A stretch of 64,000 bases of DNA, from contig NZ_QKYU01000015.1 of the NCBI RefSeq assembly GCF_003253705.1, positions 1 through 64,000 of the forward strand. The letters are read 5' to 3'. Shown one piece after another: positions 1 through 64,000 of the stretch; within the stretch, counting starts at the first letter, position 1, and each line of letters starts with the position of its first letter. Made by a program: the position numbers and the translations under genes. The notes beneath the pieces are model-generated. The model was not told the origin of the DNA. It made no database searches and was given only the letters and a program-made list of their open reading frames with translations. Origin of the DNA: Humitalea rosea. GTDB lineage: Bacteria; Pseudomonadota; Alphaproteobacteria; Acetobacterales; Acetobacteraceae.

Positions 1-95
1 GCCAGACGACGCGTCAACGTCCTGTGGACCATGCTCCACTCGCGACAAAACTTCGATCCCACCCGAAAAGCCGCTTGACTGGCGCATTACGCAGC

Positions 96-1526
96 TCACT
101 CCGCCGCTACGGGGGTCTTGGCCCCGACATAGGTCTCGATCTGCTTGGCCGCGTCACGGCCATCCTTGATGCCCCAGACCACCAGCGAGGCCCCGCGCAC
201 GATATCGCCCGCCGCAAAAACCCCAGGCAGGCTCGTCATCATCGTGCGATGATCCACCCGCAGCGTGCCCCAGCGCGAGACCGAGAGCGCCGGCTCGTCA
301 AACATCTTCGGCAGGTTCTCCGGGTCGAAGCCGAGCGCCTTGATGACGAGGTCGGCCGGGATGATGTGGTGGCTCGCCGCGATCGGCTCGACCTGCTGCC
401 GCCCCGTCGCATCCGGCAGGCCGAGATGCATCCGCGTCGCGCGCACACCCGTCACCTGGCCATCGCCGATGAAGGCCTCCGGCGCCGAGAGCCAGAGGAA
501 ACGCACCCCCTCATCCTCGGCATTGGTGACCTCGCGCAGGCTGCCCGGCATGTTGGTCCGGTCGCGGCGATAGAGGCAGGAGACGGATTTCGCGCCCTGC
601 CGCACCGCCGTCCGCACGCAATCCATCGCGGTGTCGCCGCCACCGATGACGACGACATCGCGGCCGGCCGCATCCAGCGCGCCGCTGTCGAATTCCGGCA
701 CCGCATCGCCGAGGCCCTTGCGGTTGCTCGCCGTCAGGTAATCCAGCGCCGGCACGATGCCGCCGAGCCCGCTACCCGGGGCGGCGATGTCGCGCGCCTT
801 GTAGACGCCCGTCGCGATCAGCACCGCGTCATGCTTCTGGCGCAGATGCTCCAGCGTCACGTCGCGGCCGATGTCCACGCCGAGCACGAAGTTGATGCCG
901 GCCGCGGCATATTGCTCATGCCGGCGGAGGACGACCTCCTTCTCCAGCTTGAAGTTCGGGATGCCATAGATCATCAGCCCGCCGACGCGGTCGTAGCGGT
1001 CATAGACCGTGACCTGCCAGCCGCGCTTGCGCAGCATCTCGGCGCAGGCGAGCCCGGCCGGGCCGGCGCCGATGATGCCGACGCTCTCGCGGCGCTCATG
1101 CCGCGGGGTCGGCGGCTTGATCCAGCCGCGCTCCCAGGCGGTGTCGGTGATGTATTTCTCGACGGCGCCGATGGTGACGCTTTCGAAACCCTTCTCGATG
1201 ACGCAATTGCCTTCGCAGAGCCGGTCCTGCGGGCAGACGCGGCCGCAGACCTCGGGGAAGGTGTTGGTGGCGGAGACCAGCTCATACGCCTCCTCCAGCC
1301 GGCCCTCGGCGGTCAGCTTCAGCCAGTCGGGGATGTTGTTGTTGAGCGGGCAATGCACCTGGCAGAATGGCACGCCGCACTGGCTGCAACGGCTCGACTG
1401 CTCGGCGGCGCGTTCGGCGGTGAAGCGGGCGTAGATCTCGGCGAAATCCTCACGCCGCACCGCGGCGCCACGCTTTTCGGGCGTGCGCTGCGGGGTCGAG
1501 ACGAATTTCAGCATGCGGTCGGCCAT
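96..1526 (-). CDS. gltD: Glutamate synthase small subunit (NADPH GOGAT beta chain)
   Basis: The 476-residue protein matches the NADPH-oxidising beta subunit of glutamate synthase, which passes electrons through Fe-S clusters and FAD to the GltB subunit for glutamate formation from glutamine and 2-oxoglutarate. Two cysteine clusters are visible near the N-terminus (Cys47/50/55/59 and Cys94/98/104/108). An FAD-binding GIIGAGPAG lies near residue 150 and an NADPH-binding GGGDTA near 295. Length is normal for the family. The upstream gene on this strand is an unrelated NAD-binding protein, so gltB is not on its usual 5' side. It could lie left of the window. FAD-dependent paralogues of this fold exist (dihydropyrimidine dehydrogenase PreT), but the full-length GltD pattern is the best fit. 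Confidence 0.93.
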   Translation of the reverse strand: MADRMLKFVSTPQRTPEKRGAAVRREDFAEIYARFTAERAAEQSSRCSQCGVPFCQVHCPLNNNIPDWLKLTAEGRLEEAYELVSATNTFPEVCGRVCPQDRLCEGNCVIEKGFESVTIGAVEKYITDTAWERGWIKPPTPRHERRESVGIIGAGPAGLACAEMLRKRGWQVTVYDRYDRVGGLMIYGIPNFKLEKEVVLRRHEQYAAAGINFVLGVDIGRDVTLEHLRQKHDAVLIATGVYKARDIAAPGSGLGGIVPALDYLTASNRKGLGDAVPEFDSGALDAAGRDVVVIGGGDTAMDCVRTAVRQGAKSVSCLYRRDRTNMPGSLREVTNAEDEGVRFLWLSAPEAFIGDGQVTGVRATRMHLGLPDATGRQQVEPIAASHHIIPADLVIKALGFDPENLPKMFDEPALSVSRWGTLRVDHRTMMTSLPGVFAAGDIVRGASLVVWGIKDGRDAAKQIETYVGAKTPVAAE

Positions 1527-1717
1527 CGGCGGTCATCCCTGAAACGCGGCCAGCCGGATACGCCACCGCTGGAGCGGGCGCAGCAATGACACGGGCGCAC
1601 CCGCCATCAAAGACCTTTTGCACTGATATGACAGCATGACTGACATAATACCAGCCATGCCGTTTCGGAAGGGTTCCAGGCTCAGCCGTGCCCTATCAAA
1701 TTATGACCGTTTCGGAC

Positions 1718-2665
1718 CTATACCGTCGCGACCGCATCCCGACGCCCACCACCCTGCCGGAATCGCGCCAGGTAGCCGGGCACCACCGCCTCCATCGGCG
1801 TCGGCGCCACGCCAAGCTCGGCAAGGCCCGAGGCCCCCGCCGCCACAACATTGTCCCGCTCCAGCAGCAGCAACTGGTCGCGCGTGAGCGGCGGTGTGGG
1901 CAGGAACTCGCAGATCCGGGCCTGGAGCCGCACCAGCCCCATGGGTATCGCCACCATACGATTGCGCCGGCGGGTCCAGCCGAGGATATCGGCCAGCAGG
2001 TCACGGAACCGCGCCACGCGCGGCCCGCCGAGTTCATAGGTGCGCCCCGCCGCATCCCCTCGCGAGACCGCCGCCATCACCGCATCGGCCACATCGCCGA
2101 CGTAGACAGGCTGGAAGCGGGTGTCGCCGGAGATCACCGGCATGAAGGGCAGCATCCGCGCCATCCCGGCAAAACGGTTGAAGAAGCCGTCGCCCGGCCC
2201 GAACACGATCGAGGGACGCAGGATCACCGCGCCCGGGAAGCCGGCGAGCACCGCCGCCTCCCCCGCCGCCTTGGTGCGGGCGTAAAGGCTCGGGCTGCTG
2301 GCATCGGCGCCGATCGCCGAGATCTGCACGAAGTGCCGCACCCCGGCCGCCGTCGCCGCCTCGGCGATGCGCCCCGGTGCCTCGGCCTGCACCCGGCTGA
2401 AATCGCCCGGCCGGGATTCGGCGAGGATGCCCAGCAGGTTCACCACCACATCGGCCCCGGACACGGCGCGCGCGATGGCCGCCGCATCTTCGATGCCGGC
2501 CCGAACCGCCACGATCTGCCCGACGCGGCCCTGGGTCATCTGCCCGCGCGCCGATTCGGGATCGCGGGTGACGATCCGCACGACATAATCCTGCCGCGCC
2601 AGACGCTTCACCACTTGGCGTCCGATGAAGCCCGTCCCGCCAAAAACCGTCGCCACACGCCGCAT
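1718..2665 (-). CDS. NAD(P)-binding NDUFA9-like oxidoreductase (complex I accessory type)
   Basis: The 315-residue protein starts MRRVATVFGGTGFIGRQVV, an atypical-SDR Rossmann nucleotide motif (GGTGFIG). A YARTKAAGE segment sits where the SDR Tyr-x-x-x-Lys would be. Proteins of this type are annotated in alphaproteobacteria as complex I NDUFA9-subunit family or NAD-dependent epimerases. The actual substrate is unknown. The open frame runs upstream through the tRNA-Leu gene, so the long version is rejected. ATG at 2665 has a GGGGG tract about 9 nt upstream, and ATG at 2674 is an alternative three codons longer. The complex I genes are 55 kb away, so a link to complex I rests on family resemblance only. 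Confidence 0.8.
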   Translation of the reverse strand: MRRVATVFGGTGFIGRQVVKRLARQDYVVRIVTRDPESARGQMTQGRVGQIVAVRAGIEDAAAIARAVSGADVVVNLLGILAESRPGDFSRVQAEAPGRIAEAATAAGVRHFVQISAIGADASSPSLYARTKAAGEAAVLAGFPGAVILRPSIVFGPGDGFFNRFAGMARMLPFMPVISGDTRFQPVYVGDVADAVMAAVSRGDAAGRTYELGGPRVARFRDLLADILGWTRRRNRMVAIPMGLVRLQARICEFLPTPPLTRDQLLLLERDNVVAAGASGLAELGVAPTPMEAVVPGYLARFRQGGGRRDAVATV

Positions 2666-2804
2666 TGCCAGCATCCCCCAACCGAACCGCGCCCTTGGTA
2701 AAGCCCCCGCCCGACCGCGCCAAGCGACGCCTTTGCAGGAAAGCGTCAGACGCCCGCTTGACGCCCCCCGGACGAACTCATAAACGGCGGGCCTGCCCCG
2801 AAAT

Positions 2805-2891
<87 letters not shown>

Positions 2892-2913
2892 CCCCTATCT
2901 GGTCCCCGCCCCT

Positions 2914-3564
2914 GTGACGACATTGTTCACCGCCCGGGGACACATCCGCCTGCATCGGAATGACCTGCCGGACGGGCTCGATTTCGGCCCGATGGTGGCC
3001 ATCGACACCGAGACCATGGGCCTCGACCCCCGCCGCGACCGGCTTTGCCTGGTCCAGCTTTCCGCCGGCGACGGCCATGCCCATTGCGTGCAGATCGTCC
3101 CGCCGTCCCTCGGCGGTCGTGGCGCCGATTGCCCGAATCTGAAGCGGCTGCTGACCGATCCCAAGGTGGTGAAGCTGTTTCACTTCGCCCGCTTCGACGT
3201 CGCCATCCTCAAGGCCGCGCTGGATATCACCTGCGCCCCGGTGAAATGCACCAAGGTCGCGGCCAAGCTGGTCCGCACCTTCACCGACCGCCATGGGTTG
3301 AAGGATCTCTGCCGCGAATTGCTGGGCGTCGACATCTCCAAGCAGCAGCAGACCTCGGACTGGGGTGCCGCGGAGCTGTCGCCCGAGCAACTGACCTATG
3401 CCGCCTCGGACGTGCTCCATCTGCATGCGCTCTGGGCCAAGCTGGAGGGGCTGCTGATCCGCGAAGGCCGGTTGGAACTGGCCGAGTCCTGCTTCGCCTT
3501 CCTGCCCGCCCGCGGCGCGCTGGATTTGCTGGGCTATGTGGAGCCCGACATTTTTCACCACTAG
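2914..3564 (+). CDS. rnd: Ribonuclease D-like DEDDy 3'-5' exonuclease
   Basis: The 216-residue protein is a DnaQ-fold exonuclease with a full DEDDy set: Asp31 and Glu33 in VAIDTETMGL, Asp95 in FHFARFDVAIL, and Tyr162 with Asp166 in TYAASDVLHLH. It corresponds to the short RNase D of alphaproteobacteria (about 205 residues), which has the catalytic domain but no HRDC domain. RNase D trims tRNA 3' ends, and this gene starts 22 nt after tRNA-Leu, so co-transcription is likely. The assigned start is GTG with no clear ribosome binding site. A slightly later start would not affect the active site. Confidence 0.88.
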   Translation: MTTLFTARGHIRLHRNDLPDGLDFGPMVAIDTETMGLDPRRDRLCLVQLSAGDGHAHCVQIVPPSLGGRGADCPNLKRLLTDPKVVKLFHFARFDVAILKAALDITCAPVKCTKVAAKLVRTFTDRHGLKDLCRELLGVDISKQQQTSDWGAAELSPEQLTYAASDVLHLHALWAKLEGLLIREGRLELAESCFAFLPARGALDLLGYVEPDIFHH

Positions 3565-3572
3565 GTCATTTC

Positions 3573-3588
3573 TGGCACGTTTTTTGTC
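3573..3588 (+). promoter_or_regulatory. Sigma-54-like -24/-12 element before lptC
   Basis: TGGCACGTTTTTTGTC matches the -24 half of the sigma-54 consensus (TGGCACG) exactly and keeps TTG of the -12 half at the right spacing. The usually invariant GC is GT. It lies 107 nt upstream of lptC, whose operon contains rpoN. Autoregulation is possible but this is a weak call. Confidence 0.25.
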
Positions 3589-3695
3589 CGCAAGTGGCGG
3601 AAGCAGGCCCTTGCAGCCCTGCGCGGCGTTGACCCGCCCCGCCCCCGGCCGCATATCCAAGGCGCGATGCTCTTGCCCCCCCCGCGATCCTGACC

Positions 3696-4373
3696 ATGCC
3701 TCCCCCCCTGCCCGCCCCGGTGCCGCCTCCCCGTGCGCGTGGCATGCCGGTGCTGACCCGCGCCCGCCAGGCTCCGACGCCGCAGGCGATGCTGCGCCGA
3801 CGCATTGCGGTCGGTGCGTTGAAGTGGCTGCTGCCGGCGGTGGCGCTGGTGCTGCTCGGCGCCATCGCCCTCTGGCCCGAATTCGACCGCGCCGAGGATC
3901 GCGGCCGCCTCTCCTTCCGCCGCAGTTCCTCCGCCCAGCCCGACACCATGCGGGTGGTGGAGCCGCGCTACGATGGCGTGGATGAGCAGCAGCGCCCCTA
4001 TACGGTCACCGCCGGGGTCGCCGCCCAGCGCGGGACCGATACCGATATCGTGGATCTGACCAAGCCGCGCGCCGACATCAACCTCGGCGACGGTGCCTGG
4101 GTCCTGGCCGAGAGCGACCAGGGCCAGTTCTTCCGCCGTGCCAATATCCTGGACCTCGCCGGCCACGTGACCCTGTTCCACGACGACGGCACCATGATGC
4201 TGACCGAGGCCGCGCATGTGGAACTGCGCGCGGGCCTGGCCGAGGGCGACAAGCCGGTGGCCGCGCAAGGGCCCTTCGGCACCTTGACCTCCGAAGGCTT
4301 CCGCCTGACCGATCGCGGGGCCGTGGTCGTGTTCACCGGCCGCGCCCATGCCGTGCTGGAGGGCAATCGATGA
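3696..4373 (+). CDS. lptC: LPS export ABC transporter periplasmic protein LptC
   Basis: The 225-residue bitopic protein has a proline-rich N-terminus, one membrane segment at about residues 41-60 (WLLPAVALVLLGAIALWP) and a periplasmic domain of LptC/DUF1239 type. LptC links the inner-membrane LptB2FG extractor to the LptA bridge that carries lipopolysaccharide to the outer membrane. It overlaps lptA by 4 nt (ATGA), so the two are translationally coupled. The start could instead be Met17 or Met32, because the first 30 residues are low complexity. Neighbours lptA and lptB support the assignment strongly. Confidence 0.88.
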   Translation: MPPPLPAPVPPPRARGMPVLTRARQAPTPQAMLRRRIAVGALKWLLPAVALVLLGAIALWPEFDRAEDRGRLSFRRSSSAQPDTMRVVEPRYDGVDEQQRPYTVTAGVAAQRGTDTDIVDLTKPRADINLGDGAWVLAESDQGQFFRRANILDLAGHVTLFHDDGTMMLTEAAHVELRAGLAEGDKPVAAQGPFGTLTSEGFRLTDRGAVVVFTGRAHAVLEGNR

Positions 4374-5314
4374 GGCTCGCGCTGTTGTTCGTGCTGCTGC
4401 CGGGGTTTGCCCTGGCGCAGGCGCTGGACCTCTCCCGCGGGGGGCCGACCGACATCACCGCCAGCGACGGCATCGAATGGCGCCAGCAGGAGCAGGTGGT
4501 GATCGCCCGCGGCGATGCCCGCGCGATCCGTGACGGCGTGACGGTGGAGGCCGAGCGGCTGCTCGCCCGCTACCGCGCCCGTGGCGGCGCCCCGTCGGCG
4601 CCCACCAGCGAGAGCCCGGCCTCCTCCTCCGAGATCTGGCGGTTCGAGGCCGATGGTGCGGTCCGCATTTCCACCGCGACCGATCGCGCCGCGGGGGATC
4701 GCGCGGTCTACGACATCGACCAGGCTGTCATGGTCCTGACCGGGCGCGACCTGTGGATGACCACACAGGACAGCCGCATCACCGCCCGCGACAGCCTGGA
4801 ATACTGGCCGGCCAGGCGGATGGCGGTGGCACGCGGCGCCGCCGTGGTCACCACCACCGACGACCGCCGCATCCAGGCCGATACGCTGGTCGGCTATTTC
4901 CTGGAGGCCCCGCTGGAGCCCGCCCCCGCCCCGGCCCGCGCGGCGGCCCCCGCCCGTGCCGCCACCGCCAGCGCGACGCTTCCCGGTGCTCCGGGCACCC
5001 CCGGCAATGTCCCGGGCGCGGGCAGCAAGCTCGACCGTGTGGAGGCCTTCGGCAATGTCGAGATCCGCACCGCCGCCGAGGTCGTGCGCGGGGATCGCGC
5101 CGTCTATTCGCCCGTCACCGGCCTCGCCCGCGTGCTCGGCGCCGTCCGCATCACCCGTGGGCAGAACCAGTTGAACGGGCAGGAGGCGATCGTCGATCTG
5201 CGCGCCGGCACCGCCCGGCTGGTCGCCCCGGGCGGCCGCGTCCAGGGGCTCATCGTCCCGGGCAGCGAACAGCCCGGCACCACCACCCCTACCCCCCGTC
5301 CGGAGCGTCGCTGA
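4370..5314 (+). CDS. lptA: LPS transport periplasmic protein LptA (OstA domain), long form
   Basis: The 314-residue protein has a clear signal peptide (MRLALLFVLLPGFALAQA) and OstA/LptA beta-jellyroll sequence at about residues 25-160 and again at about 220-290. LptA oligomers form the periplasmic bridge for lipopolysaccharide. It is longer than typical LptA (about 180-200 residues). The extra length includes an Ala/Pro/Gly-rich linker at about residues 184-220 between the two OstA-like halves. Its stop overlaps the lptB start (TGATG). Confidence 0.87.
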   Translation: MRLALLFVLLPGFALAQALDLSRGGPTDITASDGIEWRQQEQVVIARGDARAIRDGVTVEAERLLARYRARGGAPSAPTSESPASSSEIWRFEADGAVRISTATDRAAGDRAVYDIDQAVMVLTGRDLWMTTQDSRITARDSLEYWPARRMAVARGAAVVTTTDDRRIQADTLVGYFLEAPLEPAPAPARAAAPARAATASATLPGAPGTPGNVPGAGSKLDRVEAFGNVEIRTAAEVVRGDRAVYSPVTGLARVLGAVRITRGQNQLNGQEAIVDLRAGTARLVAPGGRVQGLIVPGSEQPGTTTPTPRPERR

Positions 5315-6066
5315 TGTCTGAAGCCTTGCGCGTCGTTGCGGGCGGCCAGGGGCTGATCGCGACGGGTCTGGTCAAGCGCTACAAGAAGCGCCCGGTGGTG
5401 CGCGGCGTGTCGCTGCATCTGCATCGTGGCGAGGCCGTCGGGCTGCTCGGGCCGAATGGCGCGGGCAAGACCACGACCTTCTACATGATGACCGGCCTCG
5501 TCACGCCGGATGCCGGGCAGGTGATGCTCGACGGGCATGATGTGACGCGGCTGCCGATGTATCGCCGTGCGCGCCTCGGCCTCGGCTACCTGCCGCAGGA
5601 GGCCTCGATCTTTCGCGGCCTCTCGGTCGAGGACAACATCCGCGCCGCGCTGGAAGTGGTCGAGCCCAACCGCGAACGGCGCGGGCAGATGCTGGATGCG
5701 CTGCTCGCCGAATTCGGCATCGCGCATCTGCGCAAGGCCCCCGCGCTGGCATTGTCCGGCGGCGAGCGGCGGCGTTGCGAGATCGCGCGGGCGCTTGCGA
5801 CCCACCCCGCCTATATCCTGCTGGACGAGCCGCTGGCCGGCATCGATCCCATCGCCGTCGGTGAGATCCGTGACCTGGTCAAGCATCTCAAGAACCGCGG
5901 CATCGGCGTGCTGATCACCGACCACAATGTGCGCGAGACGCTGGAGATCATCGACCGCGCCTACATCCTGCACGACGGGCAGGTCATCAAGGAGGGAACG
6001 CCGGCGGAGATCGTGGCCGATAGCCAGGTCCGCCGCGTCTATCTCGGCGAACGGTTCAGCCTCTGA
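5314..6066 (+). CDS. lptB: LPS export ABC transporter ATPase LptB
   Basis: The 250-residue cytoplasmic ABC ATPase has Walker A GPNGAGKTT (46-54), the signature LSGGERRR (147-154) and Walker B ILLDEP (168-173). It energises extraction of lipopolysaccharide through LptFG. The ATG overlaps the lptA stop by one base. Only the part from 5314 is real: the same frame is open 560 bases further upstream but is antiparallel noise over lptA. The order lptC-lptA-lptB-rpoN-hpf is conserved in many proteobacteria. Confidence 0.96.
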   Translation: MSEALRVVAGGQGLIATGLVKRYKKRPVVRGVSLHLHRGEAVGLLGPNGAGKTTTFYMMTGLVTPDAGQVMLDGHDVTRLPMYRRARLGLGYLPQEASIFRGLSVEDNIRAALEVVEPNRERRGQMLDALLAEFGIAHLRKAPALALSGGERRRCEIARALATHPAYILLDEPLAGIDPIAVGEIRDLVKHLKNRGIGVLITDHNVRETLEIIDRAYILHDGQVIKEGTPAEIVADSQVRRVYLGERFSL

Positions 6067-6112
6067 CCGCGATGCCGTCCATCATTTTCGCGCCCGGATC
6101 GACCTGACCGCG

Positions 6113-7663
6113 ATGGCGATGGGACCGCGCCTCGATCTGCGCCAGTCGCAATCGCTGGTGATGACGCCGCAATTGCGGCAGGCGATCAAGCTGCTGCAAT
6201 CCTCGAACATGGAGGTGATCGCCTTCGTCGAGGAGGAGCTGGAGCGCAACCCGCTGCTGGAGCGCGACGACCGCGCCCTCGATCCCGGCGCCGATGCCCA
6301 TGCCGAGGAAGCCGGCTTCGCCGAGCCCCGCGCCCTGTTGCCGGCCACCACCGGCGATGGGCTCGATCCGCCGCCGGTGCTGGATGCCTTCGATGCCGCC
6401 GCGGCCGGCACCTTGCAGCCGGCGGGCGAGGAAGCCCTCGATGTCCGCGACTGGTCCAATGTCGCCGATGGCGGTACGGAGTCCGGCGAGCCGCAATTCT
6501 CCGGCCAGTCCAGCGGCAGCGGCGGGCGCAGCGACTTTGGTGACGACGACAGGGGAATCGACGATCTCGCCATCGCCCGCCCGGCCAATCTGCGCGAGCA
6601 TCTGGCCGAACAGGCGCGGCTGACCTTCTTCGACCGACAGGACCGCATGATCGCGGCGCAGTTCCTCGCCCTCATCGATCCCGCCGGCCGCTGCGCCGTG
6701 CCCGACAGCCGCATCGCCGGGGCCATGGGCACCACCGTGGAGCGCGTCGCCGCGGTGCGCGCACGGATGCAGCGCTTCGATCCCACCGGCATGTTCAGCG
6801 AATGCCTGCGCGACTGCCTCGCGGTGCAGCTTGCGGAGAAGAACCGGCTGGACCCGGCGATGGAGGCGCTGCTCGACAACCTCGAAATGCTGGCCCGGCG
6901 GGACACCCGCGGGCTGATGCGGGTCTGCGGCGTCGATGCCGAGGACATGGCCGAGATGGTGGCCGAGCTGCGCCGGCTGAACCCCAAGCCCGGCGCGGAT
7001 TTCGACATCGCCCCGGCGCCGATCGTGGTCCCCGACGTGCTGCTGCGGCGGGCACCGGACCAGTCCTGGATCATCGAGCTGAACCCCGAGACCCTGCCCC
7101 GCGTGCTGGTCAACCGCGGCTTCCTGGCCCGCGCCCAGGTGGGGGCGAACCGCGAGGCCAAGACCTACCTCGCCGAACATGCCCAGAGCGCCAACTGGCT
7201 GGTGAAGAGCCTGGAACAGCGCGCCAATACCATCCTCAAGGTCTCGGCCGAAATCGTCCGCCGGCAGGATGGATTTTTCCGTCACGGCGTCGGCTTCCTG
7301 CGTGCCATGATCCTGCGCGACGTCGCCGAGACGGTGGCGATGCACGAAAGTACTGTCAGCCGGGTGACCGCGAACAAGTATATCGCAACACCTCGTGGCA
7401 CCTTCGAACTGAAATACTTCTTCACCACTGCCATCGCCGGCACCATGGGTGGTGAAACCCATAGTGCGGAGGCCGTGCGGCACCGCATCAAGACCATGGT
7501 GGAGGCCGAAGGTCCCGAGGGTGTGTTGTCCGACGACGCTATTGTGCTGCGGTTGCGTGACGAAGGTGTGGACATCGCGAGACGAACGGTGGCGAAATAC
7601 CGGGACGCGCTGCGGATACCAAGCTCGGTGCAGCGCAAAAGGGAGAAGGCCGTCCCGGCCTGA
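6113..7663 (+). CDS. rpoN: RNA polymerase sigma-54 factor
   Basis: The 516-residue protein has all three RpoN regions. There is a Gln/Leu-rich activator-interaction region at residues 1-50 (LRQSQSLVMTPQLRQAIKLLQSSN), a central core-binding domain, and a C-terminal DNA-binding domain with a helix-turn-helix (VAETVAMHESTVSRVTANKY) and the RpoN box ARRTVAKYRD at 489-498. It directs transcription from -24/-12 promoters and needs an enhancer-binding ATPase, none of which is encoded in this window. The start ATG at 6113 leaves 46 nt after lptB. Residues about 55-170 are acidic and variable, as usual for region II. Confidence 0.97.
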   Translation: MAMGPRLDLRQSQSLVMTPQLRQAIKLLQSSNMEVIAFVEEELERNPLLERDDRALDPGADAHAEEAGFAEPRALLPATTGDGLDPPPVLDAFDAAAAGTLQPAGEEALDVRDWSNVADGGTESGEPQFSGQSSGSGGRSDFGDDDRGIDDLAIARPANLREHLAEQARLTFFDRQDRMIAAQFLALIDPAGRCAVPDSRIAGAMGTTVERVAAVRARMQRFDPTGMFSECLRDCLAVQLAEKNRLDPAMEALLDNLEMLARRDTRGLMRVCGVDAEDMAEMVAELRRLNPKPGADFDIAPAPIVVPDVLLRRAPDQSWIIELNPETLPRVLVNRGFLARAQVGANREAKTYLAEHAQSANWLVKSLEQRANTILKVSAEIVRRQDGFFRHGVGFLRAMILRDVAETVAMHESTVSRVTANKYIATPRGTFELKYFFTTAIAGTMGGETHSAEAVRHRIKTMVEAEGPEGVLSDDAIVLRLRDEGVDIARRTVAKYRDALRIPSSVQRKREKAVPA

Positions 7664-7710
7664 CCTACACCCGGGAGGGCCTCTTCCAACCAAGAAGGAG
7701 GGTTTCCCAA

Positions 7711-8298
7711 ATGCATGTCACCGTCGCCGGCAAGCAGGTCGAAACAGGCGAAGCGCTGAAGACTCACGTCTCGGACGGGCTCGCCATCCTCACCGGCAAG
7801 TATTTCGACCATGCCATCGAAGCCAGCGTCACCTTCAGCCGTGACCGTGCGTTTTTCGGCTGCGACATCAACCTCAAGGCCGGGCGCGGCCTCAGCGTCC
7901 GCGCCGAGGGCGAGGGCACCGACGCCCATCGCGCCTTCGATATCGCCGCCGAGCATTTGGCCAAACGTCTACGCCGCTACCGACGCCGGGTGAACGAGCA
8001 CGCCCGAAGCAGCGCCGATCGTGAACGGCCGCAGGCGGCGCGCCAGGTCATCCTGCACCACGAGGCCCATGTCGATGGGGAGGAGATGGAGGAGCCCGAA
8101 CTGCACGGTGAGTCCGCCGCGATCGTGGCCGAGCAGCCGGCGGAAATCGCCTTCCTCTCGGTGGGTGAGGCGGTGATGCGGCTGGATCTGGAGCAGGCGC
8201 CGCTGATGATGTTCCGCAACCAGAAGACGCGGGAGCTGAACGTGATCTATCGCCGGCCGGACGGCCATATCGGCTGGATCGACCCCGCCGGGCGTTAA
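7711..8298 (+). CDS. hpf: Ribosome hibernation promoting factor, long form
   Basis: The 195-residue protein joins an S30AE/RaiA domain (residues 1-100, MHVTVAGKQVETGEALKTHV) to a C-terminal long-HPF domain ending in VIYRRPDGHIGWIDP, which dimerises ribosomes into 100S particles in stationary phase. A strong Shine-Dalgarno (GAAGGAGG) lies about 9 nt before the ATG. It follows rpoN by 47 nt, the usual arrangement. No ptsN follows here; the next gene is convergent. Confidence 0.95.
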   Translation: MHVTVAGKQVETGEALKTHVSDGLAILTGKYFDHAIEASVTFSRDRAFFGCDINLKAGRGLSVRAEGEGTDAHRAFDIAAEHLAKRLRRYRRRVNEHARSSADRERPQAARQVILHHEAHVDGEEMEEPELHGESAAIVAEQPAEIAFLSVGEAVMRLDLEQAPLMMFRNQKTRELNVIYRRPDGHIGWIDPAGR

Positions 8299-8319
8299 CC
8301 GGTCACGCGGCGCCGTGCG

Positions 8320-8910
8320 TCACGTCGCATCGCCGAGCGCACGGCGCCGCAACTCCCGCAACCGCTCCTGCCCGCCCCGGATACGCGGGTGGAGCGCGAG
8401 CACCGCCTCATGGCTCCGCAACGCGCCCAGCGCGTCCCCCACACTCTCCTGCAAGGCCGACAGCGCCTGCAGGGCGATGAAGTGCCGTGGCTCGATCCGC
8501 AGCGCCTGCTGGATGTCGCGCGCGGCGGCGGCGGGCTCACCCGTGGCGGCCAGGGCCTGGGCGCGCAGCAGCCAGGCCTCGGCATAATCATCCTGCAGGG
8601 TCAAAGCGGCATCCAGATCCTCCAACGCCTCCTCCGGCACCCCGGCCTGGAGGTTGCGCTGCCCGCGCCGCAGCAGCAAAGCGGCGGCGGGGCTCGCCCC
8701 CTGCGCCCAGAGGCCGCGGATCCGCAATTCGATCAGCGCCGCCGATTCCTCATCCCCCGCCTCGCGCAGCGTGCCGAACAGCTGGTCCATCATCGCCCGC
8801 CGCATTTCGGCGGGGCTGAGCGGAGCGGGCTGAGGCAGGGGCGTTTGCGCCACGGCCAGGGGCGGCACGGCCAGGAGGAGAAGCAGGACGGGGGCATGGA
8901 GGAGGCGCAT
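8320..8910 (-). CDS. Secreted TPR-repeat protein
   Basis: The 196-residue protein has a signal peptide (MRLLHAPVLLLLLAVPPLAVA) followed by a TPR-like helical array at about residues 60-185, including ALEDLDAALTLQDDYAEAWLLRAQALAATGE and the next unit RDIQQALRIEPRHFIALQALSAL. TPR proteins act as protein-protein adaptors. The partner is unknown. The ATG at 8910 was chosen because it begins the signal peptide. It is divergent from the IalB-like gene across a 107-bp gap that must hold both promoters, and convergent with hpf. Confidence 0.78.
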   Translation of the reverse strand: MRLLHAPVLLLLLAVPPLAVAQTPLPQPAPLSPAEMRRAMMDQLFGTLREAGDEESAALIELRIRGLWAQGASPAAALLLRRGQRNLQAGVPEEALEDLDAALTLQDDYAEAWLLRAQALAATGEPAAAARDIQQALRIEPRHFIALQALSALQESVGDALGALRSHEAVLALHPRIRGGQERLRELRRRALGDAT

Positions 8911-9017
8911 GGCGCAAGCCTCAATCCGTTCGGCGCCCGCTTGCAAGCGCCAAGCGCCGGGGGGGTTGCCCAGGGCTGCCGGGCGCGGCATCGAAGGGGC
9001 CGAAGGAGACCTCGATC

Positions 9018-9578
9018 ATGCCGATCAAGCGCCCGACCCACGCCGCTTTGCTGGCCCTGCTGCTGCTCGCGCAGGCACCGGCCGCGCTGGCGCAGCGCGC
9101 CGCCGCCCCTGCCCCCGCCACCCCCGAGCCCGAGCGCAGCATGGCGGTCTTCGGCGACTGGGCCGTGCGCTGCGAGGGGGTGGGCGAGGCGCGCAACTGC
9201 GAGGTGACGCAGACCGTGCAGAACAGCCGGTCCCAGCCGGTCGGCGTCTTCGCCATCGGCCGTCTGGCGCGGACCGATCCGATGAAGCTGGTGGCGCAAT
9301 TGCCGGTCAATGTGCTGCTGACCGCGCAGCCGCGGCTGGTGCTGGAGGGCGGCACCACCACCGGCACGCCGCTGGCGCTGAACTGGCGGCAATGCATCCC
9401 GACCGGCTGCTACGCCGAGATCGACCTGCGCGACACCGCCCTGCTGACCCGCCTCGCCGCCCGCACCGCCGAGCAGACCGGGCGCCTCGCCTTCAAGCAG
9501 GCCTCGGGCGCGGATGCGGCGCTGCCGATGTCCTTCCGCGGGCTGGCGCAGGCGCTGGAGGCGTTGGGGCGGGAGTAA
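9018..9578 (+). CDS. Invasion-associated locus B (IalB) family periplasmic protein
   Basis: The 186-residue protein has a signal peptide (LLALLLLAQAPAALAQ) and an IalB domain at about residues 38-180: FGDWAVRCEG near the start, NCEVTQTVQ, and WRQCIPTGCYAEI with paired cysteines. The family is named from Bartonella, where it promotes erythrocyte invasion. In free-living alphaproteobacteria it is common and its job is unknown, so no virulence role should be read into the name. It is divergent from the TPR gene. Confidence 0.85.
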   Translation: MPIKRPTHAALLALLLLAQAPAALAQRAAAPAPATPEPERSMAVFGDWAVRCEGVGEARNCEVTQTVQNSRSQPVGVFAIGRLARTDPMKLVAQLPVNVLLTAQPRLVLEGGTTTGTPLALNWRQCIPTGCYAEIDLRDTALLTRLAARTAEQTGRLAFKQASGADAALPMSFRGLAQALEALGRE

Positions 9579-9597
9579 TCCGCGCGGATCCTTCCTC

Positions 9598-9613
9598 TGG
9601 CACGGGATTGGCT
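9598..9613 (+). promoter_or_regulatory. Sigma-54 promoter candidate before a Bug gene
   Basis: TGGCACGGGATTGGCT differs from the consensus TGGCAC-R-N4-TTGCW at one position and keeps GG-N10-GC exactly. It sits in the 70-bp gap before the Bug gene, giving a predicted start near 9624 and a leader of about 25 nt. A match of this quality could arise about once by chance in this much DNA, so position is the main support. Confidence 0.4.
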
Positions 9614-9648
9614 AGCAACCGCTCCGAACCTGTGACGGAACGAAACGG

Positions 9649-10626
9649 ATGCGCCTGACGCGACGCCTGCTTTGCCCTCTCCTGCTCTCCCCCGCCCTGG
9701 TCAGGGGCGCCCGCGCTGAGGCGCCTTGGCCGGGCCGCTCGCTCCGCTTCGTCTCCTCCTCTCCCCCCGCCGGGGCCTCGGACATACTGAGCCGCACCCT
9801 GGCCCAGGCCGTGCAGGAACAGACCGGCCAGACCGTGGTGGTCGAGAACCGTGCCAGCGCCGGCGGCATCGTCGGCTCGGACTACGTCGCCAAGGCGGCG
9901 CCGGACGGCCTCACCTGGCTGACCACCAATGTCGGGCCGCAGGCGATCGTGCGGGCGCTGCAACCGAGCATCCCCTACGACACCCGCACCGATTTCCGCC
10001 ATGTCACCCTCATCGGCACGCTGCCGCTGGTGCTGGTGGTGAACCCGAAGATGTTGCCGGCGCGGGATCTGCAAGCGCTGCTCGCCCTGGCCCGCGCCCA
10101 GCCGGGGGCGCTGAACTACGGCACCGGCGGCAATGGCACGCTGCATCATCTGACCGGGGAGATGGTGAAGCTCACGGCCGGTGTGGATATCGTCCATGTG
10201 CCCTATCGCGGCGCCCAGGCCGCGACGCAGGACCTGATCGGCGGCCGCATCCAGCTAATGTGGGACAGCCTGCCCTCGGCCGCCCCGCATATCCGGGCCG
10301 GCACGCTGGTGGCCCTCGCGGTCAGCGGGGCGCAGCGCAGCCCGGCCTTCCCCGATGTCCCGACCGTCGCCGAGCAGGGCCTGACGGAGGTCGTGACCAC
10401 CAACTGGTTCGGCATGGCCGGCCCCGCCCGCGCCCCGGAGGAGGCGGTGCAGGGGCTGCACCGCGAGCTCGTCAAGGCGTTGTCAACCAAGGCGGTTCGT
10501 GATCGCTTCGCCACCATCGGGGTCGAGCCCGGCGGGATGCCGCCGGCCGAGACCCAGGCCTTCGTCCTGGCGGAAATCGAGCGCTGGGACGGGATCGTGA
10601 AACGTACCGGCGTGACCCTGGACTAA
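9649..10626 (+). CDS. Bug/TctC family tripartite tricarboxylate transporter substrate-binding protein (1)
   Basis: The 325-residue periplasmic solute-binding protein has a signal peptide (to about residue 24, ARAEA) and Bug-family hallmarks: WPGRSLRFVSSSPPAGASDILSR, VVVENRASAGGIVGSDYVAKAAPDG, NYGTGGNGTLHHLTGEM and VPYRGAQAATQDLIGG. Bug proteins bind small carboxylates, amino acids or vitamins in the cleft between two lobes. No TctA/TctB membrane genes are nearby, as is common for these expanded families. The neighbour 95 bp downstream is a 2-hydroxyacid dehydrogenase, so the ligand may be a hydroxy acid (inference). It may be driven by the sigma-54-like element upstream. Confidence 0.9.
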   Translation: MRLTRRLLCPLLLSPALVRGARAEAPWPGRSLRFVSSSPPAGASDILSRTLAQAVQEQTGQTVVVENRASAGGIVGSDYVAKAAPDGLTWLTTNVGPQAIVRALQPSIPYDTRTDFRHVTLIGTLPLVLVVNPKMLPARDLQALLALARAQPGALNYGTGGNGTLHHLTGEMVKLTAGVDIVHVPYRGAQAATQDLIGGRIQLMWDSLPSAAPHIRAGTLVALAVSGAQRSPAFPDVPTVAEQGLTEVVTTNWFGMAGPARAPEEAVQGLHRELVKALSTKAVRDRFATIGVEPGGMPPAETQAFVLAEIERWDGIVKRTGVTLD

Positions 10627-10656
10627 GCCAGCACGCCCAGGGCCAGCACGCCCAGG
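10627..10656. repeat. Tandem 15-bp duplication after a stop codon
   Basis: GCCAGCACGCCCAGG occurs twice head to tail (10627-10641 and 10642-10656), starting right after the TAA of the Bug gene. The copies are identical, so the duplication is recent or maintained. Confidence 0.9.
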
Positions 10657-10667
10657 GAGAGCACAGC

Positions 10668-10724
10668 ATGGACGGCATCGCCACGCCGGAACCCACCCCC
10701 TCGCCGGCACGGTCGCGGGCATGA
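10668..10724 (+). CDS. Possible 18-codon leader peptide
   Basis: ATG at 10668 follows a GGGAGAG tract by 7-8 nt and opens an 18-codon frame rich in Pro and Ala (MDGIATPEPTPSPARSRA). Its TGA overlaps the next gene's ATG in ATGA. This could couple translation into the dehydrogenase, whose own start has no clear ribosome binding site. It may equally be chance. Confidence 0.25.
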   Translation: MDGIATPEPTPSPARSRA

Positions 10725-11641
10725 GGGTCGTCCATCACCGGGCACCTCTGGCGCCGGTCGTTCTTGAGGGCCTGGCCCAGCGCTTCGATCGCGTGGCGGG
10801 GCCGCAGGAGCCGCTGGGCCAGCCGGGCACCGTCGCGGTGGTCACCAATGGCGGGCTCGGGCTCAGCGCCGAGTCCATGGCGCTGCTGCCGGAGCTGCGC
10901 GTCGTCTCCTGCTTCGGCGCGGGGCATGAGGGGGTGGATCTGGAGGCCGCCCGCGCGCGCGGCATCTGGGTGACCCACGCCCCCGGCACCAATACCGCGA
11001 CGGTCGCCGACCATGCGATCGGGCTGATGCTGGCCATCACCCGCGGCTTCCATGCCTCGGACCGCGAGGTGCGGGCGGGCAATTGGGACCAGGCGCGCAA
11101 GCCGCGCCCGACGCTGAACGGCGGCAGGCTCGGCATCCTCGGCTTCGGGCTGATCGGGGCGCAGATCGCCCGGCGTGCGGCCGCCTTCGACATGGCGATC
11201 GCCTACCACACCCGCCGGGCGCGGCCGGATGTGCCCTGGCGGCATGTCGGCTCGGTGCTCGATCTGGCGCGGGAGAGCGATGTGATGGTGCTGGCCTGCC
11301 CCGGCGGCGCCGCGACGCGGCATCTGGTCAATGCCGAAGTGCTGGAGGCGCTGGGGCCGGAGGGCTTCCTGGTCAATATCGCCCGCGGCTCGGTGGTGGA
11401 TACCGCGGCGCTGGTCGCCGCCTTGCAGGCGGGGCGCATCGCCGCCGCGGCCCTGGATGTGGTGGATGGCGAGCCGGTGGTGCCCGCCGCACTGCTCGCG
11501 GCCCCCAACCTGCTGCTGACGCCGCATGTCGCCGGGCGCTCGCCCGCCTCGCTGCTGGCCCAGCGGCAGACGCTCTTCGCCAGCATCGACGCGGCGCTCG
11601 CGGGCGGGCGGCCGCAGCATGTGCTGGCGGGGCCGGATTAG
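10721..11641 (+). CDS. D-isomer-specific 2-hydroxyacid dehydrogenase (glyoxylate/hydroxypyruvate reductase type)
   Basis: The 306-residue protein has the NAD(P)-binding LGFGLIGAQIARR in the centre, and the catalytic elements VNIARGSVVDTAAL (Arg region) and TPHVAGRSP (His) in the expected order. Such enzymes interconvert 2-oxo acids and D-2-hydroxy acids, often glyoxylate/glycolate or hydroxypyruvate/glycerate. The CHTRR-like segment after the second beta strand (AYHTRRARPD) suggests NADPH preference, which is an inference. It lies downstream of a Bug binding protein, and together they could take up and oxidise or reduce a hydroxy acid. The start is not supported by a strong ribosome site. Confidence 0.85.
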   Translation: MRVVHHRAPLAPVVLEGLAQRFDRVAGPQEPLGQPGTVAVVTNGGLGLSAESMALLPELRVVSCFGAGHEGVDLEAARARGIWVTHAPGTNTATVADHAIGLMLAITRGFHASDREVRAGNWDQARKPRPTLNGGRLGILGFGLIGAQIARRAAAFDMAIAYHTRRARPDVPWRHVGSVLDLARESDVMVLACPGGAATRHLVNAEVLEALGPEGFLVNIARGSVVDTAALVAALQAGRIAAAALDVVDGEPVVPAALLAAPNLLLTPHVAGRSPASLLAQRQTLFASIDAALAGGRPQHVLAGPD

Positions 11642-11666
11642 GCGGGCCGGATTAGGCGGGCCGGAT
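11630..11666. repeat. 14-bp tandem repeat between convergent stop codons
   Basis: The unit GGGCCGGATTAGGC is present 2.6 times (11630-11643, 11644-11657, partial 11658-11666). The first copy contains the stop codon of the dehydrogenase, and the last runs into the stop codon of the convergent hydrolase. The unit is not a multiple of three. Confidence 0.9.
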
Positions 11667-12424
11667 CACTCGGAGAGGAACGCCTCGGCGAGGGCCAGGA
11701 AGCCCTTGGGGTCCTCGGCATGGACCCAATGCCCGGTCGGCAGGCTGGCGAAGCGCACCGCGGGGAACAGGCTGCGGAACACCGCGTGGTGCTCCTCCCG
11801 CACATAGGGGGAGCGGGTGCCGCTGACCGCCAGCACCGGGCCCTGGTAGGGCGGCCCCAAGGGTGGGGCTGCCTCCAGCGCCGGCATCGCGGCGGCAATC
11901 TCGTCCAGGCCGAAGCGCCAGGCCGGAACCGGCAGGTCCAGCCGCAGGTTCTGCAACAGGAAGGCGCGGATGCCGGCCTCCGGCACCGCCCCGGCCAGCG
12001 CCGCATCGGCGGCGCGGCGGGTCAGGCCCGGGGTCAGCGCCAGGCCCTGCATCGCGGCGACATAGCCGCGCAGGCTCGGCGGATAGGCGACCGGGGCGAT
12101 ATCGGCGACCAGCAGCCGCAGCACCGTCGCGGGATGCGCCTGGGCCAGCGCCATGGCGACCTTGCCGCCGAGCGAATGGCCGATGACGGCGGCCGGGACC
12201 GCCCCTTCCGCCGCCAGGGTCTCGGCCACATCCGCGGCCATGTCCGCCTGGTCCATGGTGGCCGCATGCGGGCTGGCGCCATGGTTCCTGAGGTCGAGTG
12301 CCAGGACGCGATAGCGCTCCGCCAGCGCCTTCTGGATGCTGCCCCAATTGCCGGCGGCGCCGAACAGCCCATGCAGCAGCACCACCACCGGCCCCTGGCC
12401 CGCCGCGATGGTATTCAGCCGCAT
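11666..12424 (-). CDS. Alpha/beta-fold hydrolase (YbfF/ABHD11-like esterase)
   Basis: The 252-residue cytoplasmic hydrolase has the oxyanion-hole HGLFG (18-22), nucleophile Ser84 in GHSLGG, a SGTRSPYV segment near residue 205 typical of the YbfF/ABHD11 group, and a late His in TGHWVHAEDP. Bacterial members are broad acyl esterases, and no specific substrate can be read from the sequence. Its ATG overlaps the stop of the upstream DMT transporter (TGATG), so the two are co-translated. Confidence 0.85.
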   Translation of the reverse strand: MRLNTIAAGQGPVVVLLHGLFGAAGNWGSIQKALAERYRVLALDLRNHGASPHAATMDQADMAADVAETLAAEGAVPAAVIGHSLGGKVAMALAQAHPATVLRLLVADIAPVAYPPSLRGYVAAMQGLALTPGLTRRAADAALAGAVPEAGIRAFLLQNLRLDLPVPAWRFGLDEIAAAMPALEAAPPLGPPYQGPVLAVSGTRSPYVREEHHAVFRSLFPAVRFASLPTGHWVHAEDPKGFLALAEAFLSE

Positions 12425-13287
12425 CAGCTGCGGGCCGCGACGATCACGCCCGCGGCGATCAGTAGCCCGCCGGCGAGCAGATCCCAGCCCACCGGCTCAT
12501 GCAGCCAGATGGCGGCGGTGACGACGCCGGCGGCCGGGACCAGCAGGAAGGCGACGGAGGAGACCGCGCCGGGCAGGCGGCGGCCGATCTCGATCACGCT
12601 CCAGGTCCCGATCGGGGCGACCACCAGCGCGACCCAGGCCGCCTGCCAGTAGGAGGCGGGCCCGATCCCGCCATGCGGCTCCCGCCACATCGCCAACGGC
12701 ACCAGGAACAGCGCGCTGAGCCCGAAACACCAGGGCAGCAGCTCCGCGATGCTGTGCTCAGGCGGGCGCGCCCGCGTGATCAGGATCGAGATGGTCCAGG
12801 ACAGCGCCGCCAGCAGCAGCATGCCATTGCCCATCAGCGCCTCGGGCGAGGACCAGTTGACCGCCCAGGGCCCGGCCAGGGCCGCCACACCCGCAAGCCC
12901 CAGGATGGCCGCGGCCCACCGCTGGGGGGAGACCCGCTCCTTCAGCACCAGCACCGAGAGCGGCACCAGCCAGGGCGTGATGACATTGGCCAGGATGGCC
13001 GTCCGCCCCGCGCTGGTCAGCATCACGGCCAGATGCGCCAGGGCGAAGAAGACCGCGAGCTGGAAGAACCCGACCCCCAGCACGGTCGGCATATCCTGCC
13101 TGGCCGGCCAGACCATCCGCCCCCGCAGCCCGAGCAAAAGGCTGGAGATACCCGCGGCGCCCAGGCTGCGGACAGCGGCGAACCACAGCGGCGTCGCGTC
13201 AAGCATCGCATGTTTGGTGATCGGCCAGGCGAGGCCGAACAGCAGGATCGCGATGGCCAGCAGCCGCAGGTCGGCCGCCGTCACCAT
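12424..13287 (-). CDS. DMT-superfamily (EamA) inner-membrane transporter
   Basis: The protein of about 287 residues is almost wholly hydrophobic, with about ten membrane helices in two EamA halves. The first begins ADLRLLAIAILLFGLAWPITKHAML, and the second ends GWDLLAGGLLIAAGVIVAAR. Family members export amino acids or metabolites, but the substrate cannot be deduced. The start at 13287 has a GGGGGTGG tract upstream and matches the usual beginning of the first helix. A start 27 codons upstream is open but gives an atypical tail. It is translationally coupled to the hydrolase downstream. Confidence 0.85.
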   Translation of the reverse strand: MVTAADLRLLAIAILLFGLAWPITKHAMLDATPLWFAAVRSLGAAGISSLLLGLRGRMVWPARQDMPTVLGVGFFQLAVFFALAHLAVMLTSAGRTAILANVITPWLVPLSVLVLKERVSPQRWAAAILGLAGVAALAGPWAVNWSSPEALMGNGMLLLAALSWTISILITRARPPEHSIAELLPWCFGLSALFLVPLAMWREPHGGIGPASYWQAAWVALVVAPIGTWSVIEIGRRLPGAVSSVAFLLVPAAGVVTAAIWLHEPVGWDLLAGGLLIAAGVIVAARS

Positions 13288-13416
13288 TGCCACCCCCACG
13301 AGCGCAACAGCCTCATCGCGCGGTGTCGTTCCAAAGGCGCGCGCCGTATCCGGGCAAGTTCCGGCCATTGCCGGCCTGATGCGGCAGCAGGACCCGGAGA
13401 CGCGTCCCAGTCATGG

Positions 13417-14415
13417 TCAATCGGCAACCTTCAGCATGATCTTGCCGACATGGGCACTGCTTTCCATGAGGCGATGCGCCGCGGCCACCTCGGCCAACGG
13501 GAATACCGTATGGATATGCGGCCCCGCCTGCCCCTTGGCCAGCAGCGGCCAGACCCGGGCCTCCAGCTCGGCCGCGATCGCGGCCTTCTGGGCCGTGGTG
13601 CGCGGTCGCATGGTGCTGCCGGTCACGGTCAGGCGGCGCATCATGATGTGGCGCAGCTCCACCTTCTCGGCCAGCGAGCCATGGAGGAAGGCGATCAACA
13701 CGAGCCGCCCGTCCATCGCGAGGCAGCGCAGATTCTGCGGGAAATAGGGCGCGCCGACCATATCCAGCACCACATCCACCCCGCGCTTGCCGGTGGCGGC
13801 CTGAAGCTCGGCGACCCAGTCCTGGGTCTTGTAGTCGAAGGCGGCGGTGGCGCCGAAGCGCAGGCATTCCGCAACCTTCTCCGCACTGCCCGCCGTCGCG
13901 TAGGCGGTGGCGCCGAAGGCGTGGGCAAGCTGGATCGCGGTCACGCCGATCCCGCTGGTGCCACCATGCACCAGCATCGATTCGCCGGCCGCGAGCCGGC
14001 CATGGCCGAACAGGTTCGCCCAGACGGTGAAGTAGGTCTCGGGCAGCGCCGCGGCGCGGATCGCGTCATAGCCATCGGGCCAGGGCAGGCATTGCGTCGC
14101 GGGGGCGGTGACGTATTCGGCATAGGCGCCGCCATTGGTCAGCGCGCAGACGCGATCGCCGACAGCCCAGCGCGCCGCATCGGCGCCCACCGCCACGACC
14201 TCGCCGGCCGCTTCCAGGCCGCAGATCTGGCTGGCGCCGGGCGGCGGCGGGTAGGTGCCCTGGCGCTGGGCGACATCGGGACGGTTCACCCCGGTTGCCA
14301 GCACCCGGATCAGCACCTCATCCGCCTTCGGCACCGGCACCGCGCCGGTCGCCTTGGTGAAGACATCGGGCGTGCCGCCAGCGCCATGGTCCATGAAGGT
14401 CATCTGCGGCGGCAT
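13417..14415 (-). CDS. NAD(P)H:quinone oxidoreductase, PIG3/zeta-crystallin type
   Basis: The 332-residue medium-chain reductase lacks the zinc ligands of alcohol dehydrogenases. It has NRPDVAQRQGTYPPPPGASQICGLEAAGEV near the N-terminus, which is characteristic of the PIG3 subgroup, and the NADPH-binding LVHGGTSGIGVTAIQLAHAFGA. Such enzymes reduce quinones or alpha,beta-unsaturated carbonyls in the cytoplasm. It ends 129 bp before the DMT start and begins 99 bp from the next gene's stop, so it is probably a separate unit. Confidence 0.87.
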   Translation of the reverse strand: MPPQMTFMDHGAGGTPDVFTKATGAVPVPKADEVLIRVLATGVNRPDVAQRQGTYPPPPGASQICGLEAAGEVVAVGADAARWAVGDRVCALTNGGAYAEYVTAPATQCLPWPDGYDAIRAAALPETYFTVWANLFGHGRLAAGESMLVHGGTSGIGVTAIQLAHAFGATAYATAGSAEKVAECLRFGATAAFDYKTQDWVAELQAATGKRGVDVVLDMVGAPYFPQNLRCLAMDGRLVLIAFLHGSLAEKVELRHIMMRRLTVTGSTMRPRTTAQKAAIAAELEARVWPLLAKGQAGPHIHTVFPLAEVAAAHRLMESSAHVGKIMLKVAD

Positions 14416-14514
14416 GGTACATTCCGGGAGTTGCGACGGGTGCCAGAAGGCCCGGCGCAGCGCTGCCGGTCAAGGTTGCCCGGCGCGCCCCCGGCCTGCG
14501 AGGGCGCGCGAACG

Positions 14515-15501
14515 TCAATTGGCCTTGATATCCGCCTCACGGACGATCCGGGTCCACTTCTCCGTCTCCGAAGCAAGCCAGGCGGTTGCCGAGTCGGGGG
14601 TGCTGGTGCTGTTCACCTGCATCGCAAGTTCGGTCAGGCGCCGCTCGACCTCCGGCATCGCCAACACCTTGTTCACCTCGGCATTGACCTTGGCAACCAC
14701 CGCCGCCGGCGTGCCGGCGGGGGCGAGAACCATGTGCCAGGTGGAGGCGGTCAACCCCGGCATGCCGGCCTCGGCCGTCGTCGGCACGGCGGGAAGCTGG
14801 GGCATCCGGCTGTCGTTCATCACCGCGATGCCACGCAGCTCGCCACGGTCGATGTAGGGCAGCGCACTGGCGGCGACATCGACGATGATCGGTACCCGCC
14901 CGCTCATCACATCGGGCATCGCCGCGGCCGAGCCGCGATACGGCACGTGGTTGGCCTGCACCCCGGCCGTCTTCAGGAACAGCTCGGTCGCAAGATGCAA
15001 GGCACCGCCATTGCCGCTGCTGGCATAGTCGTAGCGGTTGGGATTGGCGCGCAGCACCGCGACCAGCTCGGCCAGGGTCGTCGCGGGGAAGTCCTTGTTG
15101 ACCGCGATCACCATCGGGATGACCCCGACCAGGGCCACCGGCTTGAAATCGGCGACGGGATCGAAGGGCAGGCGCGCGAAGAGCGCCGACAGCACCGAAT
15201 GCGCCACGGTGTTGTAGAGCAGGGTGTAGCCATCCTTCGGCGCCTTCGCGACGACCTCGGAGCCCACGATCACCCCCGCTCCGGTGCGGTTCTCCACGAT
15301 CACGCGCTGCGGCAGCGTGTTCGACATCCGCTCGGCGATGAGGCGCGCGGGAATGTCGGTCGGGCCGCCGGCGGCGAAGGGCACGATCAGGCGAACAGGC
15401 TGGTTGGGCCAGTCGGTGCCCTGCGCGCGCAGGCTGCCCGGCAGGGCCAGCCCGGCGAGGGCGGCGGCGCCCAGGGTACGACGGTGAAGCTTGGCGGTCA
15501 T
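14515..15501 (-). CDS. Bug/TctC family substrate-binding protein (2)
   Basis: The 328-residue periplasmic protein has a Tat-like or Sec signal (MTAKLHRRTLGAAALAGLALPGSLRAQ) and Bug motifs WPNQPVRLIVPFAAGGPTDIPAR, VIVENRTGAGVIVGSEVVAKAPKDG, YASSGNGGALHLATELF and VPYRGSAAAMPDVMSG. The start at 15501 has a GGAGG site about 11 nt upstream; the frame is open further but lacks support. It lies 65 bp downstream of the diaminopropionate ammonia-lyase on the same strand, suggesting uptake of a related amino acid (inference). It has no membrane partners nearby. Confidence 0.91.
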   Translation of the reverse strand: MTAKLHRRTLGAAALAGLALPGSLRAQGTDWPNQPVRLIVPFAAGGPTDIPARLIAERMSNTLPQRVIVENRTGAGVIVGSEVVAKAPKDGYTLLYNTVAHSVLSALFARLPFDPVADFKPVALVGVIPMVIAVNKDFPATTLAELVAVLRANPNRYDYASSGNGGALHLATELFLKTAGVQANHVPYRGSAAAMPDVMSGRVPIIVDVAASALPYIDRGELRGIAVMNDSRMPQLPAVPTTAEAGMPGLTASTWHMVLAPAGTPAAVVAKVNAEVNKVLAMPEVERRLTELAMQVNSTSTPDSATAWLASETEKWTRIVREADIKAN

Positions 15502-15566
15502 GTGGTTAGGCCTCCGTGAACCGACAGGAATGATCGGGCCAAGGTGGGCGTCGTGCCCAGCCTCGG

Positions 15567-16730
15567 TCAACCGTTGACAAGGCGCTCGTAAACCTCGGGG
15601 TCGGTCGCGCCCTCGGTGCCGAACAGCAGCACGCGGCTGTCCGGGCGCAGCCAGAGCATCCCGCTCGCCAAGGGTTGCCGCCCCGCCAGCACCAGCGCGC
15701 AGAGCCCGGCCACCGCGCTCTCCCCGGCCACGATCGGGGGGTCGCGATGGGCGAGGTCGCGCATCGCCTCCACCGCCGCCGCATCCGGCACCGCGACGGC
15801 GGCCCAGGCGCTGCGGGACAGCTCCTGCCAGGCGAGCAGGCTCGGCTCGCCACAGGCCAGGCCCGCCATCAGCGTATCCAGTTCGCCGGGGACGGTGCGG
15901 ATCTCGCCCGCCTCCAGGCTGTCGGTCAGGCAGGCGGCGCGTTCGGGCTCGGCGATCACCACGGTGACGGCGCGGTCCGGGTAGCGTGACCGGAGCTGGG
16001 CCGCGACCGCCGCCGCGACGCCGCCGACGCCGCCCTGGATGAAGGCATGGGTGGGGGGCCCGGGAAGCTGGTCGCAGGCCTCGTCCACCATCACCCGGTA
16101 GCCCTGCATCACATCGCGCGGGACCTCGGTATAGCCGGGCCAGGAGGTGTCGGAGATGGTGTGCCAGCCGTGCTCGGCCGCGGCCTGCTCTGCGGCGCGG
16201 ACGGAGTCGTCATAGGTGCCCTGGACCTCGCGGACCTCGGCGCCATAGGCGGCGATGGCGTCGCGCCGGCCCTGGCTGACGCCCGCATGCACGAAGATCA
16301 CGCAGGCGGCGCCGAAGCGCTGCGCGCCCCAGGCGACGCTGCGGCCATGGTTGCCGTCGGTCGCGCAGGTGACGGTGATGGCCCGCGTCGCGGCGGCGTA
16401 GCGCCCGGCGACCAGATCCGCACTGCTCGCCGCATCGGCGACGCCGGCGCGGGCGAGCTCCTGGCGCAGCACCTGCGCCACGGCATAGGCCCCGCCCAGC
16501 GCCTTGAAGGAGCCAAGGCCGAAGCGGCCGCCCTCATCCTTGTACCAGACCTCGGCGACCCCGGCCTCGGCCGCCACCTCGGGCAGCGGCAGCAGCGGCG
16601 TGGGGGCATAGCCGGGCCAGGAGGTGATCTCCGCCTTGGCGCGGCGGAAGCCGCCATCGGGCAAAGTGACGATACCCGGCACGCCATGGGCGCGGTTCAG
16701 GACGAGGCGGAAGGGGTGTTCACCGATCAT
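15567..16730 (-). CDS. dpaL: Diaminopropionate ammonia-lyase (PLP-dependent)
   Basis: The 387-residue fold-type II PLP enzyme shows the lysine-containing FGLGSFKALGGAYAV near residue 67, CATDGNHGRSVAWGA, the family-specific SWPGYTEVPRDVMQGY and a glycine-rich QGGVGGVAAAVA phosphate site. DpaL converts 2,3-diaminopropionate to pyruvate and two ammonia. The start at 16730 (MIGEHPFRLVLN) fits the family's N-terminus. It is divergent from the erythronate-dehydrogenase-like gene with 83 bp between, and is followed by a Bug binding protein. Confidence 0.88.
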   Translation of the reverse strand: MIGEHPFRLVLNRAHGVPGIVTLPDGGFRRAKAEITSWPGYAPTPLLPLPEVAAEAGVAEVWYKDEGGRFGLGSFKALGGAYAVAQVLRQELARAGVADAASSADLVAGRYAAATRAITVTCATDGNHGRSVAWGAQRFGAACVIFVHAGVSQGRRDAIAAYGAEVREVQGTYDDSVRAAEQAAAEHGWHTISDTSWPGYTEVPRDVMQGYRVMVDEACDQLPGPPTHAFIQGGVGGVAAAVAAQLRSRYPDRAVTVVIAEPERAACLTDSLEAGEIRTVPGELDTLMAGLACGEPSLLAWQELSRSAWAAVAVPDAAAVEAMRDLAHRDPPIVAGESAVAGLCALVLAGRQPLASGMLWLRPDSRVLLFGTEGATDPEVYERLVNG

Positions 16731-16813
16731 GCCGCGCAAACTGCCCGTCCGGCGGGGTGGCGGCAACCGCGCCGCACCGGCAGGATGGGACGGCGAAACG
16801 GCGGGAGGCAGAC

Positions 16814-17803
16814 ATGCTGGTAACGATTCTTGGGGGCGGTGGCTTCCTGGGCCAGAAAATCGCGGCGCAGCTGGCCGCCACGGGCACGGTCGGGCGCCGC
16901 GCCATCACCGGGCTGACGCTGTTCGACCTGAACACCCCCAAGGCGCCGGCGAAGGCCCCCTTCGAGGTGCGCTGCCTCTCCGGCGATCTCTCCGACCCCG
17001 TGGCGCTGGGCGCCGCGATCCCCAAGGGCACGGCGGTGGTGATCCATCTCGCCGCGGTCGTCTCGGCGGCGGCGGAGGCGGATCTGGAGCTCGGCCTTCG
17101 GGTGAACCTGCTCGGCACCATGGCGGTGCTGGCGGCCTGCCAGAAGGTGGGCGGGGTGCCGCGGGTGGTCTTCACCTCCTCCGTCGCCTCCTTCGGTGGC
17201 GGGCAAGCGGCGCTGCTGGCCGATGACGCGCGGCAGCTTCCGGGCAATTCCTATGGCGCGCAGAAGGCGATGGGCGAGCTTCTGCTGCAGGATGCGAGCC
17301 GGCGCGGGCTGATCGATGCCGTCTCGATCCGGCTGCCCACGGTGATCGTGCGGCCGGGGCGGCCGAACAAGGCCGCCTCCTCCTTCGTCTCGGCGATCCT
17401 GCGCGAGCCGCTGCTGGGGCTGCCGACCACCTGCCCGGTGGGGGACGACTTCGGCGTCTGGGTCTGCTCGCCGCGCCGGGCGGTGGAATGGCTGCTGTAT
17501 GCGGCGGCGATGGATACCGCCCCCCTCGGCCTGGACCGGGGCATCAACCCGCCGGGGCGGCGGATCACGGTCGGCGAGATGCTGGCGGGGCTGGAGGCGG
17601 TGGCGGGGCCGCAGGCGCGCGCCCTGGTCACGGCGGCGCCGGACCCGGCGGTGCAGGCGATCGTCGGCGGCTGGCCGGCCGAATTCACCGCGACGCGCGC
17701 CCGCACCCTGGGTTTTTCCGTCCAGGAGGACGTCGAGTCGCTGCTGCGCGCTTTCATCGCCGATGATTTGGCAGCGACTCGGGCGGATCGCGCTGCGGGG
17801 TGA
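16814..17803 (+). CDS. SDR oxidoreductase, D-erythronate dehydrogenase-like
   Basis: The 329-residue extended SDR starts MLVTILGGGGFLGQKIAAQLA after a GGGAGG ribosome site. It has the catalytic YGAQKAMGELLL (Tyr-x-x-x-Lys) and a C-terminal NPPGRRITVGEMLAGLEAV like the D-erythronate dehydrogenase (DenD) group, which oxidises the C2 hydroxyl of four-carbon acid sugars. The kinase and decarboxylating partners of the known erythronate route are not present here, so function is by resemblance only. It is divergent from dpaL and followed by a TetR gene. Confidence 0.77.
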   Translation: MLVTILGGGGFLGQKIAAQLAATGTVGRRAITGLTLFDLNTPKAPAKAPFEVRCLSGDLSDPVALGAAIPKGTAVVIHLAAVVSAAAEADLELGLRVNLLGTMAVLAACQKVGGVPRVVFTSSVASFGGGQAALLADDARQLPGNSYGAQKAMGELLLQDASRRGLIDAVSIRLPTVIVRPGRPNKAASSFVSAILREPLLGLPTTCPVGDDFGVWVCSPRRAVEWLLYAAAMDTAPLGLDRGINPPGRRITVGEMLAGLEAVAGPQARALVTAAPDPAVQAIVGGWPAEFTATRARTLGFSVQEDVESLLRAFIADDLAATRADRAAG

Positions 17804-17817
17804 CCGCTTGAATTGTA

Positions 17818-17835
17818 AATATGGACGAACATATT
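17818..17835. promoter_or_regulatory. TetR operator candidate, site 1 (before tetR)
   Basis: AATATGGACGAACATATT is a partly symmetric 18-mer that matches a second site at 18441-18458 in 15 of 18 bases. It covers the first possible tetR ATG (17821), which argues for the later start and for autorepression. Confidence 0.55.
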
Positions 17836-17841
17836 AATTGC

Positions 17842-18423
17842 ATGTCCAGACCATCCAACCGGGAAAAGATCCTGACCGAAGGCCTTCGGGTCGTTCATGA
17901 GCGCGGCTTCAGCGGCGCCAGCGTGCGCGACATCGTGCAGGCGGCCGGGGTGCCGCAAGGATCTTTCACCAACCACTTCGCCTCCAAGGAGGCCTTTGGG
18001 CTGGAGGTGCTGGACCTCTACATGGAGCGGGCGCGCGCGGTCGCCGCCGAGACCCTCGGCAATGAGGCGCTGCTGCCGCTCGACCGGCTGCGCGCCTACA
18101 TCGACGGCAACCGCAGCCGGCTGAACCAGGACAACATGCGCAGCGGCTGCCTCATCGGCAATTTCACCGCCGAGGCCTGCGAGCACAGCGAAACCATCCG
18201 CCGCCGCCTGCTGGAGATCTTCGCCGAGGTCGAGGCCGCCATCGCCGGCTGCCTGCGTGCCGCGGTGGCGGCCGGCGAGTTGCCGGTGGATTTCGCCTGC
18301 ACCGAGGTCGCGGGGTTCATCTTCTCCTCGCTGCAGGGGGCGACGCTGATCGCCAAGGCCGAACGCAGCCCGGCCCCGATCGAGCGCTTCCGGCACACGC
18401 TGTTTGCCAATGTTCTGCGTTGA
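17842..18423 (+). CDS. TetR/AcrR family transcriptional regulator
   Basis: The 193-residue protein has an N-terminal helix-turn-helix (SVRDIVQAAGVPQGSFTNHFASKEAFGLEVL, about residues 32-62) and a C-terminal ligand domain containing MRSGCLIGNFTAEACEHSETIRRRL, typical of the NemR/AcuR-like branch that often senses reactive electrophiles through cysteines. Start: ATG 17842 is preferred because the earlier in-frame ATG at 17821 lies inside an operator-like palindrome. Neither has a good ribosome site. A matching palindrome lies before the downstream SDR gene, so the regulator probably controls itself and that gene. Confidence 0.88.
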   Translation: MSRPSNREKILTEGLRVVHERGFSGASVRDIVQAAGVPQGSFTNHFASKEAFGLEVLDLYMERARAVAAETLGNEALLPLDRLRAYIDGNRSRLNQDNMRSGCLIGNFTAEACEHSETIRRRLLEIFAEVEAAIAGCLRAAVAAGELPVDFACTEVAGFIFSSLQGATLIAKAERSPAPIERFRHTLFANVLR

Positions 18424-18440
18424 GCGCCTCTTGATCCTCC

Positions 18441-18458
18441 AATACGTACGTACATATT
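18441..18458. promoter_or_regulatory. TetR operator candidate, site 2 (before the SDR gene)
   Basis: AATACGTACGTACATATT is palindromic at 8 of 9 pairs and is nearly identical to the site in front of tetR. It sits 48 bp before the SDR start in an 83-bp gap that is visibly richer in A/T than the surroundings. Confidence 0.6.
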
Positions 18459-18506
18459 AGACCCGACGCGGCCGTTTGCGTGCCGCCTTTCGGGATCACC
18501 CCCCTT

Positions 18507-19253
18507 ATGAACACCCCTGTTGTGCTGATCACCGGCGCCCTCACCGGCATCGGCCGCGCCACCGCCCTCGCCTTCGCGGATGAGGGCGCGCGCCTCGTCG
18601 TCTCCGGCCGCCGGGCCGAGGCCGGCGAGGCGCTGGCCACCGAATTGCGCGGCCGCGGCGCCGAGGCCGAGTTCGTCCAGGCCGATGTCCGCAACGATGC
18701 GGAACTGGCCAGTCTGATCGACCGCACCATCGCCCGCTTCGGCCGGCTGGATGTGGCCGTGAACAATGCCGGCACCGAGGGCACCCCCGGCCCCGTCACC
18801 GAGCAGACCGCCGAGAGCTATGCCGCGACCTTCGACACCAATGTCCTCGGCCTGCTGCTGAGCATGAAGCATGAGATGCGGGTCATGCTGCCGCAGGGGC
18901 GGGGCAGCATCGTCAACGTCTCCTCCGTGGTCGGGAAGATCGGCCTGGCGGGCGTCTCGGTCTATGCCGCCAGCAAGCATGCCGTCGAAGGCCTGACCAA
19001 GGCCGCGGCGCTGGAGGGGGCAGCCGCCGGCGTGCGGGTCAATGCCGTCGCCCCGGGCCCGATCGAGACGCCGATGCTGAACCGCTTCACCGGCACCGAG
19101 GAACGCAAGGCCGGCATGGTCGCGGGGCTGCCGCTCGGCCGCGCCGGGACGCCGGAGGAGGTGGCGCAGGTCATCGTCTTCCTGGCCTCGGACAAGGCGA
19201 GCTTCGTCACCGGCCAGTCGCTCAGCATCGATGGCGGCATGACCGCGCGCTGA
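18507..19253 (+). CDS. Short-chain dehydrogenase/reductase, likely TetR-controlled
   Basis: The 248-residue classical SDR has TGALTGIG (cofactor), NNAG, the catalytic Ser in VNVSSVVG and YAASKHAVEG, and a C-terminal FVTGQSLSIDGGMTAR that resembles glucose-1-dehydrogenase-type enzymes. The substrate is unknown. The start at 18507 gives the usual N-terminus (MNTPVVLITGA); a GTG at 18480 is possible but unsupported. The TetR gene upstream and the shared operator suggest induction by an aldehyde or quinone-like substrate (inference). Confidence 0.88.
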   Translation: MNTPVVLITGALTGIGRATALAFADEGARLVVSGRRAEAGEALATELRGRGAEAEFVQADVRNDAELASLIDRTIARFGRLDVAVNNAGTEGTPGPVTEQTAESYAATFDTNVLGLLLSMKHEMRVMLPQGRGSIVNVSSVVGKIGLAGVSVYAASKHAVEGLTKAAALEGAAAGVRVNAVAPGPIETPMLNRFTGTEERKAGMVAGLPLGRAGTPEEVAQVIVFLASDKASFVTGQSLSIDGGMTAR

Positions 19254-19341
19254 TCCCCACGCCGGGATTGCCGCCCGCCCCGCGGCTGATCATGATCCCG
19301 GCAAAACGGGGGCGATCCCCGTGGCAACGGGGAACGTCACC

Positions 19342-20325
19342 ATGAGTTTGACCAAGGCCATCACCGGCCGCCGCGCCCTCGCGGCGGCCGCATTGGCGGG
19401 GCTCGCCGCCCCACGCCTGGCACGCGCCGCCGCCTGGCCGGCCGATCGCACCATCGAGGTCATCATCCCCTTCCCACCCGGCGGCGGCGTGGACCAGATG
19501 GCGCGGCCGATCCTGGTGTTCGTGGCGAATTACCTGCCGGGTGCGCGCTTCGCCGTCATCAACCGGCCGGGTGCTGCCGGGCAGCTTGGCTTCGAGGCGA
19601 ATTTCAACGCCAACCCCGATGGCTACACTATCGGCGCCGTCACCAACACGGCGATGAACACCGTCGCGATCGAGCGCAACCCGCGCTACCGCGCCGACCA
19701 GTTCTCCTGGATCGCCAATGTCGTGGACGATCCCGGCGGCTTCTGGGTCCGCCCGGATTCCGCGCTGAAATCGCTGGCCGACCTCAAGGCCGCCGCCCTG
19801 CGCGCGCCGGACACGATCTCGGTCGGCACCGCCGGGATCGGCTCGGATGATCATCTGCTGCAACTCGCCTTCGAGCAGGCGGCGGGGGTGCGGCTCTCCC
19901 ACGTCCCCTATGCCGGCACCGCGCCGGTGCTGCGCGACCTGCTGGGCGGCACGCTGAACATCGGCTCCCTCAACATGAGCGAGGGGCTGCCGCTGATGAA
20001 GGACGGCCGCATCCGCTGCCTGGCCCAGGGCGGGCCGGAGCGCTGGGCGCCGGCGGCCGAGGTGCCGACCTTCCGCGACCAAGGCTTCGACGCGCTGGGC
20101 GGCAGTGCCCGTGGGATCGCGGGGCCGCCGGGGATGCCGGCCGAAATCGTCGCCAGGCTGCGCGAGGCCTTCGCCAAGGCGCTGGCCGATCCGGCCTATA
20201 TCGCCCTGGCCGCGCAGCAGAACATCCCGCTGCGGCCGCTGATCGGGGATGCCTATCGCGACATGATGCTGGCGGACCAGGCGCAGCTACGCGCGCTCTG
20301 GGCGATCCGGCCGTGGCGGGAGTGA
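19342..20325 (+). CDS. Bug/TctC family substrate-binding protein (3)
   Basis: The 327-residue periplasmic protein has a twin-arginine-style signal (TGRRALAAAALAGLAAPRLARAAA) and Bug motifs IEVIIPFPPGGGVDQMARP, FAVINRPGAAGQLGFEANFNANPDG, VGTAGIGSDDHLLQLAFEQ and VPYAGTAPVLRDLLGG. The ATG at 19342 follows a GGGGAA tract and was preferred over the GTG at 19321. It lies 88 bp after the SDR gene and may share its transcript. It is quite diverged from the other two Bug proteins here, so these are not recent duplicates. Confidence 0.9.
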   Translation: MSLTKAITGRRALAAAALAGLAAPRLARAAAWPADRTIEVIIPFPPGGGVDQMARPILVFVANYLPGARFAVINRPGAAGQLGFEANFNANPDGYTIGAVTNTAMNTVAIERNPRYRADQFSWIANVVDDPGGFWVRPDSALKSLADLKAAALRAPDTISVGTAGIGSDDHLLQLAFEQAAGVRLSHVPYAGTAPVLRDLLGGTLNIGSLNMSEGLPLMKDGRIRCLAQGGPERWAPAAEVPTFRDQGFDALGGSARGIAGPPGMPAEIVARLREAFAKALADPAYIALAAQQNIPLRPLIGDAYRDMMLADQAQLRALWAIRPWRE

Positions 20326-20350
20326 TCCCCGCCCAGTGGCCCAACCAGTA

Positions 20351-20971
20351 TCAGTAAAACGTGCCGAGGCCGCCCGTGCTGCGTTCGCCCGCCCGGACGG
20401 CCTCCTCCAGCCGCACCGGGTTCTGGTTCCAGCCGTTCACCGCATCCAGCCGCACCACCTCCCGCCGCAGATTGGCGGTGACGGTGGGGGGCAGGCTCAG
20501 CGTGCCCGGGGCGGCAAGCCGGGCGCCCGTGCCATCAGGGCCTTGCGCGAAGGCGCTGCCCGAGAGCGCCCTGGCCCGCGCCGCCGCATCGCCGCCCGCG
20601 GCGGCCGCCGCGGCCAGGGCTGCCGTCACCTCCGGTGCCGGCGCATCGGCGCGAATGCCGAGGGCGAGGCGCGTCTCGGTCCGCGCGAAGCCGAGGTCAT
20701 AGCCAAGCTGGCGCGGAATCGGCGACCAGCGCGGCGCGGTCGGGATTTCCGCCGCCAGCCATTCCAGCAGCGCGGCGGCCCGCGCCATCGCCGCCGGATC
20801 GCCGGCAAGCTGGCCCGGCGTGTCCCAGGCCGCGGCGGCATCGTCGATCGCGGCACGGCCGGGATCATTGGTGCGGGAGACCAGCCCGAGCGGCGGCAGG
20901 CTGCTTCGCTGCGGCGTCCGCAGCTCCGCACAGGCTGAAAGGCAGACGAGAAGCAGGAGGAGGCAGCGCAT
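20351..20971 (-). CDS. Lipoprotein of unknown function, paralogue C
   Basis: The 206-residue protein has a lipoprotein signal with lipobox Cys14 (LVCLSAC). The body aligns with the two lipoproteins encoded just upstream: DPGRAAIDDAAAAW, GQLAGDPAAMARAAALLEWLAAEIPTAPRW and LALGIRADAPAPEV match the same blocks in order. It is the most diverged of the three and has a unique C-terminal tail with TVTANLRREVVRLDAVNGWNQNPVRLEEAV. No known domain was recognised. It would be anchored to a membrane facing the periplasm. It starts 9 nt after the preceding gene's stop. Confidence 0.75.
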   Translation of the reverse strand: MRCLLLLLVCLSACAELRTPQRSSLPPLGLVSRTNDPGRAAIDDAAAAWDTPGQLAGDPAAMARAAALLEWLAAEIPTAPRWSPIPRQLGYDLGFARTETRLALGIRADAPAPEVTAALAAAAAAGGDAAARARALSGSAFAQGPDGTGARLAAPGTLSLPPTVTANLRREVVRLDAVNGWNQNPVRLEEAVRAGERSTGGLGTFY

Positions 20972-20980
20972 GCCGCGAGG

Positions 20981-21604
20981 CTAGAACATCGCGCCCCGCC
21001 GGTCACCACGGCTGCGCCCCGACAATGGCCAGGACCGGCGCTCCGGCCGCGTCAGCGCGCGCTGCGCCGCCTGGGTGCCCGCCGCCGCCGCGGGCAGCGC
21101 CGGCAGGGCGGCAAGGCGCGCCAAGGTCGCCTCGGCGCCGGCCGGAAAGACGGCGGGCGGCAAGGCGGCGGCCGCCCCGGCCCGGTCATCGGCGGCCAAG
21201 GCGCGGTGGGCGGCGTAAAGCGCGTCGATCACCCGCTGCGGCGCCGCGTCCGGGGGAATGCCGAGCACCTGCCGGGCCTCGGCCGCCCCCTGGCGTAGCA
21301 TCAGCCCGACGGTGGGATCGAAGGCGACCCAGCGCGGCCCGGTGGGGATTTCGGTCGCGAGGTATTCCAGCCGCGCCACCGCCTCCGCCGCATCCGCCGG
21401 GCGGCCAGCCAGGCGGGAGGGCGCGCCAAAGGCATAGGCGGTGGCGAAGATCGCGGCCCGGGTCGGGTCCTCCGCGCCCGTGACCGAATCGGCGGGCAGG
21501 TCGGCGGGCGGTGGCGGCGGGCCGGCCGCGGCACAGGCCGTCAGCAGCGCCAGGCCGCCCAGAAGGCCGCCCAGAAGGCCGAGGCTAGTCGTCCCAATTG
21601 TCAT
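20981..21604 (-). CDS. Lipoprotein of unknown function, paralogue B
   Basis: The 207-residue protein has a Gly/Leu-rich signal and lipobox Cys24 (LALLTAC). Central blocks EDPTRAAIFATAYAF, LAGRPADAAEAVARLEYLA, TEIPTGPRW, LGIPPDAAPQRVIDALYAAHRAL and VFPAGAEATLARLAALPALPAAAAGTQA match paralogue A closely. The C-terminus ends in a basic tail (RSRGDRRGAMF). The start at 21604 overlaps the end of paralogue A by 20 nt. The function is not recognised. Overlap and spacing indicate a three-gene transcript. Confidence 0.75.
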   Translation of the reverse strand: MTIGTTSLGLLGGLLGGLALLTACAAAGPPPPPADLPADSVTGAEDPTRAAIFATAYAFGAPSRLAGRPADAAEAVARLEYLATEIPTGPRWVAFDPTVGLMLRQGAAEARQVLGIPPDAAPQRVIDALYAAHRALAADDRAGAAAALPPAVFPAGAEATLARLAALPALPAAAAGTQAAQRALTRPERRSWPLSGRSRGDRRGAMF

Positions 21605-22145
21605 TGTCGCCTCCGTTCCTGTCCATCTGGTGTTGGACCGCCTGGGCACCGGCGGCGGCGGCGGGCAGCGCCGGCAAATTGCCGAGCCGGACCAGAGTGA
21701 CGCGCCCGCCGGCGGGGAAGGTCGCGGCCGGCAGCGCCGCCTCGGCCGCCGTGGCCTGCCCGGCCAACAATGCGGCGCGGGCGGCGAAGAGCGCATCGAT
21801 CACGGCCTGCGGCGGGGCATCCGCCGGGATGCCGAGCGCCGTGCGGGCCTGTCCGACGCCACGCTGCAAATCCATCGCGGCCAGGGGCGAAATCTCCACC
21901 CAGCGCGGCCCGACCGGGATTTCGGTGGCGAGGTATTCCAGCCGCGCCACCGCGGCCGCGGCCTCGGCCGGCTGGCCCGCGAGATTGGCCGGATCGGCGA
22001 AGGCCCAGGCGCTGGAGACGATCGCCGCCCGGGTGGGATCGCCCATGCCCAGGCTGCTGGCCTCGGGCAGGCTGGCGGCGGGGCCGGGCCGCGGGGGTGC
22101 CGTGCAGCCGGCGAGGAAGAGAAGGAGAAGGGCAGCGTGGCGCAT
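21585..22145 (-). CDS. Lipoprotein of unknown function, paralogue A
   Basis: The 186-residue protein starts MRHAALLLLFLAGCTAPP with lipobox Cys14. It carries GDPTRAAIVSSAWAF, LAGQPAEAAAAVARLEYLA, TEIPVGPRW, LGIPADAPPQAVIDALFAARAAL and TFPAGGRVTLVRLGNLPALPAAAAGAQAVQ. All are shared with paralogue B and more weakly with C. It is the first of three tandem copies downstream of the gamma-carbonic anhydrase, separated from it by 39 bp on the same strand. No family name could be assigned from the sequence. Confidence 0.77.
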   Translation of the reverse strand: MRHAALLLLFLAGCTAPPRPGPAASLPEASSLGMGDPTRAAIVSSAWAFADPANLAGQPAEAAAAVARLEYLATEIPVGPRWVEISPLAAMDLQRGVGQARTALGIPADAPPQAVIDALFAARAALLAGQATAAEAALPAATFPAGGRVTLVRLGNLPALPAAAAGAQAVQHQMDRNGGDNDNWDD

Positions 22146-22184
22146 GTGGAGTGACCCCTTTTCGCCACCTGGACCTGGGGCGGG

Positions 22185-22715
22185 TCAGCCCGTCTGGCAA
22201 CGATAGCGCTGGCACAATTCGGCGTAACTCGGCGCGTTGCGGGCGAAGCGGGCGCGCCCTGCCTCATCCAGCACCCGCACCAGCACGGCGGGGTTGCCCA
22301 TCCACAGCTCCCCCGCGCCGATGCGCTTGCCCGGCGGCAGCACCGAGCCCGCGGCGAGCACGCCGCCGCTCTCGATCACCGCGCGGTCCAGCACCAGCGC
22401 GCCCATGCCGACGAAGGCGCGGTCGTGCAGCGTGCAGGCATGGATGATGGCGGCATGGCCGATGGTGACGTCATCGCCGATGATGGTCGGCTCGGCGCCC
22501 TTGTTGACGTGCACGATGGTGCCGTCCTGGACATTGGTGCGGGCGCCGATGCGGATGAAGTTGGTGTCCCCGCGCAGCACGCAATGGAACCAGACCGAGG
22601 AGCCCTCGCCCACCGTCACATCGCCGATCAAGGCGGCGGTGGGGGCGATATAGGCGGTCGCGGCGATGGAGGGGGTCTTGCCCTCGAAGGCGTAGAGCCC
22701 TGGGCCCAGGCTCAT
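22185..22715 (-). CDS. Gamma-carbonic anhydrase-like hexapeptide-repeat protein
   Basis: The 176-residue left-handed beta-helix protein has the conserved VLRGDTNFIRIGARTNVQDG and the metal-site histidines in IGDDVTIGHAAIIHACTLHD. It resembles the YrdA/PaaY-like gamma-class carbonic anhydrase family, for which many members lack proven activity. The ATG overlaps the argC stop by ATGA, so it is co-translated with argC. The frame extends into argC but the family start is MSLGPGLYAFEG. Confidence 0.88.
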   Translation of the reverse strand: MSLGPGLYAFEGKTPSIAATAYIAPTAALIGDVTVGEGSSVWFHCVLRGDTNFIRIGARTNVQDGTIVHVNKGAEPTIIGDDVTIGHAAIIHACTLHDRAFVGMGALVLDRAVIESGGVLAAGSVLPPGKRIGAGELWMGNPAVLVRVLDEAGRARFARNAPSYAELCQRYRCQTG

Positions 22716-23668
22716 GCCGCCACCGACAGCGCGGTTTCGACCTCGATGCCCAGCATCAGCCCGAGGCACTGCACCGCCGCCCCCGAGGCACCCTTGCCGA
22801 GGTTGTCGAAGCGCGCGACCAGCACCGCCTGGCGCTGCACCGGATGGCCGAAGACCATCAGCTCGATCATGTTCGTGCCGTTCAGCGCCTGGGGTTCGAT
22901 CTTGCCCGAGGCCGGCGCCTCGATCACCCGCACGAACTCCATGCCGCGATAGCGCTCGGCCAGGATTGCGTGCAGATCGGCCGGGCTCGGCGAGCCGGGC
23001 AGCAGGTCGAGGTGCAGCGGGATGCTGTCCAGCATCCCCTGGGCGTAGTCCCCGACCGAGGGCACGAAGATCGGCCGCCGCGTCAGCCCGGCATAGGCCT
23101 GAAGCTCCGGCACATGCTTGTGGCCAAGACCGAGGCCGTAGAGCTCGAACTCCGGCGCGGTGCCGGCCTCGTATTCCGCGACCATCGCCTTGCCGCCGCC
23201 GGTATAGCCGGAGATGGCATTGACCGAGATCGGGTGGTCGGCCGGCAGGATGCCGGCATCGACCAGCGGCCGCAGCAGCAGGATCGCCCCCGTGGGGTAG
23301 CAGCCGGGGTTGGAGACACGGGGGGCGGCGGCGATCAGCGCGGCCTGGTCCGGCGTCAGCTCGGGCAGGCCATAGACCCAGTCCGGATGCACCCGGAAGG
23401 CGGTGGAGGCATCCAGCACCTTGGGCGCGTCGGCGCCGAGGCTCGCGGCCATCGCGGCACTCTCCTTCGAGGCGGCATCGGGCAGGCAGAGCACGACCAG
23501 ATCGACCTCGGCCATCAGCGCGCGCTTGGCCTCGGGGTTCTTGCGATCGGCGTCCGGCAGGGAGCGCAGGCCGACAGCGCTGTTGCGCGCCAGACGATCG
23601 CGGATCTGCAGGCCCGTGGTGCCGGCTTCGCCGTCGATGAAGACGCTGGGGATGGTGCCTTGTGCCAT
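22712..23668 (-). CDS. argC: N-acetyl-gamma-glutamyl-phosphate reductase, type 2
   Basis: The 318-residue cytoplasmic enzyme reduces N-acetylglutamyl-phosphate to the semialdehyde in arginine synthesis. The NADP-binding DGEAGTTGLQIRDRL lies near the N-terminus and the active-site cysteine in VSNPGCYPTGA. Length fits the short type-2 form common in alphaproteobacteria. It follows rpsI (a conserved order) but is separated from it by a strong terminator, so it either has its own promoter in the remaining 40 bp or depends on read-through. Confidence 0.94.
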   Translation of the reverse strand: MAQGTIPSVFIDGEAGTTGLQIRDRLARNSAVGLRSLPDADRKNPEAKRALMAEVDLVVLCLPDAASKESAAMAASLGADAPKVLDASTAFRVHPDWVYGLPELTPDQAALIAAAPRVSNPGCYPTGAILLLRPLVDAGILPADHPISVNAISGYTGGGKAMVAEYEAGTAPEFELYGLGLGHKHVPELQAYAGLTRRPIFVPSVGDYAQGMLDSIPLHLDLLPGSPSPADLHAILAERYRGMEFVRVIEAPASGKIEPQALNGTNMIELMVFGHPVQRQAVLVARFDNLGKGASGAAVQCLGLMLGIEVETALSVAA

Positions 23669-23708
23669 GGCGCTGTGCTCCTGCTGCGGAGGAAAATAGC
23701 CTGGAAAC

Positions 23709-23743
23709 AAAAAAAGGGGCAGACCCGGCTGGGCCTGCCCCTC
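23709..23743 (-). terminator. Rho-independent terminator after rplM-rpsI
   Basis: Read on the minus strand, GGGGCAG pairs with CTGCCCC (positions 23735-23741 with 23716-23722), with an inner CCC/GGG pairing, followed by seven T residues (23709-23715). It starts about 22 nt after the rpsI stop. Confidence 0.9.
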
Positions 23744-23764
23744 TGATCGAGGTGGGTGTTCCGT

Positions 23765-24280
23765 TTAGCGCTTGCTGAACTGGAACGACCGGCGGGCCTT
23801 CATCTTGCCGTACTTCTTGCGCTCGACCGTACGCGGATCGCGCGTCATGAAGCCGGCCTTCTTGAGGATCCCTCGCAGCTCAGGCTCGAAGGAGACGAGC
23901 GCGCGGCTGATGCCGTGGCGCACGGCGCCGGCCTGACCCGAAAGACCGCCGCCCTTGACCGTGCAGCGCACGTCGAGCTGCTGGTAGCGGTCGGCCACCA
24001 GGAACGGCTGGGTGATCAGCATCCGCAGCACCGGGCGGGCGAAATACACCGAGGCCGCGCGGTCGTTGATGGTGATGACGCCGGTGCCGCGCGAAATCCA
24101 GACGCGGGCGACCGCGTCCTTACGACGGCCGGTCGCGTAGGAGCGGCCCTGGGCATCGACCTTGCGGACATAGATGGGGCCAGTGGAGCCGACCGTGTTG
24201 GAGGTCGATTCCGCCGGGGTGCCGGCCACGAGATCCTTGAGATCGGCGAGGCTGGTCGCGGTGGTCTGCTGCTCGCTCAT
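23765..24280 (-). CDS. rpsI: 30S ribosomal protein S9
   Basis: The 171-residue protein ends in the hallmark S9 tail RRSFQFSKR, which reaches the ribosomal P site, and contains [14 protein letters not shown] and [19 protein letters not shown]. An N-terminal extension of about 35 residues ([18 protein letters not shown]) is usual in alphaproteobacteria. It is 2 nt after rplM, forming the classic L13-S9 operon. Confidence 0.98.
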
Positions 24281-24282
24281 GC

Positions 24283-24774
24283 TCAGGCTGCCTTCACGCT
24301 GGCCGCGGCCGCGACATTCTTACGGTTCATGGCGGCGAAATCGACCACCGTCGGGGTCTGGCCGGCATGGGGATGCTCGGGGCCGGCATAGACGTGCAGG
24401 TTGCGCATCTGGTCGCGGCCGAGCGGGCCACGGGGCACCATGCGCTCCACGGCCTTCTCGACCACGCGCTCGGGGAAGCGGCCCTCGAGGCGCTCGCGCA
24501 CCGTCCGCTCCTTGATGCCGCCGGCATAGCCGGTGTGCCAGTAGAAGACCGACTGCTCGGCCTTGTTGCCGGTGACCTTCACCTTGCGGGCGTTGATGAT
24601 GACGACATGGTCGCCGCAATCGACGTGGCGGGTGAAGCTGGCCTTGTGCTTGCCGCGCAGGCGGTTGGCGACGAAGGCGGCGAGCCGGCCGAGGACGATG
24701 CCATCGGCATCGATGACCATCCAGGCCTTCTCGACCTCGGAAGGCTTCAGCGAACGAGTGAGGGTGGTGAGCAT
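24283..24774 (-). CDS. rplM: 50S ribosomal protein L13
   Basis: The 163-residue protein has the L13 signatures [37 protein letters not shown] and [27 protein letters not shown]. The start at 24774 ([18 protein letters not shown]) is the family start, and the longer frame upstream has no support. It is transcribed with rpsI and divergent from the sugar-acid dehydratase. Confidence 0.98.
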
Positions 24775-24805
24775 GATTATCCGTGAGATACGTGTCTGGC
24801 GGGGC

Positions 24806-24834
24806 GTATGGGGCAAAACCCGGCCTTTGGTCAA
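24806..24834 (-). promoter_or_regulatory. Probable housekeeping promoter of rplM-rpsI
   Basis: On the minus strand, TTGACC (24829-24834) and CCATAC (24806-24811) are separated by 17 bp, about 30 bp before the rplM ATG. The -35 box is good and the -10 box is weak. Confidence 0.4.
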
Positions 24835-24842
24835 GCCTTGGC

Positions 24843-24868
24843 GCTTGTGGTATCATGCTACCACAAGC
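24843..24868. promoter_or_regulatory. Long dyad operator, GntR/FadR-like, before the dehydratase
   Basis: GCTTGTGGTA and TACCACAAGC form perfect 10-bp inverted arms around TCATGC, itself centred on the palindrome CATG. TTGTGGTA/TACCACAA resembles operators of FadR-type GntR regulators of sugar-acid genes. It lies 48 bp upstream of the dehydratase start. A possible plus-strand -10 (TATCAT) falls inside it, consistent with repression. No GntR gene lies in the window. Confidence 0.65.
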
Positions 24869-24916
24869 CGTTGAGGCGGGCTTTCGCAGGGCCCGATCCC
24901 GTCCTAGCCTGCGCTC

Positions 24917-26620
24917 ATGACCGATCCCATCTCGCCGCCGCCGCATGGCCTCGCCCGCAACGCCGCCAATTATGGCGACAAGGAGTTCGCGCTCTACCTG
25001 CGCCGGTCCTTCGCCAAGTCGATGGGCTACAGCCAGGCGATGCTGGAACGCCCGGTGGTCGGCATCGCCGACACCGGCTCGGACCTCAACAACTGCCACC
25101 GTTCGGTGCCGGAGCTGGTCGAGGCCGCCAAGCGCGGCGCGCTGGCCGCGGGCGCCCTGCCGCTGGCCTTCCCCACCGTCTCGCTCTGCGAGCCCTCCCT
25201 TTTCCCCTGTTCGATGCATTACCGGAACCTGATGGCGCTGGACACCGAGGCGATGGTCACCGCCCAGCCCATCGATGCGGTGCTGCTGATCGGCGGCTGC
25301 GACAAGACCGTGCCGGCGCAGCTGATGGCCGCGGTTTCGGCCGATGTGCCGGCGGTGATGCTGGTCACCGGCCCGATGCTGGCCCAGCGCTTCGAGGGCG
25401 AGCGCCTGGCCGCCTGCACCGACTGCCGCCGCTGGTGGGCGCGCTACCGCGCCGGCGACGTGACCGAGGCCCAGATCGCCCGGGTCGAGGGCAAGCTCGC
25501 CACCACCTCGGGCACCTGCGGCGTGATGGGCACGGCCAGCACCATGGCCTGCCTGGCAGCCGTGCTGGGCTTCATGCCCTTGCTCGATGCCTCGATCCCG
25601 GCCGTGCATTCCGACCGGCTGCGCGCGGCCGAGGAGGCCGGCGCCCTGGCCGCCAGCAAACCGCGCCGCCCGAGCGAGGTCGTCACCGAACAGTCGGTGG
25701 AGAACACGCTGCGGACGCTGCTGGCCCTCGGCGGCTCCACCAATGCGCTGATCCATCTGGCGGCGATCGCCGGCCGCGCCGGGATCAAGGTCGATCTGCA
25801 CAAGCTGAACGCCTTGTCGGACACCACGCCTGTCCTGGTCGATCTGAAGCCGACCGGCGAAGGCTATATGGAGGATTTCCACGCCGCCGGCGGCCTGCCC
25901 GCCATGCTGTGGGAAATGCGCGACCTGCTGCATCTGGATGCCGTGGACGTCGCCGGCCGCACCCTGGGCGAAAAGATCGGCGAGAGCCCCTGGGTGGACC
26001 GCACCTATATCCGCGCCCGCGAGACGCCGGTCTCCCCGGTCGGCGGCATCGTCACCCTCTTCGGCTCGCTCGCGCCGGATGGCGCCATCCTCAAGCGCAG
26101 TGCCGCGACCCCTGCCCTGTTCGAGACCGAGGCGCGCGCCATCGTCTTCGACGGGGTCGAGGATCTGGCCGCGCGCATCGACAGCCCGGACCTCGATGTG
26201 ACCGCCGAGGACATCCTCATCCTCAAGAACACCGGCCCCCTCACCCCCGCCGGGATGCCGGAGGCGGGCTACCTGCCGATCCCGCGCAAGCTGGCGCGCA
26301 CCGGGGTGAAGGACATGGTGCGGATGAGCGATTGCCGCATGTCCGGCACCGCCTTCGGCACCGTGGTCCTCCACATCTCGCCCGAGGCCGCGGCCGGCGG
26401 CCCGCTGGCGCTGGTCGAGACCGGCGACCGCATCCGCCTCTCGGTCAAGAACCGCAGCCTGGACCTGCTGGTGGAGGCGGCGGTGCTCGCCGAACGCCGC
26501 GCCAAATGGATCGCGCCCCCCTCGCCCGGCCGTGGCTGGGACCGCCTCGTCTTCGATCAGGTCACCCAGGCGCCCGAAGGCGTTGACCTGCGCTTCCTGC
26601 AACCCGCGCCCAACGCCTGA
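24917..26620 (+). CDS. IlvD/Edd family sugar-acid dehydratase (L-arabinonate dehydratase-like)
   Basis: The 567-residue protein belongs to the dihydroxyacid/6-phosphogluconate dehydratase family. Cys60 (NNCHRS), Cys128 (GGCDKT) and Cys201 (SGTCGVMG) are spaced as the [2Fe-2S] ligands of characterised L-arabinonate dehydratases. The size (567) also favours pentonate/hexonate dehydratases over Edd (about 600). Such enzymes turn aldonic acids into 2-keto-3-deoxy acids. The exact sugar is unknown. The operator-like dyad upstream supports catabolic regulation. An M20 hydrolase follows after 17 bp. Confidence 0.88.
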   Translation: MTDPISPPPHGLARNAANYGDKEFALYLRRSFAKSMGYSQAMLERPVVGIADTGSDLNNCHRSVPELVEAAKRGALAAGALPLAFPTVSLCEPSLFPCSMHYRNLMALDTEAMVTAQPIDAVLLIGGCDKTVPAQLMAAVSADVPAVMLVTGPMLAQRFEGERLAACTDCRRWWARYRAGDVTEAQIARVEGKLATTSGTCGVMGTASTMACLAAVLGFMPLLDASIPAVHSDRLRAAEEAGALAASKPRRPSEVVTEQSVENTLRTLLALGGSTNALIHLAAIAGRAGIKVDLHKLNALSDTTPVLVDLKPTGEGYMEDFHAAGGLPAMLWEMRDLLHLDAVDVAGRTLGEKIGESPWVDRTYIRARETPVSPVGGIVTLFGSLAPDGAILKRSAATPALFETEARAIVFDGVEDLAARIDSPDLDVTAEDILILKNTGPLTPAGMPEAGYLPIPRKLARTGVKDMVRMSDCRMSGTAFGTVVLHISPEAAAGGPLALVETGDRIRLSVKNRSLDLLVEAAVLAERRAKWIAPPSPGRGWDRLVFDQVTQAPEGVDLRFLQPAPNA

Positions 26621-26637
26621 ACAGGGATCGCCCCGCC

Positions 26638-27816
26638 ATGCCGATCATCAACCGCATCGCCGATTTCCACGAGGACATGACCGCCTGGCGGCGCGATTTC
26701 CACATGCACCCCGAGATCGGGCTGCAGGAGCACCGCACCAGCGCCATCGTCGCCCAGAAGCTGCGGGAGTTCGGGGTAGACGAGGTCATCACCGGCATCG
26801 CCCAGACCGGCGTCGTCGGCCTCATCCACGGCCGCGGCGACAGCACCCAGGCCATCGGGCTGCGCGCCGACATGGATGCGCTGCCGATCGAGGAGCTGAC
26901 CGGCGCCCCTTGGGCCAGCACAACCCCCGGCACGATGCATGCCTGCGGCCATGACGGCCACACCACCATGCTGCTGGGCGCCGCCCGCTACCTCGCCGAG
27001 ACCCGCAATTTCGACGGCACCGTGGTGCTGATCTTCCAGCCGGCCGAGGAGAACCTGGCCGGTGGCGAGCTGATGGTGAAGGAAGGGCTGTTCGAGCGGT
27101 TCCCGGTCCAGCAGGTCTATGGCATCCACAACTGGCCGGGTGCGCCGGAGAACACCTTCCTCTGGCGGGTCGGGCCGGTGATGGCCGCGGTCGCCAACAT
27201 CGACATCACCATCCGCGGCAAGGGTGCCCATGGCGCCATGCCGCACCAGGGGATCGACCCGGTGGTGATCGCGGCCCAGGTGGTCAGCGCGCTGCAATCC
27301 ATCGTGGCGCGCAACGTGGAGCCGGTGGAGGCGGGGGTTGTCACCATCGGCCATATCCATGGCGGCAACACCTGGAACGTCATCCCCGAGACGGTGACGA
27401 TGCAGGGCACCGCCCGCTGGTTCAAACCCGAGGTCGGCGACATCCTGGAGCAAGGCGTCATCCGCCTCGCCACCGGGATTGCCGAGGCCTTCGGCGCCAC
27501 CGCCGAAGTGATCTTCCGCCGCTCCTACCCCGCCACGGTCAATGAGGCGGAATCCACCCATCGCGCCGCCCGCGCCGCCCGCGCCGTGGTCGGCGAGGCC
27601 CGCGTGATGGAGATGGAGAAGCCCACCATGGGCGGCGAGGATTTCTCCTTCATGCTGAACGAGAAGCCCGGCGCCTATCTGATGCTCGGCGGCGGCAAGG
27701 ACGCTTCCGATCCGCAGGTCCACCACCCGAAATACGACTTCAACGACGCGATCCTGCCGACCGGCGCCTCCTATTGGGCGACGCTGGTCGAACAACTGCT
27801 GCCGAGGCAGGGGTGA
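26638..27816 (+). CDS. M20 family metallo-amidohydrolase (hippurate hydrolase/aminoacylase type)
   Basis: The 392-residue protein has the M20D pattern RDFHMHPEIGLQEHRTS, GLRADMDALPIEE, TMHACGHDGHTTMLLGAA (metal Cys and His), FQPAEENLAGG (catalytic Glu) and a C-terminal TMGGEDFSFML. It contains the inserted dimerisation domain at about residues 185-295. Such enzymes release amino acids from N-acyl conjugates. The real substrate is unknown. It lies 17 bp after the dehydratase and overlaps the next small gene by one base. Confidence 0.92.
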   Translation: MPIINRIADFHEDMTAWRRDFHMHPEIGLQEHRTSAIVAQKLREFGVDEVITGIAQTGVVGLIHGRGDSTQAIGLRADMDALPIEELTGAPWASTTPGTMHACGHDGHTTMLLGAARYLAETRNFDGTVVLIFQPAEENLAGGELMVKEGLFERFPVQQVYGIHNWPGAPENTFLWRVGPVMAAVANIDITIRGKGAHGAMPHQGIDPVVIAAQVVSALQSIVARNVEPVEAGVVTIGHIHGGNTWNVIPETVTMQGTARWFKPEVGDILEQGVIRLATGIAEAFGATAEVIFRRSYPATVNEAESTHRAARAARAVVGEARVMEMEKPTMGGEDFSFMLNEKPGAYLMLGGGKDASDPQVHHPKYDFNDAILPTGASYWATLVEQLLPRQG

Positions 27817-27995
27817 TGATCCGGGCCCTGCTCGCGGCCGCCTTGCTTGGCGGCTGCGTCCAGGTGGTGGCGCCGCCACCGCAGGGCCCCGGTGCTTCCC
27901 TCGGCGCGCTGCTGGATGCGGCAATCGCGGCCCAGCAGCAGCAAGAGCAGCAGGCCCCCTATGGCGAGTATGTCGCCCCCAAGCCGCGCTATTGA
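27816..27995 (+). CDS. Small lipoprotein, 59 residues
   Basis: This short gene starts ATG in a TGATG overlap with the M20 hydrolase stop. It encodes MIRALLAAALLGGCVQVV with a good lipobox (LLGGC, Cys14). The mature part is Pro/Gln/Ala rich (AAIAAQQQQEQQAPYGEY). Tight coupling and a proper lipobox argue that it is real. No function is recognised. Confidence 0.6.
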   Translation: MIRALLAAALLGGCVQVVAPPPQGPGASLGALLDAAIAAQQQQEQQAPYGEYVAPKPRY

Positions 27996-28064
27996 TCGCC
28001 CCATTGATCGACTCTGGGGCGCCCCCGATATCGCTTCCGTGATAGCGGCGGTAGGATGGCGGCG

Positions 28065-28772
28065 ATGAGCGATTCAACCCTCCCGCCTTTTCGTGCCACT
28101 CCCCAACTCGGCGACCATGTCTGGCAGGGGGCGAACCTTGCCCCGGATGCCTTCATGCGCGCCCTGGGCAGCAAGGCCACCGCCGAGATCGAGGCCGCCC
28201 TGGCCGGCGCCGGCGGGCTGACAGAGCTGATACCCGAGCTGAACGAGATCGCCGGCCGGCTCGACCATGGCCGCGGGCTGGCGTTGCTGCGCGGCCTGCC
28301 GGTCGAGCGTCTGGCGCCCGATGCGGCGGCCAAGGCGGCGCTGCTGGCGCTGCTGTGCGGGCCGCTGGGCAGCCAGATCGCCCCCCCCGGCCCGATGGCG
28401 GAGGAGCCCGGCCGCGCCGATGTCTGGGCCTTGCTGTCGGAGGCGGCGCAGGAGGTGATGCTGGTCTCGGCCGCCGCCGTGCATAATGCGGTGATGCAGG
28501 CGGATCGGGGGGCGCTCGCCCGGTTCTTCGCCCCGCCCCGGCCGGTGTTCAGCACCACAGGCGGCGTCTTCGCGGGGCGCCATCGCGCCCATCCGGCGCT
28601 GGCCGAGGCCCTGTCCGATCCGGCGCTGGCGCTGCGGCTGCATCTGCGCGCGGGGGATGTGCTGCTGCTCAACCCGTCGCTGGTCTGGTGGGTGGGCCCG
28701 CCGCCCAAGGCGGTGACGGGCCTGGCCCTGACCACCGAGCCGTCCCGGCTCGGGCTGCCGATCTGGGCCTGA
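28065..28772 (+). CDS. Truncated TauD/TfdA-like protein, probably catalytically inactive
   Basis: The protein of about 235 residues shows blocks found in Fe(II)/2-oxoglutarate dioxygenases of the TauD/TfdA family: an RLDHGRGLALLRGLPVERL segment near residue 65 and LRAGDVLLLNPSLVWWVGPP near the end. A convincing iron-binding HxD is not seen and the protein is shorter than usual (about 300 or more). VHNAVMQAD occupies part of the middle. It may be a degenerate enzyme or an unrelated fold. ATG 28065 was chosen for an AGGA about 9 nt upstream; ATG 28056 is the alternative. Confidence 0.5.
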   Translation: MSDSTLPPFRATPQLGDHVWQGANLAPDAFMRALGSKATAEIEAALAGAGGLTELIPELNEIAGRLDHGRGLALLRGLPVERLAPDAAAKAALLALLCGPLGSQIAPPGPMAEEPGRADVWALLSEAAQEVMLVSAAAVHNAVMQADRGALARFFAPPRPVFSTTGGVFAGRHRAHPALAEALSDPALALRLHLRAGDVLLLNPSLVWWVGPPPKAVTGLALTTEPSRLGLPIWA

Positions 28773-28792
28773 TCTCGGCCTGATCTGGGCCT
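28760..28792. repeat. 11-bp tandem repeat over a stop codon
   Basis: GATCTGGGCCT is present three times (28760-28770, 28771-28781 with one change, 28782-28792). The stop TGA of the upstream gene lies at the first junction (28770-28772). Confidence 0.88.
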
Positions 28793-28805
28793 GAAGCTCA
28801 GGCCC
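28787..28805. terminator. Bidirectional hairpin between convergent genes
   Basis: GGGCCTGA (28787-28794) and TCAGGCCC (28798-28805) form a perfect 8-bp stem with an AGC loop. It covers the gloA stop codon and lacks a T-run on either strand, so termination is plausible but not certain. Confidence 0.5.
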
Positions 28806-29187
28806 GCTCGATCAGCTCGATCTTGTAGCCGTCCGGGTCCTCGACGAAGGCGATGACCGTGGTGCCGAACTTCACCGGCCCCGGCTCGCGGGAGATCTTG
28901 GCCCCGGCGGCGCGCAGCGCGTCGCAGGTCGCATAGATATCCGGCACGCCGACCGCCAGATGGCCGAAGGCGGTGCCGAGTTCGTAGCTGTCCACGCCAT
29001 AGTTGTAGGTCAGCTCGATCACCGCCGCCCCGGTGGATTCCTCGGCATAGCCGACGAAGACCAGCGTGTACTTGCCATCGGGCACGTCGCGGCGGCGCAG
29101 TTCCTTCATGCCCAGGAGCTTGGTGTAGAACTCGACGCTGCGCTCAAGGTCGGTCACGCGCAGCATGGTGTGCAGGAAGCTCGGCAT
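28798..29187 (-). CDS. gloA: Lactoylglutathione lyase (glyoxalase I)
   Basis: The 129-residue vicinal-oxygen-chelate enzyme has [24 protein letters not shown] at the start, a metal Glu in [15 protein letters not shown] (His) and [15 protein letters not shown] (Glu) at the end. It isomerises the methylglyoxal-glutathione hemithioacetal to S-lactoylglutathione. Its ATG overlaps the lpxI stop (TGATG), so it is the last gene of the lipid A operon here. Confidence 0.95.
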
Positions 29188-30026
29188 CAGTTGGGTTCTC
29201 CTGTCCATTCGCCGGGGTCGATGGCCAGCAGGAAAAACCCCGCCGCCTCGGCCAACCGGCAGGTTTCCTCGCGGTCGATCAGGATGCCGCCATGGGCCTC
29301 CATGGCCAGGCCGCGCAGCCCCGCCGCCACCGCCGCCCGGACCGTGTCCGGCCCGGTGGTGGGCAGGTCGAAGCGTCGATCCTGCCCGGGTTTCAGCAGC
29401 TTCACCAGCACGCCGCCGGGGCCCTCGCGTCGCAGATCCCCGGCGCGGGCGATCATGGCATCGGTGCCCTCGATCGCCTCCACCGCCAGGACCAGCCCCT
29501 GCTGCACGACGCAGCCCTGGCCGATATCGGCGGGGCCGAGGCTCGACAGCACCGCCACCCCGCGCCGGATATCGGCACGCGCCGTCTCATCGGGCTCCGG
29601 CCCCGCGAGCCGCCCCGGCGGCACCTGCAGGCTGGTCAGGAATTGCTGCGCGCCGAGCGGTTCGAAACCTTCATCCCGCAGCACCCGCGCGACCGCGACC
29701 AGCAGCGTGTCATCGCCGCCGAAGGCCCGCATGCCGATCTTGGGAAGCAGCCGCGCGGCACCGGCATCGGGCCGCAAGGCGAAGAAGGAGGGGCGGGTGA
29801 CGCGGCCGACCATGACCATCTGCCGCACGCCCTGCTCGCGGAACCAGCCCAGCATCCGCCCGGCGGCGCCGAGGCGGCAGATGATATGCGGCTGGTCGGC
29901 GTAATGGGCCGGGTCGCCGAACCCCTCCAGCACCACGACGCGGACCTCGTGGCCGGCGGCAAGCGCCGCATCCAGGGTCCGGCGCGGGAGTAGCCCGGCG
30001 CCGACGACGAAGCCGACGGGCGCCAT
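29187..30026 (-). CDS. lpxI: UDP-2,3-diacylglucosamine diphosphatase LpxI
   Basis: The 279-residue protein ([18 protein letters not shown]) matches LpxI (formerly DUF1009), the alphaproteobacterial replacement for LpxH that hydrolyses UDP-diacylglucosamine to lipid X. Family segments include [78 protein letters not shown] and [18 protein letters not shown]. It begins 1 nt after lpxA ends. lpxB, which often follows, is absent. Confidence 0.94.
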
Positions 30027-30027
30027 C

Positions 30028-30891
30028 TCAGGCCTCGCCGGCGTCGTCGTCCTCGACCAGCGCGGCGCGGCCGGCCTTGCAGAAGCCGCGCTTGGACGGG
30101 GCGCGCAGGAAGGCGAGGATCTCGGCCAGTTGCGGCAGATCGGGCCATTGCGCCTCGGCCGCCGCACGGCGCTCGTCGATGCTGCCGGGGCCGAAGAACA
30201 GGCTGCGGAAGGCGAGCCGCATCGCATGGCGCTCCAGCCGCGCCACGCCGCGCCGCTTCAGCCCGATCTGGTTCAGCCCGATCACCCGCGCCCGGTTGCC
30301 GAGCACCGCGCCATAGGGGATGACATCGGCCTCGACGCCCGACAGCCCGCCGATCACCGATTGCCGGCCGATGCGGACGAACTGGTGCACCGCCGCACCG
30401 CCGCCGACGAAGACGGTGTCCTCGATCTCGACATGGCCGCCCAACAGCACGTTGTTGGCCAGCAGCACCCGGTCGGCCAGGATGCAATCATGCGCGACAT
30501 GCGCGCCGACCATGATCATGCAATCCGCCCCGACGGTGGTGACGCCATGGCCGCTGACCGAGCCGCGATGGATCGTCGCGTGCTCGCGCACCATGGTGCG
30601 GGCGCCGATCTCGACCCGGGTCGGCTCGCCCTTGTACTTCAGATCCTGCGGCGCCTGGCCGATGGTCGCGAAGGGATGCACCCGCACCCCTTCGGCGAGG
30701 GTCGCATGGCCCTCGATCACCACATGGGAAATCAGCTCGACGCCCGCGCCCAGCACGGCATCGGGCCCGACGATGCAATAGGGCCCGATCCGGCAATCGG
30801 GCGCGATGCGCGCCCCCGAGGCGACGATCGCGGTCGGGTGGATCAGCCCCGATTTGGCGGCGGCGGGAAGGATGCTGGTTGCCACCTTCAC
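30028..30891 (-). CDS. lpxA: Acyl-ACP:UDP-GlcNAc O-acyltransferase
   Basis: The 287-residue left-handed beta-helix protein performs the first lipid A step. Hexapeptide repeats fill residues about 18-190. The catalytic-site region [13 protein letters not shown] and the C-terminal helical domain ([28 protein letters not shown]) are present. The GTG start overlaps the fabZ stop (GTGA). The C-terminus carries an acidic tail ([10 protein letters not shown]). Confidence 0.96.
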
Positions 30892-31385
30892 TTGTCCAGG
30901 ATCATCGCGGCATAGGTCGCCTCGGCCACCACAACCCCGTCCACGCGCGCCTCGCCACGGAACTTCCAGACATTGCCGCGACGGCGGTCCTTGGTGACAT
31001 GGATGCGCATCTGATCTCCGGGCACCACGGGCTTGCGAAACTTCGCGCCCTCGATCGACATGAAATAGACGAGCTTGCCCTTGGCGGAAGGGCCCAGCGT
31101 CTCGACCACCAGCACCGCGGCGGTCTGGGCCATCGCCTCGATGATCAGCACGCCCGGCATCACCGGGTGGTGGGGGAAGTGGCCGGCGAAGATATGCTCG
31201 TTGATGGTGACGTTCTTGATGCCGATCGCCGATTCATCGTGGATCAGATCCACGACGCGGTCGATCATCAGCATCGGGAAGCGATGCGGGATCGCCGCCA
31301 TGATCCCGGCGATGTCGAGCGTGTCGGGGGCCAAGGCGGGCCCCTCGGCCGCGGCCTGGGCGGTGGTATCGGGCGAGGCATCCAT
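30888..31385 (-). CDS. fabZ: 3-hydroxyacyl-ACP dehydratase FabZ
   Basis: The 165-residue hot-dog-fold enzyme has the active-site pair His69 ([11 protein letters not shown]) and Glu83 (LIIEAMAQ), plus MLMIDRV. It dehydrates 3-hydroxyacyl-ACP and so competes with LpxA and LpxD for the same precursor, explaining its conserved place between them. The first 22 residues ([18 protein letters not shown]) form a low-complexity extension. Confidence 0.97.
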
Positions 31386-31388
31386 GGC

Positions 31389-32423
31389 TCAGGCCTTTTT
31401 GGCGGTTGGTTGTCCGAGCTGGCGGAGACGGGCGAAGGCACGCAGCGTGTCGCGCGCCGGCCAGGCGGGGCTGCCGAGCACATCCTGCCCGGCGGGAACA
31501 TCGCTCATCACCCCGGCCTGGGCACCGACCCGCACCTTGCTGCCGAGGTTCAGATGGCCGGCAACCCCGACCTGCCCGGCCAGGGTCACGTAGTCGCCAA
31601 GCGTGGTTGACCCGGCGATGCCAGCCTGTCCGACGATGACGCATCCCTTGCCCATCGTGACGTTGTGGGCGACCTGCACCAGATTGTCGATCCGCGAACC
31701 GGCGCCGATCACCGTGTCCTGCTGGCCGCCACGGTCGATGCAGGCATTGGCGCCCACCTCCACGCGGTCGCCGAGCAGCACGCGGCCAAGCTGGGGCGCC
31801 GTCTCGAAACGCCCCTCGGCGGTGAACACCAAGCCGAAGCCTTCCTGGCCGACCCGGGCGCCCGGGTGCAGCACTACGCCATCACCGGCGAGAGTATGCG
31901 AGGCGCTCGCATGGGTCAGAATCCGGCAGCCGCGACCGAAGACGCACCAAGGCCCGATCGCCGCATGGGCGCCGAGCAGGCTGCCGTCCCCGATCCGCGC
32001 GCCCTCGCCAACCACGGCATAGGGGCCGATCTCGCACTCCGCGCCAATCTCGGCGGTGGGGTCGATGACGGCGGTGGGGTGAATGCCCGGGCGCGGCGGC
32101 GGCACCGGATGGAACAAGGCGGCCACGCGGGCGAAGGCCAGTTGCGGCGCGGCCATCGCCAGCGCCACGCAATGGGGCGGTGCCAGGGCCGCCTGCTCGG
32201 GCAGGCAGAACACCGCACCCGCCGCGGTGTCCCGCAGCGCGGGCAGATAGCGGCGGCTTTCAATGAAGGAGATCTGGTCCGCCGTCGCCGCCCGCAAGGT
32301 GGCGGTGCCGGTGAACACCATGGCGCCGTCCGCGCCCTCGGGCAGCACGACGCCGAGCAGGGCCGCGATGGCGCCCAGGCTCTGCGGCCGCGGCGGCCCG
32401 AAGAAACGCGGATCGGCGGCCAA
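31389..32423 (-). CDS. lpxD: UDP-3-O-acylglucosamine N-acyltransferase
   Basis: The 344-residue enzyme has the N-terminal uridine-binding domain (about 1-100, DQISFIESRRYLPAL), many hexapeptide repeats and the catalytic histidine region DNLVQVAHNVTMGKGCVI. It adds the second acyl chain in lipid A synthesis. The start appears to be TTG, 2 nt after the ompH stop, with no closer ATG that keeps the N-terminal domain. Confidence 0.96.
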   Translation of the reverse strand: MAADPRFFGPPRPQSLGAIAALLGVVLPEGADGAMVFTGTATLRAATADQISFIESRRYLPALRDTAAGAVFCLPEQAALAPPHCVALAMAAPQLAFARVAALFHPVPPPRPGIHPTAVIDPTAEIGAECEIGPYAVVGEGARIGDGSLLGAHAAIGPWCVFGRGCRILTHASASHTLAGDGVVLHPGARVGQEGFGLVFTAEGRFETAPQLGRVLLGDRVEVGANACIDRGGQQDTVIGAGSRIDNLVQVAHNVTMGKGCVIVGQAGIAGSTTLGDYVTLAGQVGVAGHLNLGSKVRVGAQAGVMSDVPAGQDVLGSPAWPARDTLRAFARLRQLGQPTAKKA

Positions 32424-32425
32424 GG

Positions 32426-33193
32426 TCAGTTCCGCCGGGCGGGGGCGGCCGGGGCGGCGGGCGGGGTCGCGGGCGCCGCGGCGGCCGCGGGGGTGGCGCC
32501 CTCGGCCGGCAGCGTCACGGTCCGCAGCACGCGGTTCAACTGCTGCGCGACCTCGTCGGTCAGGTCGAAGGGCGCCTCGTTGAAGATCACCAGCGGGCGC
32601 GGCAGCACGAGGTTCACCCCACGGCTGGTCGCGACCTGGCGCAGCACGACGGCCAGGGCCTGCTCGATTTCCTGCAGCGCGGCCTGGGCGGTCTGCTCGA
32701 TCGCCCGGTTGCGCTCACGGAAGATGCGCTGCGCATCGGTGATGCGGTCCTGCAGGCCACGCTCGCGTTCACGAAGCTGGTCGGCGCTCAGGGTGGCGCG
32801 CTGGTTGGCGAGCGCCTGCTGCTCCTCCCGCCAGCGGCCCTGCTCACGCTGCAGATCGTCGTTCAGCCGCTGCCGGCGTCGCTCGATCTCCTCGCGCACG
32901 CCATTGAAGGCGGAGGAGACGCGCTGCACCTCGGGCACATCGACGATGCCGATGACGGCCGCCGGCGGCGGCTCGCCGGCCGCGAGCGGGGCGGGGTTCG
33001 GCCCAGCCGGGCGGGCCGGCGGGCGTGCGGGCGCCGGCGCGGGCCGGGCCGGGCGCTGCGCCTGCGGCGGCCGCTGCTGCCCCCCACCAGGGACGAACCA
33101 TTCCTGCTGGGCCTGCGCCAGCGCGGGGGCCGGCAGAAGCGGAAGGATAAGGCTCAGGCCCGCCACGAGGGCGGCGGTTGCGCGAAGCGCCAT
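32426..33193 (-). CDS. OmpH/Skp family periplasmic chaperone, Pro-rich form
   Basis: The 255-residue protein has a signal peptide (MALRATAALVAGLSLILPLLPAPALAQ), a long Pro/Ala/Arg-rich linker at residues 28-78, then a Skp-like core: VIGIVDVPEVQRVSSAFNGVREEIERR followed by charged coiled-coil helices (REQGRWREEQQALANQRATLSADQLRERERGLQDRI). Skp holds unfolded outer-membrane proteins for BamA. The linker and an Ala/Pro tail are not typical of E. coli Skp. The position between bamA and lpxD is conserved. Confidence 0.9.
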   Translation of the reverse strand: MALRATAALVAGLSLILPLLPAPALAQAQQEWFVPGGGQQRPPQAQRPARPAPAPARPPARPAGPNPAPLAAGEPPPAAVIGIVDVPEVQRVSSAFNGVREEIERRRQRLNDDLQREQGRWREEQQALANQRATLSADQLRERERGLQDRITDAQRIFRERNRAIEQTAQAALQEIEQALAVVLRQVATSRGVNLVLPRPLVIFNEAPFDLTDEVAQQLNRVLRTVTLPAEGATPAAAAAPATPPAAPAAPARRN

Positions 33194-33219
33194 GATACGA
33201 TTTCCCGTGAATTGACGGA

Positions 33220-35538
33220 TCAGAACCGCGTTCCGAAGCCAAAGCGGAACACCTGGGTCTGATCGTAGGATTTCTTGATGACGGCCTGCCCGAAATCGAG
33301 GTTGATCAGGCCGAACGGACTGCGCCAGGAGATGCCGACACCCACGCCGACGCGCGGGCTGCTGTCATCCTCGACGCCCGCCGCGGAGACGGACTGCGAC
33401 AGCGAGCCGACATCGACGAAGGTGCGGCCGAGCAGCCCCAGCTCATCCGGGACCGGCAGCGGGAAGCGGAACTCGCTGCTCTGCGTCCAGATCATCCGGC
33501 CGCCGAGGCTGTCGTTGGTGGTGATGTCGCGCGGGCCGGCACCGGCGGTGCGGAAGCCGCGCAGATTGTCGCCGCCGAGGAAGAAGCGGTCGATGATGCG
33601 CTCATCGGTGCCGGACAGGTTCTGCAAATACCCGGCCGAGGCGCTGAGCGCGATCACGTAGCTCTGGTGGCCAAGCAGCCGGTCGAGCGGGATGTAATAG
33701 GAGCCATCCACCCGCGAACGCAGGAAGGAGACATCGCCGCCGAGGCCCGCGAGGTCGTTCGCCAGGCGCAGCACATAGCCGTCGCGCGGCTCCAGCCGGC
33801 TGTCGCGGCGGTCGTAGGTCAAGGTCTGGCTGACCTGGCTCAACAGGGTGATGCCCTGCTGTTCCTTGATGTAGCGGCTGGCGTCGCTGAGGATGTCGTA
33901 CACATCGCGCTGGATGAGGCTGTAGGACAGCGTCTGCCGCAAATATTCGTTGAACTCGTAGCCGATGCGGACCACGCCGCCCGCGCGCCGCTCCTTGTAG
34001 GAGGAGGTGTCGGTGAGGTCGCGCTGCACGTAGAACAGATCCCCGCCGAGGGCGAGGTTGCGGTCCAGGAAGGACGGATCGGTGACCGAGAGGTCGATCT
34101 GGCTGCGCTGCTCGGCGATGGCGGCGTTGATGCGGGCATCGAGGCCGGTGCCAAGCAGGTTGCGCTCGCGGATGCCGAAATCGATCAGCGCGCCGGCATC
34201 GGTCGAATACCCGCCGCCGAGCGAGATTTCGCCGGTCGCCTTCTCGGCCACCTGGGTGTTCAGGATCACGCGGTCGGGGGCGCTGCCCGGCTGGGCATTC
34301 ACCTCGGCGCGGGAGAAGTAGCCCAGGTCCTGGATGCGCTGGCGCGAGCGGCGCACCTGCGCGGCATTGAAGGCATCGCCCTCGGCCACGCGGAACTCGC
34401 GCCGGATCACGCGATCCTCGGTGCGGGTGTTGCCGGTGATGTCGATGCGCTCGATGTAGTTGCGCGGCCCCTCGGCGACCTCGAACACCAGGCCGATGGT
34501 CGCATTCTCGCGGTTGCGGGTGATGCGGGGCGTGACGTCGACGAAGGGGAAGCCGCGGCGGTTGGCGGCATCGGAAATCGCCGTGGTGGTGCGTTCCACC
34601 GAATCGCCGTCGTACCAGTCGCCGGTCTCGATCTTCATCTCGGGCGCCAGGGTCGCGATGTCGAGGTTGCGGACACTGCCGCTCACCTCGGCGCTCGTCA
34701 CCCGGTAGCGGGGGCCTTCCTCGATCGTATAGGTCACGAAGAAGCCGGAGCGATCGGCCGCGAGCTCGGCCGTGCTGCCGCTGATGTTCACATCGGCATA
34801 GCCCTCGCGCAGGTAGAAGCGGCGCAGCAGCTCGCGGTCGAAGTTCAGCCGCTCCGGCTCGAAGGTGTCGGAGGAGGAGAGCAGGCGGTACCAGGCGGCC
34901 TCGCGGGTCGCGACGACCTCCTTCAGCCGGCTGTCGGAGAAGGAGGTGTTGCCGACGAAGGCGATGCGGGAGACGAGGGTCGTCTCGCCCTCGGTGATCT
35001 CATAGACGACATCGACCCGGTTCTGGTCGAGCTCGATGATCTTGGGCTCGATCCGGGCGCCGAAGCGGCCACGGCGGGCATACAGGTCCAGCATCCGCTG
35101 CCGGTCGGCCTGCACCGTCTGGGGGGTGAAGACGGCGCGGGCGCGGGTCTGCACCTCCGGCCGCAGCACATCGTCGCTGAGCTTGCGATTGCCCTCGAAG
35201 GCGACGCGATTGACGATCGGGTTCTCGACCACCCGCACCGTCACCGTGCCGCCGCTCGGCGTGACGGTGACATCGCGGAACAGCCCGGTCGCGAACAGCG
35301 TCCGCAGGCTGCGGTCCAGCCGGTCGGGATCCATCGGATCGCCCGGCTGCACCAGCATGTAGGAGCGGATGGTCTCCGCCTCGATCCGCTGATTGCCCTG
35401 GACCTCCACGGCTTGCACCGTCGGGAAGCTGGGGGCCGCGGGCGGAGCGGGGCGCCGCTGCTGCGCCTCGGCCGGAGCCGCCAGAGACAGCGGGACGAGG
35501 CAGGACGCTGCGAGCAGCAGGGCGCGGCTGGGGGTCAA
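33220..35538 (-). CDS. bamA: Outer membrane protein assembly factor BamA
   Basis: The 772-residue protein has a signal peptide (TPSRALLLAASCLVPLSLAAPAEAQ), five POTRA domains at about 35-410 (the first VQAVEVQGNQRIEAETIRSYMLVQPGD) and a beta-barrel ending FGQAVIKKSYDQTQVFRFGFGTRF, with terminal Phe. VDGSYYIPLDRLLG and FFLGGDNLRGFRTAGAGPRD mark the barrel's loop 6 region (the latter like VRGF). TTG at 35538 is the best start, with AGGAA about 8 nt upstream. A GTG 60 bases earlier is less likely. Confidence 0.95.
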   Translation of the reverse strand: MTPSRALLLAASCLVPLSLAAPAEAQQRRPAPPAAPSFPTVQAVEVQGNQRIEAETIRSYMLVQPGDPMDPDRLDRSLRTLFATGLFRDVTVTPSGGTVTVRVVENPIVNRVAFEGNRKLSDDVLRPEVQTRARAVFTPQTVQADRQRMLDLYARRGRFGARIEPKIIELDQNRVDVVYEITEGETTLVSRIAFVGNTSFSDSRLKEVVATREAAWYRLLSSSDTFEPERLNFDRELLRRFYLREGYADVNISGSTAELAADRSGFFVTYTIEEGPRYRVTSAEVSGSVRNLDIATLAPEMKIETGDWYDGDSVERTTTAISDAANRRGFPFVDVTPRITRNRENATIGLVFEVAEGPRNYIERIDITGNTRTEDRVIRREFRVAEGDAFNAAQVRRSRQRIQDLGYFSRAEVNAQPGSAPDRVILNTQVAEKATGEISLGGGYSTDAGALIDFGIRERNLLGTGLDARINAAIAEQRSQIDLSVTDPSFLDRNLALGGDLFYVQRDLTDTSSYKERRAGGVVRIGYEFNEYLRQTLSYSLIQRDVYDILSDASRYIKEQQGITLLSQVSQTLTYDRRDSRLEPRDGYVLRLANDLAGLGGDVSFLRSRVDGSYYIPLDRLLGHQSYVIALSASAGYLQNLSGTDERIIDRFFLGGDNLRGFRTAGAGPRDITTNDSLGGRMIWTQSSEFRFPLPVPDELGLLGRTFVDVGSLSQSVSAAGVEDDSSPRVGVGVGISWRSPFGLINLDFGQAVIKKSYDQTQVFRFGFGTRF

Positions 35539-35628
35539 GGCTGGTTCCTGGCGGTGCACAAAGCGTGAAGGACGGCGGACACTACTCTGCCCGCCCACGC
35601 GGCGCCAACCCTGGGAGAATAAACAGCC

Positions 35629-36744
35629 TCAGCCGAACAATCCGGCCGCCCAACGGAACACGCCAAGGCTGGTCAGGTCGTTCCAGGTGGCGAAGACGAA
35701 CAGCGCCATCAGCAGTGCAAACCCAGCCTGGAAGCCATATTCCACCGCCCGCGCCGGCAGCGGCCGGCCCCGGATCGCCTCGGCCGCGTAGAAAACGAGA
35801 TGGCCGCCATCGAGCACGGGAATCGGGAACAGGTTGATCAGCGCCAGATTGACCGAAAGCACCGCGATGAAGGTGATGAGACTCGCAGCCCCCATGGTCG
35901 CGACCTGGCCTGAAAGCTGGGCGATCCGCAGCGGCCCGCCGAGTTCATCGGCGCTGCGCTGGCCGGAGACCATCTGCCACAGGCCATGCAGGGTCTGCCC
36001 CGTCACCGTCCCGGTATGCGCGACGCCGGCCCAGGCCGCGCTCAGCGGATCGAGGCGCACGAAGGTCGGCACGCCGCCGCCGACGCCAAGCCGGCCCTCG
36101 GTCGAATCGGGCCGCGCCTCCGGGGTCGCCGAGAGCACCGCCTCCTCGCCCGAGGCGCGGGCGATGCGCAATTCGATCGGCACGCCGGCGCGGGGCAGGA
36201 CGTGGGTCTGCACCTCCTCGAAGCGGGTGACCGGGGTGCCGTCCATCGCCAGGATGCGATCGCCGGGCTGCAGCCCGGCGCGGGCGGCGGCCGAGCCTTC
36301 CGCCACGCTGGCGATGGTCGTGCTGCCGATGGGCTGGCCGACGCTGACGAAAAGCCCGGCGAACAGCACGGCCGCGAGGGCGAAGTTGGCGATGGGCCCG
36401 GCCGCGACCACGATGGCGCGGTCGATCACGGGTTTTTCATGGAAGGTCTCGCCCGGGCGCCAGGCGGCGCGCTGCTCCGGCGTCGCGTCATCCGGGCCTT
36501 CCTGGCCGTGCAGCTTCACATAGCCGCCGAGCGGGAGCCAACCGATCTGCCATTCGGTGCCGCGGCTGTCGGTCCATCTCGCCAGGGCCCGGCCGAAGCC
36601 GACCGAGAAGCGCTCGACATAAACACCGCGCCAGCGCGCGGCGAGGTAGTGGCCGAGTTCGTGGATGAAGACGAGGACGCCCAGCACCACGACGAAGGAG
36701 AGCACTGTGCGGAAAGGTTCGGGCAGAAGGTCCAACACAATCAC
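35629..36744 (-). CDS. rseP: Site-2 intramembrane zinc protease RseP
   Basis: The 371-residue membrane protein has HELGH at residues 28-32 within the first membrane helix, a periplasmic PDZ domain (GLQPGDRILAMDGTPVTRFEE, about 125-205), and the second metal site NLFPIPVLDGGHLVFYAAE near 315. S2P proteases cleave single-pass substrates such as anti-sigma factors or remnant signal peptides. GTG starts at 36744 or 36738 are both possible. The place between dxr and bamA is conserved. Confidence 0.96.
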   Translation of the reverse strand: MIVLDLLPEPFRTVLSFVVVLGVLVFIHELGHYLAARWRGVYVERFSVGFGRALARWTDSRGTEWQIGWLPLGGYVKLHGQEGPDDATPEQRAAWRPGETFHEKPVIDRAIVVAAGPIANFALAAVLFAGLFVSVGQPIGSTTIASVAEGSAAARAGLQPGDRILAMDGTPVTRFEEVQTHVLPRAGVPIELRIARASGEEAVLSATPEARPDSTEGRLGVGGGVPTFVRLDPLSAAWAGVAHTGTVTGQTLHGLWQMVSGQRSADELGGPLRIAQLSGQVATMGAASLITFIAVLSVNLALINLFPIPVLDGGHLVFYAAEAIRGRPLPARAVEYGFQAGFALLMALFVFATWNDLTSLGVFRWAAGLFG

Positions 36745-36756
36745 TCCGTAAGGGCG

Positions 36757-37929
36757 TCAGACAGCTGCGAGCGGCTGCGCGGCCGGCAGGGCCGCCGTTG
36801 CCAACCGCCGCGCCTGAGTGTCCAGCGCCAGCACCGCATCCAGATCCACGACGGGCGGGGTGCCCATCCTGTCCAGGATACGTTCAACAAGTTCGGCAAT
36901 GCCGAGGAAGCCGAGGCGGCCAGCCAGGAAGGCGGCCACCGCGACCTCGTTCGCCGCATTCAGAATGGTGGGGGCGCCGGCCCCCACCCTCAAGGCCTCG
37001 CGGGCCAGATGCAGCGCCGGGAAACGTTTTGTATCGGGTGTGAAGAATTCCAGCCGCGCCAGCGCCGCCAGATCCAGCCGCGGCACCGCGGCCGCCATGC
37101 GATCCGGCCAGGCCAGGCAATGGGCGATCGGCGTCCGCATGTCCGGGGCGCCAAGCTGGGCCAGGATCGAGCCATCCGAGAATTGCACCAGCCCATGCAC
37201 CGCCGATTGGGGATGCACCAGCACCTCGATCCGGTCCGAGTCGAGGCCGAACAGCCGCGCGGCCTCGATCACCTCCAGCCCCTTGTTCATCATGGTCGCC
37301 GAATCGACGCTGATCTTGGCGCCCATCGACCAGACCGGATGCCGCACCGCCTGCGCCGGGGTCACGGCGGCCAACTGCTCATCGGTCATCAGCCGGCAGG
37401 GGCCGCCGGAGGCGGTGAGGATGATCTTCTCCACCGCATCGGCCGGGTGGCCCTGCATCGCCTGGAAGATGGCGTTGTGCTCGGAATCGACCGGCAGCAG
37501 CCGCGCGCCGGAGGCACGGGCGGCGGCCAGCATCACCTCGCCGGCGGAGACCAGGGCCTCCTTGTTGGCCAGGGCCACGGTCTTGCCCTGGGCCAGGGCG
37601 GCCAGGGTCGGGCGCAGCCCGGCGGCGCCGACGATCGCGGCCATGGTCCAGTCGGTGGGCAGGCTCGCGGCTTCCAGCAAGGCCGCCTCGCCGGCGCCGG
37701 AGCGCAGGCCGGTGCCGGCCAGGGCCTCGCGCAGGGCCATGCCCTCGGCGGCATCGGCGACGACGGTGAGATCGGGGCGGAAGCGGCGCGCCAAGGCGGC
37801 GAGTGCCGCCACATCGCGATGCGCGGTCAGCGCCGCGACGGCGAAGGCGCCCTCTGGCGCTGCCTCCAGCAAGGCGATGGTGCTGCGCCCGACCGAGCCG
37901 GTCGCGCCCAGGATGGTGATGCGCCTCAT
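36757..37929 (-). CDS. dxr: 1-deoxy-D-xylulose 5-phosphate reductoisomerase
   Basis: The 390-residue NADPH enzyme commits carbon to the non-mevalonate isoprenoid pathway. It has the ITILGATGSVGRSTI cofactor loop, VALANKEALVSAGEVM, LLPVDSEHNAIFQ (metal site) and LTASGGPCRLM. Start ATG 37929 overlaps the cdsA stop (ATGA). It supplies precursors for undecaprenyl phosphate made with the nearby UppS. Confidence 0.97.
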   Translation of the reverse strand: MRRITILGATGSVGRSTIALLEAAPEGAFAVAALTAHRDVAALAALARRFRPDLTVVADAAEGMALREALAGTGLRSGAGEAALLEAASLPTDWTMAAIVGAAGLRPTLAALAQGKTVALANKEALVSAGEVMLAAARASGARLLPVDSEHNAIFQAMQGHPADAVEKIILTASGGPCRLMTDEQLAAVTPAQAVRHPVWSMGAKISVDSATMMNKGLEVIEAARLFGLDSDRIEVLVHPQSAVHGLVQFSDGSILAQLGAPDMRTPIAHCLAWPDRMAAAVPRLDLAALARLEFFTPDTKRFPALHLAREALRVGAGAPTILNAANEVAVAAFLAGRLGFLGIAELVERILDRMGTPPVVDLDAVLALDTQARRLATAALPAAQPLAAV

Positions 37930-38777
37930 TGCCACAGCACCACGCCATAGCCGACGAAGAGCGCGAGCAGGGCCGCCGTGGGGGCCGCCGCCAGCACGCC
38001 ATCCAGCCGGTCCAGCAGCCCGCCATGGCCGGGGATCAGGCTGGAGGTGTCCTTGACGTGGAAATGCCGCTTGATCGCGCTTTCCAGCAGGTCGCCCGCC
38101 TGGGTCGCGACGCCGAGCAGCGCCGCCACCGCCATCACCCGCCCGGTCGGGCCGGGCGCCATGGCCGAGGCGACCGCGACACCCACGATCATCGCCCCGA
38201 GCAGCCCGCCCAGCGCCCCCGACCAGGTCTTTCCCGGCGAGATGGCGGGCGCGAGCCTGGGCCCGCCAAAGGCGCGGCCGGCGAGATAGGCGCCGCTGTC
38301 GCTGGCCCAGACCACCAGGAACAGGAACAGCACATTCGCCTGCCCCGCCGCATTGTCGTGACGCAGCTCGATCAGCGCGATGCCGGCGAGACCGATATAG
38401 AGCACCCCGATCGCGAGCCAGGCCGGCGGCTTGGTCGGCGCCACATCCCGCGCCGCGATCACCCAGGTCCCGACGAAGCCCAGGAACAGCACCAGCAGCG
38501 CGAGGCGGCCCTCATCGGCGATGGAGAAGGTGCAGGCCGCCAGCACGACCAGCGGGACCGCCGCCCCCGGCAAGGTCCGCGTCCGCAGCCCGCAGAGATG
38601 CACCCATTCCCAGGCCAGCACCGCGATGGCGAGCGCGATCATCGCGGTCCAGGGCGCGGCCCCGAGCCAGATGCCGGCCAGCGCCGCGGGGCCCAACACC
38701 GCCGCCGACAAGGCGCGTTTGCGCAGGTCGCGCCAATCCTTTGACGTTCTGGCCGTCGCCACCGGGGCCGCGGACAT
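37926..38777 (-). CDS. cdsA: Phosphatidate cytidylyltransferase
   Basis: The 283-residue polytopic membrane enzyme makes CDP-diacylglycerol. About seven hydrophobic helices precede the signature WASDSGAYLAGRAFGGPRLAPAISPGKTWSGALGG, followed by QAGDLLESAIKRHFHVKDTSSLIPGHGGLLDRLDG. It lies 5 nt after uppS and overlaps dxr by 4 nt. Confidence 0.96.
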   Translation of the reverse strand: MSAAPVATARTSKDWRDLRKRALSAAVLGPAALAGIWLGAAPWTAMIALAIAVLAWEWVHLCGLRTRTLPGAAVPLVVLAACTFSIADEGRLALLVLFLGFVGTWVIAARDVAPTKPPAWLAIGVLYIGLAGIALIELRHDNAAGQANVLFLFLVVWASDSGAYLAGRAFGGPRLAPAISPGKTWSGALGGLLGAMIVGVAVASAMAPGPTGRVMAVAALLGVATQAGDLLESAIKRHFHVKDTSSLIPGHGGLLDRLDGVLAAAPTAALLALFVGYGVVLWQ

Positions 38778-38782
38778 GCGGC

Positions 38783-39562
38783 TCAGCCCGACCTGAGGCC
38801 GAAGCGGCGCTCGCGCCCGGCGTATTCGGCCAGGGCGGCACGCAGATGCTCGGCGCCGAAATCCGGCCAGAGCACATCGGGGAAGGTGAATTCGGCATAG
38901 GCCGCCTGCCAGAGCAGGAAATTCGACAGCCGCTGCTCGCCCGAGGCGCGGATCACGAGGTCGGGGTCGGGCATGCCCGCGGTCGAGAGGCGCGAGGAGA
39001 CCAGCGCCTCGGTCACATCCTCAAGCCGCAGGGTGCCGGCCGCGACATCGGCCGCGATGGCGCGGGTGGCGGCGACGATCTCGGCCCGCGCGCCATAGGA
39101 GAGCGCAACATTCAGGTTCAGCCGGGTGCCCCCGGCGGTGCGGGTCTCGGCGGTGATGATGGCCTCGGCGATGTCCGGGCCGAAGCGCTTGCGATCCCCG
39201 ATCACCCGCAGCCGGACGCCGTTCTTCACGAGCTGCCCGACCTCATGCCGCAAATACAGGCCGAGCAGGCCGGTGAGGTCCCGGACCTCCTCCTCCGGCC
39301 GGTTCCAGTTCTCGGAGGAAAAGGCGAAGAGCGTCAGCCAGCGGATGCCGGAATCGGCCGCGGCCTCGATGGTGCGGCGGGCGGCCTCGGCGCCGGCCTT
39401 GTGGCCCAGGGCGCGCGGCAGGCCGCGGGCCTGCGCCCAGCGGCGATTGCCGTCCATGATGATGCCGACATGGACCGGAACGCCCCCCCCGGCGGATGCC
39501 GGCAGCAGCGCGGGCGCCTGGGTCGCGGGCTCCAGTGCCGCGGAGGTATCGGGGGCGGCCAT
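38783..39562 (-). CDS. uppS: Undecaprenyl diphosphate synthase (cis-prenyltransferase)
   Basis: The 259-residue enzyme extends farnesyl diphosphate to the C55 carrier for peptidoglycan and O-antigen. HVGIIMDGNRRWAQARGLPR holds the catalytic Asp37. LTLFAFSSENWNRPEEEV and DLVIRASGEQRLSNFLLWQAAYAEFTF are family signatures. A 28-residue Ala/Pro-rich extension precedes the domain. The start overlaps the frr stop (TGATG). Confidence 0.97.
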   Translation of the reverse strand: MAAPDTSAALEPATQAPALLPASAGGGVPVHVGIIMDGNRRWAQARGLPRALGHKAGAEAARRTIEAAADSGIRWLTLFAFSSENWNRPEEEVRDLTGLLGLYLRHEVGQLVKNGVRLRVIGDRKRFGPDIAEAIITAETRTAGGTRLNLNVALSYGARAEIVAATRAIAADVAAGTLRLEDVTEALVSSRLSTAGMPDPDLVIRASGEQRLSNFLLWQAAYAEFTFPDVLWPDFGAEHLRAALAEYAGRERRFGLRSG

Positions 39563-40134
39563 CAGACCGTCTTGATGTCCTTTTCCTTGTCGGTGAAGAT
39601 GCCGTCGATCTGCTTGATGTATTGATCGGTCAGTTTCTGCACCGCATCGGTCCAGTCCTTGGCCTCATCCTTGCTGATCGGCGCCTTCTTGTCCTTCTCG
39701 GCGTTTTTGGTCTGCTCCATCCCGTCGCGGCGGACGCCGCGGATGGCGATCTTGGTCGATTCGGCGTATTTGGAGGCGGCCTTGACCAGATCGTTGCGGC
39801 GCTCCTCGGTCAGCGGCGGCAGGGGCACGCGGATCACCTGGCCCTCGGTCTGCGGGTTCAGGCCAAGCTGGGCCTCGCGGATGCCCGCTTCCACCGCCTT
39901 CACCAGCGACTTGTCCCAGACCTGGACCTGCAACAGCCCCGGCCCCGCGACCGCGACGCTGGCGACCTGGTTCAGCGGGGTGTTGTTGCCATAGGCATCG
40001 ACGCGCACCGTCTCCAGCAGCGCCGGGCTCGGGCGGCCGGCCCGCAGGCCCTGGTATTCCTTCTTGAGGGTCTCGATCGCGCCGTCCATGCGACGGGTCA
40101 GATCCTCTTTCAGTCCTGCAAGATCGATCGGCAT
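39562..40134 (-). CDS. frr: Ribosome recycling factor
   Basis: The 190-residue protein with EF-G splits post-termination ribosomes. It is largely helical, with GLRAGRPSPALLETVRVDAYG at the domain boundary, QVWDKSLVKAVEAGIREAQLGLNPQTEGQVIRVPLPPLTEERR, and a C-terminal helix VQKLTDQYIKQIDGIFTDKEKDI. It lies 34 bp after pyrH. Confidence 0.97.
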   Translation of the reverse strand: MPIDLAGLKEDLTRRMDGAIETLKKEYQGLRAGRPSPALLETVRVDAYGNNTPLNQVASVAVAGPGLLQVQVWDKSLVKAVEAGIREAQLGLNPQTEGQVIRVPLPPLTEERRNDLVKAASKYAESTKIAIRGVRRDGMEQTKNAEKDKKAPISKDEAKDWTDAVQKLTDQYIKQIDGIFTDKEKDIKTV

Positions 40135-40168
40135 GACCCAACTCCCACCAAGTCTTAAATCGTCTGTA

Positions 40169-40888
40169 TCACTGGTCTATCACGGTCGTGAACTTGCCTT
40201 CGCCCTTCATGACGGCGGTGAAGGCCCCCGGCTCATGGATGTTGAAGACAATGATGGGAAGATGGTTTTCCCGTGCCAGGCTGATGGCGGCGGCATCCAT
40301 CACGGCCAGGTCGCGGGAGAGGATATCGAGGTAGGTCAGAGTCTCGTAGCGCTCGGCCCGCGGGTTCTTGCGCGGATCGGCGGAATAGATGCCATCGACC
40401 TGCGTGCCCTTCAGCAGCGCGTCGCAGCCCATCTCGGCGGCGCGCAGGGCGGCGGCGGTGTCGGTGGTGAAGAAGGGATTGCCGGTGCCGGCGGCGAAGA
40501 TCACCACCCGCCCCTTCTCCATGTGCCGCACGGCGCGGCGGCGGATGAAGGGCTCGGCCAGCGAGGCCATGGTGATCGCCGATTGCACGCGGGTCTCGAC
40601 GCCAGCACCTTCCAGCGCGTTCTGCATCGCCAGCGCGTTCATCACGGTCGCCAGCATGCCCATGCCATCGGCCTGGGCGCGGTCCATACCAACGGAGGCG
40701 GCGGAGACGCCGCGGAAGATATTGCCGCCGCCGATGACGAGGCAGACCTCGACACCAAGCTCGCGGACGCCCCGGACATCCTGGGCGATGGCCTTCACCA
40801 CCTTGGTGTCGAGGCCATAGTCGCGGTCGCCCATCAGAGCCTCCCCCGAGACCTTGAGCAGCACGCGCTTGTATCGCGGCTCGGCCAT
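40169..40888 (-). CDS. pyrH: UMP kinase
   Basis: The 239-residue hexameric kinase phosphorylates UMP. It has [66 protein letters not shown] and [19 protein letters not shown] in order. It sits in the usual tsf-pyrH-frr order, after a 78-bp gap that holds a stable hairpin. Confidence 0.98.
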
Positions 40889-40934
40889 GTGGGCTCCTTC
40901 GGGGGTGTGCTGTGAGGTTTTAGAGACGACGGCC

Positions 40935-40958
40935 AGGGGGCGGCAAGTCCCGCCCCCT
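40935..40958 (-). terminator. GC-rich hairpin after tsf
   Basis: AGGGGGCGG (40935-40943) pairs with CCGCCCCCT (40950-40958), a 9-bp stem starting 8 nt after the tsf stop. There is no T-run, so partial termination or 3'-end protection is more likely than full termination. Confidence 0.5.
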
Positions 40959-40966
40959 TGCGTGTG

Positions 40967-41914
40967 TCAGTCCTTGGGGCCGACGCCGGTGGTCGTCGGG
41001 TGGGCGGTCCCGGCGGCGGCGGCGACTTCGGCGGCGAAATCGGCAGCCGGCGCCTTCTCGACGCCTTCGCCCAGGTGGAAGCGGGCGAAGCCGGTGAGCT
41101 TGGCGCCCGCCTTCTCGACGATGACCTTCACCCGGCTCTCGCCGTCATGCACCCAGACCTGCTCCAGCAGCACCACTTCCTCGTAGTACTTGCGGATGCG
41201 GCCCTCGACCATCTTGGCGATGATCGCCTCCGGCTTGCCCGAGGCGCGGGCCTGCTCGGAGAGCACGTCCTGCTCGCGGTGCAGCGCGGAGGGATCGACG
41301 CCGGAAACCTCCAGCGCCTCCGGCTTGGCGGCGGCGACATGCATGCCGATCTGGCGGCCGAGGACTTCGAGCGCATCGATCTCGGAGGGGGCTTCGAGCC
41401 CCACCAGCACGCCGATCTTGCCGAGGCCCGGCTTGATCGCATTGTGCATATAGGTCGCGACGATGCCGGATTCGACGCGCAGCACCTTGGCGCGGCGGAT
41501 CGTCATGTGTTCGCCGATGGTGGCGATCAGGCGGGTCAACTCGTCGCCGACGGTGTGGAGGGTCCCGGGGTAGGTCGCGGCCTTCAGCGCCTCGACGTCG
41601 TCACCGACCGAGAGGGTGAGCCCGGCGACTTCGGCCACGAAATTCTGGAAGGGCTCGCTGCGGCCGACGAAATCGGTCTCGGCGTTGACTTCGACCATGC
41701 CGGCGACCTTGGGGCCGGAGGCGACGCCGACGAGGCCTTCGGTCGCGGCGCGGCCGGCCTTCTTGGCGGCCGAGGACAGGCCCTTCTTGCGCAGCCAGTC
41801 GATGGCCGCTTCCATCTCGCCGCCGTTTTCGACGAGCGCCTTCTTGCAATCCATCATGCCGGCGCCGGTGCGTTCACGCAGGTCGCGCACCAGCAAAGGG
41901 GTAATCTCGGCCAT
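40967..41914 (-). CDS. tsf: Elongation factor Ts
   Basis: The 315-residue exchange factor for EF-Tu starts with the UBA-like [19 protein letters not shown] and includes the core [47 protein letters not shown] and [23 protein letters not shown]. It is expressed with rpsB but separated from it by a 12-bp hairpin that may tune the ratio. Confidence 0.98.
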
Positions 41915-41954
41915 CGGAAGCTCTCCCGTGGGTGGTCATTACACAGCAAGCAGG

Positions 41955-41982
41955 CTCGCCGGGCGCATCAGCGCCCGGCGAG
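41955..41982 (-). terminator. Intercistronic 12-bp hairpin between rpsB and tsf
   Basis: CTCGCCGGGCGC (41955-41966) and GCGCCCGGCGAG (41971-41982) form a perfect 12-bp stem with a four-base loop, starting 5 nt after the rpsB stop. No T-run follows. A partial terminator or mRNA stabiliser fits best. Confidence 0.6.
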
Positions 41983-41987
41983 GATCA

Positions 41988-42860
41988 TCAGGCCTGGGCG
42001 ACCGGCGGCTCTTCGGCAGCGGGGGTCTCGGCGGCAGCGGGGGTCTCGCCGAGGAGTTCGGCGGCAAGCGCCTCATCCACCGGGGGCTCGCCCAGCACTT
42101 CGGCGGTCATGTCCGGCATGGCTTCCATCGGCAGGTCCTCGGCGGCGCCGAGATCCAGGCCGCTGGCCTGCAGGTTGGCGCTGATGCCGTCGAGCACGGC
42201 GCCGGCGACGCTGTCGCAGTACAAGGTGATGGCGCGGATCGCGTCGTCATTGCCCGGGATCGGGAAGGCGATGCCCGAGGGATCGGCATTGCTGTCGAGC
42301 ACGGCGATGACCGGGATGCCGAGCTTGTTGGCTTCCTCGATCGCCAGCTTCTCCTTGACCGTGTCGATCACGAAGATGATGTCGGGCAGGCCGCCCATCT
42401 CACGGATGCCGCCCAGGGCGCGGTCCAGCTTGGCGCGGTCGCGCGTCAGCATCAGGACCTCTTTCTTGGTCAGGCCCGCGGTGTTGCCGGACAGCTGCTC
42501 GTCCATCTGCTTCAGGCGCTTGATGCTGCCCGTGATGGTCTTCCAGTTGGTCAGCATGCCGCCGAGCCAACGGTGGTTCACGTAATACTGGCCGCAGCGC
42601 GTCGCACTTTCGGCAACGTATTCGGCGGCGGCCTTCTTGGTGCCCACGAAGAGCACGCGGCCACCGGCAGCCACCACGTCACGGACGGCGCGCAGGGCGC
42701 GGTCCATCAGGGGGACGGTCTGCTGCAGGTCGAGGATGTGGACCTGGTTGCGGATGCCGAAGATGAACGGCGCCATCTTCGGGTTCCACCGGCGGGTGTG
42801 GTGGCCGAAATGGACGCCTGCTTCGAGCAGGCCGCGCAGGGAAACGTCTGGCATCGCCAT
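41988..42860 (-). CDS. rpsB: 30S ribosomal protein S2
   Basis: The 290-residue protein starts [35 protein letters not shown] and has [30 protein letters not shown] and [31 protein letters not shown]-terminal Ala/Pro/Glu tail of about 60 residues is variable in the class. Its leader carries four tandem hairpins. S2 is known in E. coli to repress its own rpsB-tsf mRNA through the leader. Whether these hairpins serve that role is not known. Confidence 0.98.
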
Positions 42861-42972
42861 GGGCGATTTCTTCCTTCTTCAAAAGTCCGGTTGAGCCTCC
42901 GCGGCACGAAGCCCGGCGAATGCCGGGACCGGACCCTGGCCCCATGAGGGGGGAAGGGTGCGCCGCGTGCGG

Positions 42973-43088
42973 ATTTGCCCATCAGGCGACGCCTGATAAG
43001 CATTTGCCCGCCAGGCGACGCCTGACAAGCATTTACCCGTCAGGCGGCGCCTGACAAGCATTTGCCCGTCAGGCGACGCCTGACAGGC
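42973..43088 (-). repeat. Four tandem 29-bp hairpin repeats in the rpsB leader
   Basis: Units lie at 42973-43001, 43002-43030, 43031-43059 and 43060-43088 with no spacers. Each holds an inverted repeat like GTCAGGCGACGCCTGAC. The outer pair is A-T in unit 1 and G-C in the others. A change in unit 2 becomes a G-U pair in the minus-strand RNA, and unit 3 differs at the loop base. Pairing is therefore kept despite base changes. A separate stem CCCGGC/GCCGGG lies closer to the gene (about 42912-42927). The remaining bases of the 319-bp gap (42861-43179) show only a probable promoter. Confidence 0.88.
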
Positions 43089-43126
43089 GGGATTTGCTCC
43101 CGGGGGATACCCGACCAGCGGCGCGG

Positions 43127-43155
43127 TGTATGGCGGAATGCGCGCGCCGGGGCAA
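43127..43155 (-). promoter_or_regulatory. Probable promoter of rpsB-tsf
   Basis: On the minus strand TTGCCC (43150-43155) and CATACA (43127-43132) are 17 bp apart, giving a start near 43120 and a leader of about 260 nt that includes all four hairpin repeats. The boxes resemble those proposed for rplM. Confidence 0.4.
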
Positions 43156-43179
43156 CCCCGCCCCGGTGGCGCGGGCGGA

Positions 43180-44274
43180 TCAGGCCGCTTCGGACTCCGC
43201 CTCCGGCAGGCTGGCGGCGGGGTGCAGCAGCCCGTGGATGAAGCGCAGCTTCTCGATCACCGGCTGGCTGAGGAGGAAGGGGTAGAGGTCCGACAGGCCC
43301 ATGCTGCGGTTCAGGCTGTTCATGGCGAAGGTCAGCGGCAGCCAGGCATGGATGATGCGGTCGAAATCCGCCTCCTCATGCGGGTCGAAGTCGATCCTTG
43401 TCGCCATATCGGTGGAATCGCCGACATTCGGCCGCAGCCGCATGCCATAGGCGAAGGCGGTTTCCAGCGTATCCACCATATGCAGGTAATGCGCCGTGGT
43501 TTCCGCGAAATCCTCCCAAGGGTGGGAGGTGGCATAGGCGCTGACGTAATGCTCCTGCCAGTTGTCCGGCGGACCGCTTTCATAATGCGTCTTCAGGGCG
43601 GCGGCGTAATCGACGCTGGGGTCCCCGAAGACCTGGCGGCAGGCGTAGAGTACCTCCCCCTGCCCCGCGTCCCGCACCAGCCGGTCCCAGAAGAAATGCG
43701 CGATCTCATGCCGCATATGGCCGAGCATGGTCCGGTAGGGCTCGCCCATGGAGACGCGGCGGCGCTCGCGCTCGGCGTCATCGCCCTCGGCGAGGTTGAA
43801 GGTGATCAGCCCCTTGTCATGACCCGTCAGCACCCGCGGCGCCTTGGGGTCCTTCGGGTCGGCCAGCACGTCGAAGACGAGCCCGGCCTCGGGGTCCTCC
43901 TCCCGCGTCGGCAAGGGCAGGTTCAGGCGCAGCAAGGTGACGAACAGCCGGTGCTGGCTGAACTCGATGGTGCGCCACATCTTCATGACCTTGGGGTCGT
44001 CCAGATTGGGCGCCCTGCGATTGTGCCGGCAGCAACGGCAGAACCGGCCATCCTCCTCGATCGGGACCAGCCAGTTGCAGGTGCCGAGCGTCGCATTGCT
44101 GCATGCGCGGTAGAGCGCGCCATCGGCCAGCGCCCGCAGCCCCTCCTCCTCCGGCTCCACCGCCGAGAGAATGCCGGCGGCGGGCAGGAAGCCGAGGCCA
44201 TGGCCGCAGCGTTCGCAGCGCGTATTCTCGAAATACAGCGTGTTGCCGCAGGATTGGCATTCGAACAGACGCAT
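43180..44274 (-). CDS. Putative zinc-binding metallopeptidase with zinc-ribbon N-terminus
   Basis: The 364-residue protein starts MRLFECQSCGNTLYFENTRCERCG, a zinc ribbon with Cys6/9/20/23. A second cysteine group lies at Cys66/79/81/82. The peptidase motif HEIAH (189-193) is followed by YACRQVFGDPSVDYAAALKTHYESGPPDNWQEHYVSAYATSHPWEDFAETTAHYLHMVDT, where a downstream Asp/Glu and His may complete the zinc site. Members are common conserved proteins (DUF2248-like) of unknown substrate. The start at 44274 begins the ribbon. Confidence 0.83.
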   Translation of the reverse strand: MRLFECQSCGNTLYFENTRCERCGHGLGFLPAAGILSAVEPEEEGLRALADGALYRACSNATLGTCNWLVPIEEDGRFCRCCRHNRRAPNLDDPKVMKMWRTIEFSQHRLFVTLLRLNLPLPTREEDPEAGLVFDVLADPKDPKAPRVLTGHDKGLITFNLAEGDDAERERRRVSMGEPYRTMLGHMRHEIAHFFWDRLVRDAGQGEVLYACRQVFGDPSVDYAAALKTHYESGPPDNWQEHYVSAYATSHPWEDFAETTAHYLHMVDTLETAFAYGMRLRPNVGDSTDMATRIDFDPHEEADFDRIIHAWLPLTFAMNSLNRSMGLSDLYPFLLSQPVIEKLRFIHGLLHPAASLPEAESEAA

Positions 44275-44326
44275 AACCGGCCCCTTTTGGTCGCACACGG
44301 AACGCGGGCACGGCCGATTGGTTGCC

Positions 44327-47300
44327 TCAGGCGACCGTAACGGCACCCACCCCTGGCAGCATCTTGATCGCCTGGGCCAGGCGCGGCCCGGTGTTGAAGG
44401 CCCCGGCCAGAGCGACCTCCACCTCCTGCCCCAGGCCCAGGCGCGGCAACAGGATCACACGCCCCTTGCCCCGCCCCTCCCGCGCCAGCAGGTCGCGGAT
44501 GGCGGCCATGGAATCGGCCGAATCCACGGCGATCCGCAGCTCCTGCCCGACCCCGGCCGCGGCCCGTTCCAGGGTCTCGCACTCCGAGGCGGTGAGGCGG
44601 AGGGTCTCGCCCTCCAGCTTCGCATCGGCGGTGATCATGATCGCCGAGCCCTCGCCCAGCATCTCCCGGCAGCGATGCAGCACTTCGGAGAACAGCGTCA
44701 CCTCAAACCCGCCGGCGCCGTCGGAGAGGCGCACCCAGGCCATGCGGCTGCCGGATTTGGTGTTGCGCTCCTTCACATTCACCACCGTGCCGGCGACCTT
44801 CACCCGGCTGGCCCCGGCGCGCACCCGGTCGGTCAGATGCGCCGAGCCGGTGACGCCGAGCCGCTTCAGCGCCGAGGCATAGGCATCCAGCGGATGCGCG
44901 GAGAGGTGAAAGCCGATCGCCTCGGCCTCCTGGGTCAGCCGTTCCAACTCCGGCCAATCAGGCATGTCGGGCAGGCGCAGCGGATCGGGGGCGCCGCCGC
45001 CGAACAGCCCGATCTGGGAGGAGACGCGCTCCTCGGCGGTCGCCTGGGCGCGGCGCAGCACGGTTTCCGCGCCGGTAACCAGGCGGGCGCGGTTGGGTTC
45101 CAGGCTGTCGAAGGCGCCGGCGCGGGCGAGGTTTTCCAGTTGCAGCTTGTTCAGCAGCCGCGGGTCCACCCGCTCGGCGAAACCGGCCAGCGAGTCGAAG
45201 GGACCACCGGCGTCGCGGGCCTTGACCATGTCCTTCATCGCCTGCTCGCCGACCCGCTTCACGGCGGCCAGGGCAAAACGGATGGCGGGGATCCCATTGT
45301 GGTCCTCGACCGTGAAATCGGCGCGGGAGCGGTTCACATCCGGCGAGAGGATCTTGATGCCGAGGCGGGAGGCCTCCTGCATATGCACCGCCAGCTTGTC
45401 GGTATTGCCGAGGTCGAGCGTCATCGAGGCAGCAAGGAAGGCGACCGGGTAATTGGCCTTCAGATAGGCGGTCTGCCAGGAGATCAGCGCATAGGCGGCG
45501 GCATGCGACTTGTTGAAGCCGTATTCCGCGAATTTCTCCATCAGGTCGAAGATCTCGGTGGCCTTGTCGGCCGGGATGCCGCGTTCGACCGCCCCCGCCG
45601 AGAAGATCGCGCGCTGGTCGGCCATCTCCTTGGCGTTCTTCTTGCCCATGGCGCGGCGCAGCAGATCGGCGGTGCCGAGCGAATAGCCCGCAAGCTCCTG
45701 CGCGATCCGCATGACCTGCTCCTGGTAGACCAGGATGCCATAGGTCTCCTCGACCGCGTCGCGCATCTTGGGGTGCGGGGCGTCCCATTTCTCGCCGTGC
45801 TTGCGGGCGCAATAGGCGGGGATGTTCGCCATGGGTCCCGGCCGGTAGAGCGAGACGGCGGCGATCAGATCCTCGAAGCGGTCGGGCTTCATGGCGCGCA
45901 ACACGTCGCGCATGCCCTGGCTTTCAAACTGGAACACCCCGGCGGCATCGCCCCGGCAGAGCATCGCCCAGGTTTTCTCGTCGGTCTCCGGCAGAGTGGC
46001 GAGGTCGATCGTGACCCCCTGCTCGGCCAGGATCTCGACGCAGCGCTGCAACACGGTGAGGGTCTTCAGGCCCAAGAAGTCGAATTTCACCAGCGACGCC
46101 TGCTCGACGTATTTCATCGAGTATTGCGTCACCAGCATGTCGCTGCGCGGGTCGCGGAACAGCGGCACGATGTCGATCAAGGGCGTGCGGCCAATGACGA
46201 TGCCGGCGGCATGGGTCGAGGCGTTGCGGTACAGCCCCTCCAGGTTCAGCGCAGTGGTCAGCAGCCGCTCCACCCCCTCATCCGTCGCCTGCATTTCGCG
46301 CAGGCGGGGTTCGCCCTCGATCGCCTGGGCCAGAGTGACGGGCTTGGCCGGGTTGTTGGGGATCAGCGAGGCGATGCGCTCGGTCTGGCCATAGGACATG
46401 CCCATGACACGGCCGACATCCTTCACCGCCGCGCGGGCCTGCAAGCGGCCGAAGGTGATGATCTGCGCCACCCGGTCGGCACCATATTCGCGGCGGACGT
46501 ATTGGATGACCTCGTCGCGCCGGTCCTGGCAGAAGTCGATGTCGAAGTCAGGCATCGAGACGCGTTCGGGGTTCAGGAAGCGCTCGAACAGCAGCCCCCA
46601 GCGCAGCGGGTCCAGATCGGTGATGGTCAGCGCCCAGGCGGCGACCGACCCGGCACCCGAGCCACGCCCCGGCCCCACCGGAATGTTCTGCTGCTTCGCC
46701 CATTGGATGAAGTCGGCGACGATGAGGAAGTAGCCGGAGAACCCCATGCGCTCGATGACGCCGAGCTCATAGGTCAGGCGCTCGTGGTAGCGCGCCTGGG
46801 TCGCCGCATCGGCATCGCGCAGGCGGATATCCAGCCCCTCGCGCGCCATCTGCGCGACGGTTTCGGACTCGGTCATGCCCGGCCGCACCTTGGGGCAGAG
46901 CGGCAGTTCCGGCTTCTTGCCCTCGGCCATCACGGCGCAGCCGCGGGCGATGGCCAAGGTGTTGTCGCAGGCCTCGGCCAGGTCGTGGAAGGCGGCGCGC
47001 ATCATCGCGGCCGGCTTGAACCAGTGTTCCGGGGTGACGCGGCGGCGGTCGCGGGCGCCGATGGTGGTGCCCTCGGCGATGCACAACAGCGCGTCATGGG
47101 CGGAATACATGTCCGCCGTGGCGAATTGCACGTCATTGGCCGCGACGATGGGCAGCCCCCGGGCATCGGCCAGGGCCAGCAGCCCCGGCTCCACCGCGGC
47201 ATCCAGCGCGGTGCCATGGCGGTGCAGCTCGACGGCGCAGCGATCGGTGAAGGCGCCGGCGAGGTCGCCCAGCAGGGCTTCGGCGGCATCACGCCGGCCT

Positions 47301-47749
47301 TCGGCCAGCAGCCGCCCCAGCGGCCCCGTGGTCCCCCCGGTCAGCACCCAGAGCCCGGCCGCATTGTCGCAGATATCCCGCAGCCCCAGCGCCGGCTTGC
47401 CGGAGGGATCATCGCCCATATAGCCGAGCGAGGAGAGCCGCTGGAGGTTGGTGAACCCCTCCGCATTGGCGGCCAGCACGATCAGCGGATCGGGCGGCAC
47501 CGGCTGGCCGGGGCGCTGGTCGGCGGGGGGCCGCGCCAGCCAGAGCTGGCAGCCCATGATCGGCTGCACGCCCTTGCCACTGGCCGCTTGGGCGAATTCC
47601 AGCGCGCCGAACAGATTGCCCGAATCGGTCAGCGCCACCGCCGGCATCCCCGCCGCACGGGCCAGGGCCGGCAGCTTGTCGGCCTTGATGGCGCCCTCGC
47701 TCAGCGAATAGGCGGAATGGGCATGCAGATGGACGAAGGAGTCGGACAT
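44327..47749 (-). CDS. dnaE: DNA polymerase III alpha subunit
   Basis: The 1140-residue replicative polymerase has an N-terminal PHP domain (FVHLHAHSAYSLSEGAIKADKLPALA), the catalytic palm with GPGRGSGAGSVAAWALTITDLDP and MPDFDIDFCQDRRDEVIQYV, the fingers, a helix-hairpin-helix region, and an OB-fold near SRVKVAGTVVNVKERNTKSGSRMAWVRLSD. It lies 20 bp after lolD on the same strand. Length is normal for the DnaE1 type. Confidence 0.98.
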   Translation of the reverse strand: MSDSFVHLHAHSAYSLSEGAIKADKLPALARAAGMPAVALTDSGNLFGALEFAQAASGKGVQPIMGCQLWLARPPADQRPGQPVPPDPLIVLAANAEGFTNLQRLSSLGYMGDDPSGKPALGLRDICDNAAGLWVLTGGTTGPLGRLLAEGRRDAAEALLGDLAGAFTDRCAVELHRHGTALDAAVEPGLLALADARGLPIVAANDVQFATADMYSAHDALLCIAEGTTIGARDRRRVTPEHWFKPAAMMRAAFHDLAEACDNTLAIARGCAVMAEGKKPELPLCPKVRPGMTESETVAQMAREGLDIRLRDADAATQARYHERLTYELGVIERMGFSGYFLIVADFIQWAKQQNIPVGPGRGSGAGSVAAWALTITDLDPLRWGLLFERFLNPERVSMPDFDIDFCQDRRDEVIQYVRREYGADRVAQIITFGRLQARAAVKDVGRVMGMSYGQTERIASLIPNNPAKPVTLAQAIEGEPRLREMQATDEGVERLLTTALNLEGLYRNASTHAAGIVIGRTPLIDIVPLFRDPRSDMLVTQYSMKYVEQASLVKFDFLGLKTLTVLQRCVEILAEQGVTIDLATLPETDEKTWAMLCRGDAAGVFQFESQGMRDVLRAMKPDRFEDLIAAVSLYRPGPMANIPAYCARKHGEKWDAPHPKMRDAVEETYGILVYQEQVMRIAQELAGYSLGTADLLRRAMGKKNAKEMADQRAIFSAGAVERGIPADKATEIFDLMEKFAEYGFNKSHAAAYALISWQTAYLKANYPVAFLAASMTLDLGNTDKLAVHMQEASRLGIKILSPDVNRSRADFTVEDHNGIPAIRFALAAVKRVGEQAMKDMVKARDAGGPFDSLAGFAERVDPRLLNKLQLENLARAGAFDSLEPNRARLVTGAETVLRRAQATAEERVSSQIGLFGGGAPDPLRLPDMPDWPELERLTQEAEAIGFHLSAHPLDAYASALKRLGVTGSAHLTDRVRAGASRVKVAGTVVNVKERNTKSGSRMAWVRLSDGAGGFEVTLFSEVLHRCREMLGEGSAIMITADAKLEGETLRLTASECETLERAAAGVGQELRIAVDSADSMAAIRDLLAREGRGKGRVILLPRLGLGQEVEVALAGAFNTGPRLAQAIKMLPGVGAVTVA

Positions 47750-47769
47750 GGCCCTATGGTAGCAGGCCG

Positions 47770-48450
47770 TCAGGCCGGGATCACATGCCCGTCGCGCAGG
47801 GTCACCGTGCGATCCATCCGTGCCGCCAGTGCCGGGTTGTGCGTCGCGATCAGCGCCGCCAGCCCCTGCCCCCGCACCATCTCCAGCAATTCGGTGAAGA
47901 CGCGGTCCGAGGTCGCGACATCAAGGTTGCCGGTCGGCTCATCGGCCAGCAGCAGCGCCGGGCGATTGGCCAGCGCCCGGGCGATGGCCACCCGCTGCTG
48001 CTCGCCGCCCGAAAGCCGGCCGGGGCGGTGGTCGGCCCGCGCCTCCAGCCCGAAGGCGGCCAGCAACTCCCGCCCCCGCGCCTCGGCGGGTTTGCGCGCG
48101 ACGCCGGCGGCCATCTGCGGCAGCGCGATGTTTTCCAGCGCGGTGAACTCGGGCAGCAGATGATGCGCCTGGTAAACGAAGCCGATGGTGGAGCGGCGGA
48201 TCGCCGTGCGGCCGCCATCATCCAGCGTGCCCGCGGCGCGGCCCTGCACAAAAACCTCGCCGGCATCCGGGCGTTCCAGCAGCCCGGCCAGATGCAGCAG
48301 CGTGGATTTGCCGGTGCCGGAGGGCGCGACCAGCGCCACGATCTCGCCGGCGAAGATCGAGAGATCGGCGCCGCGCAGCACGTCGAGCGTGCCGGCCTCG
48401 GTGCGGAAGCGGCGCTCGACGGCGGCGAGGCGCAGGACAGGTTCACTCAT
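47770..48450 (-). CDS. lolD: Lipoprotein-releasing ABC transporter ATPase LolD
   Basis: The 226-residue ATPase has Walker [10 protein letters not shown], the MacB/LolD-type [16 protein letters not shown], signature [15 protein letters not shown] and Walker [13 protein letters not shown]. It powers the release of outer-membrane lipoproteins from the inner membrane. It overlaps the end of the permease gene by 8 nt. Confidence 0.96.
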
Positions 48451-49699
48451 TTCGCAGCGCCACCACAGGGTCCGTGCGCGCCGCGCGCCAGGAGGGATAG
48501 ACCGTGGCCAGCAGCGACAGGAACAGGCCCATGCCGATGACCTGCATCACCTCATGCATGTCCACGACCGCCGGCAGCCGGGTCAGGAAGTAGATCTCCG
48601 GGCTGAACAGCTCGGTGCCCGACAGCGCCTGCAAGGCCTGCCGGATATCCTCGATATAGCGGCAGAAGACCAGCCCGATGGCCGCCCCCGCCGCCGTCCC
48701 GACCACGCCGACCGAGGCGCCGCAGAGCAGGAATATCCGCAGGATCGCCCCCCGCGTGGCACCGACCGTGCGCAGGATGGCGATATCCCGCCCCTTGTCC
48801 TTCACCAGCATGATCAGCGAGGAGACGATGTTGAAGGCCGCGACGATGATGATCAGCGTCAGGATCAGGAACATCACGTTCCGCTCGACCTGCACCGCGT
48901 TGAAGAAGGCGCTGTTGGACTGCTGCCAGTCCAGCACCCGGATCGGCGGGCCTTGGGCGAAGGCGGCGCCGATCTCCCGCGTGACCGCGTTGACGCGGTC
49001 GGGGTTGGTGACAAAGACCTCGATCTGCGTCACCGCCCCTGGGGCCTGGAAGTAGATCTGCGCGGCCTCCAGCGGCAGGAAGACGAAGCCGCTGTCGTAT
49101 TCCTGCATCCCCGCCTCGAACAACGCGGCGATGCGATAGGCGCGGACCCGCGGGACCGTCCCGATCACCGTGGCGCGGCCCTGCGGGCTGACCAAGGTGA
49201 TGCGGTCCCCCACCGTCAGCCGCATCTTCTGCGCGAGGCGGGTGCCGATGACGATGGCATCCTCGCCCTGGAAGGCGGCCAGCGAGCCCAGGCGGATATT
49301 GCCGGCGATGACCTCCTTGGCGCGCAGATCCTCCGGCCGGATGCCGCGCGCGATGCCGCCCGCCGCCCCGCCGTAGTCGGAGGTGAAGAGCACCTGGCCC
49401 TCCACCACCGGCGTCGCCGAGACCACCCCCGGCAAGCCCTTCACCCGGGCCACGATCGCATCGAAATCGGGCAGCGGGCCGCCATGCTGGGCGTAGATGC
49501 CCAAGTGTCCATTGAGGCCCAGGATGCGGCCCAGAAGCTCGGCGCGGAACCCGTTCATCACGCTCATCACGATGATCAGCGTCGCCACCCCGAGGGCGAT
49601 GCCGACCAGCGAGAAGATCGCGATGACCGAGACGAAGCGCTCGCCCTTGCGCGCGCGCAGATAGCGGAAGGCGACCGCCCGTTCGAAGGCCCCGAACAT
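48443..49699 (-). CDS. Lipoprotein-releasing ABC transporter permease LolC/LolE
   Basis: The 418-residue membrane protein has one N-terminal helix ([37 protein letters not shown]), a large periplasmic MacB-like domain and three C-terminal helices ([39 protein letters not shown] and beyond). A single LolC/E-type gene, as in many alphaproteobacteria, suggests a homodimer (LolF-like). The start at 49699 overlaps the proS stop (TGATG). Confidence 0.95.
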
Positions 49700-51003
49700 C
49701 AGCCGAGGATTTTTGCGAGGGCATCCTCGGGGGAAAGCTCGAGCTTTTCCCCCGTGGCGCGGCGCTTCAACTCGACGCGGCCGGCCGCGGCCCCACGCGG
49801 GCCGACCACGACCTGCCAGGGATGGCCCAGCAGATCGGCATCGGCGAATTTGGCGCCGGCCCGCTCGCCGCGGTCGTCGTAGAGCGCGTCGGGGATCGCC
49901 GCATACATGCGCTCGCAGAGCGCATCGCAGGCGGCATCGCCCTGCTTGAGGTTGATCACCACCGCCGGCCAGGGGGCGACGGCATCCGGCCATTTGATGC
50001 CGGCCTCGTCATGGTTCGCCTCGATCAGCGCGCCGACGAGGCGGGAGACGCCGATGCCATAGGAGCCCATTTCCGGGATCACCTGGGCGCCATCGGGGCC
50101 GGCGACGGACAGGCCCATCGCCTTGGAATATTTGGTGCCGAAATAGAAGATGTGGCCGACCTCGATGCCGCGCGCGCTGACCTGGTGCTCGGCCGGGATG
50201 GCGTTCCAGGCGGCTTCGTCATGCTTCTCGTCGGTGGCGGCATAACGGCTGGTCCAGAAATCCATCAGCGGCTTCAGGTCGCCGTCGTAGTTCGGGGCCT
50301 CGGCCAAGGCGTCGAAGGCGAGCAGGTCGCGGTGCAGATAGACCTGGGACTCGCCGGTCTCGGCCAGGATGATGAATTCGTGCGACAAATTGCCGCCGAT
50401 CGGGCCGGTATCGGCCTGCATCGGGATCGCCTTCAGCCCCATGCGGGCGAAGGTGCGCAGGTAGGCGACGAACATCTGGCGATAGGAATGCGCCGCCGCT
50501 TCCGGCGTCAGGTCGAAGGAATAGGCGTCCTTCATGAGAAATTCGCGGCCGCGCATCACCCCGAAGCGGGGGCGCACCTCGTCCCGGAACTTCCACTGGA
50601 TATGGTAGAGGTTGCGCGGCAGGTCCCGGTAGGACCGCGCATAGGATTTGAACAGGTCGGTGACCATCTCCTCATTGGTCGGGCCGAAGAGCATGTCGCG
50701 CTCGCCACGGTCGGTGATGCGCAGCATCTCCTTGCCGTAGTCATCGTAGCGCCCACTCTCGCGCCAGAGATCGGCCGATTGGATGGTCGGCATCAGGATT
50801 TCCTGCGCCCCGGCGCGGTCCTGCTCCTCCCGCACGATCTGGCCGACCTTGCGCAGCACCCGCAAGCCCGCCGGCAGCCAGGCATAGATGCCGGCGCTGG
50901 TCTGGCGCACCAAACCGGCGCGAAGCATCAGACGATGCGAAACAATTTGCGCCTCGGCGGGCGTTTCCTTCAAGGTAGGCAGGAAGGCGCGGGAAAGGCG
51001 CAA
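49699..51003 (-). CDS. proS: Prolyl-tRNA synthetase, short alphaproteobacterial form
   Basis: The 434-residue class II synthetase has motif 1/2 regions [40 protein letters not shown] and [29 protein letters not shown], and motif 3 [13 protein letters not shown]. It is about 130 residues shorter than E. coli ProS and lacks the large editing insertion, as known for this class. The start is TTG 51003 with AGGAG about 10 nt upstream. The 439-bp gap upstream (51004-51442) holds the signals listed separately. Confidence 0.94.
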
Positions 51004-51200
51004 GGGGCTGGGCTCCTGTTGGGACTCGCCCCTTCTTAAAGCACCCCCGCAAGGACGGGAACGCTGCCTGCGCTCAGAGCGGGCGTCACGCTGCACCGCA
51101 GCAAGAAAATTTCTAGAACACCCGTCCAAAAACAACTTTTCGCCGGTTTTCTGCCTTTGACGGGCCGAAATCGCTTGGCGTCCGGGAAGACACAGGCTAG

Positions 51201-51237
51201 AAAAAAAACGGGCCGCAGTCCTTGCGGACGCGGCCCG
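51201..51237 (-). terminator. Rho-independent terminator upstream of proS
   Basis: On the minus strand CGGGCCGC pairs with GCGGCCCG (51209-51216 with 51230-51237), with inner GTCC/GGAC pairing, followed by eight T residues (51201-51208). It ends a transcript that begins upstream of proS. From here to the proS start no gene was found. An AT-rich patch near 51105-51145 is the likeliest place for the proS promoter. Confidence 0.85.
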
Positions 51238-51365
51238 AGTTTAGGGAGGAAACGCCAGTCACACGGCAGGAAGAGGACCAGCCCTCTTCCTGAAGATGAG
51301 AATGGCGGAAGGGGTCGGGCTCAACAACGCGAAACGCGGGCGCCCGGCTCCAAAAATCAAGCACT
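51209..51365 (-). ncRNA. Candidate small RNA with CCUCCC motif
   Basis: The segment upstream of the terminator has no credible coding frame and folds strongly. A 9-bp stem CAGGAAGAG/CTCTTCCTG (51267-51275 with 51284-51292) is separated from the terminator by an apparently unpaired stretch that reads UUUCCUCCCUAAAC on the minus strand, which could pair with Shine-Dalgarno sequences. The 5' end is uncertain. A weak TTGCCG...TGTGAT promoter would place it near 51365. It could instead be the 3' end of the rnj-DUF1467 mRNA. Confidence 0.35.
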
Positions 51366-51386
51366 CAGCATCACACTGCGCGCAGG

Positions 51387-51424
51387 ATAGGCGGCAAGAG
51401 AGGATAGCCTCTCCTGCCGCCTAT
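51387..51424. terminator. 16-bp hairpin just after the DUF1467 gene
   Basis: ATAGGCGGCA (51387-51396) pairs with TGCCGCCTAT (51415-51424) and GAGAGG (51398-51403) with CCTCTC (51408-51413), with one A-C mismatch. It starts about 19 nt after the DUF1467 stop. A short T-run follows only on the plus strand, so on the minus strand it may act as an mRNA 3' stabiliser. Confidence 0.55.
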
Positions 51425-51442
51425 TTTGTGTGCAGAAGGTCG

Positions 51443-51706
51443 TTAGCGGTCCTGAACCGCGAGCCAGTCGCTGCGGAATGACAGCCACTCGCTCTGAATC
51501 AGCCACCAGACTCCGATGAAGATCACCGCCGCGATCACCGTGGTCGCCAGTACCTTGGCGCCCATGCGCGGCCGCTGCGGCGCGCCGCGCCAGCCGCCGG
51601 CCGCGGGATCGCCCGCGTCGTCCGGGCGGACCCCGATCGGGAGGACGGCGAAGAGCACCAGCCACCAGATCAGGAAATAGACGACGAAGGCGGTAAGCCA
51701 GCTCAT
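51443..51706 (-). CDS. DUF1467 family membrane protein
   Basis: The 87-residue protein has two membrane helices (LTAFVVYFLIWWLVLFAVLPIGV and KVLATTVIAAVIFIGVWWLI) separated by a hydrophilic loop. The family is restricted largely to alphaproteobacteria and is usually found between rnj and proS. Its function is unknown. It overlaps the rnj stop by ATGA. Confidence 0.88.
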   Translation of the reverse strand: MSWLTAFVVYFLIWWLVLFAVLPIGVRPDDAGDPAAGGWRGAPQRPRMGAKVLATTVIAAVIFIGVWWLIQSEWLSFRSDWLAVQDR

Positions 51707-53352
51707 ACGCGGATCAGATGCACCTCGACCGACGGGCGCTGCTTGCGCAGACGCCGGCCGACGGCCTTGCGCACCAGATGCCGGGCGGCCTCACGCAGGC
51801 TGCCATCCTCCTTGCGCGTGGGCCCGGAGAGGTCGCCGATGCCACGGGCCAGCTCGGTCGCGATCTGGCCAGCCGCGGGATCCTGCTCATCGAACAGGCC
51901 CGGCGCGCTGATCCGGGGAATCCCCATGACCCGCCCGGTCTGATCGACCGCGAGGGAGGCGATGACGACGCCGTTGAACAGCATCTTCTTCCGCGCCGCG
52001 AGGACGTTGCCATCGAGCGGCAGCAGCCGCTCGCCATCGACCACCAGCCGGCCGAAGGGCACATCGCCCGCGATATCCGGCTTGCCGGGTCCAAGCCGGA
52101 GGATGTCGCCATCCTCGATCAGGAAAGGAATCGCGCCGCAGGATTCGGCCAAGGCGGCGTGTTCGGACAGATGCCGCCATTCGCCATGCACCGGCACCGA
52201 ATACTTCGGCTTCACCAGCGCATAGAGCTTCTTCAGCTCATCCCGGGCCGGATGGCCGGAGACATGGACCATATGGTCCTCGGCCGTCATCACCCGGCAG
52301 CCGGCGCGCGCCAGCTCATCCTGGACCTTGATGATCGCCCGCTCATTCCCCGGGATCATGCGGGAGGAGAAGATGACCGTATCCCCCTCACCCAGCGCGA
52401 TATTCGGGTGGATGTCGGCGGCGATCTTGGACAGCGCCGAACGCGGCTCGCCCTGGCTGCCGGTCGCGATGATCAGCAGCTGGTCGTCGGGCAGCGAGCT
52501 TGCGGCATCCTCGGAGATGAAGGAGGGGATGCCGCGCAGGTAGCCGCATTCCCGCGCCGCGGCCTCGGCATTGCGCAGCGAGCGGCCGAACAGCGCGACC
52601 TTGCGGCCATTGGCGGCCGCACCCAGGGCGATGGATTCCAGCCGCGCGACGTTGGTCGAGAAGCAGGTGACCGCGACGCGGCCCCTCATGCCCTTGAGCA
52701 GCGCCTTGAAGTTGCGGCGGACCTCGGCCTCGCTGCCGGAATGGCCCTCGACCATGGCATTGGTGCTGTCGCAGACCATGGCCAGGACGCCTTCCTCGCC
52801 AAGGGCGGCGAAGGCGGCCTCATCCGTCGGCAGGCCGATCAGCGGCTCGGGGTCGAGCTTCCAGTCGCCGGTATGGACCACGAGGCCATGCCGGGTGCGG
52901 ATCGCCAGCGCCTGCGCCTCGGGCACCGAATGGGTGACGCGCAGGAAGCGCAGCCCGAACGGCCCCAGCTCGAAGCTGCCGCCGAGGGGGATGGTATGCA
53001 GCGGCACCTCGCGCGTGAGGCCGGCCTCGCCCAGCTTGCGCCGCAGCACCGCCGCGGCGAAGGGGCCGGCATAGACCGGGCAGCGCAGCATGGGCCAAAG
53101 GGCGGCAACCGCGCCCAAGTGGTCCTCATGCGCGTGGGTGATGACGAGCCCCACCAGCTTGTCCCGCTTTTCAGCGAGCCAGGCGGGGTCGGGCACCATC
53201 ACATCGGCTTCGGGCGTGTCCGCGCCCCCAAAGCCGATGCCGCAGTCAATGGCGAGAAGCGATCCGTCGCAACGATAGACATTAAGGTTCATGCCAATCT
53301 CGCCTGTCCCGCCGAGCGGGATGAAGGCGAAATCTCCGGTGGTCGTGCTCAT
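51703..53352 (-). CDS. rnj: Ribonuclease J
   Basis: The 549-residue metallo-beta-lactamase nuclease has the zinc-binding THAHEDHLG (His73, His75, Asp77, His78), the beta-CASP core (VTCFSTNVARLESIALGAAANGRKVALFGRS, IATGSQGEPRSAL, HVSGHPARDELKKLYALVKP) and a C-terminal domain. RNase J combines 5'-3' exonuclease and endonuclease activity in rRNA and mRNA processing. It lies 51 bp after coaX and overlaps DUF1467. Confidence 0.95.
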   Translation of the reverse strand: MSTTTGDFAFIPLGGTGEIGMNLNVYRCDGSLLAIDCGIGFGGADTPEADVMVPDPAWLAEKRDKLVGLVITHAHEDHLGAVAALWPMLRCPVYAGPFAAAVLRRKLGEAGLTREVPLHTIPLGGSFELGPFGLRFLRVTHSVPEAQALAIRTRHGLVVHTGDWKLDPEPLIGLPTDEAAFAALGEEGVLAMVCDSTNAMVEGHSGSEAEVRRNFKALLKGMRGRVAVTCFSTNVARLESIALGAAANGRKVALFGRSLRNAEAAARECGYLRGIPSFISEDAASSLPDDQLLIIATGSQGEPRSALSKIAADIHPNIALGEGDTVIFSSRMIPGNERAIIKVQDELARAGCRVMTAEDHMVHVSGHPARDELKKLYALVKPKYSVPVHGEWRHLSEHAALAESCGAIPFLIEDGDILRLGPGKPDIAGDVPFGRLVVDGERLLPLDGNVLAARKKMLFNGVVIASLAVDQTGRVMGIPRISAPGLFDEQDPAAGQIATELARGIGDLSGPTRKEDGSLREAARHLVRKAVGRRLRKQRPSVEVHLIRV

Positions 53353-53403
53353 TCCTGGTCTGTTCTATCCGTGTCTTGAGTCTGTGGGGCGGTTGATCGG
53401 GTG

Positions 53404-54237
53404 TCAGTCGGGGTCGGGCGTCAGCGTGTCGTTCAGCAGCGGGTCACGCATGCGCGCGAAGGAAACGGCGGGCGCCGGATTGCGTTCGGCCAGCAGGCGG
53501 AGCCCTTCGAGGGTAATGTCGGGATCGGTCCGCTCGATCACAAGCGTGCCTTCGGCGAAGAGGGAGGCAAGGCCACCGGTCGCGACGACCTTCAACGGCT
53601 TGCCGTATTCGGCCCGTATGCGGGAGACGATGCCCTCGATCAAGCCGACATAGCCCCAGTAAATGCCTGATTGCATGGCAGGAACCGTGCTGCGCCCGAT
53701 CACCGCCTGCGGCCGGCCGATGCCGATCCGGGGCAGCCGGGCGGCGGCGCGGTGCAAGGCATCTATCGAAAGATTGATCCCCGGCGCGATCACACCGCCG
53801 AGATAGGCCCCGTCCTTGTCCACCACATCGAAGGTGGTGGCGGTGCCGAAATCGATCACCACCGCCGGGCCCTTGTAGTGGTGATGCACCGCGAGGACGT
53901 TCAGCAGGCGGTCGGCGCCGACCTCGCCCGGGCTGTCCACGCGGATGTCGAAGCCCCAGTCCAAGGGCGCGCGAGCCACCAGCGGCTCACAGTCGAACCA
54001 GTCCCGGCACAGCCGGCGCAGGTTGTAGAGTGCTGCCGGCACCACCGTGCCGATCACGCAGCGGTCGATGTCGGTGGTCTTGAGCCCGGCATGGGTCAGC
54101 AGCGCCATCAGCCAGACGGCATATTCATCGCTCGTCCGGTCATCGCGGGTCGCCACCCGCCAGCGGCCACGCCAGTCCACGCCGTCATGCACGGCAAAGA
54201 CGATATTCGTGTTCCCGGCGTCCACGGCGAGCAGCAT
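53404..54237 (-). CDS. coaX: Type III pantothenate kinase
   Basis: The 277-residue ASKHA-fold kinase catalyses the first coenzyme A step. It has [19 protein letters not shown] (phosphate loop), [28 protein letters not shown] and [14 protein letters not shown]. The start at 54237 is the family start. The longer open frame upstream overlaps birA and is rejected. It is 8 bp after birA. Confidence 0.95.
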
Positions 54238-54245
54238 CGGCAGGA

Positions 54246-54968
54246 TCAATCCCGGATTTCGCCGGCACGCAGGGCATGGATGCGCCCCGCGGTGCCGAGC
54301 AGGAGCGAGCCATCCTCGCCCAAGCCCTCGAACCGCCCGGAGATATCCGGGCGGGAGAGGTTGAGCCAAGTGCCGCGCTGCGGCCCGCGGGCGAGCCAGG
54401 CGGCGCGGATGGGGGCAAAGCCCTCGACGCTGCGGACCAGGCGCCAATGGTCGATCCGGGCCAGCAGCGCCGCGGCGAGCGCCTCGACCGGAACCGCCCG
54501 GCCAAGGCAGGCCGTGCTGCGCCCGGGCACCGGGGGTGCCGCGACCAGGTTCACGCCGATACCGAAGATGACCCAGTCGATCCCGCCCTCAGGCCGCGCG
54601 GCCGCCTGGGTCAGGATGCCGGCCATCTTGGCGCCGCCCAGCAGCAGGTCGTTTGGCCATTTCAGGCTGAGTGCGGCCGGATCGGGGGCGAAGCCGGCCA
54701 CGGCCTCGGCCAGGGCGATGCCGGCCAGGAGCGCGTATTGCGCGACCTCGGCCATGGGCCCGCGGGGGCGCAGCAGCATCGAGATGTGCAGATTGCCGCT
54801 GGCCCCTTCCCAGACCCGCCCCTGGGTCCCCTGCCCCGCCGACTGGCGGTCGGCGAGGATGGCGAGGCCTTCGGGCTCATCGGCCTCGGCCAGAGTCACG
54901 GCGAGGGTTTGCGTACTGGGCAGATGAGCATAGCGGCGCAGCCGCCATGCGGGTGCGCCCGTGATCAT
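54246..54968 (-). CDS. birA: Biotin-[acetyl-CoA-carboxylase] ligase
   Basis: The 240-residue ligase attaches biotin to carboxylases. It has [37 protein letters not shown] (biotinoyl-AMP loop) and [20 protein letters not shown]. There is no N-terminal helix-turn-helix, so it is the non-regulatory form. The ATG overlaps the nuoN stop by ATGA, placing it in the complex I transcript. Confidence 0.95.
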
Positions 54969-56383
54969 CCCATCAAGGCGGCAACGGCCGCTTGTGCCGC
55001 GGCAAGGATCGGGGCGGGAAACAGGAAGAACAGCGCGGTGAACAGCCCGCTGCCGGCCAGCACCACCGAGAGCCCGGCCGGGCGCGGGTCCATCGCGCCG
55101 GCGGAGTCGTCGAAATACATGACCTTGATGATCCGCAGGTAGTAGTAGGCCGAGACCACCGAGGCGAGCACGCCGACCACCGCCAGCGTCCAATAGCCGC
55201 CCTGCACCGCGGCGAGGAAGACGTAGAGCTTGCCGAAGAAGCCCGCGAGCGGCGGGATCCCGGCCATGGAGAACATGAACACCGCCATCGCCAGGGCCAT
55301 GCCCGGATCGGTGCGGCCCAGGCCGGCGAGGTCGTCCACCCCCTCCAGCGCCCGCCCGCCGCGACGCATCGCGACCAGCACGGCGAAGGCGCCGAGGTTC
55401 ATGAACAGATAGATGGCGATGTAGAGCAGCAGCCCGCGCATGCCCGCATCCGAGCCGACCGCGAGACCCATCAACGCGTAGCCGACATGCCCGATCGAGG
55501 AATAGGCCATCAGCCGCTTGATGTTGGTCTGCCCGATCGCGGCGAAGGCGCCGAGCAGCATCGAGCCGAGCGAGGCCAGCACGATCACCTGCTGCCAGGC
55601 CGGCGCCAGGGCCGCGAAGGGGCCTTGCAGCACGCGGGCCAGCAGCAGCAGCCCGGCGACCTTGGGGGCGGCGGCGAAGAAGCCGGTCACCGGGGTCGGC
55701 GCGCCCTCATAGACATCGGGCGTCCACATGTGGAACGGCACGGCGCTGATCTTGAAGGCGAGGCCGGCGATCACGAACACCAGCCCAACCACCACGCCGA
55801 GGTTGCCGGCGGAGGAATCCACCGCATCGGCGATCCGGTCGAAATTGGTGGTCCCCGAGAAGCCATAGATCAGCGAGGCGCCATAGAGCAGCAAGCCGGA
55901 GGCCAGCGCGCCCAGGACGAAATACTTCAGCCCCGCCTCGGCCGAGCGGCCATCGTCGCGATTGAAGGCGGCCATGACATAGAGCGCGAGCGACATCAGC
56001 TCGAGCCCCAGATACAGCGACATCAGGTCGTTGGCCGAAACCAGCACCATCATCCCGAGCGTCGCGAACAGGATCAGGACGGGGAATTCGAAGCGGGACA
56101 GACCCTCCTTCTCATTCCAGTCCAGCGACAGCACGAGGCCGCCGGCGGCCCCCAGCAGCACCAGCAGCTTGGCGAAGCGGGTGAAGGCATCGGCGGCGTA
56201 TTGCCCGCCCATGGCGGTGCCCTCGCCCTGGCCGATCACCAGCACGGCGGCCAGCAGCATCGCCCCCAGCACGCCGAGCGCCACGGGGAAGGTCGTGTCC
56301 CGCTTGGGGATCACCCCCGCCACGATGGCGATCAGCCCGGAGACGCCGAGCACGATCTCGGGCAGCAGCAAGGTCCAGTTCAT
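54965..56383 (-). CDS. nuoN: NADH-quinone oxidoreductase subunit N
   Basis: The 472-residue antiporter-like membrane subunit of complex I has about 14 helices. It includes [18 protein letters not shown] (Glu in helix 5), [26 protein letters not shown] (Lys in helix 7) and [14 protein letters not shown]. It pumps protons in the membrane arm. It overlaps nuoM by 4 nt. Confidence 0.97.
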
Positions 56384-57900
56384 GGCGCGATGACCCCCGC
56401 CAGCCGCGGCAAGGCGAGTGCGGCCTCATGCCGCTCCACCAATGCCGCCACCGAGACTTCAAAGAAAGACAGGAAGGAGGAGGGATAGATCCCCATCCAC
56501 AGGGTCAGCACCACCAGCGGCGCGAAGACCGCGATCTCGCGCGGGCTGAGGTCCAGCAGCGCCCGCAGATCCTGGCGAGTGATCGCGCTGAAGATCACGC
56601 GGCGATAGAGGTAGAGCATATAGGCAGCGCCCAGGATCATCCCGAGTGCCGCCAGCGCCGCCACCATCGGGTTCGCCTTCCAGGCGCCGACCAGCACCAG
56701 GAATTCGCCCGGGAAGCCGGCGGTGCCGGGAAGTGCCACCGAGGCCAAGGTGAAGAGCATGAAGATCACCGCATAGGTCGGCATGATCTTGGCGACCCCG
56801 CCGTAGCGCGCGATCTCGCGGCTGTGCACCCGGTCGTAGAGCACGCCGACGCAGAGGAAGAGCGCGCCGGCGACGATGCCATGGCTCAGCATCTGGAAGA
56901 TCGCGCCCGAGATGCCCTGCTGGTTCATGGTGAAGATGCCAAGCGTCACGATGCCCATATGGGCGACCGACGAATAGGCGATCAGCTTCTTCATGTCCGA
57001 CTGGGCGAAGGCGACCATCGAGGTATAGACCACCGCGACCACCGAGAGCGCGAAGATGAAGGGCGCGAAGGTTTCCACCGCCTGCGGCAGCAGCGGCAGG
57101 CTGAAGCGCAGGAAGCCGTATCCGCCCATCTTGAGCAGCACGCCGGCCAGGATGACCGAGCCGCCGGTCGGTGCCTCGACATGCGCATCCGGCAGCCAGG
57201 TATGCACCGGCCACATCGGCACCTTCACCGCGAAGGAGGCGAGGAAGGCGACGAAGATCCAGCTCTGCATCGGCACCGAGAGCTGCAGGTCGAACAGCGC
57301 CGGGATATCGGTGGTGCCGGCCTGGAACCACAGCGCCAGGATCGCCAGCAGCATCAGCACCGAGCCGAGCAGCGTGTAGAGGAAGAACTTGTAGGCCGCA
57401 TAGACCCGCCGCGGCCCGCCCCAGACGCCGATGATGAGGAACATCGGGATCAGCACGCCTTCGAAGAAGACGTAGAACAGCACGAAGTCCAGCGCGCAGA
57501 ACATGCCGACCATCATGGTCTCGAGGACCAGGAAGGCGATCATGTATTCGCGGACCCGGGTCTGCACCGACTCCCAGGAAGCGAGGATGCAGATCGGCGT
57601 CAGCAAGGTGGAGAGCAGGACGAAGAGCACCGAGATGCCATCGACGCCCATGTGGTAGGACAGGCCGAAGTCCGGCAGCCAGGCCAGGTTCTCCTCGAAC
57701 TGGAACTCGGCGCTGCCCTGGTCGAAGTTGACCCAGAGCATCAGCGACAGGGCGAAGATGATCAGGCTGGTCCAGAGCGCGGTCCAGCGCGCGTTGGACG
57801 CGACCACCGCCTCATCCCCCCGCACCGAGAGGATGATCGCGCAGCCGACCAGCGGCAGGAAGGTCAGCAGCGAGAGCAGCGGGAAGCCGAGGACGTTCAT
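56380..57900 (-). CDS. nuoM: NADH-quinone oxidoreductase subunit M
   Basis: The 506-residue antiporter-like subunit shows [85 protein letters not shown] and [15 protein letters not shown]. It starts at 57900 in an ATGA overlap with nuoL. Upstream open frame in nuoL is noise. Confidence 0.97.
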
Positions 57901-59813
57901 CGGAGGGCCCCGAACAGATAGACGGAGATGAAGACCACCAGCCCGATGATCATCGCGAAGGCGTAGTTGGCGACCCGTCCCGACTGCAACCGCACCGCGC
58001 CGCGCGCGACATCCACCGCGATCTCGGCGACGCCATTCGGCATGCCGTCGATGATCTTGGCGTCGCCGGTCTTCCACAGGAACACGGAGAGGCGGCGGAA
58101 GGGCTGGATGAAGATGTGATCGTAGAGTTCGTCGAAGTACCACTTGTTCAGCAGGAACAGATAAATGCCCTGGAACTGGGTCGCGAGCCTGCCCGGCACC
58201 GCCGGGAAGACCAGATAGAGCAGCCCGGCCAGGACGATGCCGAGGACGCCCAGCACGGTCGGCGCCAGCGGCACCCAGCCCGGCACCTCATGCACCGCAT
58301 GCATGATGTCGTTGTCCGGCCCGTTGAAGATGGAGTCGCGCCAGAACTCCTCGAAGCCATGGCCGACGAAATACGGGGCGAAGACGGCGCCCGCGAAGAT
58401 CGCCCCCGCCGCCAGCACCAGCAGCGGGATCAGCATCACCGCGGGGCTTTCATGGACATGCTCCATGGTATGGGCATCGGCCCGGGGTGCGCCGTGGAAC
58501 ACCAGGATCAACAGGCGCCAGGAGTAGAAGGCGGTCAGGAAGGCCGCGATCAGCCCGGCGACGAAGGCATATAGGCCGACGCCGGTATGGGCGGCGAAGG
58601 CGGCCTCCAGCACGAAATCCTTGGAGTAGAAGCCGGCGAAGAGCGGCACGCCGGCCAGGGCCAGGCTGCCGATCCACATCACCGCATAGGTGACCGGGAT
58701 CTTGTTCCAGATGCCGCCCATCTTGCGGATGTCCTGCTCGTCGCTCATCGCATGGATGACGGAGCCCGCGCCCAGGAACAGCAGCGCCTTGAAGAAGGCA
58801 TGGGTGAAGAGGTGAAACACCGCGCCCTGATAGGCGCCCACGCCGACCGCGAAGAACATGTAGCCAAGCTGCGAGCAGGTCGAATAGGCGATGATGCGCT
58901 TGATGTCGTTCTGCACGCAGCCGATCGTCGCGGCGAAGACGGCGGTGCTGGCCCCCACGATGGTCACGATGGCCAAGGCGACCGGCGCGTATTCCATCAG
59001 CGGCGACATCCGCGCCATCAGGAACACGCCGGCGGTGACCATGGTCGCGGCATGGATCAGTGCTGAGACGGGCGTCGGCCCCTCCATCGCATCCGGCAAC
59101 CAGGTGTGCAGGCCCAACTGCGCCGATTTGCCGCAGGCGCCGAGGAAGAGCAGCACGCCGATCACCTCCAGCACCGGCATGCCGCCGATGGTCTTGCCCA
59201 CCGCCTCCGGCACCGAGAGGAAGATGTCGTCGAAGTTGATGCTGCCGAAGGTCCAGAAGGTCAGCGCCATGCCCAGCATGAAGAAGAAATCGCCGACCCG
59301 GTTGACGATGAAGGCCTTCATCGCCGCGCGATTGGCGCTTTCACGCTCATAGTAATAGCCGATCAGCAGGTAGGAGCAGAGGCCCACCCCTTCCCAGCCG
59401 AAGAACAGCTGCAACAGGTCGTTCGCCGTCACCAGCATCAGCATCATGAAGGTGAACAGCGACAGATAGGCGAAGAAACGCGGCCGTGTCGGGTCATGCG
59501 ACATGTAGCCGACGCTGTAGAGGTGGATCAGCGTCGAGATGAAGGTCACCATCCCGACCATCACGGCACTCAGCGTGTCATAGCGCAGGGCCCAGACCAC
59601 CTGCAGCCCGCCGACATCGATCCAGGTGCCGATCTCAAGGGTGCGGTCCGCCTCGGCGAAGCCGACCTGGAAGAAGGCGGCGACGCCGCAGGCCGCGGCC
59701 AGCGCCATGCAGACCACCGTCGCCCATTGCGCCGCCCGGTCGCCGATCAGACGGCCGAAGAACCCCGCGATGCAGGCGCCGAGCAGGGGGAAGAAGATCG
59801 CGCCGACGAACAT
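57897..59813 (-). CDS. nuoL: NADH-quinone oxidoreductase subunit L
   Basis: The 638-residue subunit at the tip of the membrane arm has the [46 protein letters not shown] segment, [39 protein letters not shown] and a long amphipathic helix region towards the C-terminus. It begins 3 nt after the nuoK stop. Confidence 0.97.
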
Positions 59814-59816
59814 GGC

Positions 59817-60128
59817 CTAGCCCCTCAGGGTCGAAATGTCTTCGACCTCGATGCTGCCGCGATTGCGGTAGTAGATGACGACGATGGCCAGCCCGATCGC
59901 CGCTTCCGCCGCGGCGACCGTCAGGATCAGCATGGCGAAGATCTGCCCGGTCAGATCCTGCAGGACCGAGGAGAAGCCGACCAGGTTCATGTTCACCGCG
60001 AGCAGGATCAACTCCACCGACATCAGGATGACGATGACGTTCTTGCGGTTCAGGAAGATGCCGAAGATCCCGAGCACGAAGAGGATCGCACCCACGGTCA
60101 AATAATGGACGAGGCCGATGTCGAACAT
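59817..60128 (-). CDS. nuoK: NADH-quinone oxidoreductase subunit K
   Basis: The 103-residue subunit has three membrane helices with the conserved glutamates in [20 protein letters not shown] and [27 protein letters not shown]. It is essential for proton transfer in complex I. Its ATG overlaps the nuoJ stop by TGATG. Confidence 0.98.
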
Positions 60129-60829
60129 CAGTGATGCCCCCCATGATCCGCGGCGTGATCCGCGGCGTGTTCCACCTTCTTCGGCGGTTCCGGCGGCGGC
60201 AGCGGCCGGCGGATGCCGATGGTGTCGAGCCCGGCGCCAAGCGCCACGGCCCGGGTTTCCACAAGCTTCGGATCGCGCGCGACCTGCACGGCCACGCTCT
60301 GCCGCTTGGTGCCGGGACGGTCGCGCAGGGTCAGCACGATGGCGCCCAGCATCGCGACCAGCAGGACGGCGCCGCTTGCCTGGAACAGATAGATGTAATC
60401 CGTATAGAGGATGCGCCCGATCGCCGCGGTGTTGCTGATGCCGCCGGGGGTCGTGGGATTGATCCGCAGGCTCGCCGCATCATCCGCGAAGCGCCAGGTG
60501 CCCAGCACCATCAGCAGTTCCAGGAACAGCACGCCACCGACCGCCGCGCCCACCGGAGCGTAGCGCTGGAAGCCTTCCCGCAGCCGGGCGAAGTCGATGT
60601 CCAGCATCATGACGACGAAGAGGAACAGCACCGCGACCGCGCCGACATAGACGATGACCAGGATCATCGCGAGGAACTCCGCCCCCGCGATCAGGAACAG
60701 CGCCGAGGCGTTGAAGAAGCACAGAATGAGAAACAGCACGCTGTGCACGGGGTTGCGGCTGGTCACCACCATCACGGCGGAAGCGATCAGGATCGCGGCG
60801 AAGAAATAGAACGCGAGGGCTGCGATCAT
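60128..60829 (-). CDS. nuoJ: NADH-quinone oxidoreductase subunit J, with His-rich tail
   Basis: The 233-residue subunit has five membrane helices ([66 protein letters not shown]). It is longer than the usual 170-210 residues because of a cytoplasmic tail that ends [14 protein letters not shown], a short histidine-rich repeat that could bind metal. The start at 60829 overlaps the nuoI stop (ATGA). Confidence 0.96.
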
Positions 60830-61314
60830 CGGTAGGGCGCATCCAGTTCGAGGCGCTTGGCCAGCAAGGTTTCCCAGCGGTCGCCGTTCGCGAGCAGCCG
60901 GTCCTTGTCGTAGAACAGCTCCTCCCGCGTCTCGACCGCGAATTCCAGGTTCGGCCCCTCGACGATGGCGTCCACCGGGCAGGCTTCCTCGCACAAGCCG
61001 CAGTAGATGCACTTGGTCATGTCGATGTCGTAGCGCGTGGTGCGGCGGGAGCCGTCCTCACGCGGTTCGGCCTCGATGGTGATCGCCTGGGCGGGGCAGA
61101 CGGCCTCACACAGCTTGCAGGCGATGCAGCGCTCCTCGCCATTGGGGTAGCGGCGCAGCGCGTGCTCGCCCTTGAAGCGCGGGCTGATCGGCGCCTTCTC
61201 GAACGGGTAGTCGATGGTCGGCTTGGGTTTGAACATCGTCATGAAGGTCAGGCGCATGCCGGCCAGAAGCTCGGTCAGGAGCAGGCTGCGCGCCAGGCTG
61301 TCGAATGCGGGCAT
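60826..61314 (-). CDS. nuoI: NADH-quinone oxidoreductase subunit I (ferredoxin-like)
   Basis: The 162-residue peripheral subunit binds two [4Fe-4S] clusters through Cys63/66/69/73 ([12 protein letters not shown]) and Cys102/105/108/112 ([12 protein letters not shown]), passing electrons to the quinone site. It is 10 bp after nuoH. Confidence 0.98.
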
Positions 61315-61324
61315 GGTCTATCCC

Positions 61325-62335
61325 CTAAGCCGGCAGCCAGCCGGTCAATTTCAGCACGGCCGCGGTCAACACCAGCCAGAAGAGGCTGAAAGGCAGGAAC
61401 ACCTTCCACCCCAGCCGCATCAGCTGGTCGTAGCGGTAGCGCGGGAAGGTCGCCCGCACCCAGATGAAGACAAACAGGCAGAAGCAGATCTTGGCGATGA
61501 ACCACAGCGGGCCGGGAATCCAGGTCAGCGGTTCGATGGCAAAAGGCGGATACCAGCCGCCCAGGAACAGGATCGTCACCAGCGCCGACATCAGGATCAT
61601 GTTGGCGTATTCGCCGAGGAAGAAGAGCCCGAAGGACAGGCTGCTGTATTCCACGAAGAAGCCGGCGACGAGCTCGCTCTCGCCCTCGGGCAGATCGAAG
61701 GGCGCGCGATTGGTCTCGGCCAAGGCGCTGATGAAGAAGATCACGAACATCGGGAACAGCGGGATGAAGAACCAGATGTGTTCCTGCGCCCGGACCACAT
61801 CGGTCAGGTTCAACGAGCCGACGCAGAGCAGCACCGTCACGATGACGAAGCCCATGGAGACTTCGTAGGACACCATCTGCGCCGCCGAGCGCAGCGCGCC
61901 GAGGAAGGCGTATTTGGAATTGCTGGCCCAGCCCGCGACGATCACGCCATAGACGCCAAGCGAGGAGATCGCGAAGAGATACAGCACGCCGACGTTGATA
62001 TCGGCGATCGCCCAGCCGTCGCTGACCGGGATCACCGCCCAGGCGATCATCGCGAGGCCAAAGGTGATCATCGGCGCCATCACGAACAGCGCGCGGGAGG
62101 CGCCGGACGGGATGATCGTCTCCTTCATCAGCATCTTCAGCGCATCGGCGAAGGGCTGCAGCAGGCCGAAGGGCCCGACCACATTCGGCCCCTTCCGCAG
62201 TTGCATCAGCGCCAGGACTTTCCGCTCCGCCCAGGTGAGATAGGCCACCGCCAGCAGCAGCGGCACCAGCAGCGCCAGGGCCTTGGCGACGGTCAGCGCC
62301 AGGATGCCGAGCGGGGTCGCGAGAAACGCATCCAT
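61325..62335 (-). CDS. nuoH: NADH-quinone oxidoreductase subunit H
   Basis: The 336-residue subunit has eight membrane helices and forms much of the quinone chamber. [37 protein letters not shown] and [31 protein letters not shown] are signatures. It lies 6 bp after nuoG. Confidence 0.98.
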
Positions 62336-62341
62336 GCCGGG

Positions 62342-64000
62342 CTACTCCGCCGCCATGGCGGGGGGGATGACCCGCGCGCATTCGGCCATGGTCGCCGAGG
62401 CCCGGCTGATGCAGTCCGCCTGCCAATAGACCGGGATCGGCGGCACGAAGGGTGCGTCCCCAAGCGCCGCCGGATCGCCGGCCGGCCCCGCCGGGTCGCT
62501 GCAGGCCGCGGTGAGGAAGCCGCTGCCGAACACCGGGTTCACCGCCGCCATGCGCGCGCGCACCGCCTCGATGGTGTCATAGGGCAAGGGCGTGCCGAGC
62601 ACCGCCGAGAAGGCGCGCAGGATGCGCCAATCCTCGCGGGCCTCGCCCGGGGGGGCGACGGCGGCGCGGCCGCGCTGCACCCGGCCCTCGGTGTTCACGT
62701 AGGTCGCCTCTTTCTCGGTATAGGCGGCACCCGGCAGGATCACATCGGCGCGCGACGCGGCGCGGTCGCCGTGATGGCCCTGGTAGATCACGAAGGTCTC
62801 CGGCCCGATCAGCGCCGGGTCGAAGCCATCCGCGCCCAGCAGCCAGAGCGCATCCACGCCCCCGCCCAGCATGCCCCCGAGGCTGCGCCCCTGCGGCCCC
62901 GGCACGAAGCCGAGGTCGAGCGCGCCGACCTGCCCGCCGAACTGATGCAGCACGCAGAAGCCGTTCCAATCCGCCCGCAGCCCCTCGGCGCCGCGCAGCA
63001 GCGCCCAGGCGGCGGCGGCGACGGCCGCGCCATCCGGCCGCGCCAGCGCACCGCGTCCGACCAGGACCATGGGGTGCTTGGCGTCCTTCAGGATCGCGGC
63101 GGCATCGGCGATTGCGCTCGGCCCCTCGCCCAGCGCCGTCACCGGATAGGTGAGGTCGATGCCGGCCGGGCCGACGAAACCGACCGGGAACTTGCCGGCC
63201 AGCCAGCGCTTGCGGATGCGGGCGTTGAGCACCGGCGCCTCGGTGCGCGGGTTGCTGCCGATGATGACCAGGGCGTCGGCGTCATCGATCCCGGCGATGC
63301 CGCTGCCGAAGACGTAAAATTCGCGGCGGGAGGCATCGAGTGCGGCGCCATCCTGGCGACAGTCGAGGTTCTCGCTGCCGAGGCCGGCCATCAGATCCTT
63401 CAGCGCCACGACGCTTTCGGCATCCACGAGGTCGCCGGCCACGGCGCCGATGCGGTCGCCGGAGAGCGGCTTCAGCTTCTCCGCGATCGCCGCAAAAGCC
63501 TCGGGCCAGGAGGCGGCGACGAGCTTGCCGTCGCGGCGGATCCAGGGCCGGTCCAGCCGCTTGCGCTTCAACCCGTCGAAGGAGAAGCGCGAGCGGTCGC
63601 CCAGCCACTCCTCGTTCACATCCTCATTGGTGCGCGGCAGGATGCGCAGCACTTCCGGGCCGCGGGTGTCGATGCGGATCGCCGCTCCCACCGCATCCAG
63701 CACGTCCACGCTATCGGTCTTGCGCAATTCCCAAGGCCGCGAGACGAAGGCATAGGGCCGGCTGGTCAGCGCGCCGACCGGGCAGAGGTCGATGAGGTTG
63801 CCGGCCAGTTCGGTCGTCAGCGCCTTCTCGACATAGGTGCCGACTTCCATGTTCTCGCCGCGCCCCGTCGCACCCAGTTCCGGTACGCCGGCGACCTCGG
63901 TCGCAAAACGGATGCAGCGGGTGCAATGGATGCAGCGGTTCATGATCGTCTTGATCAGCGGACCGACATACTTGTCCTTCACCGCGCGCTTCTGTTCCAG
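62342..64000 (-). CDS. nuoG: NADH-quinone oxidoreductase subunit G, partial (5' end outside window)
   Basis: About 552 C-terminal residues are present. The reading frame is open through the last base, so the N-terminal 2Fe-2S region lies beyond the edge. A [4Fe-4S] segment NRCIHCTRCIRFATEVAGVPELGATGRGENMEVGTYVEK is followed by the molybdopterin-oxidoreductase-like domain (RLDRPWIRRDGKLVAASWPEAFAAIAEKLKPLSGDRIGAVAGDLVDAESV). It is the Fe-S subunit of the peripheral arm. Confidence 0.97.
   Translation of the reverse strand: MEQKRAVKDKYVGPLIKTIMNRCIHCTRCIRFATEVAGVPELGATGRGENMEVGTYVEKALTTELAGNLIDLCPVGALTSRPYAFVSRPWELRKTDSVDVLDAVGAAIRIDTRGPEVLRILPRTNEDVNEEWLGDRSRFSFDGLKRKRLDRPWIRRDGKLVAASWPEAFAAIAEKLKPLSGDRIGAVAGDLVDAESVVALKDLMAGLGSENLDCRQDGAALDASRREFYVFGSGIAGIDDADALVIIGSNPRTEAPVLNARIRKRWLAGKFPVGFVGPAGIDLTYPVTALGEGPSAIADAAAILKDAKHPMVLVGRGALARPDGAAVAAAAWALLRGAEGLRADWNGFCVLHQFGGQVGALDLGFVPGPQGRSLGGMLGGGVDALWLLGADGFDPALIGPETFVIYQGHHGDRAASRADVILPGAAYTEKEATYVNTEGRVQRGRAAVAPPGEAREDWRILRAFSAVLGTPLPYDTIEAVRARMAAVNPVFGSGFLTAACSDPAGPAGDPAALGDAPFVPPIPVYWQADCISRASATMAECARVIPPAMAAE

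Follow-up and report, generated by a model that had tools for sequence, protein, structure and literature searches.

The rpsB leader of Humitalea rosea carries four head-to-tail 29-bp hairpin units, and this array is an insert between a hairpin in the native 5' position and the S2 motif that precedes the gene. Our preferred explanation, which we put forward tentatively, is that the array is a lineage-specific tandem amplification of a 5' hairpin of the type found in rpsB leaders across the Acetobacteraceae, and that it probably protects or insulates the 5' end of the rpsB mRNA.

Layout of the rpsB leader

Within the 64-kb stretch of DNA that was analyzed (the window), the four units fill 42973-43088 exactly (4 x 29 = 116 bp), as the original prediction had it, with the minus strand being rpsB-sense. 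TRF returned the array at precisely these coordinates with a score of 191, the highest of any array in the window. The palindrome GTCAGGCG-N-CGCCTGAC starts at 42981, 43010, 43039 and 43068 with 2, 1, 0 and 0 mismatches, respectively, and its match count in the window was reached by no window shuffle. The units are contiguous, with no unique spacers between repeats, and we agree with the earlier view that they do not constitute a CRISPR array. Elsewhere the window holds clustered imperfect tandem repeats, very rich in GC and with a period of 9-28 bp (32432-33055), a perfect 14-bp repeat, GGGCCGGATTAGGC, in 2.6 copies (11630-11666), and, on the minus strand at 51196-51274, an Rfam match to the suhB / mmgR sRNA (RF00519; 43.5 bits, above the gathering score).

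The promoter-like pair that had been noted upstream of the array is real (Table 1). It lies about 39 bp from the array at a position conserved among relatives, and it was through this conservation that the rpsB promoter was recovered, a generic sigma-70 scan having found no promoter. Transcription is predicted from the promoter position to start at about 43120; the native-position hairpin would then begin about 1 nt past the start and the array about 32 nt in. With a conserved promoter upstream of it the array is, as far as sequence tells, within the rpsB mRNA leader, as had been proposed, and would form part of the 5' untranslated region of an rpsB(-tsf) message. The refuting outcome named in the original prediction, a start of transcription beyond 42973, is to that extent disfavored. 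The tsf gene is the usual operon partner of rpsB, and an ORF resembling it lies downstream.

The distance from the -10 box to the S2 motif is 151 nt here; by the same measure it is mostly 25-39 nt in Acetobacteraceae, with a maximum of 64 nt once the AT-rich relative L080 is left aside, its promoter having probably been assigned wrongly. A first AAATCC occurs about 32 nt past the -10 box, as in relatives, and a second follows 119 nt further on. Measured from AAATCC to AAATCC, then, the insert is four units plus 3 nt, and we rejected an insert of exactly 4 x 29 nt. The array units repeat the native layout of a hairpin followed by CAAAU, and the 8-bp sequence GCAAATCC stands as a direct repeat on either side of the insert (43097-43090 and 42978-42971).

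The original prediction knew of no described leader of this form. A described leader element, the S2 leader or rpsB motif (RF01815), starts two bases past the array, and the AAAU of the last unit continues into it. The match here falls below the gathering score of 40; RF01815-like segments in the leaders of other Acetobacteraceae and Magnetospirillum score 32-45 bits, and the model was matched by 8 of the 20 leaders in the cmscan batch (18 from Acetobacteraceae, one from Paramagnetospirillum and one from Bradyrhizobium). The motif's pseudoknot is present, with seven complementary bases between GUCCGGU (42934-42928) and ACCGGAC (42891-42885), and the motif lies directly upstream of rpsB, ending 13 nt before its start.

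Table 1. Features of the rpsB region; array units are numbered in RNA order, with the numbering of the original prediction in parentheses.
Feature	Position	Strand	Description or basis
rpsB promoter	43127..43155	-	TTGCCC (-35, 43155-43150), 17-nt spacer, CATACA (-10, 43132-43127); conservation and pattern match
Native-position 5' hairpin	43096..43119	-	GCUGGUCGGGUAUCCCCCGGGAGC; weak, about -10 kcal/mol; position of relatives' single hairpin, and folds
Array unit 1 (unit 4)	43060..43088	-	11-bp stem, GUC loop, AAAU linker; U.G to C-G in stem extension
Array unit 2 (unit 3)	43031..43059	-	loop U to C; outermost pair G-C to G.U
Array unit 3 (unit 2)	43002..43030	-	U-A to U.G
Array unit 4 (unit 1)	42973..43001	-	G-C to A-U double change
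rpsB motif (S2 leader, RF01815)	42873..42971	-	cmscan, full length 1-132, 33.0 bits, E 7.4e-5
rpsB, ribosomal protein S2	41988..42860	-	290 aa; ORF; best-conserved match in 384/397 family genomes
ORF resembling tsf (elongation factor Ts)	40967..41914	-	downstream of rpsB; sequence identification by eye

Folding of the array units

The one-base loop originally proposed for the units cannot form in RNA. In the rpsB-sense RNA the stem of a unit has 11 bp and closes on a 3-nt loop, and a 4-nt AAAU linker comes next; this stem is longer than the arms of the DNA palindrome, the extra pairs lying outside the palindrome and being mostly U.G. The units, about 90% alike, are in RNA order GCCUGUCAGGCGUCGCCUGACGGGCAAAU, GCUUGUCAGGCGCCGCCUGACGGGUAAAU, GCUUGUCAGGCGUCGCCUGGCGGGCAAAU and GCUUAUCAGGCGUCGCCUGAUGGGCAAAU. 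Six substitutions set them apart from the unit consensus, five in the stem with every pair kept and one in the loop. Those described earlier for units 4 and 3, a double change from G-C to A-U and a single one from U-A to U.G, are as stated. For unit 2 the change in the loop was correctly read, but it is not confined to the loop, as the outermost pair also carries a C to U change (G-C to G.U), and unit 1 varies as well, with U.G replaced by C-G in the stem extension.

When six random substitutions were simulated, all pairs were kept with P = 0.01-0.12 according to the proportion of transitions, and requiring a double compensation in addition gave P = 0.002-0.02. By itself, pairing among the units is weak evidence for the selection on structure that had been proposed, being suggestive and not decisive. 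The proposal allowed for either RNA or a cruciform, and it is the former that the folds favor: the sense-RNA folds of units 1-4 (-22.0, -16.8, -18.6 and -17.7 kcal/mol) are stronger than those of the complementary strand (only -16.3, -11.6, -7.0 and -10.5 kcal/mol) in all four units, because G.U pairs exist only in the rpsB-sense strand, and RNA structure is therefore favored over a DNA cruciform.

The global minimum-energy fold of the array is one long rod, at -92.4 kcal/mol compared with -75.1 for four hairpins, an advantage of 17 kcal/mol for the full span, and the rod is seen in growing-prefix folds too. A rod of inter-unit pairs might be cut by RNase III, in which case the mature mRNA would start within or after the array. 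We regard this as improbable: local hairpins closed by 3-nt loops are the first to form as the RNA is transcribed, the unit variants preserve the local pairs, and the single hairpin of relatives is about 11 bp, which is too short for typical RNase III cutting.

Several other candidate identities for the hairpins were rejected. A site scan of the minus strand from 42700 to 43400 found no terminator-like site, and an intrinsic terminator or attenuator does not fit stems that are followed by AAAU linkers and not by a U run. Rfam miRNA matches to the array scored far below the gathering scores and are chance matches to hairpin-rich sequence. A leader peptide was considered on the grounds that a linker and the next unit read AAAUG; it was discarded because the repeat length is not divisible by three and there is no obvious Shine-Dalgarno sequence.

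A 5' hairpin shared by Acetobacteraceae rpsB leaders

About 110 Acetobacteraceae rpsB leaders share a single plan, in which a TTGC-N-CATAT promoter is followed by a short gap, a GC-rich hairpin, (A)AATYC and the S2 motif; after (A)AATYC the sequence reads CRCACGCGG...GGGTCCGGTCC...CCGCGGAGG..CAACCGGA. A promoter could be assigned in 111 Acetobacteraceae leaders besides that of Humitalea rosea. In every one of these a stem of 6 bp or more separates the -10 box from the S2 motif, and the fold is a single hairpin in 109 and two hairpins in 2. The hairpin, with a median of 11 bp and -20.3 kcal/mol over these 111 leaders, starts approximately 4-6 nt past the -10 box and ends at the (A)AATYC before the S2 motif. 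It was seen in upstream regions L010-L081 and L146-L203, the Rfam model does not include it, and no description of it was found in the literature searched, of which coverage was partial.

For covariation, each pair was identified by where it lies with respect to the S2 motif, and pairs were counted against shuffles and slid controls. In 96 distinct sequences 73% of cells were paired, which is a lower bound given that the MAFFT alignment was built on sequence and sets some rows one base out of register; the figure never exceeded 63.5% in 500 shuffles, or 52% when the partner was slid as a control. Double-changed cells numbered 126, as against at most 89 in the shuffles, which keep the relatedness among leaders, and the comparison is not to be read as a probability. 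RNAalifold run on the raw MAFFT leader alignment returned no structure. The native hairpin is clearly under structural constraint, and this family-level covariation is stronger evidence than the pairing within the array.

In most other Alphaproteobacteria examined the hairpin is absent and the motif begins, as read by eye, at the start expected from the promoter. The mapped rpsB transcription start of Magnetospirillum gryphiswaldense is 6-7 nt before the motif (PMC9549626), and its nearness to the motif supports the placement of the promoter in the Humitalea rosea leader. A hairpin that is predicted to lie at or next to +1, and that varies in sequence while keeping its shape across the family, fits a protective or spacing role.

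The original prediction also raised S2 binding by the array, and one could suppose that the hairpins bind S2 or an S1-S2 complex, serving as extra operator sites or as a decoy that tunes autoregulation. The array does sit in the leader of the S2 gene and adjoins the S2-responsive motif, but we find this reading very doubtful. The conserved and probably S2-responsive structure is the downstream RF01815 element, which is different from the array and intact here (PMC2704228), and which the array units do not resemble; moreover, the sequence of the native hairpin varies freely, and most other Alphaproteobacteria that have the motif lack this hairpin.

Confinement of the array to a single locus

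A genome-wide search for the palindrome had been set beforehand as a possible refutation of the original prediction. In this pattern search the palindrome was not scattered, its core occurring at this locus only in the 4.97-Mb genome, and BLAST of the whole array against the genome gave only the array locus above chance. In 100 relatives the palindrome occurred as 7 single copies, compared with about 5.6 predicted by base composition, and the array had no match in plasmid and phage collections. These results bear on another of the original suggestions, namely that a mobile palindromic element (REP/BIME-, MITE- or RPE-like) inserted in the leader. The 8-bp direct repeat flanking the insert could be taken as its target duplication, but the idea is close to refuted: there is no other copy in the genome, relatives are at chance level, there is no plasmid or phage match, and unit duplication accounts for the direct repeat, since relatives already have GCAAAT where the native hairpin meets the motif. 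REP/BIME or any other mobile palindromic repeat was likewise rejected as a class, as dispersed multiple copies were not found.

With exact promoter and motif letters required, such that diverged leaders would be missed, screening for about one or two extra units across 397 family genomes turned up a single real case, in G323. Larger spacings were screened only in the Humitalea rosea genome itself, as a positive control. The leader in question (L215; G323:C37:11075-11167, minus strand) places two consecutive hairpins, unrelated in sequence, between its promoter and the S2 motif. The array itself is present in 1 of about 110 examined family leaders and is known from one genome.

Origin and possible function of the array

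In the amplification that we favor, the array would consist of tandem copies of a hairpin-plus-AAAU module that Acetobacteraceae carry once, at what is probably the extreme 5' end of the mRNA. The native and extra hairpins together would keep the message paired at its 5' end, which could slow 5'-end-dependent decay (RppH, RNase E), and the hairpins may in addition hold the S2-responsive fold apart from upstream sequence, with S2 feedback presumably still acting through the intact downstream motif. The native hairpin is weak in the Humitalea rosea lineage, and its role may have passed to the four added ones. Precedent for such protection comes from E. coli, where 5' hairpins impede RppH and RNase E and stabilize mRNAs, although some messages (rpsO, and lacZ from T7 polymerase) are not stabilized by a 5' hairpin (PMC3997798). 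We infer the transcription start, the duplication origin and the protective or insulating function. Among the points against the explanation is that the unit sequence is not clearly derived from Humitalea rosea's own native hairpin.

The main rival is neutral tandem duplication, which we consider a realistic possibility given that a single genome carries the array. Replication slippage at the palindrome would have multiplied a native-type hairpin, the copies being tolerated upstream of the S2 motif, and pairing among the units would persist through hairpin-templated repair or through youth, not through selection. The restriction of the array to one family leader and the close likeness of its units are in keeping with this, as are the retention of pairing by chance in up to 12% of simulations and the proneness of palindromes to templated correction. 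However, (i) three of the variants make or remove G.U pairs, which correction toward perfect palindromes would not do; (ii) every change keeps sense-strand pairing; and (iii) the native hairpin is under clear structural constraint.

A bolder extension of the amplification model, which we think unlikely, is that tandem 5' hairpins form a natural copy-number module, a tunable shield or insulator placed before an r-protein feedback element, and that unit number varies between close strains and sets the level of rpsB-tsf independently of S2 feedback.

Comparison with known systems

The rpsB motif or S2 leader (RF01815, and t44, RF00127, in gammaproteobacteria) belongs to the same gene and the same leader, and lies just downstream of the array. 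Its P1 and J2/3 pseudoknot are kept in Humitalea rosea, the pseudoknot of the motif being formed by J2-3 with the 3' extension after P1 (PMC2704228). In contrast, the array is outside the motif, and described rpsB motifs have neither a 5' hairpin nor a tandem hairpin array. In E. coli, S2 is a translational repressor of its own operon through the rpsB leader; the S2 leader is among the more widely conserved r-protein leaders, and the mode of repression by S2 is still unclear (PMC10931766). A family-wide 5' hairpin that is multiplied in one lineage lets one ask, as in a natural experiment, what the 5' end adds to r-protein mRNA control beyond the S2 site, with a comparative series of 0, 1 and 5 hairpins in most other Alphaproteobacteria, the Acetobacteraceae and the Humitalea rosea genus, respectively. 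The family-wide hairpin before the S2 motif is the most useful by-product of the analysis.

The array resembles REP/BIME and other dispersed palindromic repeats in having short, GC-rich, palindromic tandem units in intergenic DNA, but differs from them in occupying a single locus within a transcribed leader, in sharing the layout of the native hairpin and in showing no dispersal. Literature searched for tandem 5' hairpins yielded nothing relevant. The stabilizing hairpins at the 5' termini of E. coli messages (ompA, papA and synthetic bla fusions; PMC3997798) are alike in having a stem, predicted to lie at or near the 5' end in the present case, that is independent of sequence and conserved in shape. 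Here, by contrast, there are five hairpins in a row, which stand before an r-protein feedback element and whose stabilizing role is putative.
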